Shown here: positions 1 through 64,000 of the stretch, one piece after another
Numbering within the stretch: the first letter of the stretch is position 1
Layout: each line of letters begins with the position of its first letter
Origin: Aceticella autotrophica
GTDB taxonomy: Bacteria; Bacillota; Thermoanaerobacteria; Thermoanaerobacterales; Thermoanaerobacteraceae
Direction of reading: 5' to 3'
Assembly (NCBI RefSeq): GCF_017357865.1
Contig: NZ_CP060096.1
Coordinates: 744,001-808,000 of the forward strand
Length of the DNA stretch: 64,000 bases
Notes under the pieces: model-generated
The model's database searches: none
The model's input: the letters and a program-made list of their open reading frames with translations, nothing else
Told to the model about the DNA's origin: nothing
Translations under genes and position numbers: made by a program

Positions 1-68
1 GAATTTCTCAAGCACAGGTTTCAAGGCTTGAAAAATCAGCATTAACCCATATGAGAAAATATATATAG
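1..68 (+). CDS. sigG: RNA polymerase sigma-G factor, C-terminal end (partial)
   Basis: Only the last 21 codons are inside the window, reading from base 3 to the TAG at 66-68. They encode a region-4 tail, SQAQVSRLEKSALTHMRKYI, which is the conserved end of the forespore sigma factor SigG: the -35 recognition helix followed by a short basic tail. Sporulation sigma factors share this region. SigG is preferred over SigE, SigF and SigK because of the exact SQAQVSRLEK block and because sigG normally precedes ylmC and nrdR in this group; here those two genes lie just beyond an inserted IS607-type element. The rest of the gene is outside the window. Confidence 0.8.
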   Translation, partial: ISQAQVSRLEKSALTHMRKYI

Positions 69-97
69 CTTACCAGGAATGGTAGGCAATTTTTTTT
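68..97 (+). terminator. Rho-independent terminator of sigG
   Basis: The seven-base arms GCTTACC (68-74) and GGTAGGC (81-87), with one G-T pair, form a stem that begins within the sigG stop codon and is followed by AAT and a run of eight T. Confidence 0.75.
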
Positions 98-165
98 CAT
101 ATATAGTATTAATGATAAATTATACATTAGGAGGTACGCAACAGCTACCTTATTTCAGACAAACC

Positions 166-194
166 TTGACAAAAGATGATAAATATTATACGAT
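166..194 (+). promoter_or_regulatory. Promoter of IS607 tnpA (near-leaderless)
   Basis: A perfect TTGACA (166-171), a 17-base spacer and TACGAT (189-194) form a sigma-A type promoter. The expected transcription start falls at about 200-202, on the tnpA ATG at 201. No Shine-Dalgarno sequence precedes that ATG, so the mRNA may be leaderless. Confidence 0.6.
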
Positions 195-200
195 AATTTT

Positions 201-845
201 ATGGAATTGTTAACTATAAGCAAAGCAGCAAAGAAAATAGGTGTCCATCCCAACAGCCTGCGCAACTGGGAAAAGCAAGGTTTAATCAAGCCTGTCCGTT
301 TGCCAAGTGGTCAGCGCCGATACTCCATAGACGAACTCAATAAGCTATTGCAGTCCGGACAGATAAACACTGGGCAGGAAGACGTTGTTTTATATGCCCG
401 GGTATCCACCAAAAAGCAGGCGGATGCCGGCAATTTAAACAGACAATTGGAAAGACTGAGGCAATATGCTAATGAATCAAATTACCATGTTGTTGCCGAG
501 TTCACCGACATAGCCAGCGGCTTAAATCAGAAGCGCCGTGGATTGACAAATGTATTTAAGCTGGCTGAACGTGGTGAATACAAGAAACTTATAATCGAAT
601 ATCCCGATCGACTGACACGATTTGGGTATTCATACATCGAACGGCATTTGCATTATTGTGGTGTAGAGGTAATCGCCACATCTGAGAAAGAATTAGAAGA
701 CGCACAATCCGAGCTGGTCAGGGACTTATTGGCGATAATCACTTCTTTTTCAGCTAAGCTGTATGGCACCAGAGGAGGTAAAAAGATAAGGCAGGGTTTC
801 CGGGAACTGATAACGGAGGTGAAGTCAGATGAAGAAAAAGAATAA
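201..845 (+). CDS. tnpA: IS607-family transposase TnpA (MerR-type HTH + serine recombinase)
   Basis: A 214-residue serine recombinase that should catalyse excision and insertion of the element. Residues 1-50 are a MerR-like winged helix-turn-helix (AAKKIGVHPNSLRNWEKQG). Residues 60-200 are a resolvase catalytic domain with the nucleophile Ser in YARVSTKKQ and the later arginine-rich DRLTRFGYSYIERH block. The order, DNA-binding domain first and catalytic domain second, is diagnostic of IS607 TnpA and the reverse of ordinary resolvases. Length is normal for the family. The ATG at 201 gives the complete HTH but has no ribosome site. The gene overlaps tnpB by 17 nt, suggesting coupled translation. 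Confidence 0.92.
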   Translation: MELLTISKAAKKIGVHPNSLRNWEKQGLIKPVRLPSGQRRYSIDELNKLLQSGQINTGQEDVVLYARVSTKKQADAGNLNRQLERLRQYANESNYHVVAEFTDIASGLNQKRRGLTNVFKLAERGEYKKLIIEYPDRLTRFGYSYIERHLHYCGVEVIATSEKELEDAQSELVRDLLAIITSFSAKLYGTRGGKKIRQGFRELITEVKSDEEKE

Positions 846-2517
846 CAATTTAAATAATGATATAACTCACACCATCTGCGGTGAATTTTTCCCGGAAATC
901 TACCCTGCCTTACGTTCAAAAAAGTGGAGCCGTGGGATGGAGGACCCGCTAAATACCGAGATGAGATTGTTCTGCTCCTGTACTCGCTGGGCGTTCAACC
1001 GGCTGCAAGAAGATAAATCACGTGAAGAACTAAAAAAAGAAGGTCAGCAGGTATTTGGCTTAAACGTACGATACTGTGATGATGCCATACTGAAAGGTAG
1101 AGCCATAATCGAATCACAAAAAGAGCTTTTAAAAATGGAAATAGAAGAAACAAAAACAAAATTATCCCGTGCAAAGAAGAAACTCAGACAGGCAGAAAAA
1201 ACCTTAGATAAATCTGTTGAAAAGAACGATCCGGAAAAAATCAAAAATCTTAAACGCACTGTACATGGTCGCAAAGCCAGAATGAAAAAACTATCTGACA
1301 AGCTGGATGAGCTAAAGGTTCACCAAGACAATGGCACCATACCTACAGTAGTCTTTGGTGGTCATTCTTTGTGGAAGAAAGTTTGCAAAGGCAGGATTCC
1401 GATAGAAGAATGGCATAAGGCACGTCAAGACAGATTATATTCCCGTGGTGACAAGACCAAAGGCGGTAATCCAAACATAAAGATAAGCGAACATGACAGA
1501 GAATTCTTTTTATCAGTAACCATTTCTCACCTGTCCGAGCAAAAAGGTACGGATAAAAAAGATAGACCAATAATGACCAGAGCACCCCGTGTAGAAGGCA
1601 GGCTGTGGCTGCCGGATAAATACCGTTCAAAGGTATATGAATTACTTTTATCCCGTGCACCTTATACAGTAGAACTTATCAAAGGCAAGGATGACAGGTA
1701 CAGGGCACATATCAGTTTCGACTTAACACCACCTGATTTAATAACTAATCCCGACTATGGATATTTAGGTATGGATACCAACCCTGACGGAGTAGCGCTT
1801 GCAAATGTCGGTTATACCGGTCAGCCGGAACCATGGGCAGAGAATTTTAACGTATCATACCCAAAAGCCCTGCACAAATTTGACGGTGAATTTCAAGTAA
1901 AGATACATCCGAATGGTTTTCTTTACATCAAGATACCCGAACTATCTTACAGTTGTGGATATCGGCGTACTTACTTAATAGGAGTATTAGCCAATATAGT
2001 GGTAGACATCGCTAAAGCATTGGGTAAACCTATAGCCTTAGAAAATCTGGAGTTTGGTAGACCTATGGATACCAAAAAAAAATTCAACCGCATGGCAGCT
2101 AATTTTCCTTTTAAGAAGATGATTGAAGCTGTCATACGCAGGGCTTTCAAGGAAGGCGTAGGCATAAAGCAGGTCTGGTCGGCACACACATCAACCATAG
2201 GTTACTGGAAGTACATGGAGAAATACGGCATAACTATCCATCATGCCGCAGCGCTGGTCATAGCCCGTCGTGCACTGAATTACAAAGAACATATAACAAA
2301 AGAATTAAAACAGAAAGTTCAAGTCTTTAAAGAGAAGCTGAATCAAAAGGCAAATTCCTTACCTGGGGAAGGAAGAGGGATGACCCGAAAGGTGAAGCAG
2401 ATGTTCAAGAAACTGGACGGAAAGATTCTTAATTTTAACGGTTTAACCCGTTTCAAACAGGAATCATTTTATTCCGTCTGGCATGACTTGAAGATTCTTG
2501 CTTTATCAAGTAGGTGA
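829..2517 (+). CDS. tnpB: TnpB-family RNA-guided nuclease homologue (IS607-associated), altered RuvC-III
   Basis: A 562-residue TnpB-related protein, larger than the usual 370-450 residues. The extra length is mostly a lysine/glutamate-rich coiled coil at about residues 90-165. RuvC-I is visible as LGMDTNPDG (D316) and RuvC-II as ALENLEF (E405). The expected third acidic residue is replaced: the motif reads TIHHAAALVIARR (H471-H472) where classical TnpB has D before NAA. No CxxC zinc finger lies between RuvC-II and III. Such sequences are often annotated TnpB-related, and some TnpB clades are known to relocate the catalytic acid. Whether this protein cuts DNA is therefore open. The gene starts within tnpA, preceded by GGAGGTGAAGTCAG. 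Confidence 0.8.
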   Translation: MKKKNNNLNNDITHTICGEFFPEIYPALRSKKWSRGMEDPLNTEMRLFCSCTRWAFNRLQEDKSREELKKEGQQVFGLNVRYCDDAILKGRAIIESQKELLKMEIEETKTKLSRAKKKLRQAEKTLDKSVEKNDPEKIKNLKRTVHGRKARMKKLSDKLDELKVHQDNGTIPTVVFGGHSLWKKVCKGRIPIEEWHKARQDRLYSRGDKTKGGNPNIKISEHDREFFLSVTISHLSEQKGTDKKDRPIMTRAPRVEGRLWLPDKYRSKVYELLLSRAPYTVELIKGKDDRYRAHISFDLTPPDLITNPDYGYLGMDTNPDGVALANVGYTGQPEPWAENFNVSYPKALHKFDGEFQVKIHPNGFLYIKIPELSYSCGYRRTYLIGVLANIVVDIAKALGKPIALENLEFGRPMDTKKKFNRMAANFPFKKMIEAVIRRAFKEGVGIKQVWSAHTSTIGYWKYMEKYGITIHHAAALVIARRALNYKEHITKELKQKVQVFKEKLNQKANSLPGEGRGMTRKVKQMFKKLDGKILNFNGLTRFKQESFYSVWHDLKILALSSR

Positions 2518-2762
2518 CCCCGTTTAGCCGGAGTACGGAAACAACCGGCAAGTCTAATCTAACAGATTGCGGGAGGCAGACTACAGTCTCGCTTAACGGT
2601 CAACGCAGGACGGAAACCTTTGTGGTTTTTCATATGTCCGTGTTTTGCGCCCGTAAAGCGCCGTTCTCCCGTCCGGGTGGGACTCCCGGGACTAAGGTCT
2701 CCCTGTCGCCCCAGAGAAAAAATTTTTCAAGGAGGTGTAAAACCTGGTCATGGGGAGGTCGG
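2515..2762 (+). ncRNA. Candidate omega (guide) RNA at the 3' end of IS607 tnpB
   Basis: The 245 bases after the tnpB stop are strikingly GC-rich for this genome and contain many short complementary arms, for example GCGGGAGGCAGACTACAGTCTCGC and the GTCCG/CGGAC and CCCGG/CCGGG blocks at 2640-2705. The frames here encode no recognisable protein. In TnpB systems the guide RNA is transcribed from the 3' end of tnpB through the right transposon end, with the guide taken from flanking DNA. Position, composition and structure all fit. The predicted guide would begin just past about 2762. Structure was judged by eye only. Confidence 0.55.
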
Positions 2763-2815
2763 GTTTACAAAAGTTAATTATTGTTATGTAAACTTTTTTG
2801 AACCAGGTAATAAGT

Positions 2816-3067
2816 ATGTATAAGACATCTGAATTAAGGGATAAAGAGGTTATAAATATAGATACAGGAGAAAAGTTGGGGAATATGATAGATATTGAAG
2901 TAAATTTTGAAGAAGGTTGTATTGAGGGTTTTGTATTACCCGGTGAAAGAAATGCATTCAGACTTTTTAGTAAAAATACAGAATTATACATTCCATGGTC
3001 AGCAGTTAAGAAAATTGGTTCTGATGTAATATTAATAGAAATAAAAGAGAGAACGATAAAAGTTTGA
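2816..3067 (+). CDS. ylmC: YlmC/YmxH-family sporulation protein (PRC-barrel)
   Basis: An 83-residue PRC-barrel protein of the YlmC/YmxH family found in endospore formers. It begins MYKTSELRDKEVINI and contains the family block GEKLGNMIDIEVNFEEG. The single compact beta-barrel domain resembles the RimM C-terminal domain; the biochemical role is not established. The ATG at 2816 is chosen because AGGTAA sits six bases upstream and because the family starts with M-x-x-S-E-L; an in-frame ATG at 2798 would add six residues. It normally follows sigG and precedes nrdR; the IS607 element now separates it from sigG, so it may depend on a promoter within or beyond the element. Confidence 0.85.
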   Translation: MYKTSELRDKEVINIDTGEKLGNMIDIEVNFEEGCIEGFVLPGERNAFRLFSKNTELYIPWSAVKKIGSDVILIEIKERTIKV

Positions 3068-3126
3068 CTATTTTTATCAAGTTTATTATAATTTTAATTA
3101 AGAATATATATTCCGGGGGTTAAAAT

Positions 3127-3591
3127 ATGAGATGCCCTTATTGTGGCAAATTAGATTCAAAGGTTATTGATTCACGTCCAACCGATGATTATACTTCCAT
3201 AAGGCGCCGCAGAGAATGTATAAACTGCGGCAAAAGGTTTACAACTTATGAAAAAGTTGAACAGGTACCAATACTTGTTATAAAAAAAGACATGAGAAGA
3301 GAGACTTATGACAGGGATAAGATTTTAAAAGGAATGATTAAAGCATGTGAAAAAAGACCGGTACCAATTCAAAAACTTGAAGAAATCACAGAGGAAATAG
3401 ACAGGCAGATATATAATTCTCTTGAAAAAGAAATTACATCTACTAAAATTGGCGAAATGGTAATGGAAAAGTTGAAACAGGTGGATGAAATTGCATATGT
3501 GCGTTTTGCGTCAGTATACAGGCAATTTAGAGATATAAATACTTTTATGGAAGAACTTAAAAAATTAATAAAGAATAATATTGAAAAATGA
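3127..3591 (+). CDS. nrdR: Transcriptional repressor NrdR
   Basis: A 154-residue repressor of ribonucleotide reductase genes. The N-terminal zinc ribbon has CPYCGK at residues 3-6 and CINCGKRF near residues 31-34. An ATP-cone domain follows (about residues 49-139), which senses ATP/dATP; its [16 protein letters not shown] and the ending VASVYRQF-type segment (here [11 protein letters not shown]) are typical. Length matches the family (about 150). The start has GGGGGT upstream. No ribonucleotide reductase gene is in the window, so its targets are elsewhere. It is followed after 40 bp by phoP. Confidence 0.95.
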
Positions 3592-3631
3592 TATATAAAA
3601 ATTGTACAGGTTATATAACGGAGGTGTTGTA

Positions 3632-4339
3632 ATGCCCCAAACGATTTTGGTAATCGAAGATGAAAGCCATATTCTTGAACTCTTAAAGTATAATCTTGAA
3701 GCGGCAGGCTATAATGTAGAATTAGCTGATAATGGAAAAGAGGGACTTGAAAAGTGTTTTGAATGTTTACCTGACCTTGTGTTATTAGATTTGATGCTTC
3801 CCGATATGGATGGATTTGATATATGTAAGACTATAAAGAGGGATGAACAATGTAAAAATATACCAATTATAATGTTAACAGCAAAAAGTGAAGAATTTGA
3901 TAAAGTATTGGGCTTAGAACTTGGTGCTGAGGACTATATTACAAAGCCTTTTAGTATTAGAGAATTGCTTGCCAGAATAAAAGTGGTTTTAAGAAGATCA
4001 AAAAATGAAAAAGAAGTTGATGAAATTATAAAATTCGGTGATATATCAATAGATACAAATAAACATATGGTTTATAAAAATGGGAAAATTCTTAATTTAA
4101 CATTAAAAGAATTTGAACTTCTAAAGTTATTATCTCAAAACATTGGAAAAGTTTTAACAAGAAATTTTTTGTTGGACAAGGTATGGGGATATGAATATGC
4201 TGGTGAAACAAGAACCGTTGATGTTCATATACGACATTTAAGAAAAAAAATCGAAGATGATGATAAATTACCTGTTTACATTGAAACTGTTAGGGGAATT
4301 GGTTACAAACTCAAAGATAAAGGTGAAAATAATGTTTAA
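3632..4339 (+). CDS. phoP: Phosphate response regulator PhoP (OmpR family)
   Basis: A 235-residue two-component response regulator. The receiver domain (residues 3-120) begins TILVIEDE and has the phosphoacceptor Asp in LVLLDLMLPDMDG, Thr in MLTAKSE and Lys in YITKPF. The C-terminal winged helix (about 130-232) is OmpR type, with LTLKEFELLKLL and TVDVHIRHLRKKI. The ATG at 3632 is preceded by GGAGGTGTTGTA; an upstream in-frame ATG at 3602 lacks a ribosome site. Its stop overlaps phoR. The adjacent pst genes carry two PhoP boxes, so it should activate phosphate uptake genes on phosphate limitation. Confidence 0.92.
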   Translation: MPQTILVIEDESHILELLKYNLEAAGYNVELADNGKEGLEKCFECLPDLVLLDLMLPDMDGFDICKTIKRDEQCKNIPIIMLTAKSEEFDKVLGLELGAEDYITKPFSIRELLARIKVVLRRSKNEKEVDEIIKFGDISIDTNKHMVYKNGKILNLTLKEFELLKLLSQNIGKVLTRNFLLDKVWGYEYAGETRTVDVHIRHLRKKIEDDDKLPVYIETVRGIGYKLKDKGENNV

Positions 4340-5696
4340 AAAACTTTATAACAGATATTTTATTATTAGTTTTATAGGAATAATAATAACCAGTCTATTT
4401 TTTTTAGGATATGTAAGTGATTTAAGATATCTGCTAAGTATATTTTCTGGAATGTTAATAAGCAATATTCTCGGATATAGATTTATTAAAAGCATAGTTA
4501 ATCCTATAAATGAAATAACAGATGTTACGAAAGAAATATCAAAAGGCAATTATAACCAAAAAATCGAAATCAAATCAATTGATGAAATAGGACAGCTTGC
4601 ATCTGCTATTAATGTTATGACAATAAGATTAAGAGAAACAATAGATGAGCTAAATGACAGAAATGCTAAACTTGAAGCTATTCTTAAAAGCATAATAAAC
4701 GGCGTTATTGCTTTTGATAATTATGAAAAAATATTACTTATTAATGATACAGCAAAAAAGATATTGAATATAGAGGATAACGGAATCATTGGCAAACATA
4801 TTCTTGATGTAGTTAGAAACAGCAAACTTCATGACCTAATTGAAAATATAATTATAAACAAAGAATATAGCATAAAAAATCTTGAATTAAATACCTTCAA
4901 TAAATATTTGAAAATTTATACAAGCCCAATTATACATCCCCAAACCCTTAAAAAAATAGGCTTTGTTGTTGTTATAAATGATGTAACAGAGGTTAGAAAA
5001 CTTGAAAGAATCAGGAGCGATTTTGTGGCAAATGTTTCACATGAGCTTAGGACACCTCTTACATCGATTCAAGGTTTTGTGGAAACATTACGAAATGGAG
5101 CGATTGAAGATTCCGAGACTCGTAATAAATTCCTCAACATCATTGAATTTGAAACAGAAAGATTAACAAGGCTTATAAATGATATATTGTCTTTATCAGA
5201 AATTGAAAATGTAAAAGAAGGTTTAATTACAGAAGAGGTAGCAATTGACAAAGAAATTAATGATATATTTTATATTATAGAGAAATCTGCATATAATAAA
5301 AATATAAAGCTTATTAAGGATTTGAACTGTGATAATTTAAAAATCAATTCAAACAGGGATAGATTAAGGCAAATGATAATAAATTTAATTGATAATGGAA
5401 TTAAATATACACCGGAGGGAGGCTTTGTAAAGGTTACAACAAAAAAGTTAAACAATAATATTATAATTACTGTTGAAGACAGTGGTATTGGAATAGCCGC
5501 AGAAAACATACCAAGACTTTTTGAAAGATTTTACAGGGTTGATAAGGGACGCTCGAGAAAACTTGGAGGTACAGGACTGGGTCTTGCAATTGTTAAGCAT
5601 ATTGTAGAATCCATGAAAGGTAATATTGCGGTTGAAAGTGAAGTAGGTAAAGGAACTAAATTTATAATATATTTGCCTCAAAACAAGAAAATATGA
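4332..5696 (+). CDS. phoR: Phosphate sensor histidine kinase PhoR, short-sensor form
   Basis: A 454-residue membrane histidine kinase partner of PhoP. Two membrane helices (about residues 10-27 and 32-52) are separated by only a few residues, so there is essentially no extracellular sensor domain. Then come HAMP (about 50-105), PAS (about 110-215), HisKA with the phosphorylated His237 in SHELRTPL, and HATPase with N, G1 and G2 boxes (NLIDNGIKY, DSGIGIA, GGTGLGLAI). The ATG at 4332 lies eight bases inside phoP and has AAGGTGAA upstream, indicating translational coupling. Lack of an outside domain suggests sensing through PAS or through the Pst-PhoU complex, as in enteric PhoR. Confidence 0.92.
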   Translation: MFKKLYNRYFIISFIGIIITSLFFLGYVSDLRYLLSIFSGMLISNILGYRFIKSIVNPINEITDVTKEISKGNYNQKIEIKSIDEIGQLASAINVMTIRLRETIDELNDRNAKLEAILKSIINGVIAFDNYEKILLINDTAKKILNIEDNGIIGKHILDVVRNSKLHDLIENIIINKEYSIKNLELNTFNKYLKIYTSPIIHPQTLKKIGFVVVINDVTEVRKLERIRSDFVANVSHELRTPLTSIQGFVETLRNGAIEDSETRNKFLNIIEFETERLTRLINDILSLSEIENVKEGLITEEVAIDKEINDIFYIIEKSAYNKNIKLIKDLNCDNLKINSNRDRLRQMIINLIDNGIKYTPEGGFVKVTTKKLNNNIIITVEDSGIGIAAENIPRLFERFYRVDKGRSRKLGGTGLGLAIVKHIVESMKGNIAVESEVGKGTKFIIYLPQNKKI

Positions 5697-5701
5697 CTTA
5701 T

Positions 5702-5760
5702 TTAACACGGATTTAACATAGATTTAATGATTTCTTTACAATATGCTGTTAAAATATACT
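5702..5760 (+). promoter_or_regulatory. PhoP box and promoter of pstS
   Basis: Four hexamers at exact 11-base spacing: TTAACA (5702), TTAACA (5713), TTAATG (5724) and TTTACA (5735). This is the Bacillus-type PhoP binding site, TT(A/T/C)ACA repeats separated by five bases. The likely -10 is TATACT (5755-5760), which places the box at about -27 to -65, as in activated Pho promoters. There is no good separate -35. Confidence 0.85.
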
Positions 5761-5795
5761 TGTACAGTGAAAGAAAAAATTATGGAGGTGCTTTT

Positions 5796-6695
5796 ATGTT
5801 AAAAAGCAGGACAATGAAGTTGTTTTTAGCAATTATGATGCTTGTTAGTGTGTTTGCATTTGCAGCATGCGGTTCAAAGTCATCAAACCAAAGTAATACT
5901 ACTACACCGACTGACAAGAATAACAGTACACAGAATATATCCGGTTCAGCAACAGCAGTTGGTTCAACAGCTTTACAGCCATTAGCGGAACAGGCAGCCA
6001 AATTATTCAAACAAAAATATCCAAATGCTACAATTAATGTTCAAGGCGGTGGAAGTGGAACAGGTTTAACACAGGTTTCACAGGGTGCTGCAGATATAGG
6101 TGATTCAGATATATTTGCTGAAGAAAAAGCAGGTATTGATGCCAAAGCTTTAGTGGATCATAAGGTTGCGGTTGTTGGATTTGCGGTAGTAGTAAATAAA
6201 GATGTTCCAGTTGATAATTTAACACAGGATCAATTAGTAAAAATATTTACTGGTAAAATAACGAATTGGAAAGATGTTGGAGGTCAAGATCAAAAAATAG
6301 TTGTTGTAAATAGACCGGCAAGTTCAGGGACAAGAGCTACATTCAAAAAGGTAGTTTTAAAGGGTCAGGATGAGGTACAGGGTGTTGCACTTACAGAGGA
6401 TTCGTCAGGTACCGTTAAAAAGACAGTTGCAAATACAAAAGGTGCTATAAGTTATTTAGCCTTATCCTATGTTGATGATACTGTCAAAGCATTGAAATAC
6501 GATGGTGTAGAGCCTACAGCAGATAATATTACTTCTGGCAAATATCCGATATGGTCATATGAACATATGTATACAAAAGGTGAACCTACGGGTGTTGTAA
6601 AGGCATTCCTTGACTTCATGATGTCAGATGAAGTACAGAATGGACCTGCCAAGAAGCTTGGTTTTATCAATATTAATGATATGAAGGTTAAATAA
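5796..6695 (+). CDS. pstS: Phosphate ABC transporter, substrate-binding lipoprotein PstS
   Basis: A 299-residue periplasmic-type phosphate-binding protein anchored as a lipoprotein. The signal peptide ends in the lipobox FAAC (Cys at about residue 25). A Ser/Thr-rich linker follows, then the PBP fold with phosphate-contact loops GSTALQPLAEQAA, GGGSGTGLTQVSQG and NRPASSGTRATF. The start at 5796 has GGAGGTGC upstream and gives a proper signal peptide; longer in-frame starts would not. It is separated from pstC by a terminator and a second PhoP box, so it can be made in excess of the permease. Confidence 0.95.
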   Translation: MLKSRTMKLFLAIMMLVSVFAFAACGSKSSNQSNTTTPTDKNNSTQNISGSATAVGSTALQPLAEQAAKLFKQKYPNATINVQGGGSGTGLTQVSQGAADIGDSDIFAEEKAGIDAKALVDHKVAVVGFAVVVNKDVPVDNLTQDQLVKIFTGKITNWKDVGGQDQKIVVVNRPASSGTRATFKKVVLKGQDEVQGVALTEDSSGTVKKTVANTKGAISYLALSYVDDTVKALKYDGVEPTADNITSGKYPIWSYEHMYTKGEPTGVVKAFLDFMMSDEVQNGPAKKLGFININDMKVK

Positions 6696-6714
6696 AAATA
6701 TAAGTTTAAATTTC

Positions 6715-6757
6715 TTATGACAAAAAAGCTGGTAAATTGCCAGCTTTTTTGTCATAA
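6715..6757 (+). terminator. Terminator between pstS and pstC
   Basis: A long near-perfect hairpin, with arms TTATGACAAAAAAGCTGG and CCAGCTTTTTTGTCATAA around a short loop. The T run within the 3' arm acts as the terminator tail; it should work in both directions. Confidence 0.85.
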
Positions 6758-6798
6758 GGGTTAAAATAATTTATGCTTATATAAACTTATATTAAGAT

Positions 6799-6863
6799 TT
6801 AACATAAATTTAACATAAATTTAACATAAATTTAATAAATACTCTTTTTTGAATTGTTATGAT
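6799..6863 (+). promoter_or_regulatory. PhoP box and promoter of pstCAB-phoU
   Basis: TTAACA at 6799, 6810 and 6821 and TTAATA at 6832 are spaced exactly 11 bases apart with identical TAAAT spacers. A -10 candidate TATGAT lies at 6858-6863. This second PhoP box gives the permease genes their own phosphate-controlled promoter. Confidence 0.85.
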
Positions 6864-6902
6864 AATAAAAGTGTGAGAAATTAAATATTTGGAGGATATG
6901 AT

Positions 6903-7805
6903 ATGTTTCAAGGTAGTGATAAAAATCGTAAGATTATTGATAAAGCTGGGAAGGTTTATGCATTTATCTGTGGAGCTTTGCTGATAATTATTACTGTTAC
7001 AATTTTTTACTTTATTTCCGTAAAGGGCTTATCTACGTTTTTAATAGATAAGAAATCTATAAAGGAATTTTTGTTTACTACATTATGGAAACCAGATAGA
7101 GAAAATAGCCTTGGAGGTCCGGCAATTGGCTCTTTGCAATTCATACTTGGTTCAGTTTTTGTTTCGGTATTTGCTATTATTATAAGTGCACCAATCGGTA
7201 TATCTTCTGCAATTTTCATGGTTGAAATTGCCCAAAAAATAGGTAGAAAATTATTACAGCCTGCTATAGAGATATTTGTTGGTATACCATCAGTTGTATA
7301 TGGCTGGATAGGTTTAACTGTACTTGTTCCATTTATAAGTAAACATTTTGGAGGGTTAGGATTTAGCCTTCTTGCAGGTATTCTTGTACTTACAATTATG
7401 ATACTTCCAACGATAACAAGCGTTAGTGCAGATACAATCAAAGCATTGCCATGGGAAATCAGAGAAGCATCATATGCATTAGGTGCAACGAGATGGCAAA
7501 CGATTCGTAGAGTTATTTTACCCGCTGCTACACCTGGTATTTTAACAGCGATTGTATTGGGGCTTGCAAGGGCATTTGGTGAAGCCTTAGCAGTACAGAT
7601 GGTTATTGGTAATAGACCTGTATTGCCATTGTCATTCTTACAGCCGATGAGTACAATAACGTCTGTTATTACTATGGATATGGCAAATACGGTTGCGGGT
7701 TCGGTATGGAATGATGCATTATGGTCCTTAGCTTTGCTGCTTCTATTGATATCCTTAGGTTTTATTATAATATTAAAGCTTGTAGGTAGGAGGAGAATAT
7801 ATTGA
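6903..7805 (+). CDS. pstC: Phosphate ABC transporter permease PstC
   Basis: A 300-residue inner-membrane permease subunit. About six membrane helices are visible. The cytoplasmic EAA loop reads EIREASYALGATRWQTIRRVILP, the docking site for PstB. The loop FVGIPSVVYGWIGL is typical of PstC. The ATG at 6903 has TTGGAGGATATG upstream. The stop TGA overlaps the TTG start of pstA, so the two permease subunits are probably translated in a coupled way at equal dose. Confidence 0.95.
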   Translation: MFQGSDKNRKIIDKAGKVYAFICGALLIIITVTIFYFISVKGLSTFLIDKKSIKEFLFTTLWKPDRENSLGGPAIGSLQFILGSVFVSVFAIIISAPIGISSAIFMVEIAQKIGRKLLQPAIEIFVGIPSVVYGWIGLTVLVPFISKHFGGLGFSLLAGILVLTIMILPTITSVSADTIKALPWEIREASYALGATRWQTIRRVILPAATPGILTAIVLGLARAFGEALAVQMVIGNRPVLPLSFLQPMSTITSVITMDMANTVAGSVWNDALWSLALLLLLISLGFIIILKLVGRRRIY

Positions 7806-8692
7806 GAAAGCCACGTGTTTATGATGAAATTGCAACAATATATTTTTATATAATCGCTTTTATATTAATATCATTTCTCGTATTATTAATTGGCTATATA
7901 CTGTATCAAGGAAGGGAATCATTAAATTTAAATTTTATAACAACAGCACCTAAATTCATGGAGAAAGGCGGAGGTATTGGACCGCAACTTTTTAATTCTT
8001 TGATGTTGCTTATCGTAACATTAGTAATATCTGCTCCTATTGGTATTGGTGCCGGAATATTTATGTCTGAATATGCAAAACCGGGTTTTTTATCTGAAAC
8101 TATTCGCATCTCTACAGAAACATTGTCATCATTGCCTTCAATTGTTGTTGGTTTGTTTGGGCTTTTAATTTTTGTTAATATGTTCCATTGGGGATATTCT
8201 TTAATTTCCGGTGCCCTTGCACTGACTGTTTTAAATCTTCCTGTTATGGCACGAGTAAGTGAAGATTCCATTAAGAGTGTTTCAAAGAACATAAAAGAAG
8301 CAAGTTTTGCTCTTGGTGCAACAAAATGGCAAACAATATCAAAAGTAATTTTACCTTCAGCACTTCCAGGATTAATCACCGGGATTATATTGACTTCAGG
8401 AAGGATATTTGGTGAGGCTGCTGCGTTACTGTATACTGCAGGTATGAGTACACCACCACTTAATTTTACAAATATAAATCCGATTAATCCCAACTCTCCT
8501 TTTTATCCTTTTAGACCTGCGGAAACACTTGCTGTATATATATGGAAGATAAATAGTGAGGGATTGGCACCTGACGCAAGAAAAATTGCAGATGGTTCTG
8601 CCGCTGTTTTGCTTATTATAGTTTTATCCTTTAATCTTATCGCAAGGTGGTATGGAACTTATTTATATAAAAGAATGACAGGCGAAAAATAA
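7802..8692 (+). CDS. pstA: Phosphate ABC transporter permease PstA
   Basis: A 296-residue second permease subunit with about six membrane helices and the EAA loop NIKEASFALGATKWQTISKVILP. It starts with TTG at 7802, overlapping the pstC stop (TTGA), with AGGAGGAGAAT upstream; no ATG sits better placed. The insert near residues 215-260 (proline/asparagine-rich) before the last helix is usual for PstA of Firmicutes. Confidence 0.95.
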   Translation: MRKPRVYDEIATIYFYIIAFILISFLVLLIGYILYQGRESLNLNFITTAPKFMEKGGGIGPQLFNSLMLLIVTLVISAPIGIGAGIFMSEYAKPGFLSETIRISTETLSSLPSIVVGLFGLLIFVNMFHWGYSLISGALALTVLNLPVMARVSEDSIKSVSKNIKEASFALGATKWQTISKVILPSALPGLITGIILTSGRIFGEAAALLYTAGMSTPPLNFTNINPINPNSPFYPFRPAETLAVYIWKINSEGLAPDARKIADGSAAVLLIIVLSFNLIARWYGTYLYKRMTGEK

Positions 8693-8736
8693 TATGATAT
8701 AATGTCTATTATTAAAGAAAGGGGAAAATCTGACAC

Positions 8737-9486
8737 ATGAAAAAAATAAAAGTCAGACAACTTGACCTGTTTTATGGTGATATACAGGCATTAAAAAAAG
8801 TAGATATGGATATTGAAGAAAATAGTGTTATGGCACTAATAGGTCCTTCCGGCTGTGGCAAGTCAACTTTTATAAGGACTTTAAACAGGATGAATGACCT
8901 CATAGATTGTGTAAAAATAACTGGAGAAGTAATTCTTGATAATCAGGACATATATAAAGATATAGACCCCATTGAACTGAGAAAACGCGTTGGGATGGTA
9001 TTTCAAAAGCCAAATCCGTTTCCAATGACAATTTTTGATAATATAGCTTATGGACCAAGGATTCATGGTATTTATAGTAAAAAGAAATTAAATGAAATAG
9101 TTGAGAGAAGCTTGACGGCTGCCGTATTATGGGATGAAGTTAAGGATAGATTAAATTCTTCTGCATTGGGCTTATCAGGTGGACAGCAACAAAGGCTTTG
9201 TATTGCAAGGACACTTGCAATAGAACCTGAAGTGATTCTTATGGATGAACCCACGTCAGCCCTTGATCCTATATCTACAATGAAGATTGAAGAACTTATT
9301 GACCAGTTGAAACATAAATATACAATTGTAATTGTAACACATAATATGCAACAGGCAGGAAGAGTTGCTGATTATACGTCTTTTTTCTTAAATGGTGAAA
9401 TCATTGAAACAGGACCTACAGAAGAAATATTTTACAATCCTAAAGACAAAAGGACTGAAGATTATATTACCGGCAGGTTTGGTTAG
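8737..9486 (+). CDS. pstB: Phosphate ABC transporter ATP-binding protein PstB
   Basis: A 249-residue ABC ATPase. Walker A is GPSGCGKST, the Q loop is in [13 protein letters not shown] (the PNPFPM segment is a PstB hallmark), the signature is LSGGQQQR and Walker B is [14 protein letters not shown] final H loop is present (VTHNM). Start ATG at 8737 has AAAGGGGAA upstream. It energises the PstCA channel and with PhoU relays phosphate status to PhoR. Confidence 0.96.
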
Positions 9487-9497
9487 GAGGTATTTTA

Positions 9498-10154
9498 ATG
9501 AATCGTACGAATTTCGAAAAGCAATTAGAAGAACTACATTATGATGTGTTAAAAATGGGGAGTTTGGTTGAAGAAGCAATAACTAATGCTATTTTATCAT
9601 TAGTAAATCATGATGTGGGGTTGGCACAAAAGGTTATTGATGAGGATGAAAGAATAGACAAGATGGAGATTGATATTGATGATAAGTGTGTAAAAATTAT
9701 TATAATGCAACAGCCAATTGCAAAGGATTTAAGAATTGTTATAACATGTTTGAAATTAGTAACAGACCTTGAAAGAATGGCAGACCATGCCGTAGATATA
9801 GCTAAAATCACAAAAAGGATAGCTGACCAGAAATATATAAAACCATTAATTGATATACCTAAGATGGGCGAAATAGTTAAAGAGATGGTTAAACTTTCAC
9901 TTGATTCATATGTGCATCAGGATATTAAACTTGCAAAGACAATCAGTCAGAAAGATGATATAATTGATGGCTTATACAAGCAGATATTTAGTGAATTATT
10001 GATGTTTATGATAGAAGATTCTACAACAATAAATCAAGCAACACAATTTTTATTTGTAGCACGACACCTTGAGAGAATTGCAGACCATGCAACAAATATA
10101 TGTGAATGGGTAACATTTCTTGAGAGTGGAAAACATATTGATTTGAACGAATAA
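9498..10154 (+). CDS. phoU: Phosphate transport regulator PhoU
   Basis: A 218-residue all-helical protein made of two PhoU repeats, each carrying the metal-binding motif: DLERMADHAVDI (about residues 93-104) and HLERIADHATNI (about 190-200). PhoU links the Pst transporter to PhoR and represses the regulon when phosphate is ample. It lies 11 bp after pstB with TAGGAGGTATTTTA before the ATG, and ends the operon at a strong terminator. Confidence 0.95.
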   Translation: MNRTNFEKQLEELHYDVLKMGSLVEEAITNAILSLVNHDVGLAQKVIDEDERIDKMEIDIDDKCVKIIIMQQPIAKDLRIVITCLKLVTDLERMADHAVDIAKITKRIADQKYIKPLIDIPKMGEIVKEMVKLSLDSYVHQDIKLAKTISQKDDIIDGLYKQIFSELLMFMIEDSTTINQATQFLFVARHLERIADHATNICEWVTFLESGKHIDLNE

Positions 10155-10156
10155 AA

Positions 10157-10206
10157 AAAACTATACAAAAGACACCTTAAAAGGTGTTTTTTTTTGTATA
10201 GTTTTT
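10157..10206 (+). terminator. Terminator of the pst operon
   Basis: Nested hairpin: inner arms ACACCTT/AAGGTGT and outer arms AACTATACAAAA/TTTTGTATAGTT, with T runs on both sides. Likely bidirectional. Confidence 0.88.
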
Positions 10207-10254
10207 TATAATATGTAAAAGATAAAATTTAGAAAGAATAAAGAGGTGATATTA

Positions 10255-10962
10255 ATGACTATTGGTTATATATTATTAACTATTGCAGGATTATTTGTGT
10301 TATTCGGATTTGCCCATAGGGTTCTTGACAGGATGAAAATGACAGATAAATGGGCATTACTGATAATCATTGGAATGATTATCGGAACACTCATTCCATC
10401 AATACCCCTTGGTGCAAATATATCTATAAATATAGGTGGAGCTATAATTCCAATGGCTGTAGCAGTATACTTATTTATTAAATCAGAGTCGCTAAAAGAA
10501 AAGATGAATGCAATTTTTGCATCTTTAATAGCAGGCGCAGCGGTTTATATTGCAGGCAGGTTATTGCCCAGTGAACCCGAAGCCATGCTAATTGAACCCA
10601 ATTATATATATGGCATTATAAGTGGACTTATTGCATATCTCTTTAGCAGATCAAGAAGATGTGCATTTATAGCAGGCGTTATGGGGGTTGTATTAAGTGA
10701 TATTACACAGGCAGTAATAAATGCTGCAACCGCGCGACCTGGTCTTGTTTCAATAGGTGGTGCAGGTGCGGTTGATACTGTTGTAATATCAATGATTGTT
10801 GCAGTTTTATTATCTGAAGTTTTAGGTGAAACAAGAGAAAAATTACAGGGTGGTACTGCCAAGAAAAATACAGAGATTGATTCTCATCTGACAAGCACTT
10901 TGATTGACGATAACGATTTAAAAGACAGGGAAAAGGATGGTGAAAAAGATGAAAAAGAATAG
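10255..10962 (+). CDS. DUF1614 family membrane protein
   Basis: A 235-residue membrane protein with about seven hydrophobic segments and a charged tail rich in K/E/D (last about 40 residues). It matches the pattern of DUF1614 proteins: FGFAHRVLDRMKMT near the start, IGTLIPSIPLG, and the polar GVVLSDITQAVINAA segment. Function unknown. The ATG at 10255 has AGAGGTGATATTA upstream; a GTG three codons earlier has none. It overlaps the SpoIIP-like gene by 26 nt, pointing to a shared transcript and possibly a sporulation-related role (inference). Confidence 0.7.
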   Translation: MTIGYILLTIAGLFVLFGFAHRVLDRMKMTDKWALLIIIGMIIGTLIPSIPLGANISINIGGAIIPMAVAVYLFIKSESLKEKMNAIFASLIAGAAVYIAGRLLPSEPEAMLIEPNYIYGIISGLIAYLFSRSRRCAFIAGVMGVVLSDITQAVINAATARPGLVSIGGAGAVDTVVISMIVAVLLSEVLGETREKLQGGTAKKNTEIDSHLTSTLIDDNDLKDREKDGEKDEKE

Positions 10963-12046
10963 AGTCACAGTAATGTTAATATTATTAATATTACTGATGT
11001 TACCACAATCTATGCATGCTGATAACTGGAACGGTAAAAAAGTAGGATATTATACAATTTATGAAGAAAATTCAAATAAAATATTGTTTAAAATATCATG
11101 GGATTTAACAGTAAATGACCAATATCTTTCTCAGGATAATAAAATGTACAAAATAATAAAAGTAGATAAAAAAAATGAGATGGCATATGCAAAATATATT
11201 GAAACTGTCAAATTGCCTGATGTAGATATAGATAAAGTCACACAAGCAATGGCGCAAAGAACGGGAGAAAGAAAAATTGCTATGTATTCTACACACAGCG
11301 ATGAATCGTATATTCCAACAGACGGCGCAGCAAGTATATATGGGCATGGTGGAATATATCACGTTGATTCGGCATTAAGCAATGCATTGAGAGATAAAGG
11401 CATTAAAACAGATGTAGACAGAACATTATATTTGCCACATGATGCAATGGCATACAGAAGGTCAAGGGTAGGAGCAGTTAAACTTATTAAAAATATGAAG
11501 CCTGATTTATTATTGGATGTTCATAGAGATGCTGTACCATATGAAGAATATATAAGAAAAATAGCAGGTAAAAATGCAACTGGTGTCAGGATTGTTCTTG
11601 GTCGTAAAAATACAAACTTAAAGGCAAATCAGGATTTAGCATTTAGAATAAAAGCAATTGCAGATAAAAAATATCCGACATTGATAAAAGATATTTTTTA
11701 TGGAGACGGCGACTATAATCAAGACCTCATGCCTAATTCGCTGCTTCTTGAATTTGGAACATATTCACATACAAGACAAAGAGCAGAGGAATCCGGTAAA
11801 ATTATGGCGGATGTTTTGACAAAAGCGGTTTATGGTTCTGATGAAAAAAAACAGGTTGGTGGTATACTTGGCACACAAAAATCTACACCTTCACAAAACA
11901 GAGCTTCTAAAAGCGGAATATGGATTCTCGCAGGTATAGTTATTGTATCTGTTATAGGATTTATGTTTATAAGTACAGGTGGAAGAGAGATGATGGCAAA
12001 ATTTTCAAATTATCTTGGAGTTATGAGACAAAACCGAAAAAAATAG
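10937..12046 (+). CDS. SpoIIP-family sporulation protein (peptidoglycan-degrading)
   Basis: A 369-residue secreted or membrane protein. It has an N-terminal signal/anchor (residues about 6-28), a linker, a SpoIIP-like amidase/endopeptidase domain (about 105-310) and a C-terminal membrane helix (about 325-345). SpoIIP marks are IAMYSTHSDESY (family: YHTHTxESY), LLLDVHRDAVP (DxHRDA) and a terminal E in LLLEFGTYSHT. SpoIIP degrades septal peptidoglycan during engulfment with SpoIID and SpoIIM. The C-terminal anchor and the position next to DUF1614 and DUF3189 suggest a paralogue rather than the standard spoIIP beside gpr. ATG at 10937 follows AGGGAAAAGG; ATG at 10949 is an alternative. Confidence 0.75.
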   Translation: MVKKMKKNRVTVMLILLILLMLPQSMHADNWNGKKVGYYTIYEENSNKILFKISWDLTVNDQYLSQDNKMYKIIKVDKKNEMAYAKYIETVKLPDVDIDKVTQAMAQRTGERKIAMYSTHSDESYIPTDGAASIYGHGGIYHVDSALSNALRDKGIKTDVDRTLYLPHDAMAYRRSRVGAVKLIKNMKPDLLLDVHRDAVPYEEYIRKIAGKNATGVRIVLGRKNTNLKANQDLAFRIKAIADKKYPTLIKDIFYGDGDYNQDLMPNSLLLEFGTYSHTRQRAEESGKIMADVLTKAVYGSDEKKQVGGILGTQKSTPSQNRASKSGIWILAGIVIVSVIGFMFISTGGREMMAKFSNYLGVMRQNRKK

Positions 12047-12054
12047 AAGTAATT

Positions 12055-12083
12055 TGGTGCCATTAGCACCATTTTTAATTTTT
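12055..12083 (+). terminator. Terminator after the SpoIIP-like gene
   Basis: TGGTGC (12055-12060), a five-base loop and GCACCA (12066-12071) followed by T-rich DNA (TTTTTAATTTTTT). Confidence 0.75.
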
Positions 12084-12104
12084 TAATAGTGGGGGAATAT
12101 TGAA

Positions 12105-12557
12105 TTGAAAATCATATATTACAGCTATTATGGCTGTTATTCAACTATTATAGCAGCATATATACATTCTAAGATAATAGATGATGTTATAAGTAAAGAA
12201 GAATTTTATGATATACCTGAAATTTTTGAAATCAATTATGGTATATTAAAGTACATAGGTATTGATGAAAATAATAATGAAATATATGTAATTGCTATGA
12301 AAAACTTTAGTGATAATATTAAGAAGACTTTTGAAGGATTGAGGAAAATATTTAACCTTGAATTTGAGAAAATAATATTTGTTGATACATCAAGTTTTGA
12401 TGTCAGGTATTTTAATATATATTTATATTTAAGAAAAGTCAGGATATTTAAAAATATTATAGATTATATATTGTATAAAAAAATAATGGCAAACTATAGG
12501 CATATTAAATCATTTGTAGATTTAAATAAAATAAAAAACAATATTATTTGGGGGTAG
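12105..12557 (+). CDS. DUF3189 family protein (first of a tandem pair)
   Basis: A 150-residue protein of the DUF3189 family, found mainly in spore-forming clostridia; function unknown. It begins KIIYYSYYGCYSTIIAAYIH, similar to the next gene, and keeps the family layout: a short beta strand, a polar helix starting with Ser/Thr, then G-I-D-x-x-x-N-E-I-Y. The TTG start at 12105 is preceded by GTGGGGGAATATTGAA. It is more AT-rich and more divergent than its neighbour, consistent with relaxed constraint after duplication (inference). Confidence 0.7.
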   Translation: MKIIYYSYYGCYSTIIAAYIHSKIIDDVISKEEFYDIPEIFEINYGILKYIGIDENNNEIYVIAMKNFSDNIKKTFEGLRKIFNLEFEKIIFVDTSSFDVRYFNIYLYLRKVRIFKNIIDYILYKKIMANYRHIKSFVDLNKIKNNIIWG

Positions 12558-12560
12558 AAA

Positions 12561-13025
12561 ATGATAATTGCATATGTATGCTATGGTAGTGCTCATTCAT
12601 CAATTGTAGCAGCATCAATACATGTTGGATTGCTTCCAATGAGAAAACTTCCAACCTACGAAGAAATAATCAGTTTGCCTCATTATGATATAACGGATGG
12701 AAGTCAAATAGGGATACCTTTTTATATGGGAACAGATGAATTTTATAATGATGTTTATGCAATTGGTGCAAAAAATGGAAGGAAGATATTAATAAAAGCG
12801 GTATATAGTTTCCTTGAGGAAACAGCCATATCAAAAGATGAGATAATACTGATTGATGCATTACCTACTATTGGATTATTGACAAAAATTGGGGGTATGG
12901 CATCCCGTAGATTTAAAATGGTTTCGATAGGTAGACCTATAACAGTATATGGGATACTTAAAAAATACGATAATTTCATTAAATTAGTTAAGGAAGTAAA
13001 AAACAAGCTGGAAATAAAGTCTTGA
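12561..13025 (+). CDS. DUF3189 family protein (second of a tandem pair)
   Basis: A 154-residue DUF3189 protein starting 3 bp after its paralogue, with GGGGGTAGAAA before ATG 12561. The shared features are AYVCYGSAHSSIVAASIHVGLL near the start (nucleotide-binding-like G-S-x-H-S-S turn), the GIPFYMGTDEFYNDVYAIGAKNG central block and IILIDALP. It looks like the better conserved copy. The family's occurrence in spore formers and the neighbouring sporulation genes suggest a role in sporulation, but this is inference. Confidence 0.75.
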   Translation: MIIAYVCYGSAHSSIVAASIHVGLLPMRKLPTYEEIISLPHYDITDGSQIGIPFYMGTDEFYNDVYAIGAKNGRKILIKAVYSFLEETAISKDEIILIDALPTIGLLTKIGGMASRRFKMVSIGRPITVYGILKKYDNFIKLVKEVKNKLEIKS

Positions 13026-13083
13026 CGTATTTAATTTATTAATTCATAATTGTAAATAGGAGAATGTCATAGGAGGAAAATAA

Positions 13084-14391
13084 ATGAAACCGCATATAGT
13101 AAAAGGCATTGTAAGAAACAGCATTGCGGATAGCTTAGGAATAGAGCCAGGAGATGCTCTGATTTCTATTAATGGAGAAAAGATTATTGATATTATAGAT
13201 TATAAATTTTTAGAATCAGGGGATTTTATCAATGTATTGATACAGAAACATGATGGAGAAGAATATTTATTTGAGATAGAAAAAGACTATGATGAGGATT
13301 TGGGGCTTATATTTGAAAGTGGAATAATAGACAAACCGAAGCATTGCAGTAATAAATGTATATTTTGTTTTATAGATCAGCTTCCGGATAAAATGAGAGA
13401 ATCTCTTTATTTTAAAGATGATGATTATCGGTTTTCTTTCCTACAAGGTAATTTTATAACATTGACAAATATGAAGGATCAGGAGATAGAAAGAATTATA
13501 AAATACAGGCTTTCACCGATTTACGTATCAGTACATGCGACAGATGATGAAGTTAGGAAGAAAATATTAAATAATTCGAAAGCAGGCGGTATTTTAGAGA
13601 AACTAAAAAGATTAACTTTATATGGGATTAAAGTACACTGTCAGATTGTTTTATGCCCAGGTATCAATGATGGTATGATACTTGATAAAAGTATAAAGGA
13701 TTTATCGGATTTATACCCGGGGGTTAAATCGGTTGCTGTTGTTCCGGTAGGGCTTACTGATTATCGTGAAGGACTTTATAAATTAGAACCTTATAACCAT
13801 GACGAGGCAGTAAAATTGATAGCACAGGTTACAGAGTGGCAAAATAAATTGAAAGAAGAAAAAGGTACATCCTTTGTTTTTATAGCAGATGAATTTTATG
13901 TACTTGCCAATAAAGAAATACCCGAATATGACCATTATGAAGGATTTCCACATCTTGAAAATGGTGTTGGTTTAATGGCATTATTTAAAAATCAATTTGA
14001 TACTTATTTTAAAAACATAAAAACATTTAAAGTTAATTTCAATAAATATGTTGTAATAACTGGTATATCTGCATATGAATTTATTAAGGGATTCGCTGAT
14101 AAATTAAATAAAATAGGTTTTAATATAGAGGTAAAGTCAATAAAAAATGACTTTTTTGGACATGGAATAACGGTTTCGGGTCTTGTAACAGGCGAAGATA
14201 TAATTAATCAATTAAAAGGAAAAATCGATGGTAAAATATTGATTATACCGGAATGTATGTTAAAGGCTGGTACAGATATCTTCCTTGATGATATGACGGT
14301 TGCAGGATTAGAAAAACAGCTTAACGCACGTGTTATAATATCAGAAGTGAATGGAAAAAGTTTTATACAAAAGATTAATATGGGAAGGTGA
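13084..14391 (+). CDS. DUF512 family radical SAM protein with PDZ domain
   Basis: A 435-residue protein. Residues 1-70 are PDZ-like (VKGIVRNSIADSLGIEPGD, ISINGEKIIDIIDYK). Residues 80-270 have a radical-SAM-like cysteine set C88-x3-C92-x2-C95 in CSNKCIFCF, followed by the DUF512 domain (about 290-430). The cysteine motif is the standard CxxxCxxC, so an iron-sulphur cluster and SAM are expected. Function is unknown; the gene is conserved next to der in clostridia and cyanobacterial relatives carry the TIGR03279 name. ATG 13084 follows AGGAGGAAAATAA. It ends 4 bp before the der start, so co-translation is likely. Confidence 0.88.
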   Translation: MKPHIVKGIVRNSIADSLGIEPGDALISINGEKIIDIIDYKFLESGDFINVLIQKHDGEEYLFEIEKDYDEDLGLIFESGIIDKPKHCSNKCIFCFIDQLPDKMRESLYFKDDDYRFSFLQGNFITLTNMKDQEIERIIKYRLSPIYVSVHATDDEVRKKILNNSKAGGILEKLKRLTLYGIKVHCQIVLCPGINDGMILDKSIKDLSDLYPGVKSVAVVPVGLTDYREGLYKLEPYNHDEAVKLIAQVTEWQNKLKEEKGTSFVFIADEFYVLANKEIPEYDHYEGFPHLENGVGLMALFKNQFDTYFKNIKTFKVNFNKYVVITGISAYEFIKGFADKLNKIGFNIEVKSIKNDFFGHGITVSGLVTGEDIINQLKGKIDGKILIIPECMLKAGTDIFLDDMTVAGLEKQLNARVIISEVNGKSFIQKINMGR

Positions 14392-14395
14392 TAGC

Positions 14396-15703
14396 GTGTA
14401 TCCAATGGTAGGTATAATAGGAAGACCAAATGTTGGTAAATCAACTCTTTTTAATAAGATTGTGGGGCAGAGAATATCAATTGTTGAAGATAAACCAGGT
14501 GTTACAAGGGATAGGATATATTCAAAAACAGAATGGCTGGGAAAAAATTTTATTCTAATAGATACAGGTGGATTAGAGCCAAAGTCTGACGATGAAATAT
14601 TCACGAAAATGCGTCTTCAGGTAGAAGCAGCAATAGATATGGTAGATTTAATACTTTTTGTAGTTGATGCAAAGGAAGGGTTAATTTCAAATGATGAGGA
14701 AGTTGCAGATATACTTCGGAGGTCTCGCAAAAAAGTTTTGCTTGTTTGCAATAAGATTGACAACTTTAAAGAAATGCCTGCCTCATATTATGATTTTATG
14801 AAACTGGGATTTGGAGAGCCAATACCTATATCTGCAGCAAATGGTCTTGGTATAGGGGATTTGCTTGATGATGTAATAAAAAATTTGCCTGAGAAAAAAG
14901 AAGATTATTCAGATGATACGATTAAAATAGCAGTTATAGGCAAGCCAAATGTTGGAAAATCATCATTGGTTAATAAAATATTAGGTGAGGAGAGGGTAAT
15001 AGTAAGTGATATACCGGGTACTACAAGGGATGCCATAGATACCTTCTTTGAAAAGGATGGTACAAATTTTGTAATAATTGATACCGCAGGAATGAGAAAA
15101 AAGGGTAAAATATATGAATCTATTGAGCGTTATAGTGTTATAAGGGCGTTATCAGCTATAGAAAGGGCAGACATTTGCCTTTTAGTTATTGATGCAAAAA
15201 AAGGTCCAACAGAACAAGATACAAAAATAGCTGGATATGCATATGAAAATAATAAAGCAGTAATAATCATTGTGAATAAATGGGATTTAATTGAAAAAGA
15301 TACAAATACTATTAATGAATATACGAGAATAATAAGAGAAAAATTTGCATTTCTTAACTTTGCCCCTATACTTTTTATTTCTGTTAAAACAGGGCAAAGA
15401 GTAAATCGAATACTTGAAGAAATAAAAAAGGTATGGGAGCAATTTAATAAAAGGATCTCTACTGGTATTTTAAATAATACTGTAAATGAAGCCATACTAG
15501 TTAATCCACCTCCGGCAAAGAAGGGAAAGTTACTTAAAATATATTATATGACTCAAGTAAGTATAAAACCTCCAACATTTGCGGTATTTGTAAATGAACC
15601 GGAGCTTATGCATTTTTCGTATAAAAGGTTTCTTGAAAATAGTATAAGACAAAATTTTGGTTTTAGCGGTGTACCTATTAATATATTAATAAGAAAAAGA
15701 TAA
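14396..15703 (+). CDS. der: Ribosome biogenesis GTPase Der (EngA)
   Basis: A 435-residue double-GTPase required for 50S ribosome assembly. GTPase 1 has GRPNVGKST, DTGG and NKID; GTPase 2 has GKPNVGKSS, DTAGM and NKWD. A KH-like domain ends the protein (about 355-435). GTG at 14396 is preferred: GGGAAGGTGATA sits just upstream and gives MYPMVGIIGRPN, the family's usual N-terminus. Length matches the family. Confidence 0.95.
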   Translation: MYPMVGIIGRPNVGKSTLFNKIVGQRISIVEDKPGVTRDRIYSKTEWLGKNFILIDTGGLEPKSDDEIFTKMRLQVEAAIDMVDLILFVVDAKEGLISNDEEVADILRRSRKKVLLVCNKIDNFKEMPASYYDFMKLGFGEPIPISAANGLGIGDLLDDVIKNLPEKKEDYSDDTIKIAVIGKPNVGKSSLVNKILGEERVIVSDIPGTTRDAIDTFFEKDGTNFVIIDTAGMRKKGKIYESIERYSVIRALSAIERADICLLVIDAKKGPTEQDTKIAGYAYENNKAVIIIVNKWDLIEKDTNTINEYTRIIREKFAFLNFAPILFISVKTGQRVNRILEEIKKVWEQFNKRISTGILNNTVNEAILVNPPPAKKGKLLKIYYMTQVSIKPPTFAVFVNEPELMHFSYKRFLENSIRQNFGFSGVPINILIRKR

Positions 15704-15715
15704 GGAGGAAAACAA

Positions 15716-16312
15716 GTGCTAAGGGTATTAGCTGTTGTTATTGCATATCTCATAGGCGGAATAAATAGTGCATATTTAATTAGTAAATATATTAAGAAAA
15801 TCGATGTTAGAAATTATGGAAGTGGAAATGCCGGGGCAACAAATGTAATGAGAATTCTTGGTGTAAAAGCAGCTGTTTTTGTATTTCTTCTTGATGTTTT
15901 AAAAGGTATAATTGCAGTATCCATTGGTAGATATCTATGTGGTGAAACTGGTGCTTTACTGTCAGGCATAGCTGTTGTTTGTGGGCATAATTGGCCGATA
16001 TTTTTAAATTTTAAAGGAGGAAAAGGAATTGCAACAAGTCTTGGGGTTATTTTAATAATAAATCCATTATTTGGAATTTATTCTTTGATTGCTGCTATAT
16101 TGGTTATAGCAATTACAAAATATGTATCATTAGGTTCAATTTTAGGCTCATTATTTTTTTTATTGCTGAATTTGATATATTGGAAGTCGTTTTCTACGTT
16201 TTTGTTTGCTTTAATTATGATGCTGCTTGCAGTATTCCAGCATAGGTCAAATATTAAGCGGTTATTTTCTGGAACAGAGTTAAAACTGGGGCAGAAAACA
16301 AGAGTTAAATAA
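15716..16312 (+). CDS. plsY: Acyl-phosphate glycerol-3-phosphate acyltransferase PlsY
   Basis: A 198-residue membrane acyltransferase that transfers an acyl group from acyl-phosphate to glycerol 3-phosphate, the first step of phospholipid synthesis in most Gram-positives. The three family motifs are visible: [30 protein letters not shown] and the C-terminal H/R-rich RSNIKRL. About five membrane helices. The start is GTG 15716 with AAGGAGGAAAACAA upstream. It precedes gpsA, whose product supplies its substrate. Confidence 0.94.
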
Positions 16313-16341
16313 GGTTATTTATAAGAGCAGGAGGAATAGGT

Positions 16342-17334
16342 ATGGAAATTTTGATTTTAGGAGCTGGAAGCTGGGGAACTGCGATGGCAATACATCTTAA
16401 TGACCTTGGTCACAAAATTACATTATGGACAAGAGATATAGAGCAAAGAAATTATATTTTAAAGACACGGTATAACAAAAAATATTTAGATGTTTTAATA
16501 CCCTATAACATCGTTATAACAACAGATATAAAAGAAGCAGTTAAAAATAATAGCATCATTATTTTTGCGGTTCCTTCAGATGTAGTCAGAAATGTTGCTG
16601 TAGATTTAAAAGGCATAATAGATAAAAAAACGATTATTGTTAATCTTGCTAAAGGGATAGAAACAACAAGTTTAAAAAGAATGTCAGAAGTAATAAATGA
16701 AATACTTGATAATACAATTGTAGTTTTATCTGGTCCCAGCCATGCAGAGGAGGTATGCAGGCATATACCTACAGCATGTGTATTATCATCTAAAAATATT
16801 AATGCATGTGAATATATACAGGACATATTCATGAATGAAAATTTTAGACTTTATATTAACAAGGATATAATTGGAGTTGAGCTGGGTGGAGCTTTGAAAA
16901 ATATAATTGCACTTGGGGCTGGTATTTCAGATGGTTTAGGTTTTGGAGACAATACAAAGGCTGCATTGATGACACGTGGACTCGCTGAAATATCAAGGCT
17001 TGGGGTTGCCCTTGGAGCAGATCCGTTGACATTTTTGGGGCTCTCAGGAATGGGAGATCTCATTGTAACATGCACCAGTATGTATTCAAGGAATAGAAGA
17101 GCCGGCATTAAAATAGGTCAAGGTAAATCACTTAAAGAAGCCTTGAAAGAAATAGGTATGGTCGTAGAAGGTGTTAAAACAACAGAATCAGCATATAAAT
17201 TATCACAGATACATAATATAACGATGCCGATAACTAAAGAAATGTATTCAATATTGTTTGAAGGCAAAAATCCACATGATGCGGTTTACAATCTAATGAC
17301 AAGAAGTAAAAAACACGAAATGGAATATATATAA
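16342..17334 (+). CDS. gpsA: Glycerol-3-phosphate dehydrogenase [NAD(P)+]
   Basis: A 330-residue cytosolic enzyme reducing dihydroxyacetone phosphate to glycerol 3-phosphate for lipid synthesis. The NAD-binding glycine motif is [10 protein letters not shown] (residues 7-16). Other marks are [29 protein letters not shown] (catalytic Lys) and GDLIVTC. Length is normal. ATG 16342 follows GCAGGAGGAATAGGT. It forms a functional pair with plsY 29 bp upstream and is closed by a terminator. Confidence 0.95.
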
Positions 17335-17357
17335 ATCTCCGGTTGTCCGGAGATTTT
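17334..17357 (+). terminator. Terminator of the der-plsY-gpsA unit
   Basis: AATCTCCGG, loop TTGT, CCGGAGATT, then TTATT. The stem begins at the last base of the gpsA stop codon. Confidence 0.85.
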
Positions 17358-17448
17358 ATTCATATTAAGTGTTTTTTTTCATATATATGTAATGTTAAAG
17401 TATATAAAATACTAAATTTTAAGTATATAAAAAAGGGAGTGGAACAAG

Positions 17449-18927
17449 GTGGAAAACTATGATATTTATTGGGGTATAGCTGAAAGAACGGAAGGCGACA
17501 TATATATTGGCGTAGTTGGACCTGTTAGAACTGGAAAATCAACATTTATAAAGAGATTTATGGATATACTTGTATTGCCAAATATTGAAAATGAGCATCA
17601 AAAAGAAAGAGTGCTTGATGAACTGCCACAGAGTGCTGCAGGTAAAACCATAATGACAACAGAACCAAAGTTTGTACCTGAAAAGGCAGTAGAAATAACA
17701 ATAAATGAGAATACAACCTTCAGTGTTAGGCTTGTGGATTGCGTTGGATATATGGTAAAGGGTGCTATGGGATATCTTGAAGATGAAAAACCCAGGATGG
17801 TAACAACGCCATGGTATGATTATGAAATACCATTTGTAGAAGCTGCTGAAATCGGAACAAAAAAGGTAATAAATGACCATTCCACAATTGGGCTTGTAAT
17901 TACAACAGACGGAAGTATTACAGAGATTCCAAGAGAAAATTATGTAGAAGCCGAAGAAAGGGTGGTAGGCGAACTGAAGGAAATAAACAAACCTTTTATA
18001 ATTATCTTAAATACAATAAATAAAAATAATCCGGAAACACAAAAATTATGCAGAGAACTGGAAGAAAAATATGATGTTCCGGTTGTTTTAATGAATGTAT
18101 TAAAAATGGAAATTGCAGATATTCAAAAAATTCTTGAAAAAGTATTGTATGAATTTCCCATAAAGGAATTAAACATTGATTTTCCAAAATGGGTTGATGT
18201 TCTTGAAAATGACCATTGGTTAAAACAAAATATAATGGAAACAGTTAAGGAAAGTATAATTGAAATGTTTAAATTAAGAGATGTTTCAAAAACAGCAGAA
18301 GGACTCAAATCTAATGAGAATCTCGAAGATGTTGTTATTAAAAAAATAGATCCCGGAGAAGGGTATGCGGATTTAGAAATAAAGGCAAAAGAAGGTTTAT
18401 TTTTTAAGATATTAAGTGACGAATGCGGATTAAATATTCAAGGAGATAAGGATTTAATGAGAATGATGAAGGAATTGTCTTATGCAAAATTTCAATATGA
18501 CAGATTAAAATATGCTTTAGAAGATGCTGATAAGACAGGTGTCGGTATTGTACCGGCAAGTATTGATAATATGCAATTTGAAAAACCAGAAATTATACGT
18601 CAAGGAGGGAGTTTTGCTGTAAGGTTGAGGGCATCTGCTCCATCACTTCATATATTTAGAACAGATATTACGACAGAGGTATCACCGATTGTTGGGACAG
18701 AGAAGCAAAGCGAGGATTTTGTAAAATATATTACGGAACAGTTTGAAAATGACCCTGATAAGATATGGGAATCTAATATATTTGGCAAATCATTAAGTGA
18801 CCTTGTGAAAGAAGGAATGCAAAACAAGCTAAAAATGATACCTGAAAATGTGAGCCTTAAACTGAGGGACACGTTAGAACGAATAGTAAATGACGGAGGT
18901 GGCGGAATAATTTGCATTATTCTGTGA
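17449..18927 (+). CDS. spoIVA: Stage IV sporulation protein A (spore coat morphogenetic ATPase)
   Basis: A 492-residue SpoIVA, the ATP-driven protein that polymerises on the forespore to form the coat basement layer. It begins MENYDIYWGIAERTEGDIYIG-type sequence with the P loop GPVRTGKST (about residues 24-32), then the Walker-B-like LVDCVGYM, and ends with the conserved GGGIICIIL tail that anchors it on the forespore via SpoVM. Length equals the B. subtilis protein (492). The start codon is GTG 17449, with AAGGGAGTGGAACAA upstream. It is monocistronic; a sporulation sigma promoter was not identified with confidence. Confidence 0.96.
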   Translation: MENYDIYWGIAERTEGDIYIGVVGPVRTGKSTFIKRFMDILVLPNIENEHQKERVLDELPQSAAGKTIMTTEPKFVPEKAVEITINENTTFSVRLVDCVGYMVKGAMGYLEDEKPRMVTTPWYDYEIPFVEAAEIGTKKVINDHSTIGLVITTDGSITEIPRENYVEAEERVVGELKEINKPFIIILNTINKNNPETQKLCRELEEKYDVPVVLMNVLKMEIADIQKILEKVLYEFPIKELNIDFPKWVDVLENDHWLKQNIMETVKESIIEMFKLRDVSKTAEGLKSNENLEDVVIKKIDPGEGYADLEIKAKEGLFFKILSDECGLNIQGDKDLMRMMKELSYAKFQYDRLKYALEDADKTGVGIVPASIDNMQFEKPEIIRQGGSFAVRLRASAPSLHIFRTDITTEVSPIVGTEKQSEDFVKYITEQFENDPDKIWESNIFGKSLSDLVKEGMQNKLKMIPENVSLKLRDTLERIVNDGGGGIICIIL

Positions 18928-18931
18928 AAAC

Positions 18932-18960
18932 TTGATTTTTTATTTAAGTTAGGATATAAT
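18932..18960 (+). promoter_or_regulatory. Promoter of tRNA-Pro(GGG)
   Basis: TTGATT (18932-18937), a 17-base spacer and a perfect TATAAT (18955-18960), just upstream of the tRNA. Confidence 0.7.
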
Positions 18961-18981
18961 ATAATTGCCGTAAGGTTATAT

Positions 18982-19057
18982 CTGGGTGTAGCGCAGTTGG
19001 TAGCGCGCCAGAATGGGGTTCTGGAGGTCGCTGGTTCAAATCCAGTCACTCAGACCA
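18982..19057 (+). tRNA. tRNA-Pro (anticodon GGG)
   Basis: A 76-nt cloverleaf: acceptor CTGGGTG/CACTCAG, D arm GCGC/GCGC, anticodon stem CCAGA/TCTGG with loop ATGGGGT (anticodon GGG), T arm GCTGG/CCAGT with loop TTCAAAT, discriminator A and encoded CCA. Confidence 0.95.
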
Positions 19058-19069
19058 TTGAAATTAAGT

Positions 19070-19092
19070 AACCGCAAGCATTTGCGGTTTTT
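19070..19092 (+). terminator. Terminator after tRNA-Pro(GGG)
   Basis: AACCGCAA, loop GCAT, TTGCGGTT, then TTT. Confidence 0.8.
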
Positions 19093-19575
19093 ATTTATTA
19101 ATGAGAAGTTAATAATTTTGTGATTTGCAAACCATTTTGCAAACATCCATTATTTTTATATGTCTTTGACTTAATTACGTTTTTATTGATTTCACCTCTA
19201 CTCATATCTTAGTCCAATACAAGTGCGATAGGTAGGTACATTATTTTAAATCGTGAATTAATTGTATAATTTAGTAAAGTAGCAATTTTTTTCTTTTTTC
19301 TGGCGGTGTTACTTCATTTCAGGGATTTCTACTTATAATTTGTCAATCATTTACTGCTTTATTTAAAGCAATATTTAAAACGTCATAATAATGTTAAACT
19401 GTAAATGGTGATACCCTAACGACCTGCCGTATACCGAATGTTACGTAAGGTGGCGTGGGAGGATATTAATTATTCAGCTCCTACTCGATTTAGCAAGATT
19501 TTGTAATTGAGATATAATATAATTGTCAAGGAAAAATACGTTATAAAAGATGCTATTTCAAAGGAGAGATCAGCT
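19093..19575. other. Intergenic stretch without a gene
   Basis: About 480 bases between the tRNA terminator and the adenylate-forming gene. No convincing reading frame is present. The only structured part is the group II intron-like remnant at 19411-19491. A promoter-like TTAGCA (19490-19495), 17 bases, TATAAT (19513-19518) sits directly at the end of that remnant and probably serves the next gene. Confidence 0.5.
19411..19491 (+). pseudogene. Remnant 3' end of a group II intron (domains V-VI)
   Basis: The segment resembles the ending of bacterial group II introns: a domain-V-like hairpin containing GCCGTATACC and GTTACGTAAGGTGGC, then GTGGGAGG, an AT-rich arm and CTCCTACTCGATT. The stem CGTA(t)AC/GTTACG inside ACCT/AGGT can be drawn, but pairs typical of an active domain V are lost and no reverse transcriptase frame precedes it. 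It is therefore read as a decayed fragment. Identification rests on remembered sequence pattern only. Confidence 0.45.
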
Positions 19576-20913
19576 ATGATAAAGGTGATGATGGAAGGGT
19601 TTAAATTATATAACCATAATAAATGGTGTCGTGAAAAAATAATGCAATACAGCAGTAAACGTATGAGAGAAATGATAAAATACGCATATACTTTCAGCAA
19701 TTTTTATAAAACCCTCTATAAAGGGACAGGAATAAAATATGAAAAACTGGATAATATTCCTATTAAAGAATTGCCTGTGATAGATAAAGAAGTGGTTAGA
19801 AATAATTTTTTTGACATAGTTACTGATTCTATCTCACAGAGAGAGATAGAAAAGGCAATGAAAAATAATGAATTAATGGTAAGGATAGGGATATATATCC
19901 TTGTTCATACTTCCGGAAGCACAGGCAAGCCTTGCAATTTTCTGTATGATATAGATGCTTTGGATATGATAGAAGCTAATATGGTTCGGATAAGCTTGGG
20001 GGGTAAAAAGGAAATTGGATGGAGTGATTTCCCTATAAAGGTATTGTACATAGCTTCTGTAGGTAGCGGTTATGCTTCTACTGTAGTTGCCTTGAATGGA
20101 ATTAAAAAATATCGGGCTAAAAGTATGGTAATAAACGTTGCTGACCCTATTGATACTTGGAAAGATAAAACTAAAAATTTTAATCCTAACTATTTGGCAG
20201 GTTATCCTTCCTGTGTAAAAATACTGGCAGATATGCAGCAAAGAGGTGAAATAAATATAAAGCCTAAAAAAATAATTACAGGAGGAGAACCTTTAAAAAA
20301 AGAAGTATCCAGTTATTTAAGCTCTGTTTTTGATGCTGACGTAATAGATTATTATGGCTGTACAGAATCAATATTTTTAGGTATAGGAACTAGCTGGTAT
20401 GAAGGAATGTATCTCATGGATGATATGAATTATGTGGAAGTTGATGAGTTTGGCAGGCTAATTATAACTCCATTGCATAATAAAATTTTTCCTCTCATAC
20501 GTTATCGACTGAATGATGTGGTGGAAGGATTTGATAGAGAATATAAAGGTCCTTTACCTTATACACATATTAAAAGAGTGATAGGAAGAGAAGAAGAAAT
20601 GATGTGGTTTAAAAATGAAAATGGTGATAAGGATTTTCTCCACCCTCTTTTCATTGATGACCTTGAAGTTCATGGGATAAAGGAATATCAATTTATTAAA
20701 ACTGGTGATGAGAGTTTTATATTAAATTGTGTAAAATTACCTCATACAAATGGAAATGTTGAAGAAGAAATTAAAAGACAACTTGACCAATTTTTGAGTA
20801 AAAAAAAGCTTAGAAATGTAAAATACAAAATACATTTCAAGGAGATGCTTCAGAATGATATAAAAACTGGAAAAGTGAAAATGGTTATAGATATTACGAC
20901 AAAAAATGATTGA
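19576..20913 (+). CDS. Phenylacetate-CoA ligase/CapK-like adenylate-forming enzyme
   Basis: A 445-residue member of the ANL adenylating superfamily, in the phenylacetate-CoA ligase/CapK/F390-synthetase branch. The P-loop-like motif is VHTSGSTGKPCNF, followed by ITGGEPLKKEV and YYGCTES (adenine/acyl pocket) and a C-terminal lid. Such enzymes activate a carboxylic acid with ATP; the acid cannot be told from sequence. The ATG at 19576 is chosen because AAGGAGA lies eight bases upstream; an earlier in-frame ATG at 19507 lies within the promoter. It is a single gene ended by the inverted repeat at 20921-20968. Confidence 0.75.
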   Translation: MIKVMMEGFKLYNHNKWCREKIMQYSSKRMREMIKYAYTFSNFYKTLYKGTGIKYEKLDNIPIKELPVIDKEVVRNNFFDIVTDSISQREIEKAMKNNELMVRIGIYILVHTSGSTGKPCNFLYDIDALDMIEANMVRISLGGKKEIGWSDFPIKVLYIASVGSGYASTVVALNGIKKYRAKSMVINVADPIDTWKDKTKNFNPNYLAGYPSCVKILADMQQRGEINIKPKKIITGGEPLKKEVSSYLSSVFDADVIDYYGCTESIFLGIGTSWYEGMYLMDDMNYVEVDEFGRLIITPLHNKIFPLIRYRLNDVVEGFDREYKGPLPYTHIKRVIGREEEMMWFKNENGDKDFLHPLFIDDLEVHGIKEYQFIKTGDESFILNCVKLPHTNGNVEEEIKRQLDQFLSKKKLRNVKYKIHFKEMLQNDIKTGKVKMVIDITTKND

Positions 20914-20914
20914 A

Positions 20915-20972
20915 AACAAAGGGGACGGTTCCTTTTGTTTGAAAAAACAGATAAAAGGAACCGTCCCCATAT
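20915..20972. repeat. REP-like palindromic repeat, copy 1
   Basis: A 16-bp perfect inverted repeat, GGGGACGGTTCCTTTT (20921-20936) and its complement (20953-20968), around a 16-base loop. A second, slightly diverged copy lies at 25335-25396. It probably also works as a bidirectional terminator between the convergent genes on either side. Confidence 0.75.
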
Positions 20973-21057
20973 GTCACATTCCCTCCTAAAGTGCATATAG
21001 CAAATGGAATTGCCGCGTTAGCTCTCAAGTAAAGCTTGCAATAAGATGAAACCATCA

Positions 21058-21636
21058 CTACCATCCCTTTGTATAGGTGCAAAAAAGTGCCGGTACTTCC
21101 CTTAAAAAACCATAAACCTCATCTCCAACATACTCTTTTACAAAAACTCCTGAAAAACTTGCATCTATTCCAATCCTCTTTGTTATTATGCTCGCTCGCT
21201 TTAAATGGGATTTATTTGAAACGATTATTGCAGTTTTAAATGAATTTTTCTCCATAATTTCCTTGGAAAAAAGTAAATTCTCATAAGTAGAAAAAGATTT
21301 ATTGTCAAGCAAAATATTTTTAGAAGGGACGTTTTTTTCAAGAAGATATCTCTTTCCAGCCTCCGCTTCTGAAATGCTCTCTCCCGGTCCCTTCCCTCCA
21401 GAAATTATAATATAACGACCATACCCTTCTTTATATAGCTTTAAAGCTTCTTCAAGTCTCTCCTTAAAAAATGGACTCGGCGTATTTCCGTACACTGCAC
21501 ATCCCAAAACTATTATCGCATCAGATTTTTTCGGTTTTTCTGTAGACCCAAAGGAAATTATCTGGTATGTCAATATTGCAATAATGCTAACTAATGCAAA
21601 AATTAAAACAACAACCAATTTAAGAAATCGACTCAT
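21058..21636 (-). CDS. YdcF-family (DUF218) membrane protein
   Basis: A 192-residue protein on the minus strand with one N-terminal membrane helix (residues 5-30) and a DUF218 domain facing outside. Domain marks are SDAIIVLGCAVYGNTPSPFFKERLEEAL, IIISGGKGPGE, SEAEAGKRYL and STYENLLFSKEIM. Relatives are SanA/YdcF proteins linked to envelope integrity; the reaction is unknown. Ribosome site GGAGGTATTTTA precedes its ATG at 21636. It diverges from the sigma factor gene. Confidence 0.85.
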   Translation of the reverse strand: MSRFLKLVVVLIFALVSIIAILTYQIISFGSTEKPKKSDAIIVLGCAVYGNTPSPFFKERLEEALKLYKEGYGRYIIISGGKGPGESISEAEAGKRYLLEKNVPSKNILLDNKSFSTYENLLFSKEIMEKNSFKTAIIVSNKSHLKRASIITKRIGIDASFSGVFVKEYVGDEVYGFLREVPALFCTYTKGW

Positions 21637-21736
21637 TTAAAATACCTCCAAGACTTTGCACAATAATGAGAACCTAATACAATTATACAGTATAAAAATT
21701 AATTTCCAATGATTTATTTTTGATAGAATAAATCCA

Positions 21737-21762
21737 TGAACTTTTTTTCTTTTTTGAGCGTT
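21737..21762 (+). promoter_or_regulatory. Candidate ECF-type autoregulatory promoter
   Basis: TGAACT (21737-21742), 16 bases and CGTT (21759-21762) upstream of the sigma factor gene. This resembles the TGAAC-N16-CGTC class recognised by Bacillus ECF factors such as SigY, which activate their own genes. Confidence 0.45.
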
Positions 21763-21787
21763 TAATTTAAAGAAAGGTGGGCAGGTG

Positions 21788-22318
21788 ATGGAAGAGAAAG
21801 AAATGATATATAAAGCCAAAAATGGCAATAAACACGCTCTAAATGAACTCTTTTTACAAAACTATAATGCTTTACTGGGATATTGCATTAAAATGACAGG
21901 CAATCCCACACTTGCCCAAGATATTGCACAGGATACAATGCTTAAAGCTATTTTAAATATTAAAAAATTTGCCACTGAAGCTAAATTCTCTACATGGCTT
22001 TTAAAAATTGCCACTAATACATTTAAAGATTATTTAAGAAAACATAAAAATGTTGAAGTTGTTGAAGAAATATCTACAAATAACATGAAAAACATAGAAG
22101 AAACCGCTATCACAAACCTTCAATATAAGGAACTAATGAATATTTTAATGAAATTTCCTTATGAGAAAAGAGCAACTTTTATTTTAAAACACTATTATGG
22201 TTACAAATACGAAGAAATTGCACAAATAATAGATTGTCCTGTAGGAACGGTGCGTTCGCGTTTACACAATGCTATAAAAGAGATAATAAAAGAAATGGAA
22301 AGAAGGGATTTGCTGTGA
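21788..22318 (+). CDS. ECF-type RNA polymerase sigma factor (SigY-like)
   Basis: A 176-residue ECF sigma factor with region 2 (about 8-80; IAQDTMLKAILNIKKF and FSTWLLKIATNTFKDYLR) and region 4 (about 115-172; EEIAQIIDCPVGTVRSRLHNAIK). ATG 21788 is preferred over GTG 21785 because AAAGGTGGG is seven bases upstream. It overlaps the following zinc-finger anti-sigma-like gene by four bases. The pair and the upstream TGAAC/CGTT promoter resemble sigY-yxlC of Bacillus, but orthology is not proven. Confidence 0.82.
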   Translation: MEEKEMIYKAKNGNKHALNELFLQNYNALLGYCIKMTGNPTLAQDIAQDTMLKAILNIKKFATEAKFSTWLLKIATNTFKDYLRKHKNVEVVEEISTNNMKNIEETAITNLQYKELMNILMKFPYEKRATFILKHYYGYKYEEIAQIIDCPVGTVRSRLHNAIKEIIKEMERRDLL

Positions 22319-22623
22319 AAAAAAAGTGTAAAGAAATACAAAACAAAATAATCGATATGCATTACGGTGAAATTGACGAAAATATAGAATTTATTTCACA
22401 TATTGAAAATTGCAATGATTGCAATAGATTCAAAGGAAAATTAGAGCTGGCATTAGATTATATGAAAATTTTAGATACACAAGTTGACACCTCAGCCTTA
22501 GAAATAGACATTCCAAAAATTATAGAAAAAGCTTATCAAATAGAAAATAAAAGAAAAGAAAAATTTAATAATGTAATAAGCGGAATAATTCTACTTGTCA
22601 TAGCCTATAAAGTGCTGCTTTAG
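22315..22623 (+). CDS. Putative zinc-binding anti-sigma factor
   Basis: A 102-residue protein overlapping the sigma gene (GTG 22315 inside its last codons; AAGGGATTT upstream). A HIENCNDC segment at about residues 24-31 forms the H-x3-C-x2-C zinc motif of zf-HC2/ZAS anti-sigma factors. A single hydrophobic segment at the extreme C-terminus (VISGIILLVIAYKVLL) would anchor it in the membrane with almost nothing outside. It likely holds the sigma factor at the membrane; the releasing signal is not visible. Short, lacking an external sensor domain. Confidence 0.7.
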   Translation: MKKKCKEIQNKIIDMHYGEIDENIEFISHIENCNDCNRFKGKLELALDYMKILDTQVDTSALEIDIPKIIEKAYQIENKRKEKFNNVISGIILLVIAYKVLL

Positions 22624-22896
22624 CAATAACATATCTTTTGATTTGCGAATATAATGTAGTGTAGTCAAGTAAAAGCTAAGAGGTGATTGAATGGATACAG
22701 AAGCATTGGAAAATATATTAAGAGTATGTCTACCTCAGATAGGAGCACCGGCTCCCGATTTTAAAGCCAACAGCACATTTTGACCTATTAAGCTTTCCGA
22801 TTACCGCGGAAAATGGGTGGTCCTTTTTTCTCATCCGGGGGATTTTACACCCGTGTGTACTACAGAATTCATAGCCTTCACACAGGTTTATACTAG

Positions 22897-24804
22897 GAGT
22901 CCACTCGGAATCATCAATCATAAATTAACAAATATGTTATTGAAAGCCATATAATTTACAAAAAAAATACTCCTAAACACACACGAAATAAGCACTTAAG
23001 AGGTATTTTTTATGGTATAATATAAATAATATAAAAAAATGTGGTGATAAAAATGATAGGAAAAGCAGATAGACAAATGTCATTTTCAGATTATTGGTTA
23101 CTTGGGAAAATTTCTGAAGTAAGTTATTATCATAGATTAAGAACATGGGTATTTAATAATCTTAATGAAGAAATGTTTCAGCCACTTTTCTCATACTATG
23201 GCAGAGAATCCATATCCCCAGTATATACATTTACAGCGATGCTGATACAATTTGAAAAAGGATATTCTGATCGTGAAATGGAAGAAGAATCACGATTCGA
23301 TGATAGAATTAAATATGCATTAACCGCACCACGGGATTTTGATGGAATAGATGCAGTAACATTATGTGATCATAGAAAAAGACTGTTTAACAGTGAAATA
23401 GGAAAAGAAATATTTATTAAAACAATTAGTCAGGCAAAAGAAGTAGGACTGTTTAATAAAGACAACTTACATATAATAGATTCATTCATGATTTGGGGCT
23501 CTTGTGCCAGACAAGATACTTACACTATGATATACCAAGGGATAAAGATGGTTCTCCGTTTCATGAAGTTTTACGAAATGGAAGATGCATCAAAAAAAAT
23601 ACTGAAAAGAACAGATTATGAAGAAAATATCAAAAAACCCAAAATAGCATGGGAAAATGAAAAAGAAAAAGCAAAATTACTCGAAGAACTTGTTAAAGAT
23701 GCACTATCACTCGTAGAAAATATAAAAACAAAAAAAGATATAAAAGATGATTTAAAAAAAGCAATTGAATTATTAGAAAGAATAGCATTACAAGATGTTG
23801 AAATAACAAACGATGGGCATGTAAAAATGATAGAAGGAACAGCGAAAGACAGAATAATATCAGTAGTAGATGACGAAATGCGCCATGGGAGAAAGACCTC
23901 ATCGAAATTATCAGATGGATACAAAGCTGAAATTATAACAGGAGGAGAAAAAGGCTCAGTAGTAGTAGGAATAGAAGTCGATGGAGCAAATATAGCAGAT
24001 GGTGAACATATGAGTGATCTTATAGAACAAAGCCGAAGAAACGGCGTTGATATAGATAAACTGTATGGAGATTGTGCATATAGTGACTTTGAAGAAATAG
24101 AAAAAAGGAAAGAAGAAGGAACAGATTTTTGCATTAGAGTACCGGAAGCAACAAATCCAAGTGGAGGATTTTCAAAAGAAGAATTCAAAATTGATTTAGA
24201 AAAAGGAACAGTAGAATGTCCCAACGGACACATAAAACAATTTGATACTGAAAAAACGCAAAAACATGAGCAAGTTACAGTAAAATTTAGAGCAGAAGAA
24301 TGTAATGATTGTCCGCTAAAAGACCAATGTACAAAATCAAAAAAAGGGAGAACAATAAATATACATCCATATGAAAAAGAGATACAAGAACAAAGAGAAT
24401 ATCAAAAAACAGATGAATTTAAAGAAGACTATGCAAAAAGACCGAATGTAGAAAGAAACATATCAGAACTTACCAGGCATGGCGGACGTAAAGGAAGGTA
24501 TAGAGGGAAATTAAAAATAAGATGGCAAATGATAATGGTAGCAATAAACAATAATATCAAAGTAATAATGAAACATATTTCTAAAATTTGTAATAGACAA
24601 ATTAAGAAGGGAGAAGTCTGCCCAAAAACGGCTTAAAGAATAGTTAATGAGATTAAAAATAGCAATAACAGATCAATAAAGCAGAACATACATATTAAAA
24701 TCAATAACAAAGTCATATATATTTAGTTAAATAGAGATTATTCTGATAATTTTTGTGATGATAAAAATTTTTAACCTGTAGATAAGCTCTTTCCGAGTGG
24801 ACTC
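22897..24804 (+). mobile_element. IS1182-type insertion sequence, copy 1 (intact transposase)
   Basis: A 1908-bp element flanked by CTAG duplications (22893-22896 and 24805-24808). Its ends are inverted repeats GGAGTCCACTCGGAA and TTCCGAGTGGACTCC, which together with the flanking CTAG form 18-bp matching arms. One transposase gene fills it. A nearly identical copy lies at 31180-33088, also with CTAG on each side, so the CTAG palindrome is either the target duplication or a preferred target. Very few differences separate the copies, implying recent movement. Confidence 0.9.
23053..24636 (+). CDS. IS1182-family DDE transposase
   Basis: A 527-residue cut-and-paste transposase. Residues 45-120 form the DUF772-type N-terminal domain (SPVYTFTAMLIQFEKGYSDREMEEE is its core). 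DDE residues are D143 (HIIDSF), D340 (LYGDCAYSD) and E467 (RPNVERNISELTRHGGRKGRYRG), with a coiled central segment at 190-260. A cysteine pair (ECNDCPLKDQC) lies before the last catalytic block. ATG 23053 follows GTGGTGATAAAA. The frame is intact, so this copy could supply transposase for the broken copy at 31338. Confidence 0.9.
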   Translation: MIGKADRQMSFSDYWLLGKISEVSYYHRLRTWVFNNLNEEMFQPLFSYYGRESISPVYTFTAMLIQFEKGYSDREMEEESRFDDRIKYALTAPRDFDGIDAVTLCDHRKRLFNSEIGKEIFIKTISQAKEVGLFNKDNLHIIDSFMIWGSCARQDTYTMIYQGIKMVLRFMKFYEMEDASKKILKRTDYEENIKKPKIAWENEKEKAKLLEELVKDALSLVENIKTKKDIKDDLKKAIELLERIALQDVEITNDGHVKMIEGTAKDRIISVVDDEMRHGRKTSSKLSDGYKAEIITGGEKGSVVVGIEVDGANIADGEHMSDLIEQSRRNGVDIDKLYGDCAYSDFEEIEKRKEEGTDFCIRVPEATNPSGGFSKEEFKIDLEKGTVECPNGHIKQFDTEKTQKHEQVTVKFRAEECNDCPLKDQCTKSKKGRTINIHPYEKEIQEQREYQKTDEFKEDYAKRPNVERNISELTRHGGRKGRYRGKLKIRWQMIMVAINNNIKVIMKHISKICNRQIKKGEVCPKTA

Positions 24805-24808
24805 CTAG

Positions 24809-25260
24809 TTTTGTAGAAAGAAACGTACAGTTAATAGGGTTGAGCGTGGACAGCAATCCTTCTCATCTTGCTTGGGTTGAAAATATATATTAAACCACAG
24901 GTGTAGAAATTCTCTTTCCTATAATTGAAGACAAAGACATGAGAATCGCAAAACTATACGGAATGATATCTCCTGCGGAAACTTCTACAAGCGCCGTCAG
25001 AGCTGTATTCATAATAGATGATAAGCAAATACTACGCCTCATCCTCTACTATCCGCTAGAAATAGGAAGAAATATACAGGAAATAATAAGAATAATAGAT
25101 GCTCTTCAAACTGTTGATAAATACAAGGTCTTAGCTCCTGCTAACTGGTACCCGGGAATGCCTGTGATTGTACCTCCTCCAAAAACTTATCCAGAACTTA
25201 AACAGAGGCTCAAAAATGTAGAAGGCTATAACTGCACAGATTGGTACTTGTGCTATAAAA
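24809..25260. other. Right fragment of the peroxiredoxin pseudogene
   Basis: The downstream half continues open from 24894 to 25268 and encodes a normal C-terminal peroxiredoxin arm, with SAVRAVFIIDDKQILRLILYYP and EIGRNIQEIIRIIDALQ. It has no ribosome site, so independent translation is unlikely. Described as part of the pseudogene at 22691-25268. Confidence 0.6.
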
Positions 25261-25294
25261 AAGTTTAAGCCGGAAATCCGGCTTAAACTTTTTA
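25261..25294 (+). terminator. Terminator of the former peroxiredoxin gene
   Basis: AAGTTTAAGCCGGA and its complement TCCGGCTTAAACTT around a three-base centre, followed by TTT. The stem overlaps the stop codon. Confidence 0.85.
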
Positions 25295-25334
25295 CTTGCT
25301 CTGAAAATCATACACCATTTTTGAAATTTGCCTT

Positions 25335-25396
25335 AAACAAAGGGGACGGATCCTTTCGTTTGAAAAACGGATAAAAGGAACTGTCCCCTTTGTTTC
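25335..25396. repeat. REP-like palindromic repeat, copy 2
   Basis: Outer arms AAACAAAGGGGAC and GTCCCCTTTGTTT with inner TCCTTT/AAAGGA; closely related to copy 1 at 20915-20972, with substitutions in the inner stem. The 230 bases after it (25397-25628) hold a short open stretch without a start codon and nothing recognisable. Confidence 0.7.
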
Positions 25397-25628
25397 TATA
25401 GCTCAAAATAACCTTGAAAATCAAATAAAAAATTTAGAAATTTCATTGTTAAAGAAAAAAAGAGTTTACCATGAAAGAGGAGAGAAAAATTTTCTTTCAG
25501 TAGAAAATTATTTCAATATAAAAAGTGATTTAAAAACTTAGGTATAAATATAGTATTAAAACAAATTTTTCATTTATATTTATTTAATATGAATTTTAAT
25601 TGTTTTGATAGAAATTCGTTAAAACTGG

Positions 25629-26867
25629 TCAATGTATATTTGATATACAAGCTTCTACAGCTTTAATTCTATGCATTGCACTTGGATGTGAATATGAGAA
25701 CCATTCTATAAATGCTGGTGGTTCAGGGTCTGAAAGGCTTTTTTTAGCAAGGTCAACCTGAAGTTCAACAACAATTTCTTTATTATGTAAATATTGCACT
25801 GACAATAGGTCTGCTTGCCTTTCCATTTGCCGTGAAATATAATTTTGTATAGGGTTTGTGTCGAAGTTGATTAATATTATAAAAAGATATAATACTGCCA
25901 GTCCTGCTGGAGTAATGGCTTTATTATATGGATTTATAATTGTTTTATTTAATATAAGGCTGAATAAAAAAAACATAGCAAATAATCCAATAGAGCCTAT
26001 AACCAAGCCTTTTAGCACATGATTCTCCTTCCAGTGGGCGGCTTCATGGGCAATTACAGCTTTAATTTCATTTTTTGGATAATTTTCTAAGAGGGTGTCA
26101 TACAAAACAATTTTGCTTGTTTTACCAAAGCCATAAAAATATGCATTTGCAAGTTTTGTTCTTCTGCTTGCATCCATTTCTTCTACCTTGTTTATATTTA
26201 TACCTGCGTTTTTGGATATATCTTGAACCATATTTAAAACAACAGGGTCTTTAATAGGAATAAACCTGTTAAACATGGGTGCGATGAAGGAGGGCCAAAT
26301 CAAGTTTTGTAAAAAAAGCATAAATGTTAAAAATATGGATGCCATAAACCACCAGCTTTTATGCCATTTATTTACGGCATAAGCGAAAAGAAATATACCT
26401 ATACCTGATATTATAAAATCTAATAAGGAATTTTTAAGATAATCTATCCACCATGAGGATATGGTCTGTGTTGAAAAACCCCACTTAACCTGAAAATTAT
26501 AATAATATAAACTAAAAGGGAAGGATATTATTTTTAAAATAAGCCACAAACCTATAAAAAATAGTAATATATGTAAATAATACATTTTAAAGGATAATTT
26601 TGCTGTAAGGTTTGATAATTCTTTTGAAGCGTTTCCAAAAGTAAATATTAATAGAAAAATTAATTTTACAAGAAAAGATGAAATAAACAGCAAGCTGATT
26701 GTTTTGTTATATTCTTTTGATTTTTCAATATCAATATTAGAAAAATACTTATATACTTCATTAGAAATATTTCCTGGAAATATTACAGATAAAATATATA
26801 AAATAGAAAATAGAAAAGCGATACTTACTAAAATAAGCCAATATTTATTGAATCTTATTGAAATCAT
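25629..26867 (-). CDS. M48-family (Ste24/CAAX protease-like) membrane metalloprotease
   Basis: A 412-residue zinc metalloprotease with about six to seven membrane helices. The active site is HEAAHWKEN (HExxH), and the third ligand Glu lies in QMERQADLLSVQYL. Upstream it has the Ste24-type features NAYFYGFGKTSKIVLYDTLL and RRTKLANAYF. Ste24/CAAX prenyl protease 1 homologues in bacteria probably degrade or mature membrane proteins. It reads leftward toward the REP-like repeat. The upstream 240 bases (26868-27109) hold no gene that I can support. Confidence 0.9.
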   Translation of the reverse strand: MISIRFNKYWLILVSIAFLFSILYILSVIFPGNISNEVYKYFSNIDIEKSKEYNKTISLLFISSFLVKLIFLLIFTFGNASKELSNLTAKLSFKMYYLHILLFFIGLWLILKIISFPFSLYYYNFQVKWGFSTQTISSWWIDYLKNSLLDFIISGIGIFLFAYAVNKWHKSWWFMASIFLTFMLFLQNLIWPSFIAPMFNRFIPIKDPVVLNMVQDISKNAGININKVEEMDASRRTKLANAYFYGFGKTSKIVLYDTLLENYPKNEIKAVIAHEAAHWKENHVLKGLVIGSIGLFAMFFLFSLILNKTIINPYNKAITPAGLAVLYLFIILINFDTNPIQNYISRQMERQADLLSVQYLHNKEIVVELQVDLAKKSLSDPEPPAFIEWFSYSHPSAMHRIKAVEACISNIH

Positions 26868-27109
26868 AAAGCATCTTATCCTTTCATATTTGCTTAAATT
26901 AACCTTTTTTGTTGAAAATGTATAAGCCCTTTTCTATATTATACTATATAGTTTATGAAAAAAGTCGGCTAAATAGAAATCCATATAAAGAATTTATGTT
27001 GATTTTCTAAAGGAAGAAGTAATATTAAGTATAATCAAGCATAATTTAAATAATTGCTTAAAAACAGAGATAATCTTATTATACGGCTAAAAATAGCACA
27101 AAATTAATA

Positions 27110-27138
27110 TTGTAAATCCTCTTCTTTTCTATTATAAT
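27110..27138 (+). promoter_or_regulatory. Promoter of the tRNA cluster
   Basis: TTGTAA (27110-27115), 17 bases and a perfect TATAAT (27133-27138), 18 bases before tRNA-Pro. Confidence 0.7.
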
Positions 27139-27156
27139 TTAAAGTACCGTATTCGA

Positions 27157-27232
27157 CGGGGTGTAGCGCAGATGGTAGCGCACGTGCTTTGGGAGCATGG
27201 GGCCGGGGGTTCAAATCCCTCCACCCCGACCA
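27157..27232 (+). tRNA. tRNA-Pro (anticodon TGG)
   Basis: 76 nt; acceptor CGGGGTG/CACCCCG, D stem GCGC/GCGC, anticodon stem CGTGC/GCATG with loop TTTGGGA (anticodon TGG), T loop TTCAAAT, encoded CCA. With the GGG species at 18982 the window holds two proline isoacceptors. Confidence 0.95.
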
Positions 27233-27238
27233 TGATGT

Positions 27239-27314
27239 GGTCGTATAGCTCAGCTGGGAGAGCACCTGCCTTACAAGCAGGGGGTCATAGGTTCGAGCCC
27301 TATTGCGACCACCA
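27239..27314 (+). tRNA. tRNA-Val (anticodon TAC)
   Basis: 76 nt; acceptor GGTCGTA/TGCGACC, D arm GCTC/GAGC, anticodon stem CCTGC/GCAGG with loop CTTACAA, T arm ATAGG/CCTAT with TTCGAGC, encoded CCA. Confidence 0.96.
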
Positions 27315-27340
27315 TTTTTATAAATAAATATAAATTATAT

Positions 27341-27425
27341 GGAGGGATACCCAAGGGGCTAAAGGGGGCAGACTGTAAATCTGTTGGCGCAGCCTTCGAT
27401 GGTTCGAATCCATCTCCCTCCACCA
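27341..27425 (+). tRNA. tRNA-Tyr (anticodon GTA)
   Basis: 85-nt class II tRNA; acceptor GGAGGGA/TCCCTCC, anticodon stem CAGAC/CTG(T)T with loop TGTAAAT, a long variable arm typical of bacterial tRNA-Tyr, T loop TTCGAAT and encoded CCA. Confidence 0.96.
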
Positions 27426-27430
27426 TATGT

Positions 27431-27452
27431 AAGACCATGTAGGTCTTTTTTT
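27431..27452 (+). terminator. Terminator of the tRNA cluster
   Basis: AAGACC, loop ATGTA, GGTCTT, then five T. Confidence 0.85.
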
Positions 27453-27483
27453 GTTATATTTTTGTAAAAATTTAATAAAACTA

Positions 27484-27511
27484 TTGACAAAGAAAATTCA
27501 TGAGGTATAAT
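27484..27511 (+). promoter_or_regulatory. Promoter of rbr
   Basis: TTGACA (27484-27489), 16 bases and TATAAT (27506-27511). The -10 lies inside a PerR-box-like palindrome. The resulting leader is about 145 bases long, AT-rich and without a clear riboswitch. Confidence 0.65.
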
Positions 27512-27539
27512 TATTATTAGGTAAAGATAATTATTATAT
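27505..27539 (+). promoter_or_regulatory. Two PerR-box-like operators
   Basis: Compared with the PerR consensus TTATAATTATTATAA, bases 27505-27519 match 13 of 15 and bases 27525-27539 match 12 of 15. The first overlaps the -10, the second lies just after the start point; both positions suit repression that is lifted by peroxide. In clostridia PerR is known to control rubrerythrin-type genes. AT-rich background lowers specificity, but two sites in tandem at this promoter are suggestive. Confidence 0.6.
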
Positions 27540-27662
27540 AATAAAACATAAAACAAATTTATTTTTATTTAATTTCTTTGGTTAGATTTAAGCATAACAA
27601 AGTAATTACATGTGTTTACTCTAATATTTGACACATGAAATAAAAAAGGAGGAAGATTTAAA

Positions 27663-28166
27663 ATGAAGGAAATGACAAAAAAGAATTTAAGTGATGCATA
27701 TGCAGGCGAAAGTCAAGCACATATGAAGTATCAAATATTTGCAGATGTTGCAGAAAAAGAAAATAAACCCAATATAGCAAAACTTTTCAGGGCTATTTCA
27801 TATGCTGAAAGAGTTCATGCAACAAATCATTTAAAAGAACTTGGAGAGGTTGGCAATACTGCAGAAAATCTTGAGAAAGCACTTGCAGGTGAAACATTTG
27901 AAGTTGAAGAAATGTATCCTGCATATAATGCAGTTGCAGAACTTCAAGGAGAAAAGGGTGCCAAAAGAAGTATTCATTATGCAATTGAAGCAGAAAAGCT
28001 ACATATTAAAATGTACGATGATGCTAAAAATGCTGTTTTGAAGGATGAAGATATAAAGCTTTCTAAGGTTTATATTTGTCCTGTATGTGGATATACTACT
28101 ATTGATGTACTTCCTGATAAATGTCCGATATGCGGTGTTCCAGGAAATAAGTTTGTTGCATTCTAA
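27663..28166 (+). CDS. rbr: Rubrerythrin
   Basis: A 167-residue non-heme diiron peroxidase of anaerobes. The N-terminal four-helix domain carries the E-x6-Y/E-x2-H ligand sets (AYAGESQAHMKYQIF and ISYAERVHATNH, then AELQGEKGAKRSIHYAIEAEKLHIKMY). The C-terminal rubredoxin domain has CPVCGY and CPICGV for the single iron. Slightly shorter than the classical 190 residues. It reduces hydrogen peroxide with electrons passed from NADH via rubredoxin. AAGGAGGAAGATTTAAA precedes ATG 27663. It lies 44 bp before the peroxiredoxin and is likely co-transcribed. Confidence 0.95.
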   Translation: MKEMTKKNLSDAYAGESQAHMKYQIFADVAEKENKPNIAKLFRAISYAERVHATNHLKELGEVGNTAENLEKALAGETFEVEEMYPAYNAVAELQGEKGAKRSIHYAIEAEKLHIKMYDDAKNAVLKDEDIKLSKVYICPVCGYTTIDVLPDKCPICGVPGNKFVAF

Positions 28167-28210
28167 ATTATTTTAAATAAATAAAAAAAATAAAAAGGAG
28201 GCAGTTATAA

Positions 28211-28873
28211 ATGGAAGAGGCAAAAATGAGGTTATTAGGAGAAAAGTTCCCGTCAATTGAGGTTGTAACAACTCATGGCAAAAAGCGGATTCCAGAAGAT
28301 TATGCAGGCAAATGGTTCGTTTTATTCAGCCATCCGGGAGATTTTACACCGGTTTGCACAACAGAGTTTGTTGAATTTGCAAGAAAAGCCGAAGAATTTA
28401 AAGCTTTGAATACAGAATTAATAGGGTTATCTGTAGACCAGGTATTTGCTCATATAAAATGGGTGGAATGGATAAAAGAAAAATTAAATGTTGTAATACC
28501 TTTCCCTGTTATAGCTGATGAATTAGGGAGAACATCAAATCAGCTCGGGATGATTCATCCCGGAAAAGGCACCAATACGGTAAGAGCAGTTTTTATAGTA
28601 GATAATAATGCAGTAATAAGGCTTATCATGTATTATCCACAGGAAATCGGCAGAAATGTTGACGAAATATTGAGGGTTATAAAAGCACTTCAGGTTGCAG
28701 ATGAAAATAAAGTTGCAATGCCGGAAAAGTGGCCCAATAATTATTTGATAAAGGACAAGGTAATTATACCACCTGCAAATACCGAGGAAAATGTAAAATT
28801 GATAAATGAAAAGATTAAGAATAAAGAAGTAGAAGCATTTGATTGGTGGTTTGCATACAAAAGCCTGAACTAA
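28211..28873 (+). CDS. 1-Cys type peroxiredoxin (AhpC/TSA, Prx6 group)
   Basis: A 220-residue peroxiredoxin. The peroxidatic Cys is in [13 protein letters not shown] at about residue 50; no second conserved Cys is seen, placing it in the 1-Cys/Prx6-like group with a C-terminal arm ([26 protein letters not shown]). Active-site Thr and Arg are present ([16 protein letters not shown]). AAAAGGAGGCAGTTATAA precedes ATG 28211. Following rbr, it forms a peroxide-detoxification pair. A broken paralogue lies at 22691-25268. Confidence 0.93.
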
Positions 28874-28876
28874 GCT

Positions 28877-28920
28877 AAATAAAACATGTGTGAATTTAAT
28901 TTTGCACATGTTTTATTTTT
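28877..28920 (+). terminator. Terminator of rbr-prx
   Basis: AAATAAAACATGTG and CACATGTTTTATTT arms (28877-28890, 28905-28918) with a 14-base loop and T-rich end. Confidence 0.85.
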
Positions 28921-28979
28921 AAAAAATTTGACATCTTAAATATACTATGCTATATTAATTATAAGAATTTAATAAAAAG

Positions 28980-29083
28980 CTCTTATCAAGAGAGGTGGAG
29001 GGAAGAGCCCTATGAAGCCCAGCAACCTGTCAATACTGACAAGGTGCTAATTCTCTCAGAAGCATGCTTCTGGAAGATGAGGG
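28980..29083 (+). promoter_or_regulatory. SAM-I (S-box) riboswitch
   Basis: The classic S-box core is present: CTCTTATCAAGAGAGGTGG, GGGA-GAGCCC, GAAGCCCAGCAACC, AAGGTGCTAATTC and GAAGATGAGGG. P1 pairs CTCTTATC (28980-28987) with GATGAGGG (29076-29083). It precedes metK and should turn transcription off when SAM is plentiful. Confidence 0.96.
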
Positions 29084-29090
29084 AAGTGAT

Positions 29091-29122
29091 CCTCTTCTTT
29101 TGGAAGAGGTTTTATTTTGTTT
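29091..29122 (+). terminator. SAM riboswitch transcription terminator
   Basis: CCTCTTC (29091-29097) and GAAGAGG (29103-29109) with a T-rich tail, placed between the aptamer and metK; formed when SAM is bound. Confidence 0.88.
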
Positions 29123-29143
29123 TAAAGGAGGAAATATTAAAAA

Positions 29144-30334
29144 ATGCACAAGTTTTTTACATCTGAATCAGTTACAGAAGGACACCCCGATAAGATATGT
29201 GATCAGATATCCGATGCAATAGTAGATGAAATCCTAAAAGAGGATCCATATGCAAGGATAGCTTGTGAAACAGCTATTACAACAGGAATGGTGCTGATTA
29301 TTGGGGAAATATCAGCAAAATGCTATGTGGACATACCCAAAATAGCCAGAAAAGTAATAGGAGATATTGGATATACAAGAGCAAAATACGGCTTTGATGC
29401 CGAAACATGCGCTGTGCTGACATCTATTAAGGAACAGTCGCCGGATATAGCCCTTGGTGTTGATAAAGCATTAGAAGCCAAAAAAGGTGAATATACAAAT
29501 AATAATATAGAAGAAATAGGGGCTGGAGACCAGGGAATGATGTTTGGTTATGCTTGCAATGAAACACCTGAACTTATGCCACTTCCAATATCCCTTGCAC
29601 ACAAGCTTGCAAGAAGACTTGCTAAGGTAAGGAAAAATGGTACATTGAAATATTTGAGACCTGATGGTAAAACACAGGTTACTATAGAATATAAAGATGA
29701 CATGCCAATTAGGGTTGATTCCGTTGTTGTATCAACGCAACATTCACCGGATATTGACCATGATAAAATTGAAAGAGATATTATAGAACATGTAATAAAG
29801 CCCGTGATTCCTGAAAAAATAATGGATAATAAAACAAAAATATTTGTAAATCCGACAGGACGGTTTGTTATTGGCGGTCCTCAAGGTGATAGCGGACTTA
29901 CGGGAAGAAAAATAATTGTAGACACATATGGCGGATATGCAAGACATGGTGGCGGGGCTTTTTCGGGAAAGGACCCAACAAAGGTTGACAGGTCTGCCAC
30001 ATACGCTGCAAGATATGTTGCAAAGAATATAGTTGCGGCAGGACTTGCAGATAAATGCGAAGTACAGTTGGCATATGCGATAGGTGTTGCAACACCCCTT
30101 GAGGTAAACATTGATACATTCGGAACAGGCAAGATACCCGATGAAGAAATTTCAGACATCGTTAAGAAGGTATTTGATTTGAGAGCTGCTGCAATAATAA
30201 GGGATTTGAATCTAAGAAGACCTATATACAGACAGGTTGCAGCATATGGTCATTTTGGAAATGTAGTATGTGATGTTCCATGGGAAAAAACAGATAAAGT
30301 GGAAATACTAAAAAAACTTGCAGGTCAATTTTAA
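29144..30334 (+). CDS. metK: S-adenosylmethionine synthase
   Basis: A 396-residue cytosolic enzyme that makes SAM from methionine and ATP. Signature segments are [16 protein letters not shown] (catalytic His), [12 protein letters not shown] and [16 protein letters not shown] (phosphate/potassium site). Three MAT domains in the usual order and normal length. AAAGGAGGAAATATTAAAAA precedes ATG 29144. Expression is controlled by the upstream SAM riboswitch, giving direct feedback. Confidence 0.97.
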
Positions 30335-30390
30335 AGCCCGGGGTTAACCCCGGGCTTTACGGCATTTTATTTTATCTCTTTATGCCGTTT
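30333..30390 (+). terminator. metK terminator(s)
   Basis: A perfect 26-base palindrome begins in the stop codon: AAAGCCCGGGGTT followed by AACCCCGGGCTTT (30333-30358). A second hairpin ACGGCA/TGCCGT with TTTT follows (30359-30390). Confidence 0.82.
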
Positions 30391-30749
30391 TAAGACCTGC
30401 TCTTATTTGAATTATATTTTTTGAACAGGTCAGAAAATATATTAACGCTTCGCTATAAATATTATAATACAAAAATATTTTAAATAAAAGTATTTTTGTA
30501 AAAAAATTTGCTTGACCTCCTCGTATAATTATTTTTGTAGACAATAAATTTGTCTCACTTCTTAAAATTTAATAAAACACATTGATAATTGGAAATTACC
30601 TCTTTTTAAAATCATCATTTAGAAATCACATCTATTGCCATGTATCTAAAATATCAAATTAAGTACATGGCACAGGCCGCCACATCTTTTATTTTACGGC
30701 CTTTATGTTTACTTTTGAGATAACTTGTAGCATTATTATACTGTAAAGT
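30391..30749. other. AT-rich intergenic DNA, including the presumed left end of an IS110-type element
   Basis: No gene is supported here. The palindrome-like GTACATGGCACAGGCCGCC zone near 30663-30682 and the change in composition suggest that the IS110-type element begins somewhere between about 30590 and 30700, but no boundary can be fixed because IS110 elements have little or no terminal repeat. Confidence 0.4.
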
Positions 30750-30892
30750 TAATATGGGACAGGCTTTTGTCCTCCATGCGGTTTTTTCGCTCTTTAAAGT
30801 ATGGTCCCTACACCAGATTTGCCTTTTCTCACGCGAAATCTGCTTTGTCGTATATAAACCCCTGGCAGCAGAGGACTCAGGTTTATATACTA
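30750..30892 (+). ncRNA. Candidate IS110 bridge RNA
   Basis: Three successive hairpins upstream of the transposase: GGACA/TGTCC (30757-30772), CAGATTT/AAATCTG (30814-30842) and an 11-bp stem GTATATAAACC/GGTTTATATAC (30850-30890) with a large loop. IS110-family elements are known to encode a structured RNA before the recombinase gene, whose internal loops pair with target and donor DNA. Position and architecture fit; loop-target pairing was not testable here. Confidence 0.5.
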
Positions 30893-31179
30893 ATAGCTAA
30901 TTGCGAGGTTGCTACATAATCTGGTCGCTAGGTTATCTCAAATTAACTTTCAATCTACACCATTACCTTTGAAAGGAGGTGCTATAGCTTTGAATAAACT
31001 TTTCGTAGGCATGGATATAAGCTTGGATGATGTCAAGGTTCATATTCTCGACCAAGACGGTAACGATGCTTGCCCTCGTTTTTCTGTAGATAATAATCCT
31101 TCTGGTTGCGATATTTTAGTGTCTCATATCTTGGATTGTTGTAATAAATACAACATTCAGAAGGTTTTTATTGGCCTAG

Positions 31180-33088
31180 GAGTCCACTCGGAATCATCAA
31201 TCATAAATTAACAAATATGTTATTGAAAGCCATATAATTTACAAAAAAAATACTCCTAAACACACACGAAATAAGCACTTAAGAGGTATTTTTTATGGTA
31301 TAATATAAATAATATAAAAAAAAATGTGGTGATAAAAATGATAGGAAAAGCAGATAGACAAATGTCATTTTCAGATTATTGGTTACTTGGGAAAATTTCT
31401 GAAGTAAGTTATTATCATAGACTAAGAACATGGGTATTTAATAATCTTAATGAAGAAATGTTTCAGCCACTTTTCTCATACTATGGCAGAGAATCCATAT
31501 CCCCAGTATATACATTTACAGCGATGCTGATACAATTTGAAAAAGGATATTCTGATCGTGAAATGGAAGAAGAATCACGATTCGATGATAGAATTAAATA
31601 TGCATTAACCGCACCACGGGATTTTGATGGAATAGATGCAGTAACATTATGTGATCATAGAAAAAGACTGTTTAACAGTGAAATAGGAAAAGAAATATTT
31701 ATTAAAACAATTAGTCAGGCAAAAGAAGTAGGACTGTTTAATAAAGACAACTTACATATAATAGATTCATTCATGATTTGGGGCTCTTGTGCCAGACAAG
31801 ATACTTACACTATGATATACCAAGGGATAAAGATGGTTCTCCGTTTCATGAAGTTTTACGAAATGGAAGATGCATCAAAAAAAATACTGAAAAGAACAGA
31901 TTATGAAGAAAATATCAAAAAACCCAAAATAGCATGGGAAAATGAAAAAGAAAAAGCAAAATTACTCGAAGAACTTGTTAAAGATGCACTATCACTCGTA
32001 GAAAATATAAAAACAAAAAAAGATATAAAAGATGATTTAAAAAAAGCAATTGAATTATTAGAAAGAGTAGCATTACAAGATGTTGAAATAACAAACGATG
32101 GGCATGTAAAAATGATAGAAGGAACAGCGAAAGACAGAATAATATCAGTAGTAGATGACGAAATGCGCCATGGGAGAAAGACCTCATCGAAATTATCAGA
32201 TGGATACAAAGCTGAAATTATAACAGGAGGAGAAAAAGGCTCAGTAGTAGTAGGAATAGAAGTCGATGGAGCAAATATAGCAGATGGTGAACATATGAGT
32301 GATCTTATAGAACAAAGCCGAAGAAACGGCGTTGATATAGATAAACTGTATGGAGATTGTGCATATAGTGACTTTGAAGAAATAGAAAAAAGGAAAGAAG
32401 AAGGAACAGATTTTTGCATTAGAGTACCGGAAGCAACAAATCCAAGTGGAGGATTTTCAAAAGAAGAATTCAAAATTGATTTAGAAAAAGGAACAGTAGA
32501 ATGTCCCAACGGACACATAAAACAATTTGATACTGAAAAAACGCAAAAACATGAGCAAGTTACAGTAAAATTTAGAGCAGAAGAATGTAATGATTGTCCG
32601 CTAAAAGACCAATGTACAAAATCAAAAAAAGGGAGAACAATAAATATACATCCATATGAAAAAGAGATACAAGAACAAAGAGAATATCAAAAAACAGATG
32701 AATTTAAAGAAGACTATGCAAAAGACCGAATGTAGAAAGAAACATATCAGAACTTACCAGGCATGGCGGACGTAAAGGAAGGTATAGAGGGAAATTAAAA
32801 ATAAGATGGCAAATGATAATGGTAGCAATAAACAATAATATCAAAGTAATAATGAAACATATTTCTAAAATTTGTAATAGACAAATTAAGAAGGGAGAAG
32901 TCTGCCCAAAAACGGCTTAAAGAATGGTTAATGAGATTAAAAATAGCAATAACAGATCAATAAAGCAGAACATACATATTAAAATCAATAACAAAGTCAT
33001 ATATATTTAGTTAAATAGAGATTATTCTGATAATTTTTGTGATGATAAAAATTTTTAACCTGTAGATAAGCTCTTTCCGAGTGGACTC
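31180..33088 (+). mobile_element. IS1182-type insertion sequence, copy 2 (defective)
   Basis: A 1909-bp near-identical copy of the element at 22897-24804, with the same inverted ends and CTAG on both sides (31176-31179 and 33089-33092). Differences noticed: two extra A before the gene, a few substitutions, and one A lost from a five-A run at 32720-32723, which breaks the transposase frame. It disrupts the IS110-type gene. Confidence 0.9.
31338..32920 (+). pseudogene. IS1182-family transposase with a one-base deletion
   Basis: Identical in layout to the copy at 23053, but the frame shifts at about 32720 and stops at 32733-32735 (ending EDYAKDRM). The lost part contains the third catalytic residue (E467 of the intact copy) and the RYRGKLKIRWQ block, so the truncated 465-residue product should be inactive. 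It could still be mobilised in trans by the intact copy, as its ends are unchanged. Confidence 0.88.
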
Positions 33089-34160
33089 CTAGAATCTACT
33101 TCAGTCTATGGTTGGCATATTCAGTATTATTTAGCTGACCATGCTTCTTTGAAGCCTTTTAATCCTTTTGTAACTACTTTTAATGCTAATACTGTCAAGG
33201 CTTTTAAAAAGTCTCTTGGCGATTTGCCTAAGAATGACTGGGTTGATGCTTTTGTTATTGCTGAAAAATTAAGGTTTGGAAGGCTTCCTAAATCTTGTCC
33301 TGTAGATTTTAGATACCTTGCTCTCCAAAGGCTTACCCGCCATCGCTTTCACATTGTTGATAGTATTGTCAGGGAGAAAAATTATTTCCTAAGTAATCTG
33401 TTTCTTAAATTTAATGGCTTATGTCAGATTAAAGTTTTTAGCAATAATTTTGGTACGGCTGCTACTGAAATATTTAATGAGTTTTTAACTCTTGATGATA
33501 TTGCGGCTCGACCGCTTGAAGATCTTATTGCCTTTTTAGTTGATAAAGGCAGAGACCATTTTAATGACCCTAATACTACGGCTAAATTACTCCAAGATGC
33601 TGTACGCAAATCTTATAGAATCAACGCTAATGTAAATGATTCTTTGAATTTTGTTATCAAGTCGTGTCTTGATAATATACAGTATCTTGAAAAGCAGAAG
33701 AAAGCTTCTGAAAAGACCATTGCCAATGAAGTCAAAGGATTTAAGAATCAATTTATTTGTCTTACTTCAGTAAATGGCATTGGTCCAACTATAGCAGCTG
33801 GCCTAATATCTGAGATAGGCGGAATATCAAGGTTTGATAATGATAATGCCCTTGCAAAGTTTTCCGGCATATATTGGTCAGAATACCAGTCTGCGGATTT
33901 TAAAGCGGAGGACATATTTAAAACGCACTGGTAATGAGTATCTCAGATATTACTTTATTCAAGCAGCCGACCAACTTAGGAAATATTGTCCTGAGTTTTC
34001 ACAATACTATGCTCGCAAATTTAATGAAGGTAAAACTCATAAACACAAACGTGCTTTAGTTTTAACGGCACGCAAAGCTGTAAGGTTAGTCTTTGCTCTG
34101 CTGCGCGAAGAAAAACTTTATAAACCACCAGCAATGAAAGGAGATGATTGTAAATACTAA

Positions 34161-34312
34161 CATAATATCCCATTACCATAATTAACATATATTTCCATTG
34201 CTGTTTTTAGTAATGGTTAGCTTTGCTATGTTCTTTTTTAGCTGTTTTTTTAAAAAAATTTTTTAATTTTTTTCAATCACCCCTTGACATATTACCGAAA
34301 TACTTTAATATT
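34161..34312. other. Intergenic DNA between the IS110 remnant and the AT repeat
   Basis: AT-rich, with runs of T and no gene. A promoter-like TTGACA at 34284-34289 followed 16 bases later by TAATAT (34306-34311) may drive the ComK-like gene; its start point would fall within the AT repeat. Confidence 0.4.
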
Positions 34313-34394
34313 TTCTATATTATATATTATATATTATATATTATATATTATATATTATATATTATATATTATATATTATATATTATATATTATA
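34313..34394 (+). repeat. Heptanucleotide AT tandem repeat in a 5' leader
   Basis: About eleven uninterrupted copies of the seven-base unit TATATTA cover roughly 80 bases, ending 25 bases before the ribosome site of the ComK-like gene. The array is pure A/T and perfect, so it is likely to change copy number by slippage. The transcript could fold into a long weak hairpin. Confidence 0.85.
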
Positions 34395-34429
34395 AGAACA
34401 TACGTTTGATTAACGGAGGAGAAACGAAA

Positions 34430-35000
34430 ATGATAGATAAAAATATACCTATTGTATTTCTTGCTATCTTACCTGTATATATTGATGGATGTGGAAGCGG
34501 CACCGAATTAATAGATATAAAAGGGGAAAGTGTGATAATAAAAAGTGCGGTAAAATCTATATTGAAAAAGATATTAAAAGAATATGTGGTAGATATAAAT
34601 GCATTAAAAAATAAATATGCCAAAAGCCTCGGGATTAAAAATGCCATACCATTACCTCTTACACGAGACTTTACCCTTATACCGTTAAAAACAAGGAAAC
34701 CGATGGTTTTGAAAGATTCGGCGTATGGATATATATATTATGAAAAAATCAAAAAGGTTTTTGATAATGGTATCAGCTGCACGTTAGACCTCGGGAATTA
34801 TAAAATAAAAAATACTTCAAAAGAAAGCATCTGTTGACAAACATATGAGGAATGCCTCAATGATGAAAACATTTTTCAGAAATTTCAAATATGTGCCAGC
34901 AATAGATAATAAAGTATATGAGATACCTGCAACAAAAGGTGATATAGCATTGATATATGAAGAAATTATCAAGATAAAATTTAAAATTGAACAAATGTAA
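34430..35000 (+). pseudogene. ComK-like competence regulator gene with a +1 frame change
   Basis: The first part (34430-34837, 135 residues) shows a ComK-like pattern: AILPVYIDGCGSGTELIDI near the start, then PLPLTRDFTLIPLKTRKP and AYGYIYYEKIKKV, corresponding to ComK's KPPI...FLFPT...CGWISHVHV. It stops at TGA 34835-34837. Skipping one T lets translation continue DKHMRNASMMKTFFRNFKYV to TAA at 34998-35000, aligning with ComK's RTAWLRTKF end. GGAGGAGAAACGAAA precedes ATG 34430. The context UGU-UGA-C is like the prfB shift site, but no upstream AGGGGG element is seen. Either a decayed gene or a programmed frameshift; family assignment is by remembered motif only. Confidence 0.5.
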
Positions 35001-35031
35001 AAGTATTTCTTTAATAAAAGAAAGCAAGAAG

Positions 35032-36348
35032 TCTCCATCTATAACAAGAGTTTAGGTGGAGATGAATTGCAAAATATAGTATAATATAAGAAAAACATGT
35101 ATTCGAGGTGAAAAAGAAAAGAAATGAAAATAAGTCAGCATTTCAGAATAGAACCGACAAAAGAACAAGAATCTAAGCTTTTTCATACATTGTATCTTTG
35201 TAGAAAGTTTTATAATTATTCGTTAGAACAGCGAATTAAATCTTATCAAGAGACAGGCAAAGGATTAAGTTATAAAAAACAACAGAATATGCTTCCACAG
35301 TACAAAGAAGAAAATCTGGAGTACAAAGCAGTACAAAGCCAGATATTACAAGATGTACTGCGCAGATTGTATGGAGCATACAAAAAGTTCTTTGCAAAAG
35401 AAGCAGGATATCCGCACTTTAAAGATAAATATCATTATTATTCAATAACACTTCCACAGTGTACAGCAAAAAGAAATTTCAAAAAAGAAGGATATGTCTA
35501 CATACCTTATATAGGCGATCTTAAAATGATTGTTCACAGGGACTTTGATCCTAATACGGTCAAAACAATCAATATTAAGTATCATGCAGGGAAGTGGTAT
35601 GCTAATTTATCAATAGAGATACCTGAAGGGAAAACAGAAAATATAACAAAATATGTTGGATTGGATAAAGGTGTTAAAGTTATAGGAGCAACTTCTGACG
35701 GAAAGATATTTGAGAATCCGAAGTGGATCCAAAATGCGGAAAGAAGGTTAAAGAGACTTCAAAGACAATTATCAAAGAAAAAGAAAGGCAGTAAAAACAG
35801 GGAGAAACAGAAGAAAAGATTGCAGAAATTACATGAGAAGGTAGCAAATCAAAGAAAGGATTATCTGCATAAAATCAGTTATAGACTCACAGAGAAGTAT
35901 GATGCTATATTTGTGGAAGATTTGCAAGTAAAGAATATGACGAAAAATCATAAACTTGCAAAGTCAATAGCAAATGTAGGTTGGGGAATGTTGGATACCT
36001 TTCTTGAGTACAAATCCTTAAAGAAAGGGAAATTATTCAAGAAAATCAATCCTGCGTATACAACACAAAAATGTTCAAGATGCGGGAAAATAGTAGAAAA
36101 AGATTTATCGGTAAGAATACACAAATGTGAATGTGGATTAGAGATAGATAGAGATATAAATGCAGCGATAAATATACTGCATGAAGGACTAAGACAACTG
36201 GCAGTATAAAAGATATAAAAAGTAGGGAGGGTTCCCCCCGAAGTCACGCCTATGGAAATCGTGTAAGACCTGCTGCAAATAACAGCAGGCAACGGTCAAT
36301 GAAGTAGGAAGCTCCATCCATAATTTCATTTGGATGGAGTAGGTTCAC
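35032..36348 (+). mobile_element. IS605-type element with tnpB only (no TnpA)
   Basis: Left-end hairpin TCTCCATCT/AGGTGGAGA (35032-35062) and right-end hairpin CTCCATCCA/TGGATGGAG (36312-36340) share sequence, as the subterminal palindromes of IS200/IS605 elements do. The right end finishes GTAGGTTCAC, typical of this family. Only a tnpB gene is inside; the Y1 transposase is missing, so movement would need TnpA from elsewhere. Inserted just after the ComK-like gene. Confidence 0.75.
35124..36209 (+). CDS. tnpB: TnpB, RNA-guided DNA endonuclease of an IS605-type element
   Basis: A 361-residue TnpB with all catalytic parts present: D181 in GLDKGVKV (RuvC-I), E265 in FVEDLQVKN (RuvC-II) and D344 in DRDINAAINI (RuvC-III). 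The zinc finger has CSRCGK and CECG before RuvC-III. An N-terminal HTH/wedge part begins KISQHFRIEPTKEQESKLFHTLYLCRKFYNY. Normal length. TnpB proteins are known to cut DNA guided by an RNA from the element's right end. In contrast to the IS607 TnpB at 829, this one keeps the full DED set. AGGTGAAAAAG precedes ATG 35124. Confidence 0.93.
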   Translation: MKISQHFRIEPTKEQESKLFHTLYLCRKFYNYSLEQRIKSYQETGKGLSYKKQQNMLPQYKEENLEYKAVQSQILQDVLRRLYGAYKKFFAKEAGYPHFKDKYHYYSITLPQCTAKRNFKKEGYVYIPYIGDLKMIVHRDFDPNTVKTINIKYHAGKWYANLSIEIPEGKTENITKYVGLDKGVKVIGATSDGKIFENPKWIQNAERRLKRLQRQLSKKKKGSKNREKQKKRLQKLHEKVANQRKDYLHKISYRLTEKYDAIFVEDLQVKNMTKNHKLAKSIANVGWGMLDTFLEYKSLKKGKLFKKINPAYTTQKCSRCGKIVEKDLSVRIHKCECGLEIDRDINAAINILHEGLRQLAV

Positions 36349-36352
36349 GGTA
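36180..36352 (+). ncRNA. Candidate omega RNA of the IS605-type TnpB
   Basis: From the last codons of tnpB to the right end the sequence has several stems (GGGAGGGTTCCCCCC, CCTGCTG/CAGCAGG and the terminal CTCCATCCA hairpin). In this family the guide RNA overlaps the 3' end of tnpB and the right end, and the guide is read from the flank. The guide would start at about 36349 (GGTAAAATATTATATAATAA). Confidence 0.6.
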
Positions 36353-36412
36353 AAATATTATATAATAAGATAGGGATTTGACCCCGTACAAATAACATGG
36401 GAGTAAAATATA

Positions 36413-38626
36413 ATGATGGAAATAGAAGGTATTGTTGAGGAAATAATATTCAAAAATGAGCAAAATGGCTATACGGTTCTGGAATTAGCCATAAAGGATG
36501 GAGCTGTTACAGCGGTTGGATATATGCCATATGTAACCATTGGAGAAACCTTGAAAATAGAAGGAGAATGGACATCCCATCCGGATTATGGCAATCAGAT
36601 TAAAGTTGAAAGGTATGAAACTATCACACCTGCAACCTTAAATGGTATGGAAAGGTTCTTAGCATCAGGTCTTATAACCGGTATAGGACCCGTTATGGCA
36701 AAAAAGATTGTCAATAAATTTGGTTTAGATTCCTTAAACATTATTGAAACAAAGCCTGAAATGCTTAAAGAAATACCCGGTATCGGTGAAGAAAGAGTAA
36801 AAAAGATATTTGAGTCATATGAAAAGCAAAAGGGTTTAAGAGAAATAATGATTTTTTTCCAGGGTTATGGCATATCAACGACAAATGCCATAAAAATATA
36901 CAAACAATATGGACAGGATGCCATTGCACTTATTAAACAAAATCCATATAGACTTGCAGATGAGATATATGGCATAGGTTTTAGGACGGCTGACAAGATT
37001 GCTTTTAGTATGGGTATAGATGCACATTCATCTTACAGAATTTCATCAGGTACAAAATATGTTCTTATGCAGTATGCGGCAAACGGAAATACATATGTTC
37101 CAAAAGACATCTTGATAGAAGAAACTGCAAAGCTTTTAAATGTTGAAGAAGAAGAGGTTGAGGATTCATTGGTGCTACTTGTGCAGGGTGATAAGGTGCG
37201 TTTTGAAACATTTGAAGACGGGATGATTGGTGTCTATTATGTACCATATCATGTTGCAGAAGTCAATACAGCTCAAAAGATTATAAATATGGTTCTGACA
37301 GAAGTACAACCTGTTGACCTTAATATAAAGCAGGAGATAGAAAAAATAGAAAAGGAAATGGGTATTGCCCTTGCTGAAAACCAGAAAATCGCAGTAGAAG
37401 AAGCGGTTAAAAATTCAATACTTATAATTACAGGGGGTCCGGGGACAGGAAAAACCACCATAATAAATTTTATTATAAGGCTTTTCGAAAAATATGGCAA
37501 ATCTGTCATACTTGCAGCACCTACCGGAAGGGCTGCTAAAAGAATGACAGAAGCAACCGGAAAAGAAGCAAAGACAATTCACAGGCTTTTGGAGTATTCC
37601 TATTCGGATGAAGAAGGAAGAGGTTTTGCCAAGGATGAAAAAAATCCGTTGACACAGGATGTCATAATTGTGGATGAAGCCTCTATGATGGATATTCTTC
37701 TTATGAATGCCCTTTTAAAAGCGATTCCCCTAAGTACAAGGCTTATACTTGTTGGCGACATAGACCAGCTTCCGTCAGTCGGTGCCGGGAATGTTCTTCG
37801 CGATATTATCGACAGCGGCATGGTAAAGGTTATAAGGCTTAAGGAGATTTTTCGCCAAGGTAAAGAAAGCCTTATCATAATAAATGCACATATGATAAAT
37901 AAGGGAGAATATCCTTCGTATAACGATAAAAACAGTGATTTTTTCTTTATTCCGCAGGATACACAGGAGGAAATACTAAAAACAATACTTGACTTGTCAA
38001 AAAGAAGACTTCCTGATGCATATGGTTTTAATCCGATGTCTGATATACAGATTTTGAGTCCTATGAGGAAGGGGCTTATAGGGGTAATTAACCTTAATAA
38101 CGAGCTACAAAAATGCTTAAATCCCAAAAGAAAAGGTATTGAAGAAAAACAGATGAAAGATTTTATCTTTCGTGTGGGGGACAGAGTGATGCAGGTAAAA
38201 AATAATTATAAGATGAAATGGCTAAAAGGTGATGAAAAGGGAGAAGGCGTATTTAATGGAGATATGGGGGTAATAAAGAGAATTGACAGTGAGGAACAGA
38301 AAATTTCAGTGTATTTTGATGATGATAAGCTTGTTGAATATGATTTTTCCGACCTTGATGAGTTAAATTTGTCATATTGTGTAACGGTTCACAAAAGTCA
38401 GGGAAGCGAATTTCCTGCTGTAATCATGCCTATGAGTTTTGGACCTCCAATGCTTTTAACGAGGAATCTTCTGTATACTGCTGTTACAAGGGCAAAAAAA
38501 CTTGTTGTTATAGTCGGGCAGGAAAAATATTTAAAATATATGATAGATAATAATCTTATATCAGAACGCTTTTCCGGTCTTTTACAAAAACTTAAAAAAG
38601 CACTTATGTTTATGGGACAGCAGTAG
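36413..38626 (+). CDS. recD2: ATP-dependent RecD-like DNA helicase (RecD2)
   Basis: A 737-residue SF1B helicase not bound to RecBC. Residues 1-75 are the OB-like N-terminal domain typical of RecD2 (EGIVEEIIFKNEQNGYTVLEL). Helix-hairpin-helix repeats follow (GIGPVMAKKIV, IPGIGEERVKKI). The motor starts at about residue 330 with Walker A GGPGTGKTT, DEASMMD (motif II) and QLPSVGAG; the UvrD-like C-terminal domain has LSYCVTVHKSQGSEF and YTAVTRAKK. Unwinds DNA 5'-3', used in repair. ATG 36413 or 36416; GGGAGTAAAATATA upstream. Confidence 0.94.
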   Translation: MMEIEGIVEEIIFKNEQNGYTVLELAIKDGAVTAVGYMPYVTIGETLKIEGEWTSHPDYGNQIKVERYETITPATLNGMERFLASGLITGIGPVMAKKIVNKFGLDSLNIIETKPEMLKEIPGIGEERVKKIFESYEKQKGLREIMIFFQGYGISTTNAIKIYKQYGQDAIALIKQNPYRLADEIYGIGFRTADKIAFSMGIDAHSSYRISSGTKYVLMQYAANGNTYVPKDILIEETAKLLNVEEEEVEDSLVLLVQGDKVRFETFEDGMIGVYYVPYHVAEVNTAQKIINMVLTEVQPVDLNIKQEIEKIEKEMGIALAENQKIAVEEAVKNSILIITGGPGTGKTTIINFIIRLFEKYGKSVILAAPTGRAAKRMTEATGKEAKTIHRLLEYSYSDEEGRGFAKDEKNPLTQDVIIVDEASMMDILLMNALLKAIPLSTRLILVGDIDQLPSVGAGNVLRDIIDSGMVKVIRLKEIFRQGKESLIIINAHMINKGEYPSYNDKNSDFFFIPQDTQEEILKTILDLSKRRLPDAYGFNPMSDIQILSPMRKGLIGVINLNNELQKCLNPKRKGIEEKQMKDFIFRVGDRVMQVKNNYKMKWLKGDEKGEGVFNGDMGVIKRIDSEEQKISVYFDDDKLVEYDFSDLDELNLSYCVTVHKSQGSEFPAVIMPMSFGPPMLLTRNLLYTAVTRAKKLVVIVGQEKYLKYMIDNNLISERFSGLLQKLKKALMFMGQQ

Positions 38627-38723
38627 TTCATACTATTTTACAACTATAAGTCAAAAGACTAAATATTGTTTCTTAATTGCCGATATAAAATATAAATAGA
38701 TTAAATATAAGAAGGATGTAAAG

Positions 38724-39416
38724 ATGATATTTTTAGACCTGTTTTTTCCTCCTAAGACAACATGCCTCTTATGTGGGGAGATAATAAAAGAACAATTTAT
38801 GATATGCAAAAACTGTGAAAAAAAATTAAAATTTATTGATGAGAGGGCATGTAAGATTTGCGGCAAGCCATTGGAGCAATATGGGATATGCCCTGATTGT
38901 GAAAATAATAGACATATATTCGATTGTAATGTAAGTGCTTTTGAATATGATGAAAAAATGAAGGAGTTGATTGCGCGGTTTAAATATTATAATGAAAGGC
39001 AGTTAAGTGATTTTTTTTCATATTATATGACAGAATCCATAAAAAAAAGGGATTGGAATATTGATGTCATTATTCCTGTACCGCTGCATAAATCAAAGCT
39101 GAATGAAAGAGGGTTTAATCAATCTGAACTTATTGCAAGAAATATTTCCTATAAGCTTAATGTTGGGATGTCAAAAGCATTGAGGCGGCTAAGGGATACT
39201 CCTACACAGACGGTACTAAATCGAGAATACAGGATAAATAACGTAAAAGATGCTTTTAAAGCTTTATATTTTGATGCAATCAAAGGTAAAAATATCCTTC
39301 TTATTGATGATATATTGACAACAGGTGCGACACTTGATGAATGTGCAAAAGTATTAAAAGATGCCGGTGCAACAAAGGTATATACAGCAACAATTGCAAC
39401 AGGAAGAAATGTGTGA
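38724..39416 (+). CDS. comF: ComF family protein (DNA uptake/competence)
   Basis: A 230-residue ComF. N-terminal zinc ribbon CLLCGE-CKNCEK then CKICGK-CPDC (residues 10-60), followed by a phosphoribosyltransferase-like fold with the PRPP loop LLIDDILTTGATL. ComF helps single-stranded DNA handling during transformation; it normally precedes the flagellar genes in Bacilli and many clostridia (comF-yvyF-flgM), as here. ATG 38724 follows AAGAAGGATGTAAAG. Together with a ComK-like gene 4 kb upstream it hints at a natural-transformation ability, now perhaps lost. Confidence 0.92.
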   Translation: MIFLDLFFPPKTTCLLCGEIIKEQFMICKNCEKKLKFIDERACKICGKPLEQYGICPDCENNRHIFDCNVSAFEYDEKMKELIARFKYYNERQLSDFFSYYMTESIKKRDWNIDVIIPVPLHKSKLNERGFNQSELIARNISYKLNVGMSKALRRLRDTPTQTVLNREYRINNVKDAFKALYFDAIKGKNILLIDDILTTGATLDECAKVLKDAGATKVYTATIATGRNV

Positions 39417-39426
39417 GGTGAGTTTG

Positions 39427-39849
39427 TTGGATTTAAGGAATTGCAAACGCTGTGGAAAATTATACACATACAATGGAATCGATATATGTCCGGAATGTTA
39501 TAGACAAGATGAAGAAGATTTCTTAAAGATAAGGAATTATCTTGAAACACACCCATCGGATACGATGTTGGAGGTATCAAGAAATACAGGTGTTGAAATA
39601 AAAAAGATAATGGAATTTCTAAAAGAAGAAAGGCTTATTTTAAGCCCACGATATACAAATATAATTTTAAAATGCGAAAGATGTGGCAAACCAATATCAT
39701 CCGGAAGATATTGTGATGAATGTTCAAAATATATAGAAGAAATTTTAGCTGAGGGTCATTCTTTAAATAATATTAATACAGATACTAAGGAAGAAAGGCA
39801 GAAACTTTATATACGGGACAGCAAAGGATTAAACAAATTTAAAAAATAG
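39427..39849 (+). CDS. yvyF: Flagellar operon protein YvyF (TIGR03826)
   Basis: A 140-residue protein with two zinc ribbons: CKRCGK/CPECYR near the N-terminus and CERCGK/CDECSK around residues 75-95. Between them lies a short HTH-like segment (MLEVSRNTGVEIKKIMEFLKEERL). This matches YvyF of the comF-flgM region; its role in flagellar expression is only partly known. The start is TTG 39427, six bases after GAGGTGAG, overlapping nothing. The sigma-D promoter for flgM lies at its very end. Confidence 0.85.
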   Translation: MDLRNCKRCGKLYTYNGIDICPECYRQDEEDFLKIRNYLETHPSDTMLEVSRNTGVEIKKIMEFLKEERLILSPRYTNIILKCERCGKPISSGRYCDECSKYIEEILAEGHSLNNINTDTKEERQKLYIRDSKGLNKFKK

Positions 39850-39856
39850 TCGATAT
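39830..39856 (+). promoter_or_regulatory. Sigma-D promoter of flgM operon
   Basis: TAAA (39830-39833), exactly 15 bases, GTCGATAT (39849-39856), seven of eight to the consensus TAAA-N15-GCCGATAT. It overlaps the yvyF stop codon and precedes flgM, the anti-sigma-D factor. Confidence 0.8.
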
Positions 39857-39885
39857 TATTTTATGGAGGATAAGGGGTGTAATGT

Positions 39886-40161
39886 ATGAAAATTTATAAC
39901 AATAATATAAATAATATCATGGAATCATATAAAGGAACAAGTATAAATAAACCCAATGTTAAAAAAACAAATATCACTGATAAAGTGGAAATATCAAAAG
40001 AGGCACTTGATTTAAAGAAATATTTAGAGGAACATGAAAGGTTAAGAGAAGAGAAAATTATGAAATTAAAAGAAATGATTGATAATGGAACATATGCTGT
40101 AAAGTCAGAAGATGTGGCAGATGCCATATTAAAGGGTGTTTTATTGAATAAAAAAATATAG
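39886..40161 (+). CDS. flgM: Anti-sigma-28 (sigma-D) factor FlgM
   Basis: A 91-residue small protein that binds the flagellar sigma factor until the hook is finished. The unstructured N-terminal half is followed by the conserved helices: DKVEISKEALDLKKYLE and IDNGTYAVKSEDVADAILKGVL. Size is normal. GGAGGATAAGGGGTGTA precedes ATG 39886. First gene of the late flagellar operon and under a sigma-D promoter, giving a negative feedback loop. Confidence 0.92.
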   Translation: MKIYNNNINNIMESYKGTSINKPNVKKTNITDKVEISKEALDLKKYLEEHERLREEKIMKLKEMIDNGTYAVKSEDVADAILKGVLLNKKI

Positions 40162-40171
40162 AGGGGCTGAT

Positions 40172-40651
40172 ATGATGCAGAATATCAAAAGTCTTGTAGA
40201 AATATTAAATGGGGAATTGCTCTTATATAAGGATTTGCTTGATATAGCCGTTAAGAAAACCGATATTATCGTTCAAGGGAAAATTAATGAACTTGATAAA
40301 ATAACCAAAATAGAAGGCAATATCATATTAAAGCTTGCAAATCTTGAAGACAAAAGGGAATCATCTTTAAGAAATTTCAGTAAGGAAAAAGAAATTACAA
40401 TAACAGAATTATGCAAAATATTACCGGCTGAAAGCGAAGAAATGAAGAAATTACAGAAAAATTTAAAAGATGTGCTGAATAAGTTAGAACAGAGAAACAG
40501 CCTTAATAAATCTTTGATAAATCAGTCACTTGAATATATAAATTCCATGATTGATTTTATATCAAGCTCATTGGAACAGGATAACGGAATGTATGAAGCC
40601 ACGGGGACGTTTCGCATGGTTCCTTCCAGTTTAATAGATAAAAAAGTATAG
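40172..40651 (+). CDS. flgN: Flagellar export chaperone FlgN
   Basis: A 159-residue all-helical protein of the FlgN/YvyG family, a chaperone for FlgK and FlgL. Heptad patterns run through most of the length (LVEILNGELLLYKDLLDIAVKK; LKDVLNKLEQRNSLNKSLINQSLEYIN). It lies between flgM and its client genes flgK and flgL. AGGGGCTGAT precedes ATG 40172 or 40175. Sequence conservation in the family is low; assignment rests on size, helical profile and position. Confidence 0.85.
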   Translation: MMQNIKSLVEILNGELLLYKDLLDIAVKKTDIIVQGKINELDKITKIEGNIILKLANLEDKRESSLRNFSKEKEITITELCKILPAESEEMKKLQKNLKDVLNKLEQRNSLNKSLINQSLEYINSMIDFISSSLEQDNGMYEATGTFRMVPSSLIDKKV

Positions 40652-40661
40652 GAGGATATAT

Positions 40662-42098
40662 ATGTCAACATTTCAAGGATTTGAAATAGTCAAGACAGGG
40701 CTTTACGCGAGCCAGCAGGCTTTAGACCTTATCGGTCACAACATTGCAAATGCTAACACACCGGGATATACAAGGCAAGTAATAGATTTATCTTCAATAG
40801 CACCTCCTACAACCTATGGGATGTATGACAAATGGGGCAAGGCTATTGGCGAAGGTGTTAACGTAGATGGTTATAGACAAATAAGAAATCTATTCTTAGA
40901 TATGCAGTACAGGCGTGAAAACAAATCTCTTGGGGAATGGGAAACAAAATCCGAAACCTTATCGGCTGTCGAGGCTATATTCAATGAACCCTCAAACAGT
41001 GGAATTGTCACAGTGATTGATGACTTTTTTAATTCTCTGCAGGAACTTTCTAAAAATCCGGAAAGTCTTACTGTAAGGTCCGAGGTAAGGGAAAGAGGTA
41101 TTGCTCTTACAGATACGATGAACACAGTCTATCAGCACCTTGATGACAAAGAGAAGGAACTAGATAGTACAGTCCGCAGCCGTGTTTCTGAAATCAATTC
41201 ATATTCAGACAGGATAAGCAAACTCAATAATGAAATATACAGGTTTGAATTATCGGGTCAACCTGCTAATGATTTGAGAGACCAAAGAAATTTGCTTGTT
41301 GATCAGCTTTCGAAGCTTGTTAATACTACGACATATGAGGATGCAAATAAAAATTTCAGGATAGATATTGGTGGACAGGCTCTTGTTGATGGGCAAAATG
41401 CTTATACAATGCGTGTTGATAATACAGGAACGGTAAAATGGGACTTAGCAGGTACTCCTGTTAATCCTTCAAGCGGTGTGCTGAAAGGTCTCCTTGATAT
41501 GCGTGATGGAGATGGCACAAATGGTATAAAGGGAATACCATACTACAAGGAACAATGGAATAAGTTAGCATATAATATTGCTACAAATTTTAACACACAG
41601 CATAAGGCAGGGTATGGGCTTGATAATTCTACCGGTATTAACTTTTTTACCGATTTTGGAGCGTATGATCCCACAGTACAGTATGCGCAGCAAATAAAGG
41701 TAAGCTCTGATATTCTTGCTGATGATGGGCTTCAAAGAATAGCTGCCGCAGGAGTTTCTGCATTGCCTGGTGATAATACAAATGCTTTAAAGCTTATTGC
41801 ATTAAGAGATCAGGGTAATACAGGGCTTGATGGTGCAACATTTGATGATTTTACACGCTCTCTTATATCAAACCTTGGTGTAGATGCGCAGCAGGCGAAT
41901 ATGATGCAAAAAAATCAGGATACAATGGTTAAACAGGTTGATTTAAACAGGCAATCGGTATCAGGTGTTTCACTTGATGAAGAGATGACGAATATGGTAA
42001 AATACCAAAAATCATATGCCGCATCTGCAAGGATGATTACCACTATGGATGAACTACTTGATACTCTTATAAACAGAATGGGAGTTGTTGGAAGGTAG
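40662..42098 (+). CDS. flgK: Flagellar hook-associated protein 1 (FlgK)
   Basis: A 478-residue hook-filament junction protein. The N-terminal D0 motif is GLYASQQALDLIGHNIANANTPGYTRQ and the C-terminal D0 helix is SGVSLDEEMTNMVKYQKSYAASARMITTMDELLDTLINRMG, both typical of axial proteins. Exported by the flagellar type III system with FlgN. GGAGGATATAT precedes ATG 40662. Confidence 0.96.
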   Translation: MSTFQGFEIVKTGLYASQQALDLIGHNIANANTPGYTRQVIDLSSIAPPTTYGMYDKWGKAIGEGVNVDGYRQIRNLFLDMQYRRENKSLGEWETKSETLSAVEAIFNEPSNSGIVTVIDDFFNSLQELSKNPESLTVRSEVRERGIALTDTMNTVYQHLDDKEKELDSTVRSRVSEINSYSDRISKLNNEIYRFELSGQPANDLRDQRNLLVDQLSKLVNTTTYEDANKNFRIDIGGQALVDGQNAYTMRVDNTGTVKWDLAGTPVNPSSGVLKGLLDMRDGDGTNGIKGIPYYKEQWNKLAYNIATNFNTQHKAGYGLDNSTGINFFTDFGAYDPTVQYAQQIKVSSDILADDGLQRIAAAGVSALPGDNTNALKLIALRDQGNTGLDGATFDDFTRSLISNLGVDAQQANMMQKNQDTMVKQVDLNRQSVSGVSLDEEMTNMVKYQKSYAASARMITTMDELLDTLINRMGVVGR

Positions 42099-42107
42099 GT
42101 GTAAAAA

Positions 42108-42998
42108 ATGAGAGTAACTAATAATATGCTTGTAATGAACTTTATGAACGATTATAATAACAACCTTGAAACAATGCAAAAAGATCAAAATATGCTGTCA
42201 ACAGGCAAGAGGATAAACAAACCCTCTGATGACCCTGTTGCGGTTGCCAATAGCCTGCGAATCAGGATGGACATGGCGAGAAATGATGCATATACGAAAA
42301 ACGTTGATGATGCAAAGTCATGGCTTGACCTTACAGATTCGGCATTGGGGCAGATGGGGGATTTAATTCAAAGAACAAGAGAACTTGCTGTTCAGGGTTC
42401 AAATGGAACGTTGACGCAGGCTGACATGCAAAATATAGCTGAAGAAATAGGACAATTGAAATCACAGATGATACAGGTAGGTAATACGCAGTATAACGGA
42501 AGATATATATTTGCAGGATTTAAGACAACTACACAGCCTTTTACAGACACATCAAACAGCTATAGCGGTGATAGCAGTGCAATACAATTTGAGGTTGGTG
42601 CAGGCGGCAGCAAAATAGCTGTAAATGTAACAGGTGATAAGGTTTTTGACGTATCAGGCGGTTCTTCACAGCTCCTTGATATGATGGATAAACTTAAAAC
42701 AGCATTGACAGCAGGAGATCATCTATCTGTAAGCAATATGCTTTACAACATAGACAAAGAAATGGAAAATGTTCTTGCCATAAGAGCAGACGCCGGAGCA
42801 AAATCAAACAGGATAGACCTTACAAAAAACAGGCTTCAAAGTGATAACTATAATTTTACGACACTTCTTTCAAAAAATGAAGATGCGGATATGGCACAGG
42901 TTATAACAAATCTTCAGATGGATGAGAACGTGTATAGGGCGTCTTTGGCAGCAGGTGCTAAAATTATACAGCCGAGTCTTATCGACTTTTTAAGGTGA
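42108..42998 (+). CDS. flgL: Flagellar hook-associated protein 3 (FlgL)
   Basis: A 296-residue junction protein. It starts RVTNNMLVMNFMNDYNNNL with GKRINKPSDDPVAVANSLRIR, the flagellin-like D0/D1 motif, and ends MAQVITNLQMDENVYRASLAAGAKIIQPSLIDFL. Joins FlgK to the flagellin filament. GGTAGGTGTAAAA precedes ATG 42108. Confidence 0.95.
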   Translation: MRVTNNMLVMNFMNDYNNNLETMQKDQNMLSTGKRINKPSDDPVAVANSLRIRMDMARNDAYTKNVDDAKSWLDLTDSALGQMGDLIQRTRELAVQGSNGTLTQADMQNIAEEIGQLKSQMIQVGNTQYNGRYIFAGFKTTTQPFTDTSNSYSGDSSAIQFEVGAGGSKIAVNVTGDKVFDVSGGSSQLLDMMDKLKTALTAGDHLSVSNMLYNIDKEMENVLAIRADAGAKSNRIDLTKNRLQSDNYNFTTLLSKNEDADMAQVITNLQMDENVYRASLAAGAKIIQPSLIDFLR

Positions 42999-43002
42999 TA
43001 AA

Positions 43003-43560
43003 ATGAATATAACAATACATCAGACATACGGCAGGATAGGTATTGACACTACTCCTGCCCAAATTTCTATAAAAAGCCCTAAGGCAGACCTTGAAATAAA
43101 ACAAACTCCTGCAAAGATGGAAATAGATCAAAAGCTTCCTCAGGTTCATATAGACCAGTATCAATGCTTTTACGAATCGGGGCTTAAAAATATTTTTGAC
43201 CTTGTCCATGATGAAGCAGCAAGAAGCAGAGAGATAGGTCTTGAAGCACTAAGGAAAATTGTTGATGATGGCGACAGACTTGCGGCAATAGAAAATCATC
43301 AGAATGTGATTCAACAGTTGGCACAAGAGACAGGCACTAAGGATGTCAACTTCAATGTTGACCTTATGCCAAAATCGAGGCCAAAGATATGGTTTGACGG
43401 ATATATAAATATCAATTGGAACCAGGGCGGTACGGATATAAATGTAATCACCCATAAACCTGAAATATCTGCAACACCAGGAAACATAAACATATACATG
43501 CGGGAATATCCATCAATAAAAATTGACTATGTAGGAAACAGCATAGACAGGAGGGTATAG
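43003..43560 (+). CDS. yviE: DUF6470 family protein (YviE-like)
   Basis: A 185-residue protein of the YviE/DUF6470 family, always found between flgL and fliW. It shows repeated beta strands with alternating pattern (AQISIKSPKADLEIKQTPAKMEIDQ) and a WFDG-INWNQGGTDIN block. Function unknown, probably related to filament assembly or flagellin handling. AAGGTGATAAA precedes ATG 43003, four bases after flgL. Confidence 0.88.
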   Translation: MNITIHQTYGRIGIDTTPAQISIKSPKADLEIKQTPAKMEIDQKLPQVHIDQYQCFYESGLKNIFDLVHDEAARSREIGLEALRKIVDDGDRLAAIENHQNVIQQLAQETGTKDVNFNVDLMPKSRPKIWFDGYININWNQGGTDINVITHKPEISATPGNINIYMREYPSIKIDYVGNSIDRRV

Positions 43561-43563
43561 GAG

Positions 43564-44016
43564 ATGCAAATAACCACAAAAAACTTTGGTATTGTAGAAT
43601 ACAACCCTGAAGATATAATTAACTTTGAAGACGGAATACCGGGTTTCGAGAAACTGCATTCATTTTTATTACTGGGGATGAGAAGTGATGATACTCCCTT
43701 TAGATGGCTGCAGGCTCTCGAAGATACTGATATTGCCTTTGCAATTATTGACCCGAGAATATTTAAGCCTGATTATTTTCCGGATATTAGCGAAGATATA
43801 ATAGAAGCTCTTAAAATAGAAGACATAAACCATCTGCTTATATATACAATTGTTGTAATCCCTGATGAAATAGAAAAAATGACTGCAAATTTGAAAGCCC
43901 CTATAATAATAAATGCTAAAAACAATAAGGCAATGCAGCTTATCCTTGATAATGAAAAATATTTAATAAAACATCCAATACTGGAGGAACTCAAAAATGC
44001 TCATACTCACGCGTAA
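43564..44016 (+). CDS. fliW: Flagellar assembly factor FliW
   Basis: A 150-residue FliW. Family blocks: FGIVEYNPEDIINFEDGIPGFE, FRWLQALEDTDIAFAIIDP and LKAPIIINAKNNKAMQLILDNEKY. FliW binds either flagellin or CsrA; when flagellin accumulates inside the cell, CsrA is released and blocks hag translation. GGAG at 43559-43562 precedes ATG 43564. It overlaps csrA by 20 nt. Confidence 0.96.
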   Translation: MQITTKNFGIVEYNPEDIINFEDGIPGFEKLHSFLLLGMRSDDTPFRWLQALEDTDIAFAIIDPRIFKPDYFPDISEDIIEALKIEDINHLLIYTIVVIPDEIEKMTANLKAPIIINAKNNKAMQLILDNEKYLIKHPILEELKNAHTHA

Positions 44017-44224
44017 GATAGGACAATCTGTAATTATAGGGGAAGACATAGAAATAAAAATACTTGGTATCGATGGCGAAAATATCAGTTTGGGAATAAC
44101 TGCCCCCAAAAGTTTATCTATAATCAGAAAAGAACTTCTCGACGTCAAAGATGAAAACAAAAAAGCGGCTGTTATAAACAAAGATACATTAAATAAAATA
44201 GAAAATATTATAAAAAAACGCTAA
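43997..44224 (+). CDS. csrA: Translational regulator CsrA
   Basis: A 75-residue RNA-binding homodimer. The N-terminus LILTRKIGQSVIIGEDIEIKIL is diagnostic; the RNA-contact segment is IRKELLD-type (SIIRKELLDVK). It should bind GGA motifs in the hag leader. ATG 43997 lies in the end of fliW, with CTGGAGGAACTCAAA upstream. Forms the FliW-CsrA-flagellin homeostasis circuit with its neighbours. Confidence 0.96.
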   Translation: MLILTRKIGQSVIIGEDIEIKILGIDGENISLGITAPKSLSIIRKELLDVKDENKKAAVINKDTLNKIENIIKKR

Positions 44225-44248
44225 AGTAATATAAAAACATATCGATAT
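44222..44248 (+). promoter_or_regulatory. Sigma-D promoter of hag
   Basis: TAAA (44222-44225), exactly 15 bases, ATCGATAT (44241-44248), six of eight to GCCGATAT. The -35 overlaps the csrA stop. It gives a leader of about 85-90 nt before the hag start. Confidence 0.72.
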
Positions 44249-44272
44249 ATATAATGTAAACAAAAGATAAGA

Positions 44273-44344
44273 AGTTGGCCAACTGTAAATCCAAGATAAA
44301 AACATAGGCATGGATGCCGAATAAAAATTCAAGGAGGAAGAAAA
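44273..44344 (+). promoter_or_regulatory. hag leader with two CsrA binding sites
   Basis: A hairpin GGCA-TGGA-TGCC (44307-44318) shows GGA in its loop, the preferred CsrA target. A second GGA lies in the ribosome site AAGGAGGA (44331-44338). Spacing between the two GGA is 21 bases. In B. subtilis a loop site and the Shine-Dalgarno site are bound together by one CsrA dimer. A palindrome AGTTGGCCAACT (44273-44284) lies just upstream. Confidence 0.7.
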
Positions 44345-45546
44345 ATGATAATAAACCATAATTTAAGTGCCTTAAATGCATGGAGAGCACTTACAATCAA
44401 TAACACAAACACACAGAAAGCATTAGAGAAACTTTCATCAGGCTACAGAATTAACAGAGCCGGCGATGATGCGGCAGGTCTTGCAATATCAGAGAAGATG
44501 AGAGGACAGATTAACGGTTTAAATCAGGCTACAAGAAATGCACAGGATGGCATATCACTTATTCAGACGGCAGAAGGTGCATTAAATGAGACACATTCGA
44601 TACTTCAAAGAATGAGAGAACTTGTTGTACAGGCGGGTAATGACACAAATACAACAACAGATCGACAAAACATTCAAACAGAATTGAATCAATTGGGAGC
44701 AGAAATAAACAGAATTGCTGGTCAGACGCAATTTAATACAAAGGCTTTATTAGATGGTACTTTAAGTACTACTGCACTGAATTTCCAGATAGGAGCAAAT
44801 GGGAGTCAGGTTGTATCCCTCACAATTGGTGATATGAGTATTTCAGGCATAACCGGCGGTTCAGTGACAACTGTAGGAACGGGAACAGTTTTAAATGTAT
44901 CATCTTGTTATGCAGTTGCAGATATATCAAATGACCTAAGTGTTCTTGATGCTGCAATACAGAGTGTTTCAGCACAAAGAGGCAATCTTGGTGCTTTACA
45001 GAATCGTTTAGAGCATACAATAAATAATCTTGGAACAGCATCAGAAAACTTAACAGCAGCAGAATCACGTATCAGAGACGTTGATTATGCTAAGGCCGCA
45101 TAAGGCTAAGGCACAGTCGTCCTGACTGGTAACGGTCAGGAGTATTATCGGGTGAATTGCTGGAAACCCCTTAGAGCTCCACACCCTACAACGTAATCTG
45201 AAAGGATAAGCGTGATAGGCCAAAAAGTGTGGGGATTGGGCAATCAGCAGCCGAGCCCCTGTACCGAAAGGTGGGGGAAGGTTCAACGACTAAGGCATAC
45301 CACCTAAGAGCATAAAGCTATGGTGATGAAGTCTGTAGGGTGAAGAATTTTACACCCGAAGTACCCGACCCCTTAAGTAATTTAAAGGGTGAAGATATAG
45401 TCTGGTCAATAGTGAAAACTATTGTGGCGACGATGGCCAAAGAAATGATGGAATTTACAAAAGACAACGTATTGAATCAGGCAGCGACAGCAATGCTAGC
45501 TCAGGCAAATCAACAACCACAGACAGTATTACAATTACTTAGATAA
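44345..45546 (+). CDS. hag: Flagellin, gene split by a group I intron (exons 44345-45085 and 45433-45546)
   Basis: Exon 1 encodes 247 residues starting MIINHNLSALNAWRALTI, with the D0/D1 blocks KLSSGYRINRAGDDAAGLAISEKMRGQ and the C-terminal LENTI-like LEHTINNLGTASENLTAAESRIRDVD. Unspliced, it stops after three more sense residues and is missing the essential C-terminal helix. Exon 2 (45433-45546) encodes MAKEMMEFTKDNVLNQAATA and ends QTVLQLLR, the universal flagellin C-terminus. Joining 45085 to 45433 gives DVD-MAKEMMEF with no gain or loss, making a 284-residue protein. Start has CAAGGAGGAAG. Without splicing no functional filament protein is possible. Confidence 0.93.
45086..45432 (+). ncRNA. 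Self-splicing group I intron (347 nt, no ORF) in hag
   Basis: The four conserved elements are in order: P (AATTGCTGGAAACCCC, 45155-45170), Q (CAATCAGCAGCCGAG, 45241), R (GTTCAACGACTAAGG, 45281) and S (GAAGATATAGTCT, 45391-45403). P4 pairs TTGCTG with CAGCAG; P7 pairs GACTA (45288-45292) with TAGTC (45398-45402). P2 is TCCTGAC/GTCAGGA (45120-45141). P9 is CAATAGT-GAAA-ACTATTG (45407-45424). Exon 1 ends in T and the intron ends in G, as required, and a U-G pair at the 5' splice site can form with AGTCG (45115-45119). A junction three bases downstream on both sides would give Y instead of M. Confidence 0.93.
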
Positions 45547-45551
45547 CAATT

Positions 45552-45575
45552 AAGGGAGGCAAAGCCTCCCTTTAA
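45552..45575 (+). terminator. Terminator of hag
   Basis: AAGGGAGGC, loop AAA, GCCTCCCTT, then TAAT. Starts five bases after the stop. Confidence 0.88.
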
Positions 45576-45798
45576 TCATTTATACATAATAGCAACAACT
45601 TTTGAACATACGTTTTTCTAATATAATTTGTTTAAAATAAATTTTATACTATACCAATTTAGATAGGTGACACCTGATCAAATAGATTACTTAATATGCC
45701 GTATCTGAATATAAATTCGTAATTTTATACTTTTCTATTTAACTTTATGTAAAATTTGCCGATTAATATAATAGATAAGATATTTAAAGGATGATTGT
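45576..45798. other. AT-rich intergenic DNA after hag
   Basis: No gene is visible. Near its end lies the candidate sigma-D promoter at 45739-45765. Confidence 0.5.
45739..45765 (+). promoter_or_regulatory. Candidate sigma-D promoter before the glycosylation remnants
   Basis: TTAA (45739-45742), exactly 15 bases, GCCGATTA (45758-45765). The -10 matches GCCGAT; the -35 is weak. If real, it would tie the downstream sugar genes to flagellar expression. Confidence 0.4.
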
Positions 45799-45852
45799 AT
45801 AAAAGGGATTATATTGGCAGGAGGAACAGGCTCAAGGTTATATCCTCTGTAA
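45799..45852 (+). pseudogene. Fragment of glucose-1-phosphate thymidylyltransferase (RfbA) N-terminus
   Basis: A readable stretch KGIILAGGTGSRLYPL is the nucleotide-binding start of RfbA/RmlA, then a TAA at 45850-45852. The expected ATG before it reads ATA, with AAAGGATGATTGT upstream as a relic ribosome site. Only this tip of the gene remains. Confidence 0.75.
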
Positions 45853-45889
45853 AGGATTTAGCCAAGGTATATATTTTTAAAAATAAACA

Positions 45890-46095
45890 GGGGTTCATGG
45901 TGTGTATTTTAGGTCAAATAGTGGTAAGAGTACATGGTATGATTTTGCTAAAAGGATATTTGAACTTAAAGTACGACTGTAAAAGTAATTGCTATTAGTT
46001 CAGAAGAATAGAATGTTCCTGCAAAAAGACCAAAATATTAAGTGATTGATAATTTTATTTTAAGACAGAGGCTTAATTATTAATTATTGAGAAGA
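45890..46095 (+). pseudogene. Fragment of dTDP-4-dehydrorhamnose reductase (RfbD) C-terminus
   Basis: With a frame change and stops, the sequence reads GVHGVYFRSNSGKSTWYDFAKRIFEL, then VKVIAISSEE-NVPAKRPKY-VIDNFIL, the conserved ending of RfbD/RmlD. Stops replace residues at three points. It follows the RfbA tip after about 40 bases, so a deletion has removed the rest of a rhamnose pathway cluster. Confidence 0.72.
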
Positions 46096-46142
46096 ATGCA
46101 ATAAAAGATTATTTAATGGAACTGGGTGATTAGATTAAAATA

Positions 46143-47168
46143 ATGTATATAAATTCTGGCCATTGGTGGCCACATAACAATTTAGATTATGGAATAATAA
46201 GCGGGTTAATTAAACTTGAACAGCAGGTTGTTGCTATTGATATTAGTGAAACATATAATGATTATTTTTATAAAGTTATAAAAGAATTTAATCCCTATTT
46301 TGTTTTTACCTTATTGGGAGCAAATATTAATGTTAATGTTGTTGAGAAAATAAAGAGTATGGGATATAAAATCGGCGTATGGATCGTTGATGACCCTTAT
46401 GATATAAAACAATCAATGAGGTATGCGTTCCATTATGATTTTATTTTTAATACAGAATTAAACGTAATTGATTATTATAAAAAAAATAAACCTTCATCAT
46501 TTTATTTACCTCTCGGTACAAATGAAAATACATTTAAAAAAAATTTTAATATTAACTATAAAAGTGATTATTTGTGTTATAGGTACTGGTTTTAGAAACA
46601 GAGTAGATATTATAGATACTATTTATAAAAATGTTAGTAAATATGACATTAAAATAATAGGAATTTTATGGGGTAAACTAAAAAGTTACAATCTAATAAA
46701 AGACAAAATAAAATTAATCGCTATTTCTGATGAAGAAGCATCTAAGTATTATTCTAATGTGAAGATAAATTTAAATATACATAGAGCTTATAATGATGAT
46801 ACTATTAAAAAGTTAAATATAGATAAAATTAAAGCTATCTCTCCTAATAACAGGACCTTTGATATATCAGCAGTAGGAGGATTTCAGATAGTGGATTATA
46901 GAGAAGATTTAGATAGATTTTATAAAATTGGTGAAGAAATAGTAGCATATGATGATGTTAAAGATTTAATAAATAAAATACATTATTATCTTGAACATGA
47001 TGAGGAACGTATAAAATTGCTGAAAATGCATATCAAAGAACAATAATAGAGCATCTTTTTGTAAATAGGTTAAGCGATATGATAAAGATTATAGAACGAA
47101 TCGATAGACAAGTAGTCAAAAATTTTGACAAGAATTACAATTATTATATAAAAATTTCATGTTTATAA
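46143..47168 (+). pseudogene. CgeB-like glycosyltransferase gene with frameshifts
   Basis: Part one (46143-46595) encodes MYINSGHWWPHNNLDYGIISGL and KIGVWIVDDPYDIKQSM, the DUF3880-like N-terminal half. Frame changes near 46570; part two (to 47046) continues VIGTGFRNRVDIIDTIY and ISAVGGFQIVDYREDL, a GT-B C-terminal domain. A second change near 47010-47020 is needed to read KIAENAYQRTIIEHLF to TAA at 47166-47168. CgeB-family proteins are found in spore coat and flagellar glycosylation loci. Both changes occur in A/T runs; sequencing error or phase variation is possible. Confidence 0.72.
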
Positions 47169-47202
47169 GTATATATATGAATATAAGTAAAGGAGAAAGA
47201 AA

Positions 47203-50200
47203 ATGATTGATAATTTATGTAGTATAATTATATTGACACACAATCAATTAGAATATACTAAATTATGCATAGAAAGTATCAGAAAATATACTGATGTACC
47301 TTATGAAATTATTGTTGTTGATAATGGTTCTACCGATGGAACTGTAGATTATCTTGAAAAGCAAAATGATATCACACTAATTAAGAATAGCGAAAACTTA
47401 GGGTTTGCTAAGGGGTGCAATCAAGGCATAGCTGTTTCTAAAGGAGAATTTATTGTATTACTAAATAATGACACGATAGTAACTAAAAATTGGCTTAAAA
47501 ACATGATAGATTTTATAAATACACATGAAGATGCAGGTATCGTAGGTCCTGTAACTAATAACATTTCTGGTGATCAAAAAATTATTACATATTATAAAAA
47601 TATTAATGATATGCATGAATTTGCTGGAAAATTTAATGTGCAAAATCAAAAGTGGAGAAAAAGTTTAAGATTAGTTGGTTATTGCATGGTTATGAGAAAA
47701 GAACTATTTAGAGAAATTGGACTTTTAGATGAAAATTATGGTATTGGCAACTTTGAGGATGATGATTTATGTTTGAGAGCACTTTTAAAAGGTTATAATT
47801 TATATATTAATGATACAACTTTTATTCATCACTTTGGAAGTGTTACATTTAAAAATATGGATATTAATTACGCTGAACTTATGAAAAAAAATGAAATTTA
47901 TTTTAAACAAAAATGGGGATATAGCCATTCATATTATTTCTTTAAGCGACCGGAAATCTTAAATAAGATTCCATTGAAGGCAAGAAATATATTAGATGTT
48001 GGTTGCGGAGCGGGTGCATTAGGTTTAGAATTAAAAAATAGGAAATACGTAAAAGTTGTTGGCATTGAACTAAATAATGATATTGCAAAAATAGCTAAAA
48101 ATGTTTTAGACGATGTTATAGTTGGTGATATTGAAAGTTTAGCATTTAATTATCCTGAAAATTACTTTGATACTATAATATTGGCAGATGTACTTGAGCA
48201 TTTAAGAGATCCATGGTCAACCTTAACAAAAATGAAAAGGTATCTTAAAGATGATGGTATTTTTATAGTTAGTATACCGAATATTAATCATATTTCAATT
48301 ATATTAAAATTACTAGGTGGCAATTTTGAATATGAGGATGCGGGCTTGTTAGATAAAACTCATTTAAGATTTTTTACTAAAAATACAATATTGCAAGCAT
48401 TTAGAGAAAGCAAGTTTGAAATTTTAAATATTGAGAATATCGTATTAAATAATGACTATTTTAAGAATATTGCACATATATTTTCTGACATTGCAAAGCA
48501 GTTGAATGTTTCACCAAATTACGAGGAAGAAGGAATTGCATATCAATATATAATAACAGCAAGAAAAAATATCAATTTATATAATATTACTTTATCTCTT
48601 TGCCTTATTACAAAGGATGAAGAAAAAAACATTGCCAGATGCATAAACAGTGTTAAGGATATAGTAGATGAGATAGTCGTTGTAGATACAGGTTCGAAAG
48701 ACAAGACGGTGGAGATCGCCGAAAGCTTTGGTGCTAAAGTTATACATGCAAAATGGGAGGATGATTTCAGTAAGGCAAGAAACATTGCCATAGAAAATGC
48801 TACATCTGATTGGATTCTATTTCTTGATGCTGATGAGGAAATTGCAAAAGAGGATATTGATAAGATAAAGCCATTGCTTAATGATGATAGTATTGAAGCA
48901 TATCTTTTAAAATTTATAAATTACGGAGGAAATACAATAGGGAATGCTACTTCAGAGGTTCATCATAATTTCAGACTTTTCAGGAACAATGGAAAGATAA
49001 AATATATATACCCTGTACATGAAAATTTAAGGAATGTCATAGAGAATAGAGTGCCTTTATATAAAGTGAGTGATATTAAGATACTTCATTATGGTTATTT
49101 AAGTGAGACAAGAGCAGAAAAGAATAAAACAGAAAGATATATAAGGTTAATATTAAATTACCTTATAAAACATCCTGATGACCAGTTTCAACATTCAAAT
49201 CTTGCTGTGGAGTATTACAATGCCGCTCAATACGAAAAAGCACTTAAACATTTATTGTTAGCTTCGAAAAATATAAACTTGAACACATTTGGTGCTACAA
49301 GAATTATTCGTTATTTAATTCTTACTTATACAGCGTTAAAGGATTATGATACAGCCCTTAAAATAATATATGATGCAAAGCCGTATTATAACACTATGGC
49401 AGATTTTCCCTATCTTGAGGCAATGATATATTTTCAGCAGAAAAGGTATCAGAAAGCTTTGGAAATATTTAAGCAATGTTTAGAGATAGGCGAATACAAT
49501 GGAATATTAGTTTCGATGGGTGGAACAGGAAGTTATAAAGCTCAATTTATGATTGGTTTGTGCAATGAAAAGTTAAACATGTTAAATGACGCTGTTTCAA
49601 ATTATATAGGAGCTTTAAGGTCTAATAGTACATTTCAGGATGCCTTTATAAGACTGTTTGATATCCTCATTAACAATGAAAAGCCTGAAGATATACATCA
49701 GTTTTTTCATAAGTATGTGGATACTGCTTCATACATTAATAAAATAATATTGGCAAGGCTTTATATAAATACAGGGAGATTTGATGTTGCAAAGCAATAT
49801 CTTGATAATGTTAATATTGATATTGAAGGTTTAAATAGTTTAAAAAGTATCATATATATGGGATTGAAAGACTATGAAAATGCTATAAAGCATTTTGAGA
49901 TGGAATATGGCAAAGCAAAAGAAGAAGCCAATTATAGAGAAGTTTTATGTTATATAATATTGAATGATATAAATAAGGCAAAGGAGTTGCTATGGAAGAT
50001 ATCTGATTCATCTGATAAAAAGTTGTATATGAATATAGTTGGTGAAATGAACGCAAAATTCGAAGAAGTCAAAGATAGCTATTTCAATTTGCTTGACCTC
50101 TTAATTAAATTAAAGGAATTTGATTTATACAATAATGTTCTAAGTTTGTATGTAGGCAGATTTGCGAGAGAGGATTATGAAAGATATGGACAGATGATGA

Positions 50201-50499
50201 TAAACAATGGGCTTGATGAGCTGGCGGTTGAAGCGTATATAAAAGCAGCAGACCTGAATAGCCAGAATCCGGAGGTTTACAGATACCTTTCAGAGAAAGC
50301 TCTAAAGCAAAATATGTATGATGAAGCATTGTCTTTAGCAGCAAATGCCTTCAATTTAGATAAAAAAGATGTGGATAATTATGCGCTGATTTATAAAATA
50401 TACAGAGTAATAGGGCAAAATGATGAAGCAGAGGAAGTTAATATGATGATAAGAGAAATATATCCTGAGATAGACTTAAGAGAATTAACCGTTATATAA
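47203..50499 (+). CDS. Fused glycosyltransferase-methyltransferase-glycosyltransferase-TPR protein
   Basis: A 1098-residue protein of four parts. Residues 1-240: GT2 (GT-A) with IIVVDNGSTDGT, LLNNDT and a C-terminal GNFEDDDLC acceptor block. Residues 255-440: SAM methyltransferase with ILDVGCGAGALG and LADVLEHLRDPW. Residues 460-680: second GT2 with IVVVDTGSKDKT and ILFLDADEE, of the SunS/flagellar type, and HHNFRLFRNNG. Residues 680-1098: tetratricopeptide repeats (QYEKALKHLLLASKN, YQKALEIFKQCL, and more). Position after hag points to flagellin or surface glycan decoration. AAGGAGAAAGAAA precedes ATG 47203. Confidence 0.85.
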   Translation: MIDNLCSIIILTHNQLEYTKLCIESIRKYTDVPYEIIVVDNGSTDGTVDYLEKQNDITLIKNSENLGFAKGCNQGIAVSKGEFIVLLNNDTIVTKNWLKNMIDFINTHEDAGIVGPVTNNISGDQKIITYYKNINDMHEFAGKFNVQNQKWRKSLRLVGYCMVMRKELFREIGLLDENYGIGNFEDDDLCLRALLKGYNLYINDTTFIHHFGSVTFKNMDINYAELMKKNEIYFKQKWGYSHSYYFFKRPEILNKIPLKARNILDVGCGAGALGLELKNRKYVKVVGIELNNDIAKIAKNVLDDVIVGDIESLAFNYPENYFDTIILADVLEHLRDPWSTLTKMKRYLKDDGIFIVSIPNINHISIILKLLGGNFEYEDAGLLDKTHLRFFTKNTILQAFRESKFEILNIENIVLNNDYFKNIAHIFSDIAKQLNVSPNYEEEGIAYQYIITARKNINLYNITLSLCLITKDEEKNIARCINSVKDIVDEIVVVDTGSKDKTVEIAESFGAKVIHAKWEDDFSKARNIAIENATSDWILFLDADEEIAKEDIDKIKPLLNDDSIEAYLLKFINYGGNTIGNATSEVHHNFRLFRNNGKIKYIYPVHENLRNVIENRVPLYKVSDIKILHYGYLSETRAEKNKTERYIRLILNYLIKHPDDQFQHSNLAVEYYNAAQYEKALKHLLLASKNINLNTFGATRIIRYLILTYTALKDYDTALKIIYDAKPYYNTMADFPYLEAMIYFQQKRYQKALEIFKQCLEIGEYNGILVSMGGTGSYKAQFMIGLCNEKLNMLNDAVSNYIGALRSNSTFQDAFIRLFDILINNEKPEDIHQFFHKYVDTASYINKIILARLYINTGRFDVAKQYLDNVNIDIEGLNSLKSIIYMGLKDYENAIKHFEMEYGKAKEEANYREVLCYIILNDINKAKELLWKISDSSDKKLYMNIVGEMNAKFEEVKDSYFNLLDLLIKLKEFDLYNNVLSLYVGRFAREDYERYGQMMINNGLDELAVEAYIKAADLNSQNPEVYRYLSEKALKQNMYDEALSLAANAFNLDKKDVDNYALIYKIYRVIGQNDEAEEVNMMIREIYPEIDLRELTVI

Positions 50500-50511
50500 G
50501 TATAAACTTAG

Positions 50512-50537
50512 AAGAGAGGAGTTCCTCTCTTTTTTGC
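50512..50537 (+). terminator. Terminator of the large glycosyltransferase gene
   Basis: AGAGAGGA, loop GT, TCCTCTCT, then six T in all. Confidence 0.85.
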
Positions 50538-50801
50538 TTTTAGTTATTACATCGGGACAGAGATTCTTCGCTTCGCTCATAATGACATAAAGTGGATAGT
50601 GCTTTCATGTAGCCATATTTTTACCACAAAATTTTATCAGCACCTTCGACGGTAGCATTTTAAGATAAAACATTTTTAACAAGTAAAATTGATGATATAA
50701 TTATTTTAAAAGGTTATAAAGGCTAAGGAAGTGAGTCTTTTTCATAGGATGATTCTTAAATATTAATTTATTTTTTCAAACTAAGATTGGAGTGGATTTT
50801 T
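50538..50801. other. Intergenic DNA before the DpnI-like gene
   Basis: About 260 bases with no gene. It includes AGATTCTTCGCTTCGCTCA and ATGACA (50570-50586), a form of a short dispersed repeat often seen in clostridial genomes (from memory). No clear promoter. Confidence 0.35.
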
Positions 50802-51587
50802 GTGAAAATTGATGGGACTCTTTATAATTATTATAAGAAGTATAGTACATTATACAAAAATAAATCGCAATTGATTAGGGTTATTTCTGAAAACTGGTTT
50901 AGAGATAATATGTATTGTCCATTTTGTACAAGGGAAAAAATAAATGCATATAATAATAATCATCCTGTAGCAGATTTTTTTTGTGATTTTTGTGGAGAGG
51001 AATTTCAGCTAAAATCAAAAAAACAGAAACTAAGTAATATTGTTGTTGATGGTGAGTATTATAAAATGATGGATGCTATATATTCTAATTCAGTACCTAA
51101 TTTTTTATTTATGAGCTATAGTTCAAAATTTGATTCTATCTGCGATTTATTGATTATTCCAAAAGAATTCATAGTACCAGGGATTATTCAAAAAAGAAAA
51201 CCTTTATCAAATTTTGCTCGAAGGTCAGGATGGACAGGTTGCAATATTATCTTAGAAAATATTCCTGATGCTGGTAAGGTCTTTGCTATTAAGAATAGAA
51301 ATGTAATTAATATGGTAGAAGTAAGAGCAAGTATAGAAAGAATAGCTTTTTATAGAGAAATCAAGGAAATTGAAAGAAGAGGTTGGATTATTGATATTTT
51401 AAATGTAATTGCACGAATTAAAAAAGAAGTTTTTAACTTGAAAGATGTATATACATACGTTCCATATTTAAAAAGTCTTCACCCTAATAATAATAACATC
51501 GAGGCAAAAATAAGACAGCAACTTCAGATACTTAGGGACAATGGCATTATTGAATTTTTAGGAAGAGGTGTATATAAAAAAATATAG
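50802..51587 (+). CDS. DpnI-like methyl-dependent restriction endonuclease
   Basis: A 261-residue homologue of DpnI, which cuts GATC only when its adenine is methylated. The catalytic region reads PVADFFCDFCGEEFQLKSKK (D58, K71), with zinc ligands C39, C42, C61, C64. The DpnI acid at the ExK position is Q69 here. Then PNFLFMSY, FIVPGIIQKRKPL, ARRSGWTGCNI and a C-terminal winged helix, IRQQLQILRDNGIIEFLGRGVYKK, that also recognises methyladenine. GTG 50802 is chosen for GGAGTGG five bases upstream; a TTG at 50787 would add five residues. No methyltransferase is next to it, as expected for this type. Confidence 0.88.
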   Translation: MKIDGTLYNYYKKYSTLYKNKSQLIRVISENWFRDNMYCPFCTREKINAYNNNHPVADFFCDFCGEEFQLKSKKQKLSNIVVDGEYYKMMDAIYSNSVPNFLFMSYSSKFDSICDLLIIPKEFIVPGIIQKRKPLSNFARRSGWTGCNIILENIPDAGKVFAIKNRNVINMVEVRASIERIAFYREIKEIERRGWIIDILNVIARIKKEVFNLKDVYTYVPYLKSLHPNNNNIEAKIRQQLQILRDNGIIEFLGRGVYKKI

Positions 51588-51597
51588 GAGATGATTT

Positions 51598-51730
51598 TGA
51601 ACATTAATATTAAAATTATTAACTGGGGATTTTAATTATGAAGATGCAGGTCTTTTAGATAAAACACATTTAAGATTTTTTACAAAAAATACAATATTAA
51701 AAATGTTTGAGAGAAGCGGAAGCCTCCTGA
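51598..51730 (+). pseudogene. Fragment of a methyltransferase domain (paralogue of the large GT protein)
   Basis: In frame from 51607 the sequence reads ILKLLTGDFNYEDAGLLDKT and HLRFFTKNTILKMFERSG, nearly identical to residues 368-405 of the protein at 47203 (ILKLLGGNFEYEDAGLLDKT). It has no start and ends after about 40 codons. It suggests that a second such gene once stood here or that a partial duplication occurred. Confidence 0.8.
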
Positions 51731-51794
51731 CTAAAGACGAGGAGAAAAACATTTACCGTTCAAAAACAGTATCAAAGACATAATTATTTAATAT

Positions 51795-53156
51795 TCATAA
51801 TAACATGACGGTTACGATATAACCGAATATAAGTCCTATAATGACGGGCAAGAAATTTCTCTTGGCAATATCCTCAGGATTAACTTTGATTATTGCCGTT
51901 ACAGACACTATGCTCCATGGTATTATAGTGCCGCCACCGATCCAGATCGTAGAAATCTGTCCGATTGATGCAAGAATTGCGGTATTGAGATTAAGGGTAT
52001 GTGAAAAAGTTTTCGCAAGTGCGCCAACCAGCGGTAATCCGGAAAAGCCGGAACCTGATAATCCTGTTAAACCTCCAACGAGCATTTGTAATAAAGTAAC
52101 CGTGTATTTATTAAGCGGTATATGCTTTGAAAGGAACAGCCCCCAATCCATGAGATAACCCTTTGCTTCCGAACCAATAATCTGCTTTGCTGTATTCAAT
52201 TCACCCAAAAAGAAAAATGCACTTATTAATATAATAGGTGTAAAGGTTCTTATGCCTGTTAAGAATCCATTTTTCAGATATTCTCTTATTAAATTAAGAG
52301 AATCTTTTTGAATAATTGATGCTCCAATAAGAATAAGGATTGAAGTGCCGCCAATTAATGCTGTTGCAGCATTCCCTTTTATCTTAAATAGATACATTAG
52401 AAATGTATCCACCAAAAAAAACAGAACCGTTATTATTGATATAAAACAACTTTCCTTATACATTTTTTTGTTTATATGTTCGTTTTCCTTCATATCTTCT
52501 TTTAAAGGTTCTTTTTTATTTGATAAATTTTTCATTGTTATGATATATAATAAAATGAAACTGACAGAAGCTACTGTTAACCATATAGGAATACATTTTA
52601 CAAGTAATAATGATGAAGATATGCCTGCTGTTTTAGCTGTAATAGATGGGGCACCCTGTATAAAAAAATCTCCTGATAAGGCTGCACCAAAACCAAATAC
52701 TGAAAGTAATGATGCAAGGCTTAATTTATCCATTCCGGACTTTAAAGCGGGCAAAATCAATACAGCACCTATAAGTCCTACAGCGGGCGCCGGCCATAAG
52801 AAAAAAGATAAGGTCATCATGATAAATCCTATTATCCAGAAGGTTATAGCAGGACTTTTGAAAAAACGTAAAAATGGTTTGGTTATGATAATATCTGCTC
52901 CTATGTCATCAAGTGCCCTTGCCATTGAGATAATCAAAGATATTATTAAAATAACCTGCCATAATTCTTTACCGGATATAAAAATAGCTGTATACAAAAT
53001 TTGGATAGATTTTAGAATATTATTTGATTGTGATAATCCAACAGCAAATATACCAATTATACATGACAATATAATATCCTTACGAATTAGCATAAGTACT
53101 AAAATTATGAATATCATAAACAAATAAACCAAATGTGTAGTAGTAATTTGAACCAT
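51795..53156 (-). CDS. Predicted permease (ion-transporter superfamily-like), substrate unknown
   Basis: A 453-residue membrane protein with about eleven or twelve helices. It has two duplicated-looking halves with glycine-rich breaks (LWPAPAVGLIGAVLILPAL in the first, LVGGLTGLSGSGFSGLPLVGAL in the second). Such layouts are found in the IT superfamily (GntP, NhaC, ArsB types). I cannot assign a substrate. Ribosome site GAGGTGTAAAT before ATG at 53156. It diverges from the NAGPA-domain gene at 53277 and stands alone. Confidence 0.6.
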   Translation of the reverse strand: MVQITTTHLVYLFMIFIILVLMLIRKDIILSCIIGIFAVGLSQSNNILKSIQILYTAIFISGKELWQVILIISLIISMARALDDIGADIIITKPFLRFFKSPAITFWIIGFIMMTLSFFLWPAPAVGLIGAVLILPALKSGMDKLSLASLLSVFGFGAALSGDFFIQGAPSITAKTAGISSSLLLVKCIPIWLTVASVSFILLYIITMKNLSNKKEPLKEDMKENEHINKKMYKESCFISIITVLFFLVDTFLMYLFKIKGNAATALIGGTSILILIGASIIQKDSLNLIREYLKNGFLTGIRTFTPIILISAFFFLGELNTAKQIIGSEAKGYLMDWGLFLSKHIPLNKYTVTLLQMLVGGLTGLSGSGFSGLPLVGALAKTFSHTLNLNTAILASIGQISTIWIGGGTIIPWSIVSVTAIIKVNPEDIAKRNFLPVIIGLIFGYIVTVMLL

Positions 53157-53276
53157 ATTTACACCTCGCTGTTTTTTTTAGATTCTGCATAAATAGAATT
53201 TTTTATTCATTAATTGAAATTTAATAAATATCAGGTATAATATTATAAAGATATATAAATTTTTGTGAGGTGAATT

Positions 53277-54239
53277 ATGCAAAGAAAGGCAGCATTTAAA
53301 CAAGTATTGATATTTTTTATTTTTGAGATTGCATTTACAGCTCTTACAATGCCTGTAATAGTTTTCTACGGACCCTTCAGCAATATAAGAAATACTATTG
53401 TAACGACTGCCATGACAACATTTAAACATCAGTATTTAGCATCAATGTTTTTGCCCAAAAGTATTACTGAAAAAATTATGAAACAGATGCAGCAAATATC
53501 ATTTGGTAATAGTGATGAAAATAAAATAAATTTTAACAATAACCATGATAGGACCATAGAACTTTTTGATATATCTGGTAAGCGTTTTGAAGGTAAGATA
53601 ATGTTAATACATGACCCGACAAGGGTACAAGTAGGTTTGTCAAGTAAATTTCCTAAGGAGGGAGAAACAACCAGTCAGATTGCAAAGAACAATAATGCTA
53701 TCGCTGCTATTAATGCAGGCGGATTTGGTGATAGTGGCATGAAAGGTATTGGAGGTGCGCCGCAGGGCTTTGTAATACATGAGGGGAAGATTCTTTACAC
53801 TGAAATTGGAGACCCTAATGATATGGTTGATTTAATTGGTTTTACTACTAATGGCAAGATGCTTGTGGGTAAATATAAATATAAGAACTTATCTACGCTT
53901 TCAATTAAAGAAGCAGTTAGTTTTGGACCGGCACTTATCATAGATGGAGAACCTATGATTAAAAAAGGCGACGGTGGATGGGGAATTGCACCACGTACTG
54001 CAATAGGACAAAGGGAAGATGGAACAGTTATATTTCTTACTATTGATGGCAGATCAATTAAAAGCATAGGAGCGACATTGAAAGATGTTCAGGATATTAT
54101 GCTTGATTATGGCGCATTTAATGCGGCAAATCTTGACGGCGGTTCGTCAACAACGATGTTTTATAAGGACAGGGTTATTAATAATCCGTCTGATGCATTA
54201 GGGGAGAGGTCTGTGCCAACAACCTTTATTGTAAAATAG
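53277..54239 (+). CDS. Phosphodiester glycosidase (NAGPA domain) family protein
   Basis: A 320-residue protein with an N-terminal membrane anchor (residues 10-35), a linker, and a NAGPA-type domain (about 95-320). Family signs are AAINAGGFGDSG, GFVIHEGKILY, PRTAIGQREDGTVIFLTIDGRS and the final AANLDGGSSTTMFY. NAGPA proteins remove GlcNAc from phosphodiesters or act on exopolysaccharide and teichoic acids; the outside location suggests cell-wall glycan turnover. ATG 53277 follows GTGAGGTGAATT. It is co-directional with the next gene 13 bp away. Confidence 0.88.
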   Translation: MQRKAAFKQVLIFFIFEIAFTALTMPVIVFYGPFSNIRNTIVTTAMTTFKHQYLASMFLPKSITEKIMKQMQQISFGNSDENKINFNNNHDRTIELFDISGKRFEGKIMLIHDPTRVQVGLSSKFPKEGETTSQIAKNNNAIAAINAGGFGDSGMKGIGGAPQGFVIHEGKILYTEIGDPNDMVDLIGFTTNGKMLVGKYKYKNLSTLSIKEAVSFGPALIIDGEPMIKKGDGGWGIAPRTAIGQREDGTVIFLTIDGRSIKSIGATLKDVQDIMLDYGAFNAANLDGGSSTTMFYKDRVINNPSDALGERSVPTTFIVK

Positions 54240-54252
54240 TCAGGAGGAATTT

Positions 54253-55278
54253 ATGAAAACATTAAAAAAGATTTCGCTTTGGATATTATTTTCTTTTGTT
54301 TTACAATTTATAATTTTATTTTATATAAATAATTATTTTTTAACAGATTCTGCTATGATTCAATCGAAAAAAATATTAATAACAGATGAGATGGTTGATA
54401 ATATTAAAGTAAAAGTCCCCCCAAATGCAAATGATATTATGCCATCCTTTGACGGAAAATACTTATCATATATTCTAAATAATAATTTAATAATAGTTAA
54501 TACTAAAACTTCAAAAACTGTAAAATCAATCTATATTGACGGCAAAAATATAGATTCTTATAAATGGCTTAACGACAGAAACAGGATTCTTTATTTAAAT
54601 AAAGAAGAAACGAAAAGAGGAGAAGAACTAAATATTGAAGCATATGATGTTGATAATGAGCAGCAGAATACTGTAAACAAGACTATATATTATCAGTATA
54701 AAGGCTATGTATCAGATATAACCTTATCGCCCTTAACCAATGTAATATATATAAATGTTTCAAGTAAAAACAATTTAGAAAAAGACAGGCTTTATCAGAT
54801 AGATATTATGGGTGAAATTAAAAAGATTCAATTGCCTGTAAATAAAATTATTAAAATGTATGAAACGCAAAAGACGGACAACCTTATATATGAATCATCA
54901 AACAATATTGTTCATATAATAAAAGAAGGCAAAAAAGATAATTATATAAGCAGTGAAAAATATTCATTAATTGGGATTGACAGTAATGACAATATATATG
55001 TTGGAAGTCTTAAAAATAATTTTATTCAAGAGGTGTATTATGGTACTGTCGATGAGCCGCTTAAAAAATGGGATAAAATAAATTTAAAAAGTCCTGTTAA
55101 ACCGAACAATTTAATATTAGCTCCTAAAAATAATAAGTTATATGAGATTGTAAACGGAAAGGATTTGCATGATGTAAGAGATAATAATATTATATATGGG
55201 CAGGGAGATTTTATTGGTATAAATGTAAATTATATTGCATATAAAAAAGGTGATTATGTAATATTAAAAAAATATTAA
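54253..55278 (+). CDS. Hypothetical membrane-anchored protein, beta-propeller-like
   Basis: A 341-residue protein I do not recognise. One membrane helix at about residues 8-30, then an external domain rich in beta strands, with repeating patterns of the kind G-K-x-L-S-Y-I / N-x-x-I-L-Y-L, resembling WD/TolB-type propellers (DIMPSFDGKYLSYILNNN, SYKWLNDRNRILYLNKEE, DITLSPLTNVIYINVSS). AGGAGGAATTT precedes ATG 54253. Probably acts with the phosphodiester glycosidase at the cell surface (inference from spacing). Confidence 0.6.
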   Translation: MKTLKKISLWILFSFVLQFIILFYINNYFLTDSAMIQSKKILITDEMVDNIKVKVPPNANDIMPSFDGKYLSYILNNNLIIVNTKTSKTVKSIYIDGKNIDSYKWLNDRNRILYLNKEETKRGEELNIEAYDVDNEQQNTVNKTIYYQYKGYVSDITLSPLTNVIYINVSSKNNLEKDRLYQIDIMGEIKKIQLPVNKIIKMYETQKTDNLIYESSNNIVHIIKEGKKDNYISSEKYSLIGIDSNDNIYVGSLKNNFIQEVYYGTVDEPLKKWDKINLKSPVKPNNLILAPKNNKLYEIVNGKDLHDVRDNNIIYGQGDFIGINVNYIAYKKGDYVILKKY

Positions 55279-55338
55279 AATTTGTTAAAAAGTAGTATAA
55301 TAAAAATATCATAAATAAGGGAAGGGGGAAGGTAGGTT

Positions 55339-55380
55339 ATGATGATTTTTTGCAATTTAAAAGGAAGTTATTTGAAATGA
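55339..55380 (+). CDS. Possible 13-codon leader ORF
   Basis: ATGATGATTTTT... encodes MMIFCNLKGSYLK, with GGGGGAAGGTAGGTT upstream. Its TGA overlaps the ATG of the next gene (ATGA at 55377-55380), a layout used for translational coupling. May be chance. Confidence 0.35.
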   Translation: MMIFCNLKGSYLK

Positions 55381-55598
55381 AGCTAAATATAAAAAAAATC
55401 GGAAATTTTATTATTGGTACTACAAATTTTGATGAAGAGAATGTCGATGAAATTATTGATTTGCTTTTTGAAAAATATGGTCGTGATTTTTTTTGTAATG
55501 TTTATCAGAATTTTAAAAATGGCGATAAAATAGACGAATCTTTTAAGAAAAGTTTGATAAAAGAAGATAAACTAAAGAAACTAAAAATAATGATATAA
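55377..55598 (+). CDS. Small hypothetical protein
   Basis: A 73-residue acidic/basic protein without recognised domain: MKLNIKKIGNFIIGTTNFDE, then a helix-rich C-terminal half with many lysines. ATG 55377 is chosen for AAGGAAG nine bases upstream; a TTG at 55350 would extend it by nine codons but lacks a site. Located between a cell-surface pair and pepF, with no clear terminator either side. Confidence 0.55.
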   Translation: MKLNIKKIGNFIIGTTNFDEENVDEIIDLLFEKYGRDFFCNVYQNFKNGDKIDESFKKSLIKEDKLKKLKIMI

Positions 55599-55650
55599 TC
55601 CATTATAATTTATTGGGGAAAATAAAAAAATATAAAAGGGGATATATATT

Positions 55651-57444
55651 ATGGTAAAAAGACTGCCTGACAGGAAAGAAATTGATGATAGATATAAATG
55701 GAAGCTTGAGGATATTTATGAAAATGAAGAATTATGGGAAAATGACTTTAACAGGGTTAAAGTCATTTTAAACGAAATTTTGAAATACAAGGGGAAAATA
55801 AATAATGATAAATCCCTATTAGAGGTTTTAAAATTAAATGATGATGTTAGCATATTGACAAATAAATTAATTGCTTATGCCAAAATGAGAAAAGATGAAG
55901 ATAATAGCAACGGGAAATATCAGGCTTTGGCTGATAGGGCAATGACCTTGAATATCCAAGTATTAAGTGCTACTTCATTTATTATTCCCGAGGTCTTATC
56001 AATAGATGAAACAGCAATAAAAGATTATCTTGATAGAAATACGGAACTTGGAGTCTATAAACATTTTCTTGATGATATACTGAGATATAAACCACATGTA
56101 CTTTCTGATAAAGAAGAAAGATTATTGGCTGAAACAGGTATAATTGCACAGGCTCCCGGTAATATTTTTAAGATGTTGAACAATGCCGATATCAAATTTC
56201 CGATTATTAAGGATGATGATGGTAATGATGTTGAACTGACACATGGGAATTTTATAAAATTTATGGAAAGCAGGAACAGGGATGTAAGGTACAATGCTTT
56301 CAACGGTATGTATAATACATATAAAAATTTTATAAATACATATTCCTCAATGACTGATTCAAATGTAAAAAAAGATATTTTTTATTCTAAAATGAGAAAT
56401 CATAAATCTTCTTTGGAAGCGTCTTTATTTGATGATAATGTTCCTGTTGAAGTATACAATAATTTAATCAATACAGTACATGACAAAATCGATTTACTCC
56501 ACAGGTATGTTAAGCTAAGGAAAAAATTCTTAAAATTAGAGGAACTCCACATGTATGACCTTTATGTGCCTCTGATAAAAGAATATGACAAACATTATAA
56601 ATATGAAGAGGCGGTCAATATCGTATTGGAGGGTTTAAAGCCTCTTGGAAACGACTATGTGGATATATTAAAAAGCGGTTTTGATTCCAAATGGATTGAT
56701 GTATTTGAAAATCGAGGCAAAACCTCCGGTGCTTATTCATGGGGTGCATATGGCGTACATCCCTATGTGCTTTTAAACTATCAGGGGAATTTAAATGATG
56801 TATTTACAATAGCACATGAGATGGGGCATTCGCTTCATACACACTATTCCATGTCTTGCCAGCCGTTTGTATATTCAGAATACAAAATATTTGTTGCAGA
56901 AGTAGCCTCAACATGTAATGAAGCTTTGCTTATGAATTACCTCCTTGAGAAGGCTAAAGAGAAAAATGAGAGATTATACCTTTTAAATCATTACCTTGAA
57001 GAATTCAAAGGGACGATATTTAGACAGGTTATGTTTGCAGAATTTGAGAAATTTACTCACGAAACAGATGAAAAAGGTGAATCCCTTACACCCGAATTAT
57101 TGTGTAAAAAATACCATGAATTAAATAAATTTTACTACGGCAATGATATCGTGGTTGATGAAGGTATTAATTATGAATGGGCAAGAATCCCCCATTTTTA
57201 TATGGGATTTTACGTATATAAATATGCAACGGGATTTTCTTCGGCAACAGCACTTTCACAGATGATCTTAAAAGAAGGCAAACCAGCCGTAGATAGATAT
57301 AAGGAATTTTTAAAAGAGGGCAGTTCCGATTATCCATTAAATCTTCTGAAAAAAGCAGGTGTAGACCTTACATCGCCAAAACCGGTGCTTGATGCATTGG
57401 ATGTATTTGAAAAATTGCTTCAAGAAATGGAAAAGGAAATATAA
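55651..57444 (+). CDS. pepF: Oligoendopeptidase F
   Basis: A 597-residue M3-family zinc metallopeptidase. Active site HEMGHSLHTHYS (HExxH) at about residues 389-400, third ligand E in CNEALLMNYLL-region (EVASTCNEALL). It begins with KRLPDRKEIDDRYKWKLEDIYEN, characteristic of PepF. Hydrolyses cytosolic 7-17-residue peptides; in spore formers it has been linked to control of sporulation signals (known from B. subtilis YjbG/PepF work, recalled). AAAAGGGGATATATATT precedes ATG 55651. Confidence 0.95.
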   Translation: MVKRLPDRKEIDDRYKWKLEDIYENEELWENDFNRVKVILNEILKYKGKINNDKSLLEVLKLNDDVSILTNKLIAYAKMRKDEDNSNGKYQALADRAMTLNIQVLSATSFIIPEVLSIDETAIKDYLDRNTELGVYKHFLDDILRYKPHVLSDKEERLLAETGIIAQAPGNIFKMLNNADIKFPIIKDDDGNDVELTHGNFIKFMESRNRDVRYNAFNGMYNTYKNFINTYSSMTDSNVKKDIFYSKMRNHKSSLEASLFDDNVPVEVYNNLINTVHDKIDLLHRYVKLRKKFLKLEELHMYDLYVPLIKEYDKHYKYEEAVNIVLEGLKPLGNDYVDILKSGFDSKWIDVFENRGKTSGAYSWGAYGVHPYVLLNYQGNLNDVFTIAHEMGHSLHTHYSMSCQPFVYSEYKIFVAEVASTCNEALLMNYLLEKAKEKNERLYLLNHYLEEFKGTIFRQVMFAEFEKFTHETDEKGESLTPELLCKKYHELNKFYYGNDIVVDEGINYEWARIPHFYMGFYVYKYATGFSSATALSQMILKEGKPAVDRYKEFLKEGSSDYPLNLLKKAGVDLTSPKPVLDALDVFEKLLQEMEKEI

Positions 57445-57486
57445 ACTATAGATTAAGGTATATTTTAATAAAAAGGGGAAGATATT

Positions 57487-58557
57487 TTGGAGGTTATCAA
57501 TATAGATTTAAAAGACCGTTCATATCCGATATATATATGTAATAACATGCTTGATGACATAGGTAAGGTGGTATGCAGACATACCAAAAGCAAAAGGATT
57601 TACCTTGTAACAGATACCAATGTATACCCATTATATTATGAGAAAGTAAAAGCTATTTTAAATAATGCTGGGTTTGATGTATCAAAATTTGTAATACCTG
57701 CAGGTGAAAGCAGCAAAAATCTTGACATGTTAAAAAATATTTTAGAAGACATCTATAAAAGCGGGCTTTTAAGAGATGGTTCAATAATTGCCCTTGGCGG
57801 AGGAGTAGTGGGGGATATAGCCGGCTTTGCAGCAGCTACATATATGAGGGGTGTAGATTTTATTCAGATACCCACTACCCTTCTTGCACAGGTAGATAGC
57901 AGTGTAGGGGGAAAAGTCGGTGTTAATTTAAGGGGCGGCAAGAATATCGTCGGCGCTTTCCATCAGCCAAAGATGGTTTATATAGATACAAGCAATTTGA
58001 GAACCTTAAATAAAAGGGAAATACTTGGGGGATTAGCAGAAATAATAAAATACGGAGTAATATGGGACAAAGAATTATTTGAATATCTGGAATACAATAT
58101 GGATGAGATACTTAATTTAAACGATGAAATGATTACACATATTATAAAAAAATCATGCGTAATCAAGGGAAAGGTTGTTTCATTGGATGAAAAAGAACAA
58201 AAATTAAGACAAATCTTAAATTACGGACATACAGTAGGACATGCTATAGAAGCATTAACAGGATATGAAAAATATATTCATGGTGAAGCTGTTGCAATTG
58301 GAATGGTATATGCAGCTAAACTGTCCCTTAAAAAGAGTCTGATAGATAAAGAATATTTTGATAGAATTTGTGCTTTGATAAAGAAGTCCGGTTTACCCGT
58401 TGAATATGGCGAACTGCATAAAGAAGACATTGTAGAACTTATAAGGCATGACAAAAAGAATAAAAACGATAAGATTAGATTTGTACTTCCGGTTGGATAC
58501 GGAAAAGTAGATATCTTTGAGGTAAATAAAGATGAAATATTATCGATTCTTGATTAG
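57487..58557 (+). CDS. aroB: 3-dehydroquinate synthase
   Basis: A 356-residue NAD- and metal-dependent enzyme, second step of the shikimate pathway. Signs: GGGVVGDIAGFAAATYMRG, TTLLAQVDSSVGGKVGVN, GAFHQPKMVYID, RQILNYGHTVGHAIEAL and HGEAVAIGM (metal ligands E, H, H). TTG start at 57487, AAAGGGGAAGATA upstream. It is alone here; no other aro genes are in the window. Confidence 0.95.
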   Translation: MEVINIDLKDRSYPIYICNNMLDDIGKVVCRHTKSKRIYLVTDTNVYPLYYEKVKAILNNAGFDVSKFVIPAGESSKNLDMLKNILEDIYKSGLLRDGSIIALGGGVVGDIAGFAAATYMRGVDFIQIPTTLLAQVDSSVGGKVGVNLRGGKNIVGAFHQPKMVYIDTSNLRTLNKREILGGLAEIIKYGVIWDKELFEYLEYNMDEILNLNDEMITHIIKKSCVIKGKVVSLDEKEQKLRQILNYGHTVGHAIEALTGYEKYIHGEAVAIGMVYAAKLSLKKSLIDKEYFDRICALIKKSGLPVEYGELHKEDIVELIRHDKKNKNDKIRFVLPVGYGKVDIFEVNKDEILSILD

Positions 58558-58673
58558 TTAAACTGTATGGTATTGATAAAAATAATTTGACTTAATAATT
58601 AAACTATGTTATTTTCTTAATAAGTAGCAATTACTGCAATTTTATTAATTTAACGTGTTAAAAAAATAATATC

Positions 58674-58777
58674 GACATCTCCGAGCCAATTCAACCTAAG
58701 GGAGAAAATAATCTATGGTGATTGGCCTGAGTTTTACGCTCACGGGGTATCCTTGGAAACGAGTATGCCTTACTGTC
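58674..58777 (+). promoter_or_regulatory. Moco (or Tuco) riboswitch
   Basis: The aptamer core matches the molybdenum cofactor riboswitch: CTCCGAGCCAAT (58679-58690), CTATGGTGATTGGCCTGAG, CTCACGGGGTATCCTTGGAAAC and GAGTATGCCT. P2 is CCAAT/ATTGG; the hairpin GAG...CTC and the GGTATCC-TTGGAAAC internal loop are as in the family. P1 can be drawn as GACA/TGTC. The part between the P2 arms is short, as in variants lacking P3, which have been proposed to sense the tungsten cofactor. The downstream genes are a metal importer, in agreement. Confidence 0.88.
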
Positions 58778-58801
58778 ACATATTTTACAAGGAGGTGGTG
58801 T

Positions 58802-58816
58802 ATGCAACCTGATTAA
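58802..58816 (+). other. Four-codon ORF in the riboswitch expression platform
   Basis: AAGGAGGTG (58789-58797) stands five bases from ATGCAACCTGATTAA (M-Q-P-D-stop). An ideal ribosome site before a tiny frame between aptamer and terminator is unusual and may take part in control, or the AAGGAGGTGG may simply pair with the terminator's CCAC arm. Confidence 0.35.
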
Positions 58817-58862
58817 ATCTCAAGCAGGTTTTGTTGTGCTCCACTTTTTAGTGGAGTTTTAA
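58806..58862 (+). terminator. Expression platform: hairpin and terminator of the Moco/Tuco riboswitch
   Basis: Hairpin AACCTG/CAGGTT (58806-58830) followed by the terminator CTCCACT-TTTT-AGTGGAG (58839-58856) and TTTTAATTTT. The aptamer P1 3' side and the AAGGAGGTGG at 58789 are the likely switching partners. Confidence 0.75.
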
Positions 58863-58939
58863 TTTTCTAATTATATTATAAAAGATTGCAGTAATAATTG
58901 ATAAATTGCTACTGATTAAAAATATGGAGGGATATATAA

Positions 58940-60007
58940 ATGAAAGAATTAAAAAAAAGAAGATTGAAATTAATGAGTATAGCAGGATTGCTTATATTTT
59001 TAATTGTTTTTGCTGCAACAGGATGTTCTGGAACTAAAGCTCCGCAGGAAACAAAGGTGTCATATGTTGAAGTTAAGGATGCTGTTGGAAGAACAGTAAA
59101 AATTCAAGAACCTGTCAAGAAAATAGTAAGTATATATGGAATGATTCCACAATTTGTATATCTTCTTGGTGAAGGTGATAAATTTTACGCCGGAGGTTTT
59201 TGGGGTACAGATTTTTATAAGCTTGTAGACCCTGATGTGATGACAAAAGTAAGCAGGGGGAAAACAGCAAATGTCGAAGAAATCGCAAAAGAAAAACCAG
59301 ATGTTGTGCTTTGTAGTTATTGGCAGGCAAATAATAAGGATGTAAAACAGTTAGAAAGTCTCAATATACCGGTAATTTGCACAAAAGTAGAAAGTATTGA
59401 GGACATAAATAATACAGTATCAATGTTGGGAAAGGTTTTTCAAAAGGAAAAACAAGCTCAAAACATTGTAGACTATTACAAGAAAGCTGAACAAAATGTA
59501 AAGGATAAAATTCAAGGAACAACAAAGCCAAAGGTTTTGATCATGTATTATAGTGGAAAAGAGCATTCATATATGACTATGGGTGGTGATATGTTTCAAA
59601 GCAGGCTTGTTGAATTAGCCGGAGGTACTTCTGTCTCACAAAATTTATCTGGTAAAAAAAGTATAGATGTTGAACAGTCAGTCAAATGGAATCCTGATAT
59701 GATCATGATAATACAATATGATAAATCGGCTGCGCAAACAAAAGATGAAATATTGAAAGACCCTGCATGGGGTAAGATAAATGCGGTTAAAGACGGAAAG
59801 GTTTTTCTTGTTCCGAATGATGGGGATAACTGGATAGATCCTTGTCCTAAGTGGCCATTGGGTTTAAATTGGGCGGCAAAGGTTTTGCATCCAAATGAAT
59901 TTAAGGATGTAAACATCAAAGAGCAGGCAAAAGATTTTTATAAAACCTTCTTTGGATTGAATATCGATAAAGTTCAAATTAATGGTGATTTAATCACGAA
60001 CAAATAA
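58940..60007 (+). CDS. ABC transporter substrate-binding lipoprotein (molybdate/tungstate-type by context)
   Basis: A 355-residue lipoprotein. The signal peptide ends in lipobox ATGC (Cys about residue 29), followed by a class III (TroA/BtuF-like) two-lobe binding protein: VKDAVGRTVKIQEPVKKIVSIYGMIPQFVYLLGEGDK, LVDPDVM, EEIAKEKPDVVLCSYW and the long linker helix. Such proteins bind siderophores, B12 or metal oxyanions. The Moco/Tuco riboswitch argues for molybdate or tungstate, as in the MolABC type. ATG 58940 follows TATGGAGGGATATATAA. Confidence 0.8.
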   Translation: MKELKKRRLKLMSIAGLLIFLIVFAATGCSGTKAPQETKVSYVEVKDAVGRTVKIQEPVKKIVSIYGMIPQFVYLLGEGDKFYAGGFWGTDFYKLVDPDVMTKVSRGKTANVEEIAKEKPDVVLCSYWQANNKDVKQLESLNIPVICTKVESIEDINNTVSMLGKVFQKEKQAQNIVDYYKKAEQNVKDKIQGTTKPKVLIMYYSGKEHSYMTMGGDMFQSRLVELAGGTSVSQNLSGKKSIDVEQSVKWNPDMIMIIQYDKSAAQTKDEILKDPAWGKINAVKDGKVFLVPNDGDNWIDPCPKWPLGLNWAAKVLHPNEFKDVNIKEQAKDFYKTFFGLNIDKVQINGDLITNK

Positions 60008-60040
60008 AATGACTGATTTATATCTTGGGAGGAAATCATA

Positions 60041-60994
60041 GTGAAAAAAATAATTATTTTTTGCTGCTTAGTTATTTTTCTTTCTTTGTTTTTAGGAAGA
60101 TTGTGGTTTTCTCCATTTTCTTCTTTAAATGGATTAAGCAAAATTATTCTCTTTGATGTTAGATTTCCAAGAATAATAGCAGTTTCCTTAGCAGGAGCAT
60201 CCTTAGGATTAGCTGGGGTTGCATTTCAAAGCTTATTTAGGAACTATCTTGCAGGTCCCGATATTCTTGGTGTAACCAGCGGGTCTGCCTTTGGAGCGGT
60301 ACTCGCAATATTATTTTTTCCGTTTAATCCATATATAATACAAGGTTCATCATTTATATTTGGAATAATTGCGGTAATATTAGTTTATAAATTGGGAAGT
60401 TTAATTGGGAAAAGCTTGTTAAGCTTAATTCTGGCAGGTATGGTCGTTTCAGCGATTTTTGCAGGTTTTGTAGGACTTTTTAAATATATTGCCGATCCTT
60501 ACAATAAGCTTCCTACTATTGTATTTTGGCTTCTGGGAAGTTTTTCAGGGGTTAGGTGGAAAGATCTAAGTATTGCCGCTTTTCCGATGATTATTGGTAT
60601 TGTAGGTCTTCTTTCGATGGGATGGATATTCAATATACTTTCCTTAGGGGATGAAGAGGCAAAAGCACTGGGAGTCAATGTAAACAGGTGGAAAATAACA
60701 GCCATTATTTTGGCGACATTATCTTCATCTGCTACAACAGCACTTGCAGGAATGATTGCATGGGTTGGGGTTGTCAGTCCCCATATTGCACGCTTAATAG
60801 TAGGTGTAAATAATAAGAAATTAGTTCCTGCTTCTGCTGTTGTTGGTGCAGTTTTGTTGTTGATATGTGATGACTTAGCAAGATGTTTGGTGGCTTCCGA
60901 ACTTCCTTTAAGTATTATGACAGATTTTATTGGAGCACCTATATTATTTTTTATTCTGGTCAAGAGGAGAAAAATGTATTATGTTAAAGATTGA
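60041..60994 (+). CDS. FecCD-type ABC transporter permease
   Basis: A 317-residue inner-membrane permease of the BtuC/FecCD/MolB family with about nine or ten helices. Signs: DVRFPRIIAVSLAGASLGLAGVAFQSLFRN, GPDILGVTSGSAFGAVLAI, FWLLGSFSGVRWKDL and GVVSPHIARLIVG. GTG start 60041 with GGGAGGAAATCATA upstream. It overlaps the ATPase gene by 14 nt. Partner of the lipoprotein before it. Confidence 0.93.
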   Translation: MKKIIIFCCLVIFLSLFLGRLWFSPFSSLNGLSKIILFDVRFPRIIAVSLAGASLGLAGVAFQSLFRNYLAGPDILGVTSGSAFGAVLAILFFPFNPYIIQGSSFIFGIIAVILVYKLGSLIGKSLLSLILAGMVVSAIFAGFVGLFKYIADPYNKLPTIVFWLLGSFSGVRWKDLSIAAFPMIIGIVGLLSMGWIFNILSLGDEEAKALGVNVNRWKITAIILATLSSSATTALAGMIAWVGVVSPHIARLIVGVNNKKLVPASAVVGAVLLLICDDLARCLVASELPLSIMTDFIGAPILFFILVKRRKMYYVKD

Positions 60995-61769
60995 CAATAT
61001 TCATTTTTCATATGGTGATAAAGAGATTTTAAAAGGCATTGATTTTACTTTAACGGATAATAAAATAGGATGCTTCTTGGGTCCTAACGGTTCAGGAAAA
61101 TCAACGCTGCTTAAAATAGCTATGGGCATTTTGGAACCTAAGGAAGGTTTAGTTGAATTAAACGGTCTAAACATATTAAATCAATCTTTTAAGGAGCGAA
61201 GCAAAATTTTGTCATATGTTCCTCAGGAATTTTCAATAAACTTTCCATATGAGGTTTTTGATGTTGTCTTAATGGGAAGAAATCCCCATGTGAATTTTAT
61301 TGAAGGACCTAAAAAAGAAGATGAAAAAATTGTATTGAGCTATCTTAAGCTTTTAAAAATTGAGCATTTAAAAGACAAGCCATTTACACATTTAAGCGGC
61401 GGACAGAAGAAAATGGTATTGATAGCAAGGGGATTGGCACAGGAAGGTGAAGTAATGATATTAGATGAACCGACCGCATCCTTAGACTTTAGAAACCAGC
61501 TTTTGGTTCTTACAGTAATTGAGAAAATTGCTAAAAGTTTAAACAAATCTGTTTTACTGTCTTTACATGACCCTAATCTTGCCCTGATGTTCTGTGATGA
61601 AATATTTTTAATGAAAGATGGAAAAATAATCAAAAAAGGCGGTAAGGAAGAAATAATTACAAAGGAAAATATAATGCAACTGTATAATTTGAAAATAGAC
61701 CTTATTAATATAGATAATAAAAATAAGTTTATATTTCCTGATAAGGAGTTTTTAAAATCCTTATTTTAA
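60981..61769 (+). CDS. ABC transporter ATP-binding protein (FecE/MolC type)
   Basis: A 262-residue ATPase. Walker A LGPNGSGKST, Q loop in LSYVPQEF, signature HLSGGQKKMVLIARGLAQE, Walker B VMILDEPTASLDF, H loop SLHDPN. ATG 60981 lies in the end of the permease gene, with AGAGGAGAAAAATGT before it. Completes the riboswitch-controlled importer. Confidence 0.93.
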   Translation: MLKIDNIHFSYGDKEILKGIDFTLTDNKIGCFLGPNGSGKSTLLKIAMGILEPKEGLVELNGLNILNQSFKERSKILSYVPQEFSINFPYEVFDVVLMGRNPHVNFIEGPKKEDEKIVLSYLKLLKIEHLKDKPFTHLSGGQKKMVLIARGLAQEGEVMILDEPTASLDFRNQLLVLTVIEKIAKSLNKSVLLSLHDPNLALMFCDEIFLMKDGKIIKKGGKEEIITKENIMQLYNLKIDLINIDNKNKFIFPDKEFLKSLF

Positions 61770-61786
61770 CAGAAAGGATTGATGTT

Positions 61787-62785
61787 ATGAAGTGTTTATA
61801 CTGTGAGCATAGATGCAATATTTCAGAAGGTCAGGTAGGAATATGCGGTATGTATACACAATATAAGGGTGAGATAGTGGAAAAGTTTCCACATTGTTAT
61901 TCGACATATGCGGCTGCGCATATTGAATCAATACCTTTTTTTCATGCATATCCGGGAAGCCGTTCTTTATTGATAGGCGGAATCGGTTGTAATTTGGACT
62001 GTCATTACTGCATCAATTCATATATTGCCAAAAGTGATCCAAATGATGTTTTTGTGTTTAGATTAGAGCCTGAGAGAATTATTGATATAGCTAAAAAAAC
62101 AGGATGTCATAATATCGTATTTGGTGTTAATGAGGTAACAGTTTCTTTGCCGTCTGCCGTAGAAGTAGGAAAACTGGCGAAAAAAGAGGGTATACCTATG
62201 GGATGTCTTACGAATGGATACATCACAGAAGAAGTAGTTGAGATTTTCAAGGGAATCTTTCAATTTATTAATGTCAGTTTAAAGTCATTCAGTTCAGGTT
62301 TTTATAAGAGGTATGTCGGTATAGATGATTTGTCGCCTATATTGCGTAATATAAGAGAGCTATCAAAAAAATGTCATATAGAAATTACAACACCTATAGT
62401 TTCAGGCATAAATGATAAAGAAATTCCGCTTATTGCCGAATTTATAAGCGGCATAAATCCTGAAATACCATGGCATGTATTTAGACTTTTGCCGGAATAC
62501 AAGATGCAGAATTTACAATATCCAAATATCTATGAGGTCAGCAATGCCTTGCAGGAGGCAAGAAAGGTTTTACCTTATATATATTTCAGTAATTTTGCAG
62601 GTTCTGATTGGGTAAGTACCTTTTGTCCGGAATGTGGCGGGAAGATAATAAAGAGAATCGCTTTGGGGGGATGTGGCGCAAAATTAACGGAATATGCTTT
62701 AAATAATGGTAAATGTCCGGTATGCGGCAAGACAATACCCCTGTATGGGGAATATATAGAATGGAATTCGAGGGAGGTAAGATAA
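61787..62785 (+). CDS. PflA-like radical SAM protein with zinc ribbons
   Basis: A 332-residue protein. N-terminal CEHRCNISEGQVGICGMY block and the radical SAM site CNLDCHYC (C-x3-C-x2-C) at about residues 67-74. A C-terminal double CxxC pair, CPECGG and CPVCGK, forms a zinc ribbon. This resembles AmmeMemoRadiSam/PflA-like proteins (COG1180 group), which act on unknown substrates. Lying in a Moco/Tuco-controlled operon it may serve tungsten or molybdenum enzyme maturation (inference). GAAAGGATTGATGTT precedes ATG 61787. Confidence 0.85.
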   Translation: MKCLYCEHRCNISEGQVGICGMYTQYKGEIVEKFPHCYSTYAAAHIESIPFFHAYPGSRSLLIGGIGCNLDCHYCINSYIAKSDPNDVFVFRLEPERIIDIAKKTGCHNIVFGVNEVTVSLPSAVEVGKLAKKEGIPMGCLTNGYITEEVVEIFKGIFQFINVSLKSFSSGFYKRYVGIDDLSPILRNIRELSKKCHIEITTPIVSGINDKEIPLIAEFISGINPEIPWHVFRLLPEYKMQNLQYPNIYEVSNALQEARKVLPYIYFSNFAGSDWVSTFCPECGGKIIKRIALGGCGAKLTEYALNNGKCPVCGKTIPLYGEYIEWNSREVR

Positions 62786-62786
62786 A

Positions 62787-63941
62787 ATGGCGATTGGGAT
62801 TATTGATGTCAGGGAATGGCAAACGATGGTTGATTTAAAAACCGGTGATAAGATTGATATTGATTTAAAATCTATTGATAAAATAAAAAAAATCATTGCA
62901 CAGAATTATTATCCCGGAGACTTTGAATTAGAAAGCATTGATTGGGTAAGTGATATGGCAATGAGGATAAATGAGGTATATGAGCCTGATTTTATGTTGT
63001 TAAGTTATGCACAGCCTTACTTTATCTCTCGATTCAAAAAGATTTTCAACTATGAAATGATAGGAATAATAAATTATCTTTTTAAAAGCGTTGAGAATTT
63101 TTTAAAAAATACTGATTTTGTTCCGGTAATAATTGGACTTGGTGATTTAGTGCCGTTAAGGGGTTTTATAGATTTATCAAATATTGACGGAATTGCTTTT
63201 TGCGGCGGAATGTCCTCTTGCTATGGTGGATTATTTGATGCAACGTCAAAAGACCTTGATTATTTAGCTGGTATTCCGGAGATAGAAAAAATAATAAGCA
63301 AAAAAAAGTTTATGGATGAATTTGGTGGAAGAGAAGATTTTATTAAAAGATTTCCGGATTATTTGCTTATAGCTAAAGAAGGATATACATTTAAGGCATG
63401 TGGAAGCTTAGCAAGGACAGTTTATAAAGTTCCTGCAAAAAATACGACGATACCATTATATACATCGTTAGATGGTATTGATTCTATTGTTGATGTTAAA
63501 AAAGTCATTGAAGAAAATCTGGATAATCGAAAAATTGCTCTTATTCTTTTAGAGGGGATAGGGACAAGGGATTTTAAATGGCAATATACCTTGTGCAAAA
63601 ACAGCATAAAATGGTATACGTATGAGCAGGATGCAAATCAATATCTCGCAATAACCACAGGCAAACATCTTCAATATAATGGTTATCCACCCGGTTATAA
63701 ATATTATATAGAGGACGATGAAAATAAGCCATATCCTTATGAAGGACCTTTTATGGAAATACCGGAAAATACCATCGGGCAGATGAATAAAATAAAAAGT
63801 GCTGCCCTTGGCAGCAGAAGCATTATAACGCATGTTGCAAGTGGAGCCGACATCAGTATTGAATGTTTATGCAGGATGCTCTATAATTATGGGACAATGG
63901 CGGTTATAAAAGATATAGTTTATAAGCAGGAAATCCTTTAA
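62787..63941 (+). CDS. Unrecognised 384-residue protein in the Moco/Tuco operon
   Basis: I do not recognise this protein. It starts MAIGIIDVREWQTMVDLKTGDKID, has a hydrophobic core VPVIIGLGDLVPLRGFIDLS followed by DGIAFCGGMSSCYGGLFDATSKDLDYL, and a late segment IALILLEGIGTRDFKWQYT. It has no signal peptide. The pattern of acidic residues at strand ends faintly recalls alkaline-phosphatase-like or Rossmann-type folds, but I do not claim either. GGGAGGTAAGATAAA precedes ATG 62787, one base after the radical SAM gene, so the two are probably translated together. The remaining 59 bases of the window hold no feature. Confidence 0.75.
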   Translation: MAIGIIDVREWQTMVDLKTGDKIDIDLKSIDKIKKIIAQNYYPGDFELESIDWVSDMAMRINEVYEPDFMLLSYAQPYFISRFKKIFNYEMIGIINYLFKSVENFLKNTDFVPVIIGLGDLVPLRGFIDLSNIDGIAFCGGMSSCYGGLFDATSKDLDYLAGIPEIEKIISKKKFMDEFGGREDFIKRFPDYLLIAKEGYTFKACGSLARTVYKVPAKNTTIPLYTSLDGIDSIVDVKKVIEENLDNRKIALILLEGIGTRDFKWQYTLCKNSIKWYTYEQDANQYLAITTGKHLQYNGYPPGYKYYIEDDENKPYPYEGPFMEIPENTIGQMNKIKSAALGSRSIITHVASGADISIECLCRMLYNYGTMAVIKDIVYKQEIL

Positions 63942-64000
63942 TTATTAAATAATTCATTTTTCTTTAAGGATATAAATATTTTTGAAAGAAAAGCTCAAAC

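Follow-up and report, generated by a model that had tools for sequence, protein, structure and literature searches.

The dpnI-type gene and its surroundings

The window analysed here, a stretch of 64,000 nucleotides from the genome of Aceticella autotrophica (the host), contains an uninterrupted open reading frame for a protein of 261 residues, running from a GTG codon to a stop on the forward strand (Table 1). An alternative in-frame start, TTG at 50787, lies upstream, and the GTG is preferred because it is preceded by GGAG and because of the alignment of N-termini. The protein contains both domains of the Gm6ATC-cleaving enzyme DpnI in Pfam, DpnI (PF06044; E 7.3e-64, 215.2 bits against a curated cut-off of 26.7) and DpnI_C (PF17726; E 7.8e-31, 106.5 bits against 23), and matched no NCBIfam family at E <= 0.001. 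Its sole sequence match in the PDB is DpnI (4esj and 4kyw), of which it is a full-length homologue at 43% identity. Thus, the preliminary description was right to place a DpnI-type enzyme at these coordinates. The predicted structure (pLDDT 91.2, pTM 0.87; 11 sequences) superimposes on 4esj over 240 residues at 1.6 A.

Table 1 Features of the window that bear on the dpnI-type gene (DpnI equivalents in brackets).
Feature	Position	Strand	Basis
Shared left flank: flgK-, flgL-, fliW- and flagellin-like genes	40662..45103	+	Flagellin by Pfam; others read from the sequence
Terminator-like stem after glycosyltransferase gene	50510..50533	+	1 found, 0.3 expected
Promoter-like stretch, TATAAT at 50696	50667..50712	+	Shared with DNA directly upstream of dpnM in G401/G400
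dpnI-type gene	50802..51587	+	PF06044 and PF17726 over cut-off; DpnI E 2.1e-66; model against 4esj Z 31.9
Catalytic domain, residues 12-183	50835..51350	+	PF06044
Asp58 codon (Asp53)	50973..50975	+	Alignment
Gln69 codon CAG (Glu64)	51006..51008	+	Alignment
Lys71 codon (Lys66)	51012..51014	+	Alignment
Winged-helix methyl-reading domain, residues 191-260	51372..51581	+	PF17726

The terminator-like stem would insulate dpnI from the glycosyltransferase gene before it. A glycosyltransferase-like gene in the window (46143-47046) consists of two overlapping reading frames; its counterpart in G381 is a single frame of 349 residues, and the window copy is probably frameshifted. Just after dpnI, 92 bp (51607-51698) are 85% identical to 48301-48392 within a glycosyltransferase gene. 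By its sequence this segment is a relic of a second copy, and it perhaps marks the right border of a cassette.

A glutamine in place of Glu64 defines a clade

DpnI binds its metals through Asp53, Glu64 and the backbone oxygen of Leu65, and Lys66 lies near the attacking water, according to the accessible part of the structural report (PMC4117772). This agrees with the D...ExK site given in the preliminary description. The segment EEFQLKSK, quoted there as a Q-x-K motif, indeed aligns Gln69 with Glu64 and Leu70 with Leu65, while Asp58 and Lys71 are retained.

We collected homologues with PF06044 at E <= 0.001, which admits some matches under the family cut-off, from partly overlapping genome sets: 9 of 398 genomes sampled from the phylum of the host, 1 of 20 from its family (the host itself), 2 of 26 from the class of G381, 2 of 3 from the class of G087, and 11/395, 13/391 and 11/398 in further samples. 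From these, 38 distinct sequences spanning the catalytic segment were aligned, including seven further loci and DpnI. Second loci of genes already represented (L001, L014, L017, L086, L098 and L115) were dropped, as were matches that did not cover the catalytic segment and weak PF06044 matches (L016, L089, L090, L100-L105, L120, L121 and L123), all of which failed a profile search at E 1e-8. The aspartate and the lysine are present in 38/38 rows. The position of Glu64 is occupied by glutamate in 30 rows, DpnI itself among them, and by glutamine in eight, of which one (L088) is a distant frame with an internal stop that lies outside the tree. The other seven (the window, L002, L003, L012, L013, L015 and L099) form a single clade with bootstrap 100 and SH-aLRT 99, requiring one change, in a tree of 36 rows computed without the Glu/Gln column and without L088 (internal stop) and L118 (short). 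Judged from these sequences, Gln69 is more than a chance or stray mutation, being fixed in a clade of seven members. Since the glutamate that serves as second metal ligand is absent from the window protein and present in 30/30 other rows, we file the protein as a variant.

Two further residues were lost in the same clade. Arg87, present in 29/30 other rows, is alanine in 6/6 Gln members, and Asn93, present in 30/30 other rows, is valine in five and threonine in one. We also considered whether the carboxylate had shifted to a neighbouring position in the alignment and rejected the idea. The residue beside the Arg87 position is Asp in the window and Glu in L002 and L003. L012 and L013 carry Gln instead, and an acid at this position is therefore no shared compensation in the clade.

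The altered site remains under constraint

Twelve other catalytic, DNA-contact and methyl-pocket positions, taken from the accessible part of PMC4117772 (in DpnI numbering Ser17, Gln18, Asn48, Asp53, Leu65, Lys66, Asp78, Arg126, Leu129, Arg135, Trp138 and Gly140), do not vary among the six intact Gln members, in which 85 of 244 columns are invariant overall (12/12, p 1.9e-6). The same positions are conserved throughout the family, and the enrichment therefore reflects persisting constraint rather than a new constraint or function. The window protein equals DpnI at 9/9 base- and methyl-reading positions of the catalytic domain, which are likewise invariant in the six Gln members. The least diverged pair, L012 and L013, has dN 0.014 and dS 0.108, a ratio of 0.13; it is the sole unsaturated pair, the others in the clade being near or past synonymous saturation. 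One of the seven Gln genes is broken: in L015 (G341) a frameshift splits dpnI into two reading frames. This split gene (L064 9274-10103) sits at another location than the dpnI of the sister species G381.

A glutamine at this position has precedent in related chemistry. In the accessible text on the NhoI and Eco15I structures, Asn or Gln is said often to replace the acidic residue as an "equally suited" metal ligand, and Ca2+ is described on both Asp and Gln (PMC11347163). A review, in the part available, assigns MspJI and Mrr to PD-QxK and DpnI to PD-ExK (PMC12707154). The preliminary description had likened the window site to that of the Mrr group. The likeness holds insofar as QxK works in other modification-dependent nucleases, but the protein itself does not belong to the Mrr family in Pfam, where at E <= 0.01 it matched no Mrr or BisI family and gave, besides DpnI and DpnI_C, only a zinc-finger family below threshold. 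After the two DpnI entries, the solved folds nearest to the predicted model are Eco15I (Z 10.0 over 124 residues, 3.2 A) and NhoI (Z 9.4 over 119 residues, 3.1 A), both of the BisI group, at 7-16% sequence identity. As modelled, the window protein is a DpnI with a glutamine and not an Mrr enzyme, its predicted fold lying nearer to the QxK BisI group. No QxK DpnI is reported in the accessible texts of the literature searched on DpnI and QXK, a search that covered papers, largely open-access ones, and neither REBASE nor the annotation of RefSeq.

DpnI-type genes occupy the place of DpnII systems

In three comparisons a Gln-type dpnI takes the position that a whole DpnII system has in a relative. 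The sharpest lies within one genus, in which the Gln-type dpnI of G087 and G122 and the DpnII set of G048 stand between the same two genes. Flanking identity of 87-96% ends at the same two points, giving exact borders around an exchanged segment of 885 bp (G122) or 905 bp (G087) against 3,049 bp (G048). The second spans two genera of one family, the dpnI of G381 and the DpnII set of G176 each following the same flagellar and nucleotidyltransferase/HEPN-type genes; the right-hand flanks are unlike. The nucleotidyltransferase/HEPN-type stretch is 94% identical over 1,145 bp and the flagellar genes about 70%, which suggests a recent exchange beside the cassette. This gene group (L161 ~8042-9186 in G176, adjoining DpnII; L066 in G381, adjoining dpnI) was, from its sequence, probably transferred recently.

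The third comparison involves the window. Gene order runs in parallel in the window and in G400 and G401, from a recD-like gene through comF-, flgK-, flgL- and fliW-like genes to flagellin, after which G400 and G401 carry DpnII and the window carries glycosyltransferase-like genes and then dpnI. The promoter-like stretch before dpnI matches the DNA upstream of dpnM over 46 bp in G401 (E 2.3e-7) and 28 bp in G400 (E 8e-7), the best non-self matches among the loci compared. A 30-bp match (E 4e-4) also precedes dpnM in G274, where DpnII sits elsewhere. The consensus promoter scan did not list its hexamer pair; we read the stretch as a candidate active promoter, and possibly as a scar left by a DpnII cassette.

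The alternatives at one place found here are between species and genera, not strains. Of the host's family relatives, five carry DpnII, and in three of these (G408, G409 and G229) it lies elsewhere; for G341, G423 and G876 no same-place DpnII comparison was found. The preliminary description had called the nuclease solitary, which overlooks the chief finding that the gene occupies the place of relatives' DpnII systems.

To see how DpnII is distributed, PF02086 was sought in 79 chosen genomes, 33 with dpnI and 46 without, the latter partly hand-picked relatives. At E <= 1e-40, a threshold set post hoc, it was found in 3/33 dpnI genomes (G449, G768 and G1180, the last with a truncated gene) against 14/46 without dpnI (Fisher p 0.028), and in 0/7 Gln-type genomes. 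Weaker D12 methyltransferases, with no target assigned, occur in G381, G341, G876 and G122; against DpnM, those of G381 and G876 are 24.5% identical over 257 residues and 25.6% over 78, and that of G341 gave no BLAST match. Complete dpnM, dpnB and dpnA are present in eight dpnI-less genomes (G048, G400, G401, G408, G409, G229, G274 and G176; the sets of G048 and G400 confirmed by Pfam), and DpnII is common in the family of the host. An active DpnII-like system has been described in extracts of Thermoanaerobacter sp. X514, in the accessible part of that report (PMC2933238); this organism is a probable relative.

Pieces of DpnII systems within 1.5 kb of dpnI (E <= 1e-3; flanks shorter at contig ends, and L088 contributing none) were found at 8/29 Glu-type and 0/7 Gln-type loci, indicating that DpnI has taken the place of DpnII outside the Gln type as well. 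A dpnA-like piece (L092 2484-3134, G1077) and dpnM pieces (L005, L007, L009, L091 and L095) adjoin Glu-type dpnI genes, and in sequence they resemble scars of replaced DpnII cassettes. At two loci (L084 522-2280 in G449; L087 1273-2905 in G768) a Glu-type dpnI directly adjoins an apparently intact M.DpnII-type methyltransferase that retains DPPY and is 41% identical to DpnM. Since both activities together should be lethal, one of the two must be silent or changed in these genomes.

A probable opposite allele of DpnII

We consider it likely, from the sequences, that the window gene is the opposite allele of DpnII and encodes an active nuclease for Gm6ATC. The reading builds on the two domains, the predicted fold, the retained residues, the clade, the purifying selection in relatives, the absence of Dam-class genes and the same-place alleles. 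The protein would be an m6A-dependent type IIM enzyme, cutting Gm6ATC as DpnI does and reading the methylated site with both domains. One metal would be held by Asp58, the amide oxygen of Gln69 and the carbonyl of Leu70, and Lys71 would position the attacking water. With host GATC presumably unmethylated, only incoming DNA would be cut, that is, DNA from DpnII- or Dam-bearing relatives or from phages grown on them. At one chromosomal place, the gene and DpnII would be alternative alleles that are exchanged as cassettes, with DpnI presumably replacing DpnII. Because Glu64 is invariant in 30/30 other rows, the change to Gln may weaken cutting. Also counting against this reading are the loss of Arg87 and Asn93, the broken gene of G341, the weak D12 methyltransferases of G381, G341, G876 and G122, and the differently placed DpnII systems of G408, G409 and G229.

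The complete host genome contains no PF02086 (Dam-class) gene, in keeping with the suggestion of the preliminary description that the host avoids Dam-type GATC methylation. PF01555 matches the host genome at two places. One match is weak and falls within a 455-residue frame that reads as an RNA methyltransferase; the other, the only strong one, adjoins an MjaI-type endonuclease. MjaI recognises CTAG. The endonuclease (PF09568; L018 1414-3363, host contig C1, ~95-97 kb) contains an LQIK segment and is possibly another QxK enzyme, and the neighbouring methyltransferase bears an SNase-like tail.

The linked loss of Glu64, Arg87 and Asn93 on one well-supported branch could also mean that the enzyme is active in an altered manner, with another metal or temperature preference, by nicking, or at hemimethylated or other m6A sites. 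This alternative, which overlaps with a DpnI-like nuclease, is possible but the less favoured; the base- and methyl-contacting positions examined are all as in DpnI, which argues for the same target. A bolder form, similarly tentative, is that E64Q, R87A and N93V/T together rewired the site with a new property (metal, temperature or strand behaviour), that this lineage is exchanged one-for-one with DpnII at different loci in several bacterial groups, in the host genome downstream of a stretch resembling the promoter of the DpnII cassette, and that the pneumococcal mechanism, with cassettes passing between cells, is a general evolutionary route.

The same changes could instead belong to a DpnI that has lost some or all of its activity and is retained to bind methyl-GATC, blocking or regulating, with its winged helix and cleft doing the binding. 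A metal ligand invariant in 30/30 other rows is altered together with Arg87 and Asn93, and a regulatory role has been proposed for gonococcal Drg, an enzyme that does cut (PMC4269198, in the part available). We regard a pure binder as improbable. Asp and Lys are retained in 7/7 Gln members and a dead site would need neither; Gln is itself a metal ligand in the available account of NhoI and Eco15I (PMC11347163); and replacement of DpnII at the same place suggests a role in restriction.

An active nuclease opposed to DpnII can be set beside several known systems. It resembles DpnI of Streptococcus pneumoniae in both domains, in overall identity, in the tested base- and methyl-contact positions and in having no adjoining partner methyltransferase, and it differs in Gln for Glu64, Ala for Arg87 and Val for Asn93. 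The second gene of the pneumococcal DpnI cassette is dpnD, and no dpnD-like second gene was noticed here; the present alternatives also lie between species or genera, at other loci, and involve a Gln-type DpnI. What they share with the pneumococcal cassettes is a DpnI-type gene facing dpnM-dpnB-dpnA at one place, an alternation that is classic in pneumococcus (PMC3573125, accessible part). Drg/NmeBII, the dam-replacing gene of Neisseria, is likewise a DpnI homologue in a dam-less host, but its locus is leuS/dam; the gonococcal enzyme, Drg, cuts GATC only when it is methylated, in the available text of PMC4269198. The BisI and Mrr/MspJI groups share modification dependence and the QxK site, whereas BisI and MspJI enzymes read modified cytosine (PMC11347163 and PMC12707154, as far as available). 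From the sequences, the pneumococcal swap looks more general, extending to several bacterial groups. As far as the literature was searched and accessible, both the clade with Gln and the exchanges at one place in three comparisons are new.

The clade provides a natural test of what a Glu-to-Gln change does to a textbook restriction enzyme, and the three comparisons show opposite restriction systems at one place. If the host is a thermophile, as we infer by analogy with its relatives, it may also supply a heat-stable DpnI.

GATC avoidance and nuclease-less winged helices

Among palindromic tetramers in 464 kb of the host, the scarcest are CTAG (0.10 of Markov expectation), GGCC (0.20) and GATC (0.33). 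GGCC is lower in the host than in the sampled relatives. GATC depletion was considered as evidence for the enzyme and set aside: all five dpnI-less relatives from the family are depleted as well (0.31-0.62), and G298 (0.49) and G274 (0.57) likewise, so depletion is no signature of a DpnI-type enzyme. That the scarcity of GATC in the host reflects a DpnI-type enzyme also cutting unmethylated sites is very improbable, given these relatives, the frequency of DpnII in the family, and a 2015 survey in whose available part DpnI-like genes go together with avoidance of GATC and with DpnII in other congeneric strains or species (PMC4687349). The survey, in that part, also leaves a puzzle: genomes with DpnI-like genes avoid GATC though the enzyme should be harmless to them. 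A DpnII past, suggested by the shared places and the possible promoter scar, would explain the avoidance.

Outside cellular genomes, 3 of 50,697 phage records and five loci on viral contigs matched, in the winged helix only. Six of 72,556 plasmid records matched, two being chromosome-sized Neisseria records and four matching in the winged helix only. These DpnI-type winged helices without a nuclease (L106-L110 and hits H1-H3 and H6-H9, from phage, viral contigs and Lactiplantibacillus plasmids) are possibly stand-alone methyl-A readers; the Lactiplantibacillus plasmid matches fall under a feature annotated as sigma-70 family.
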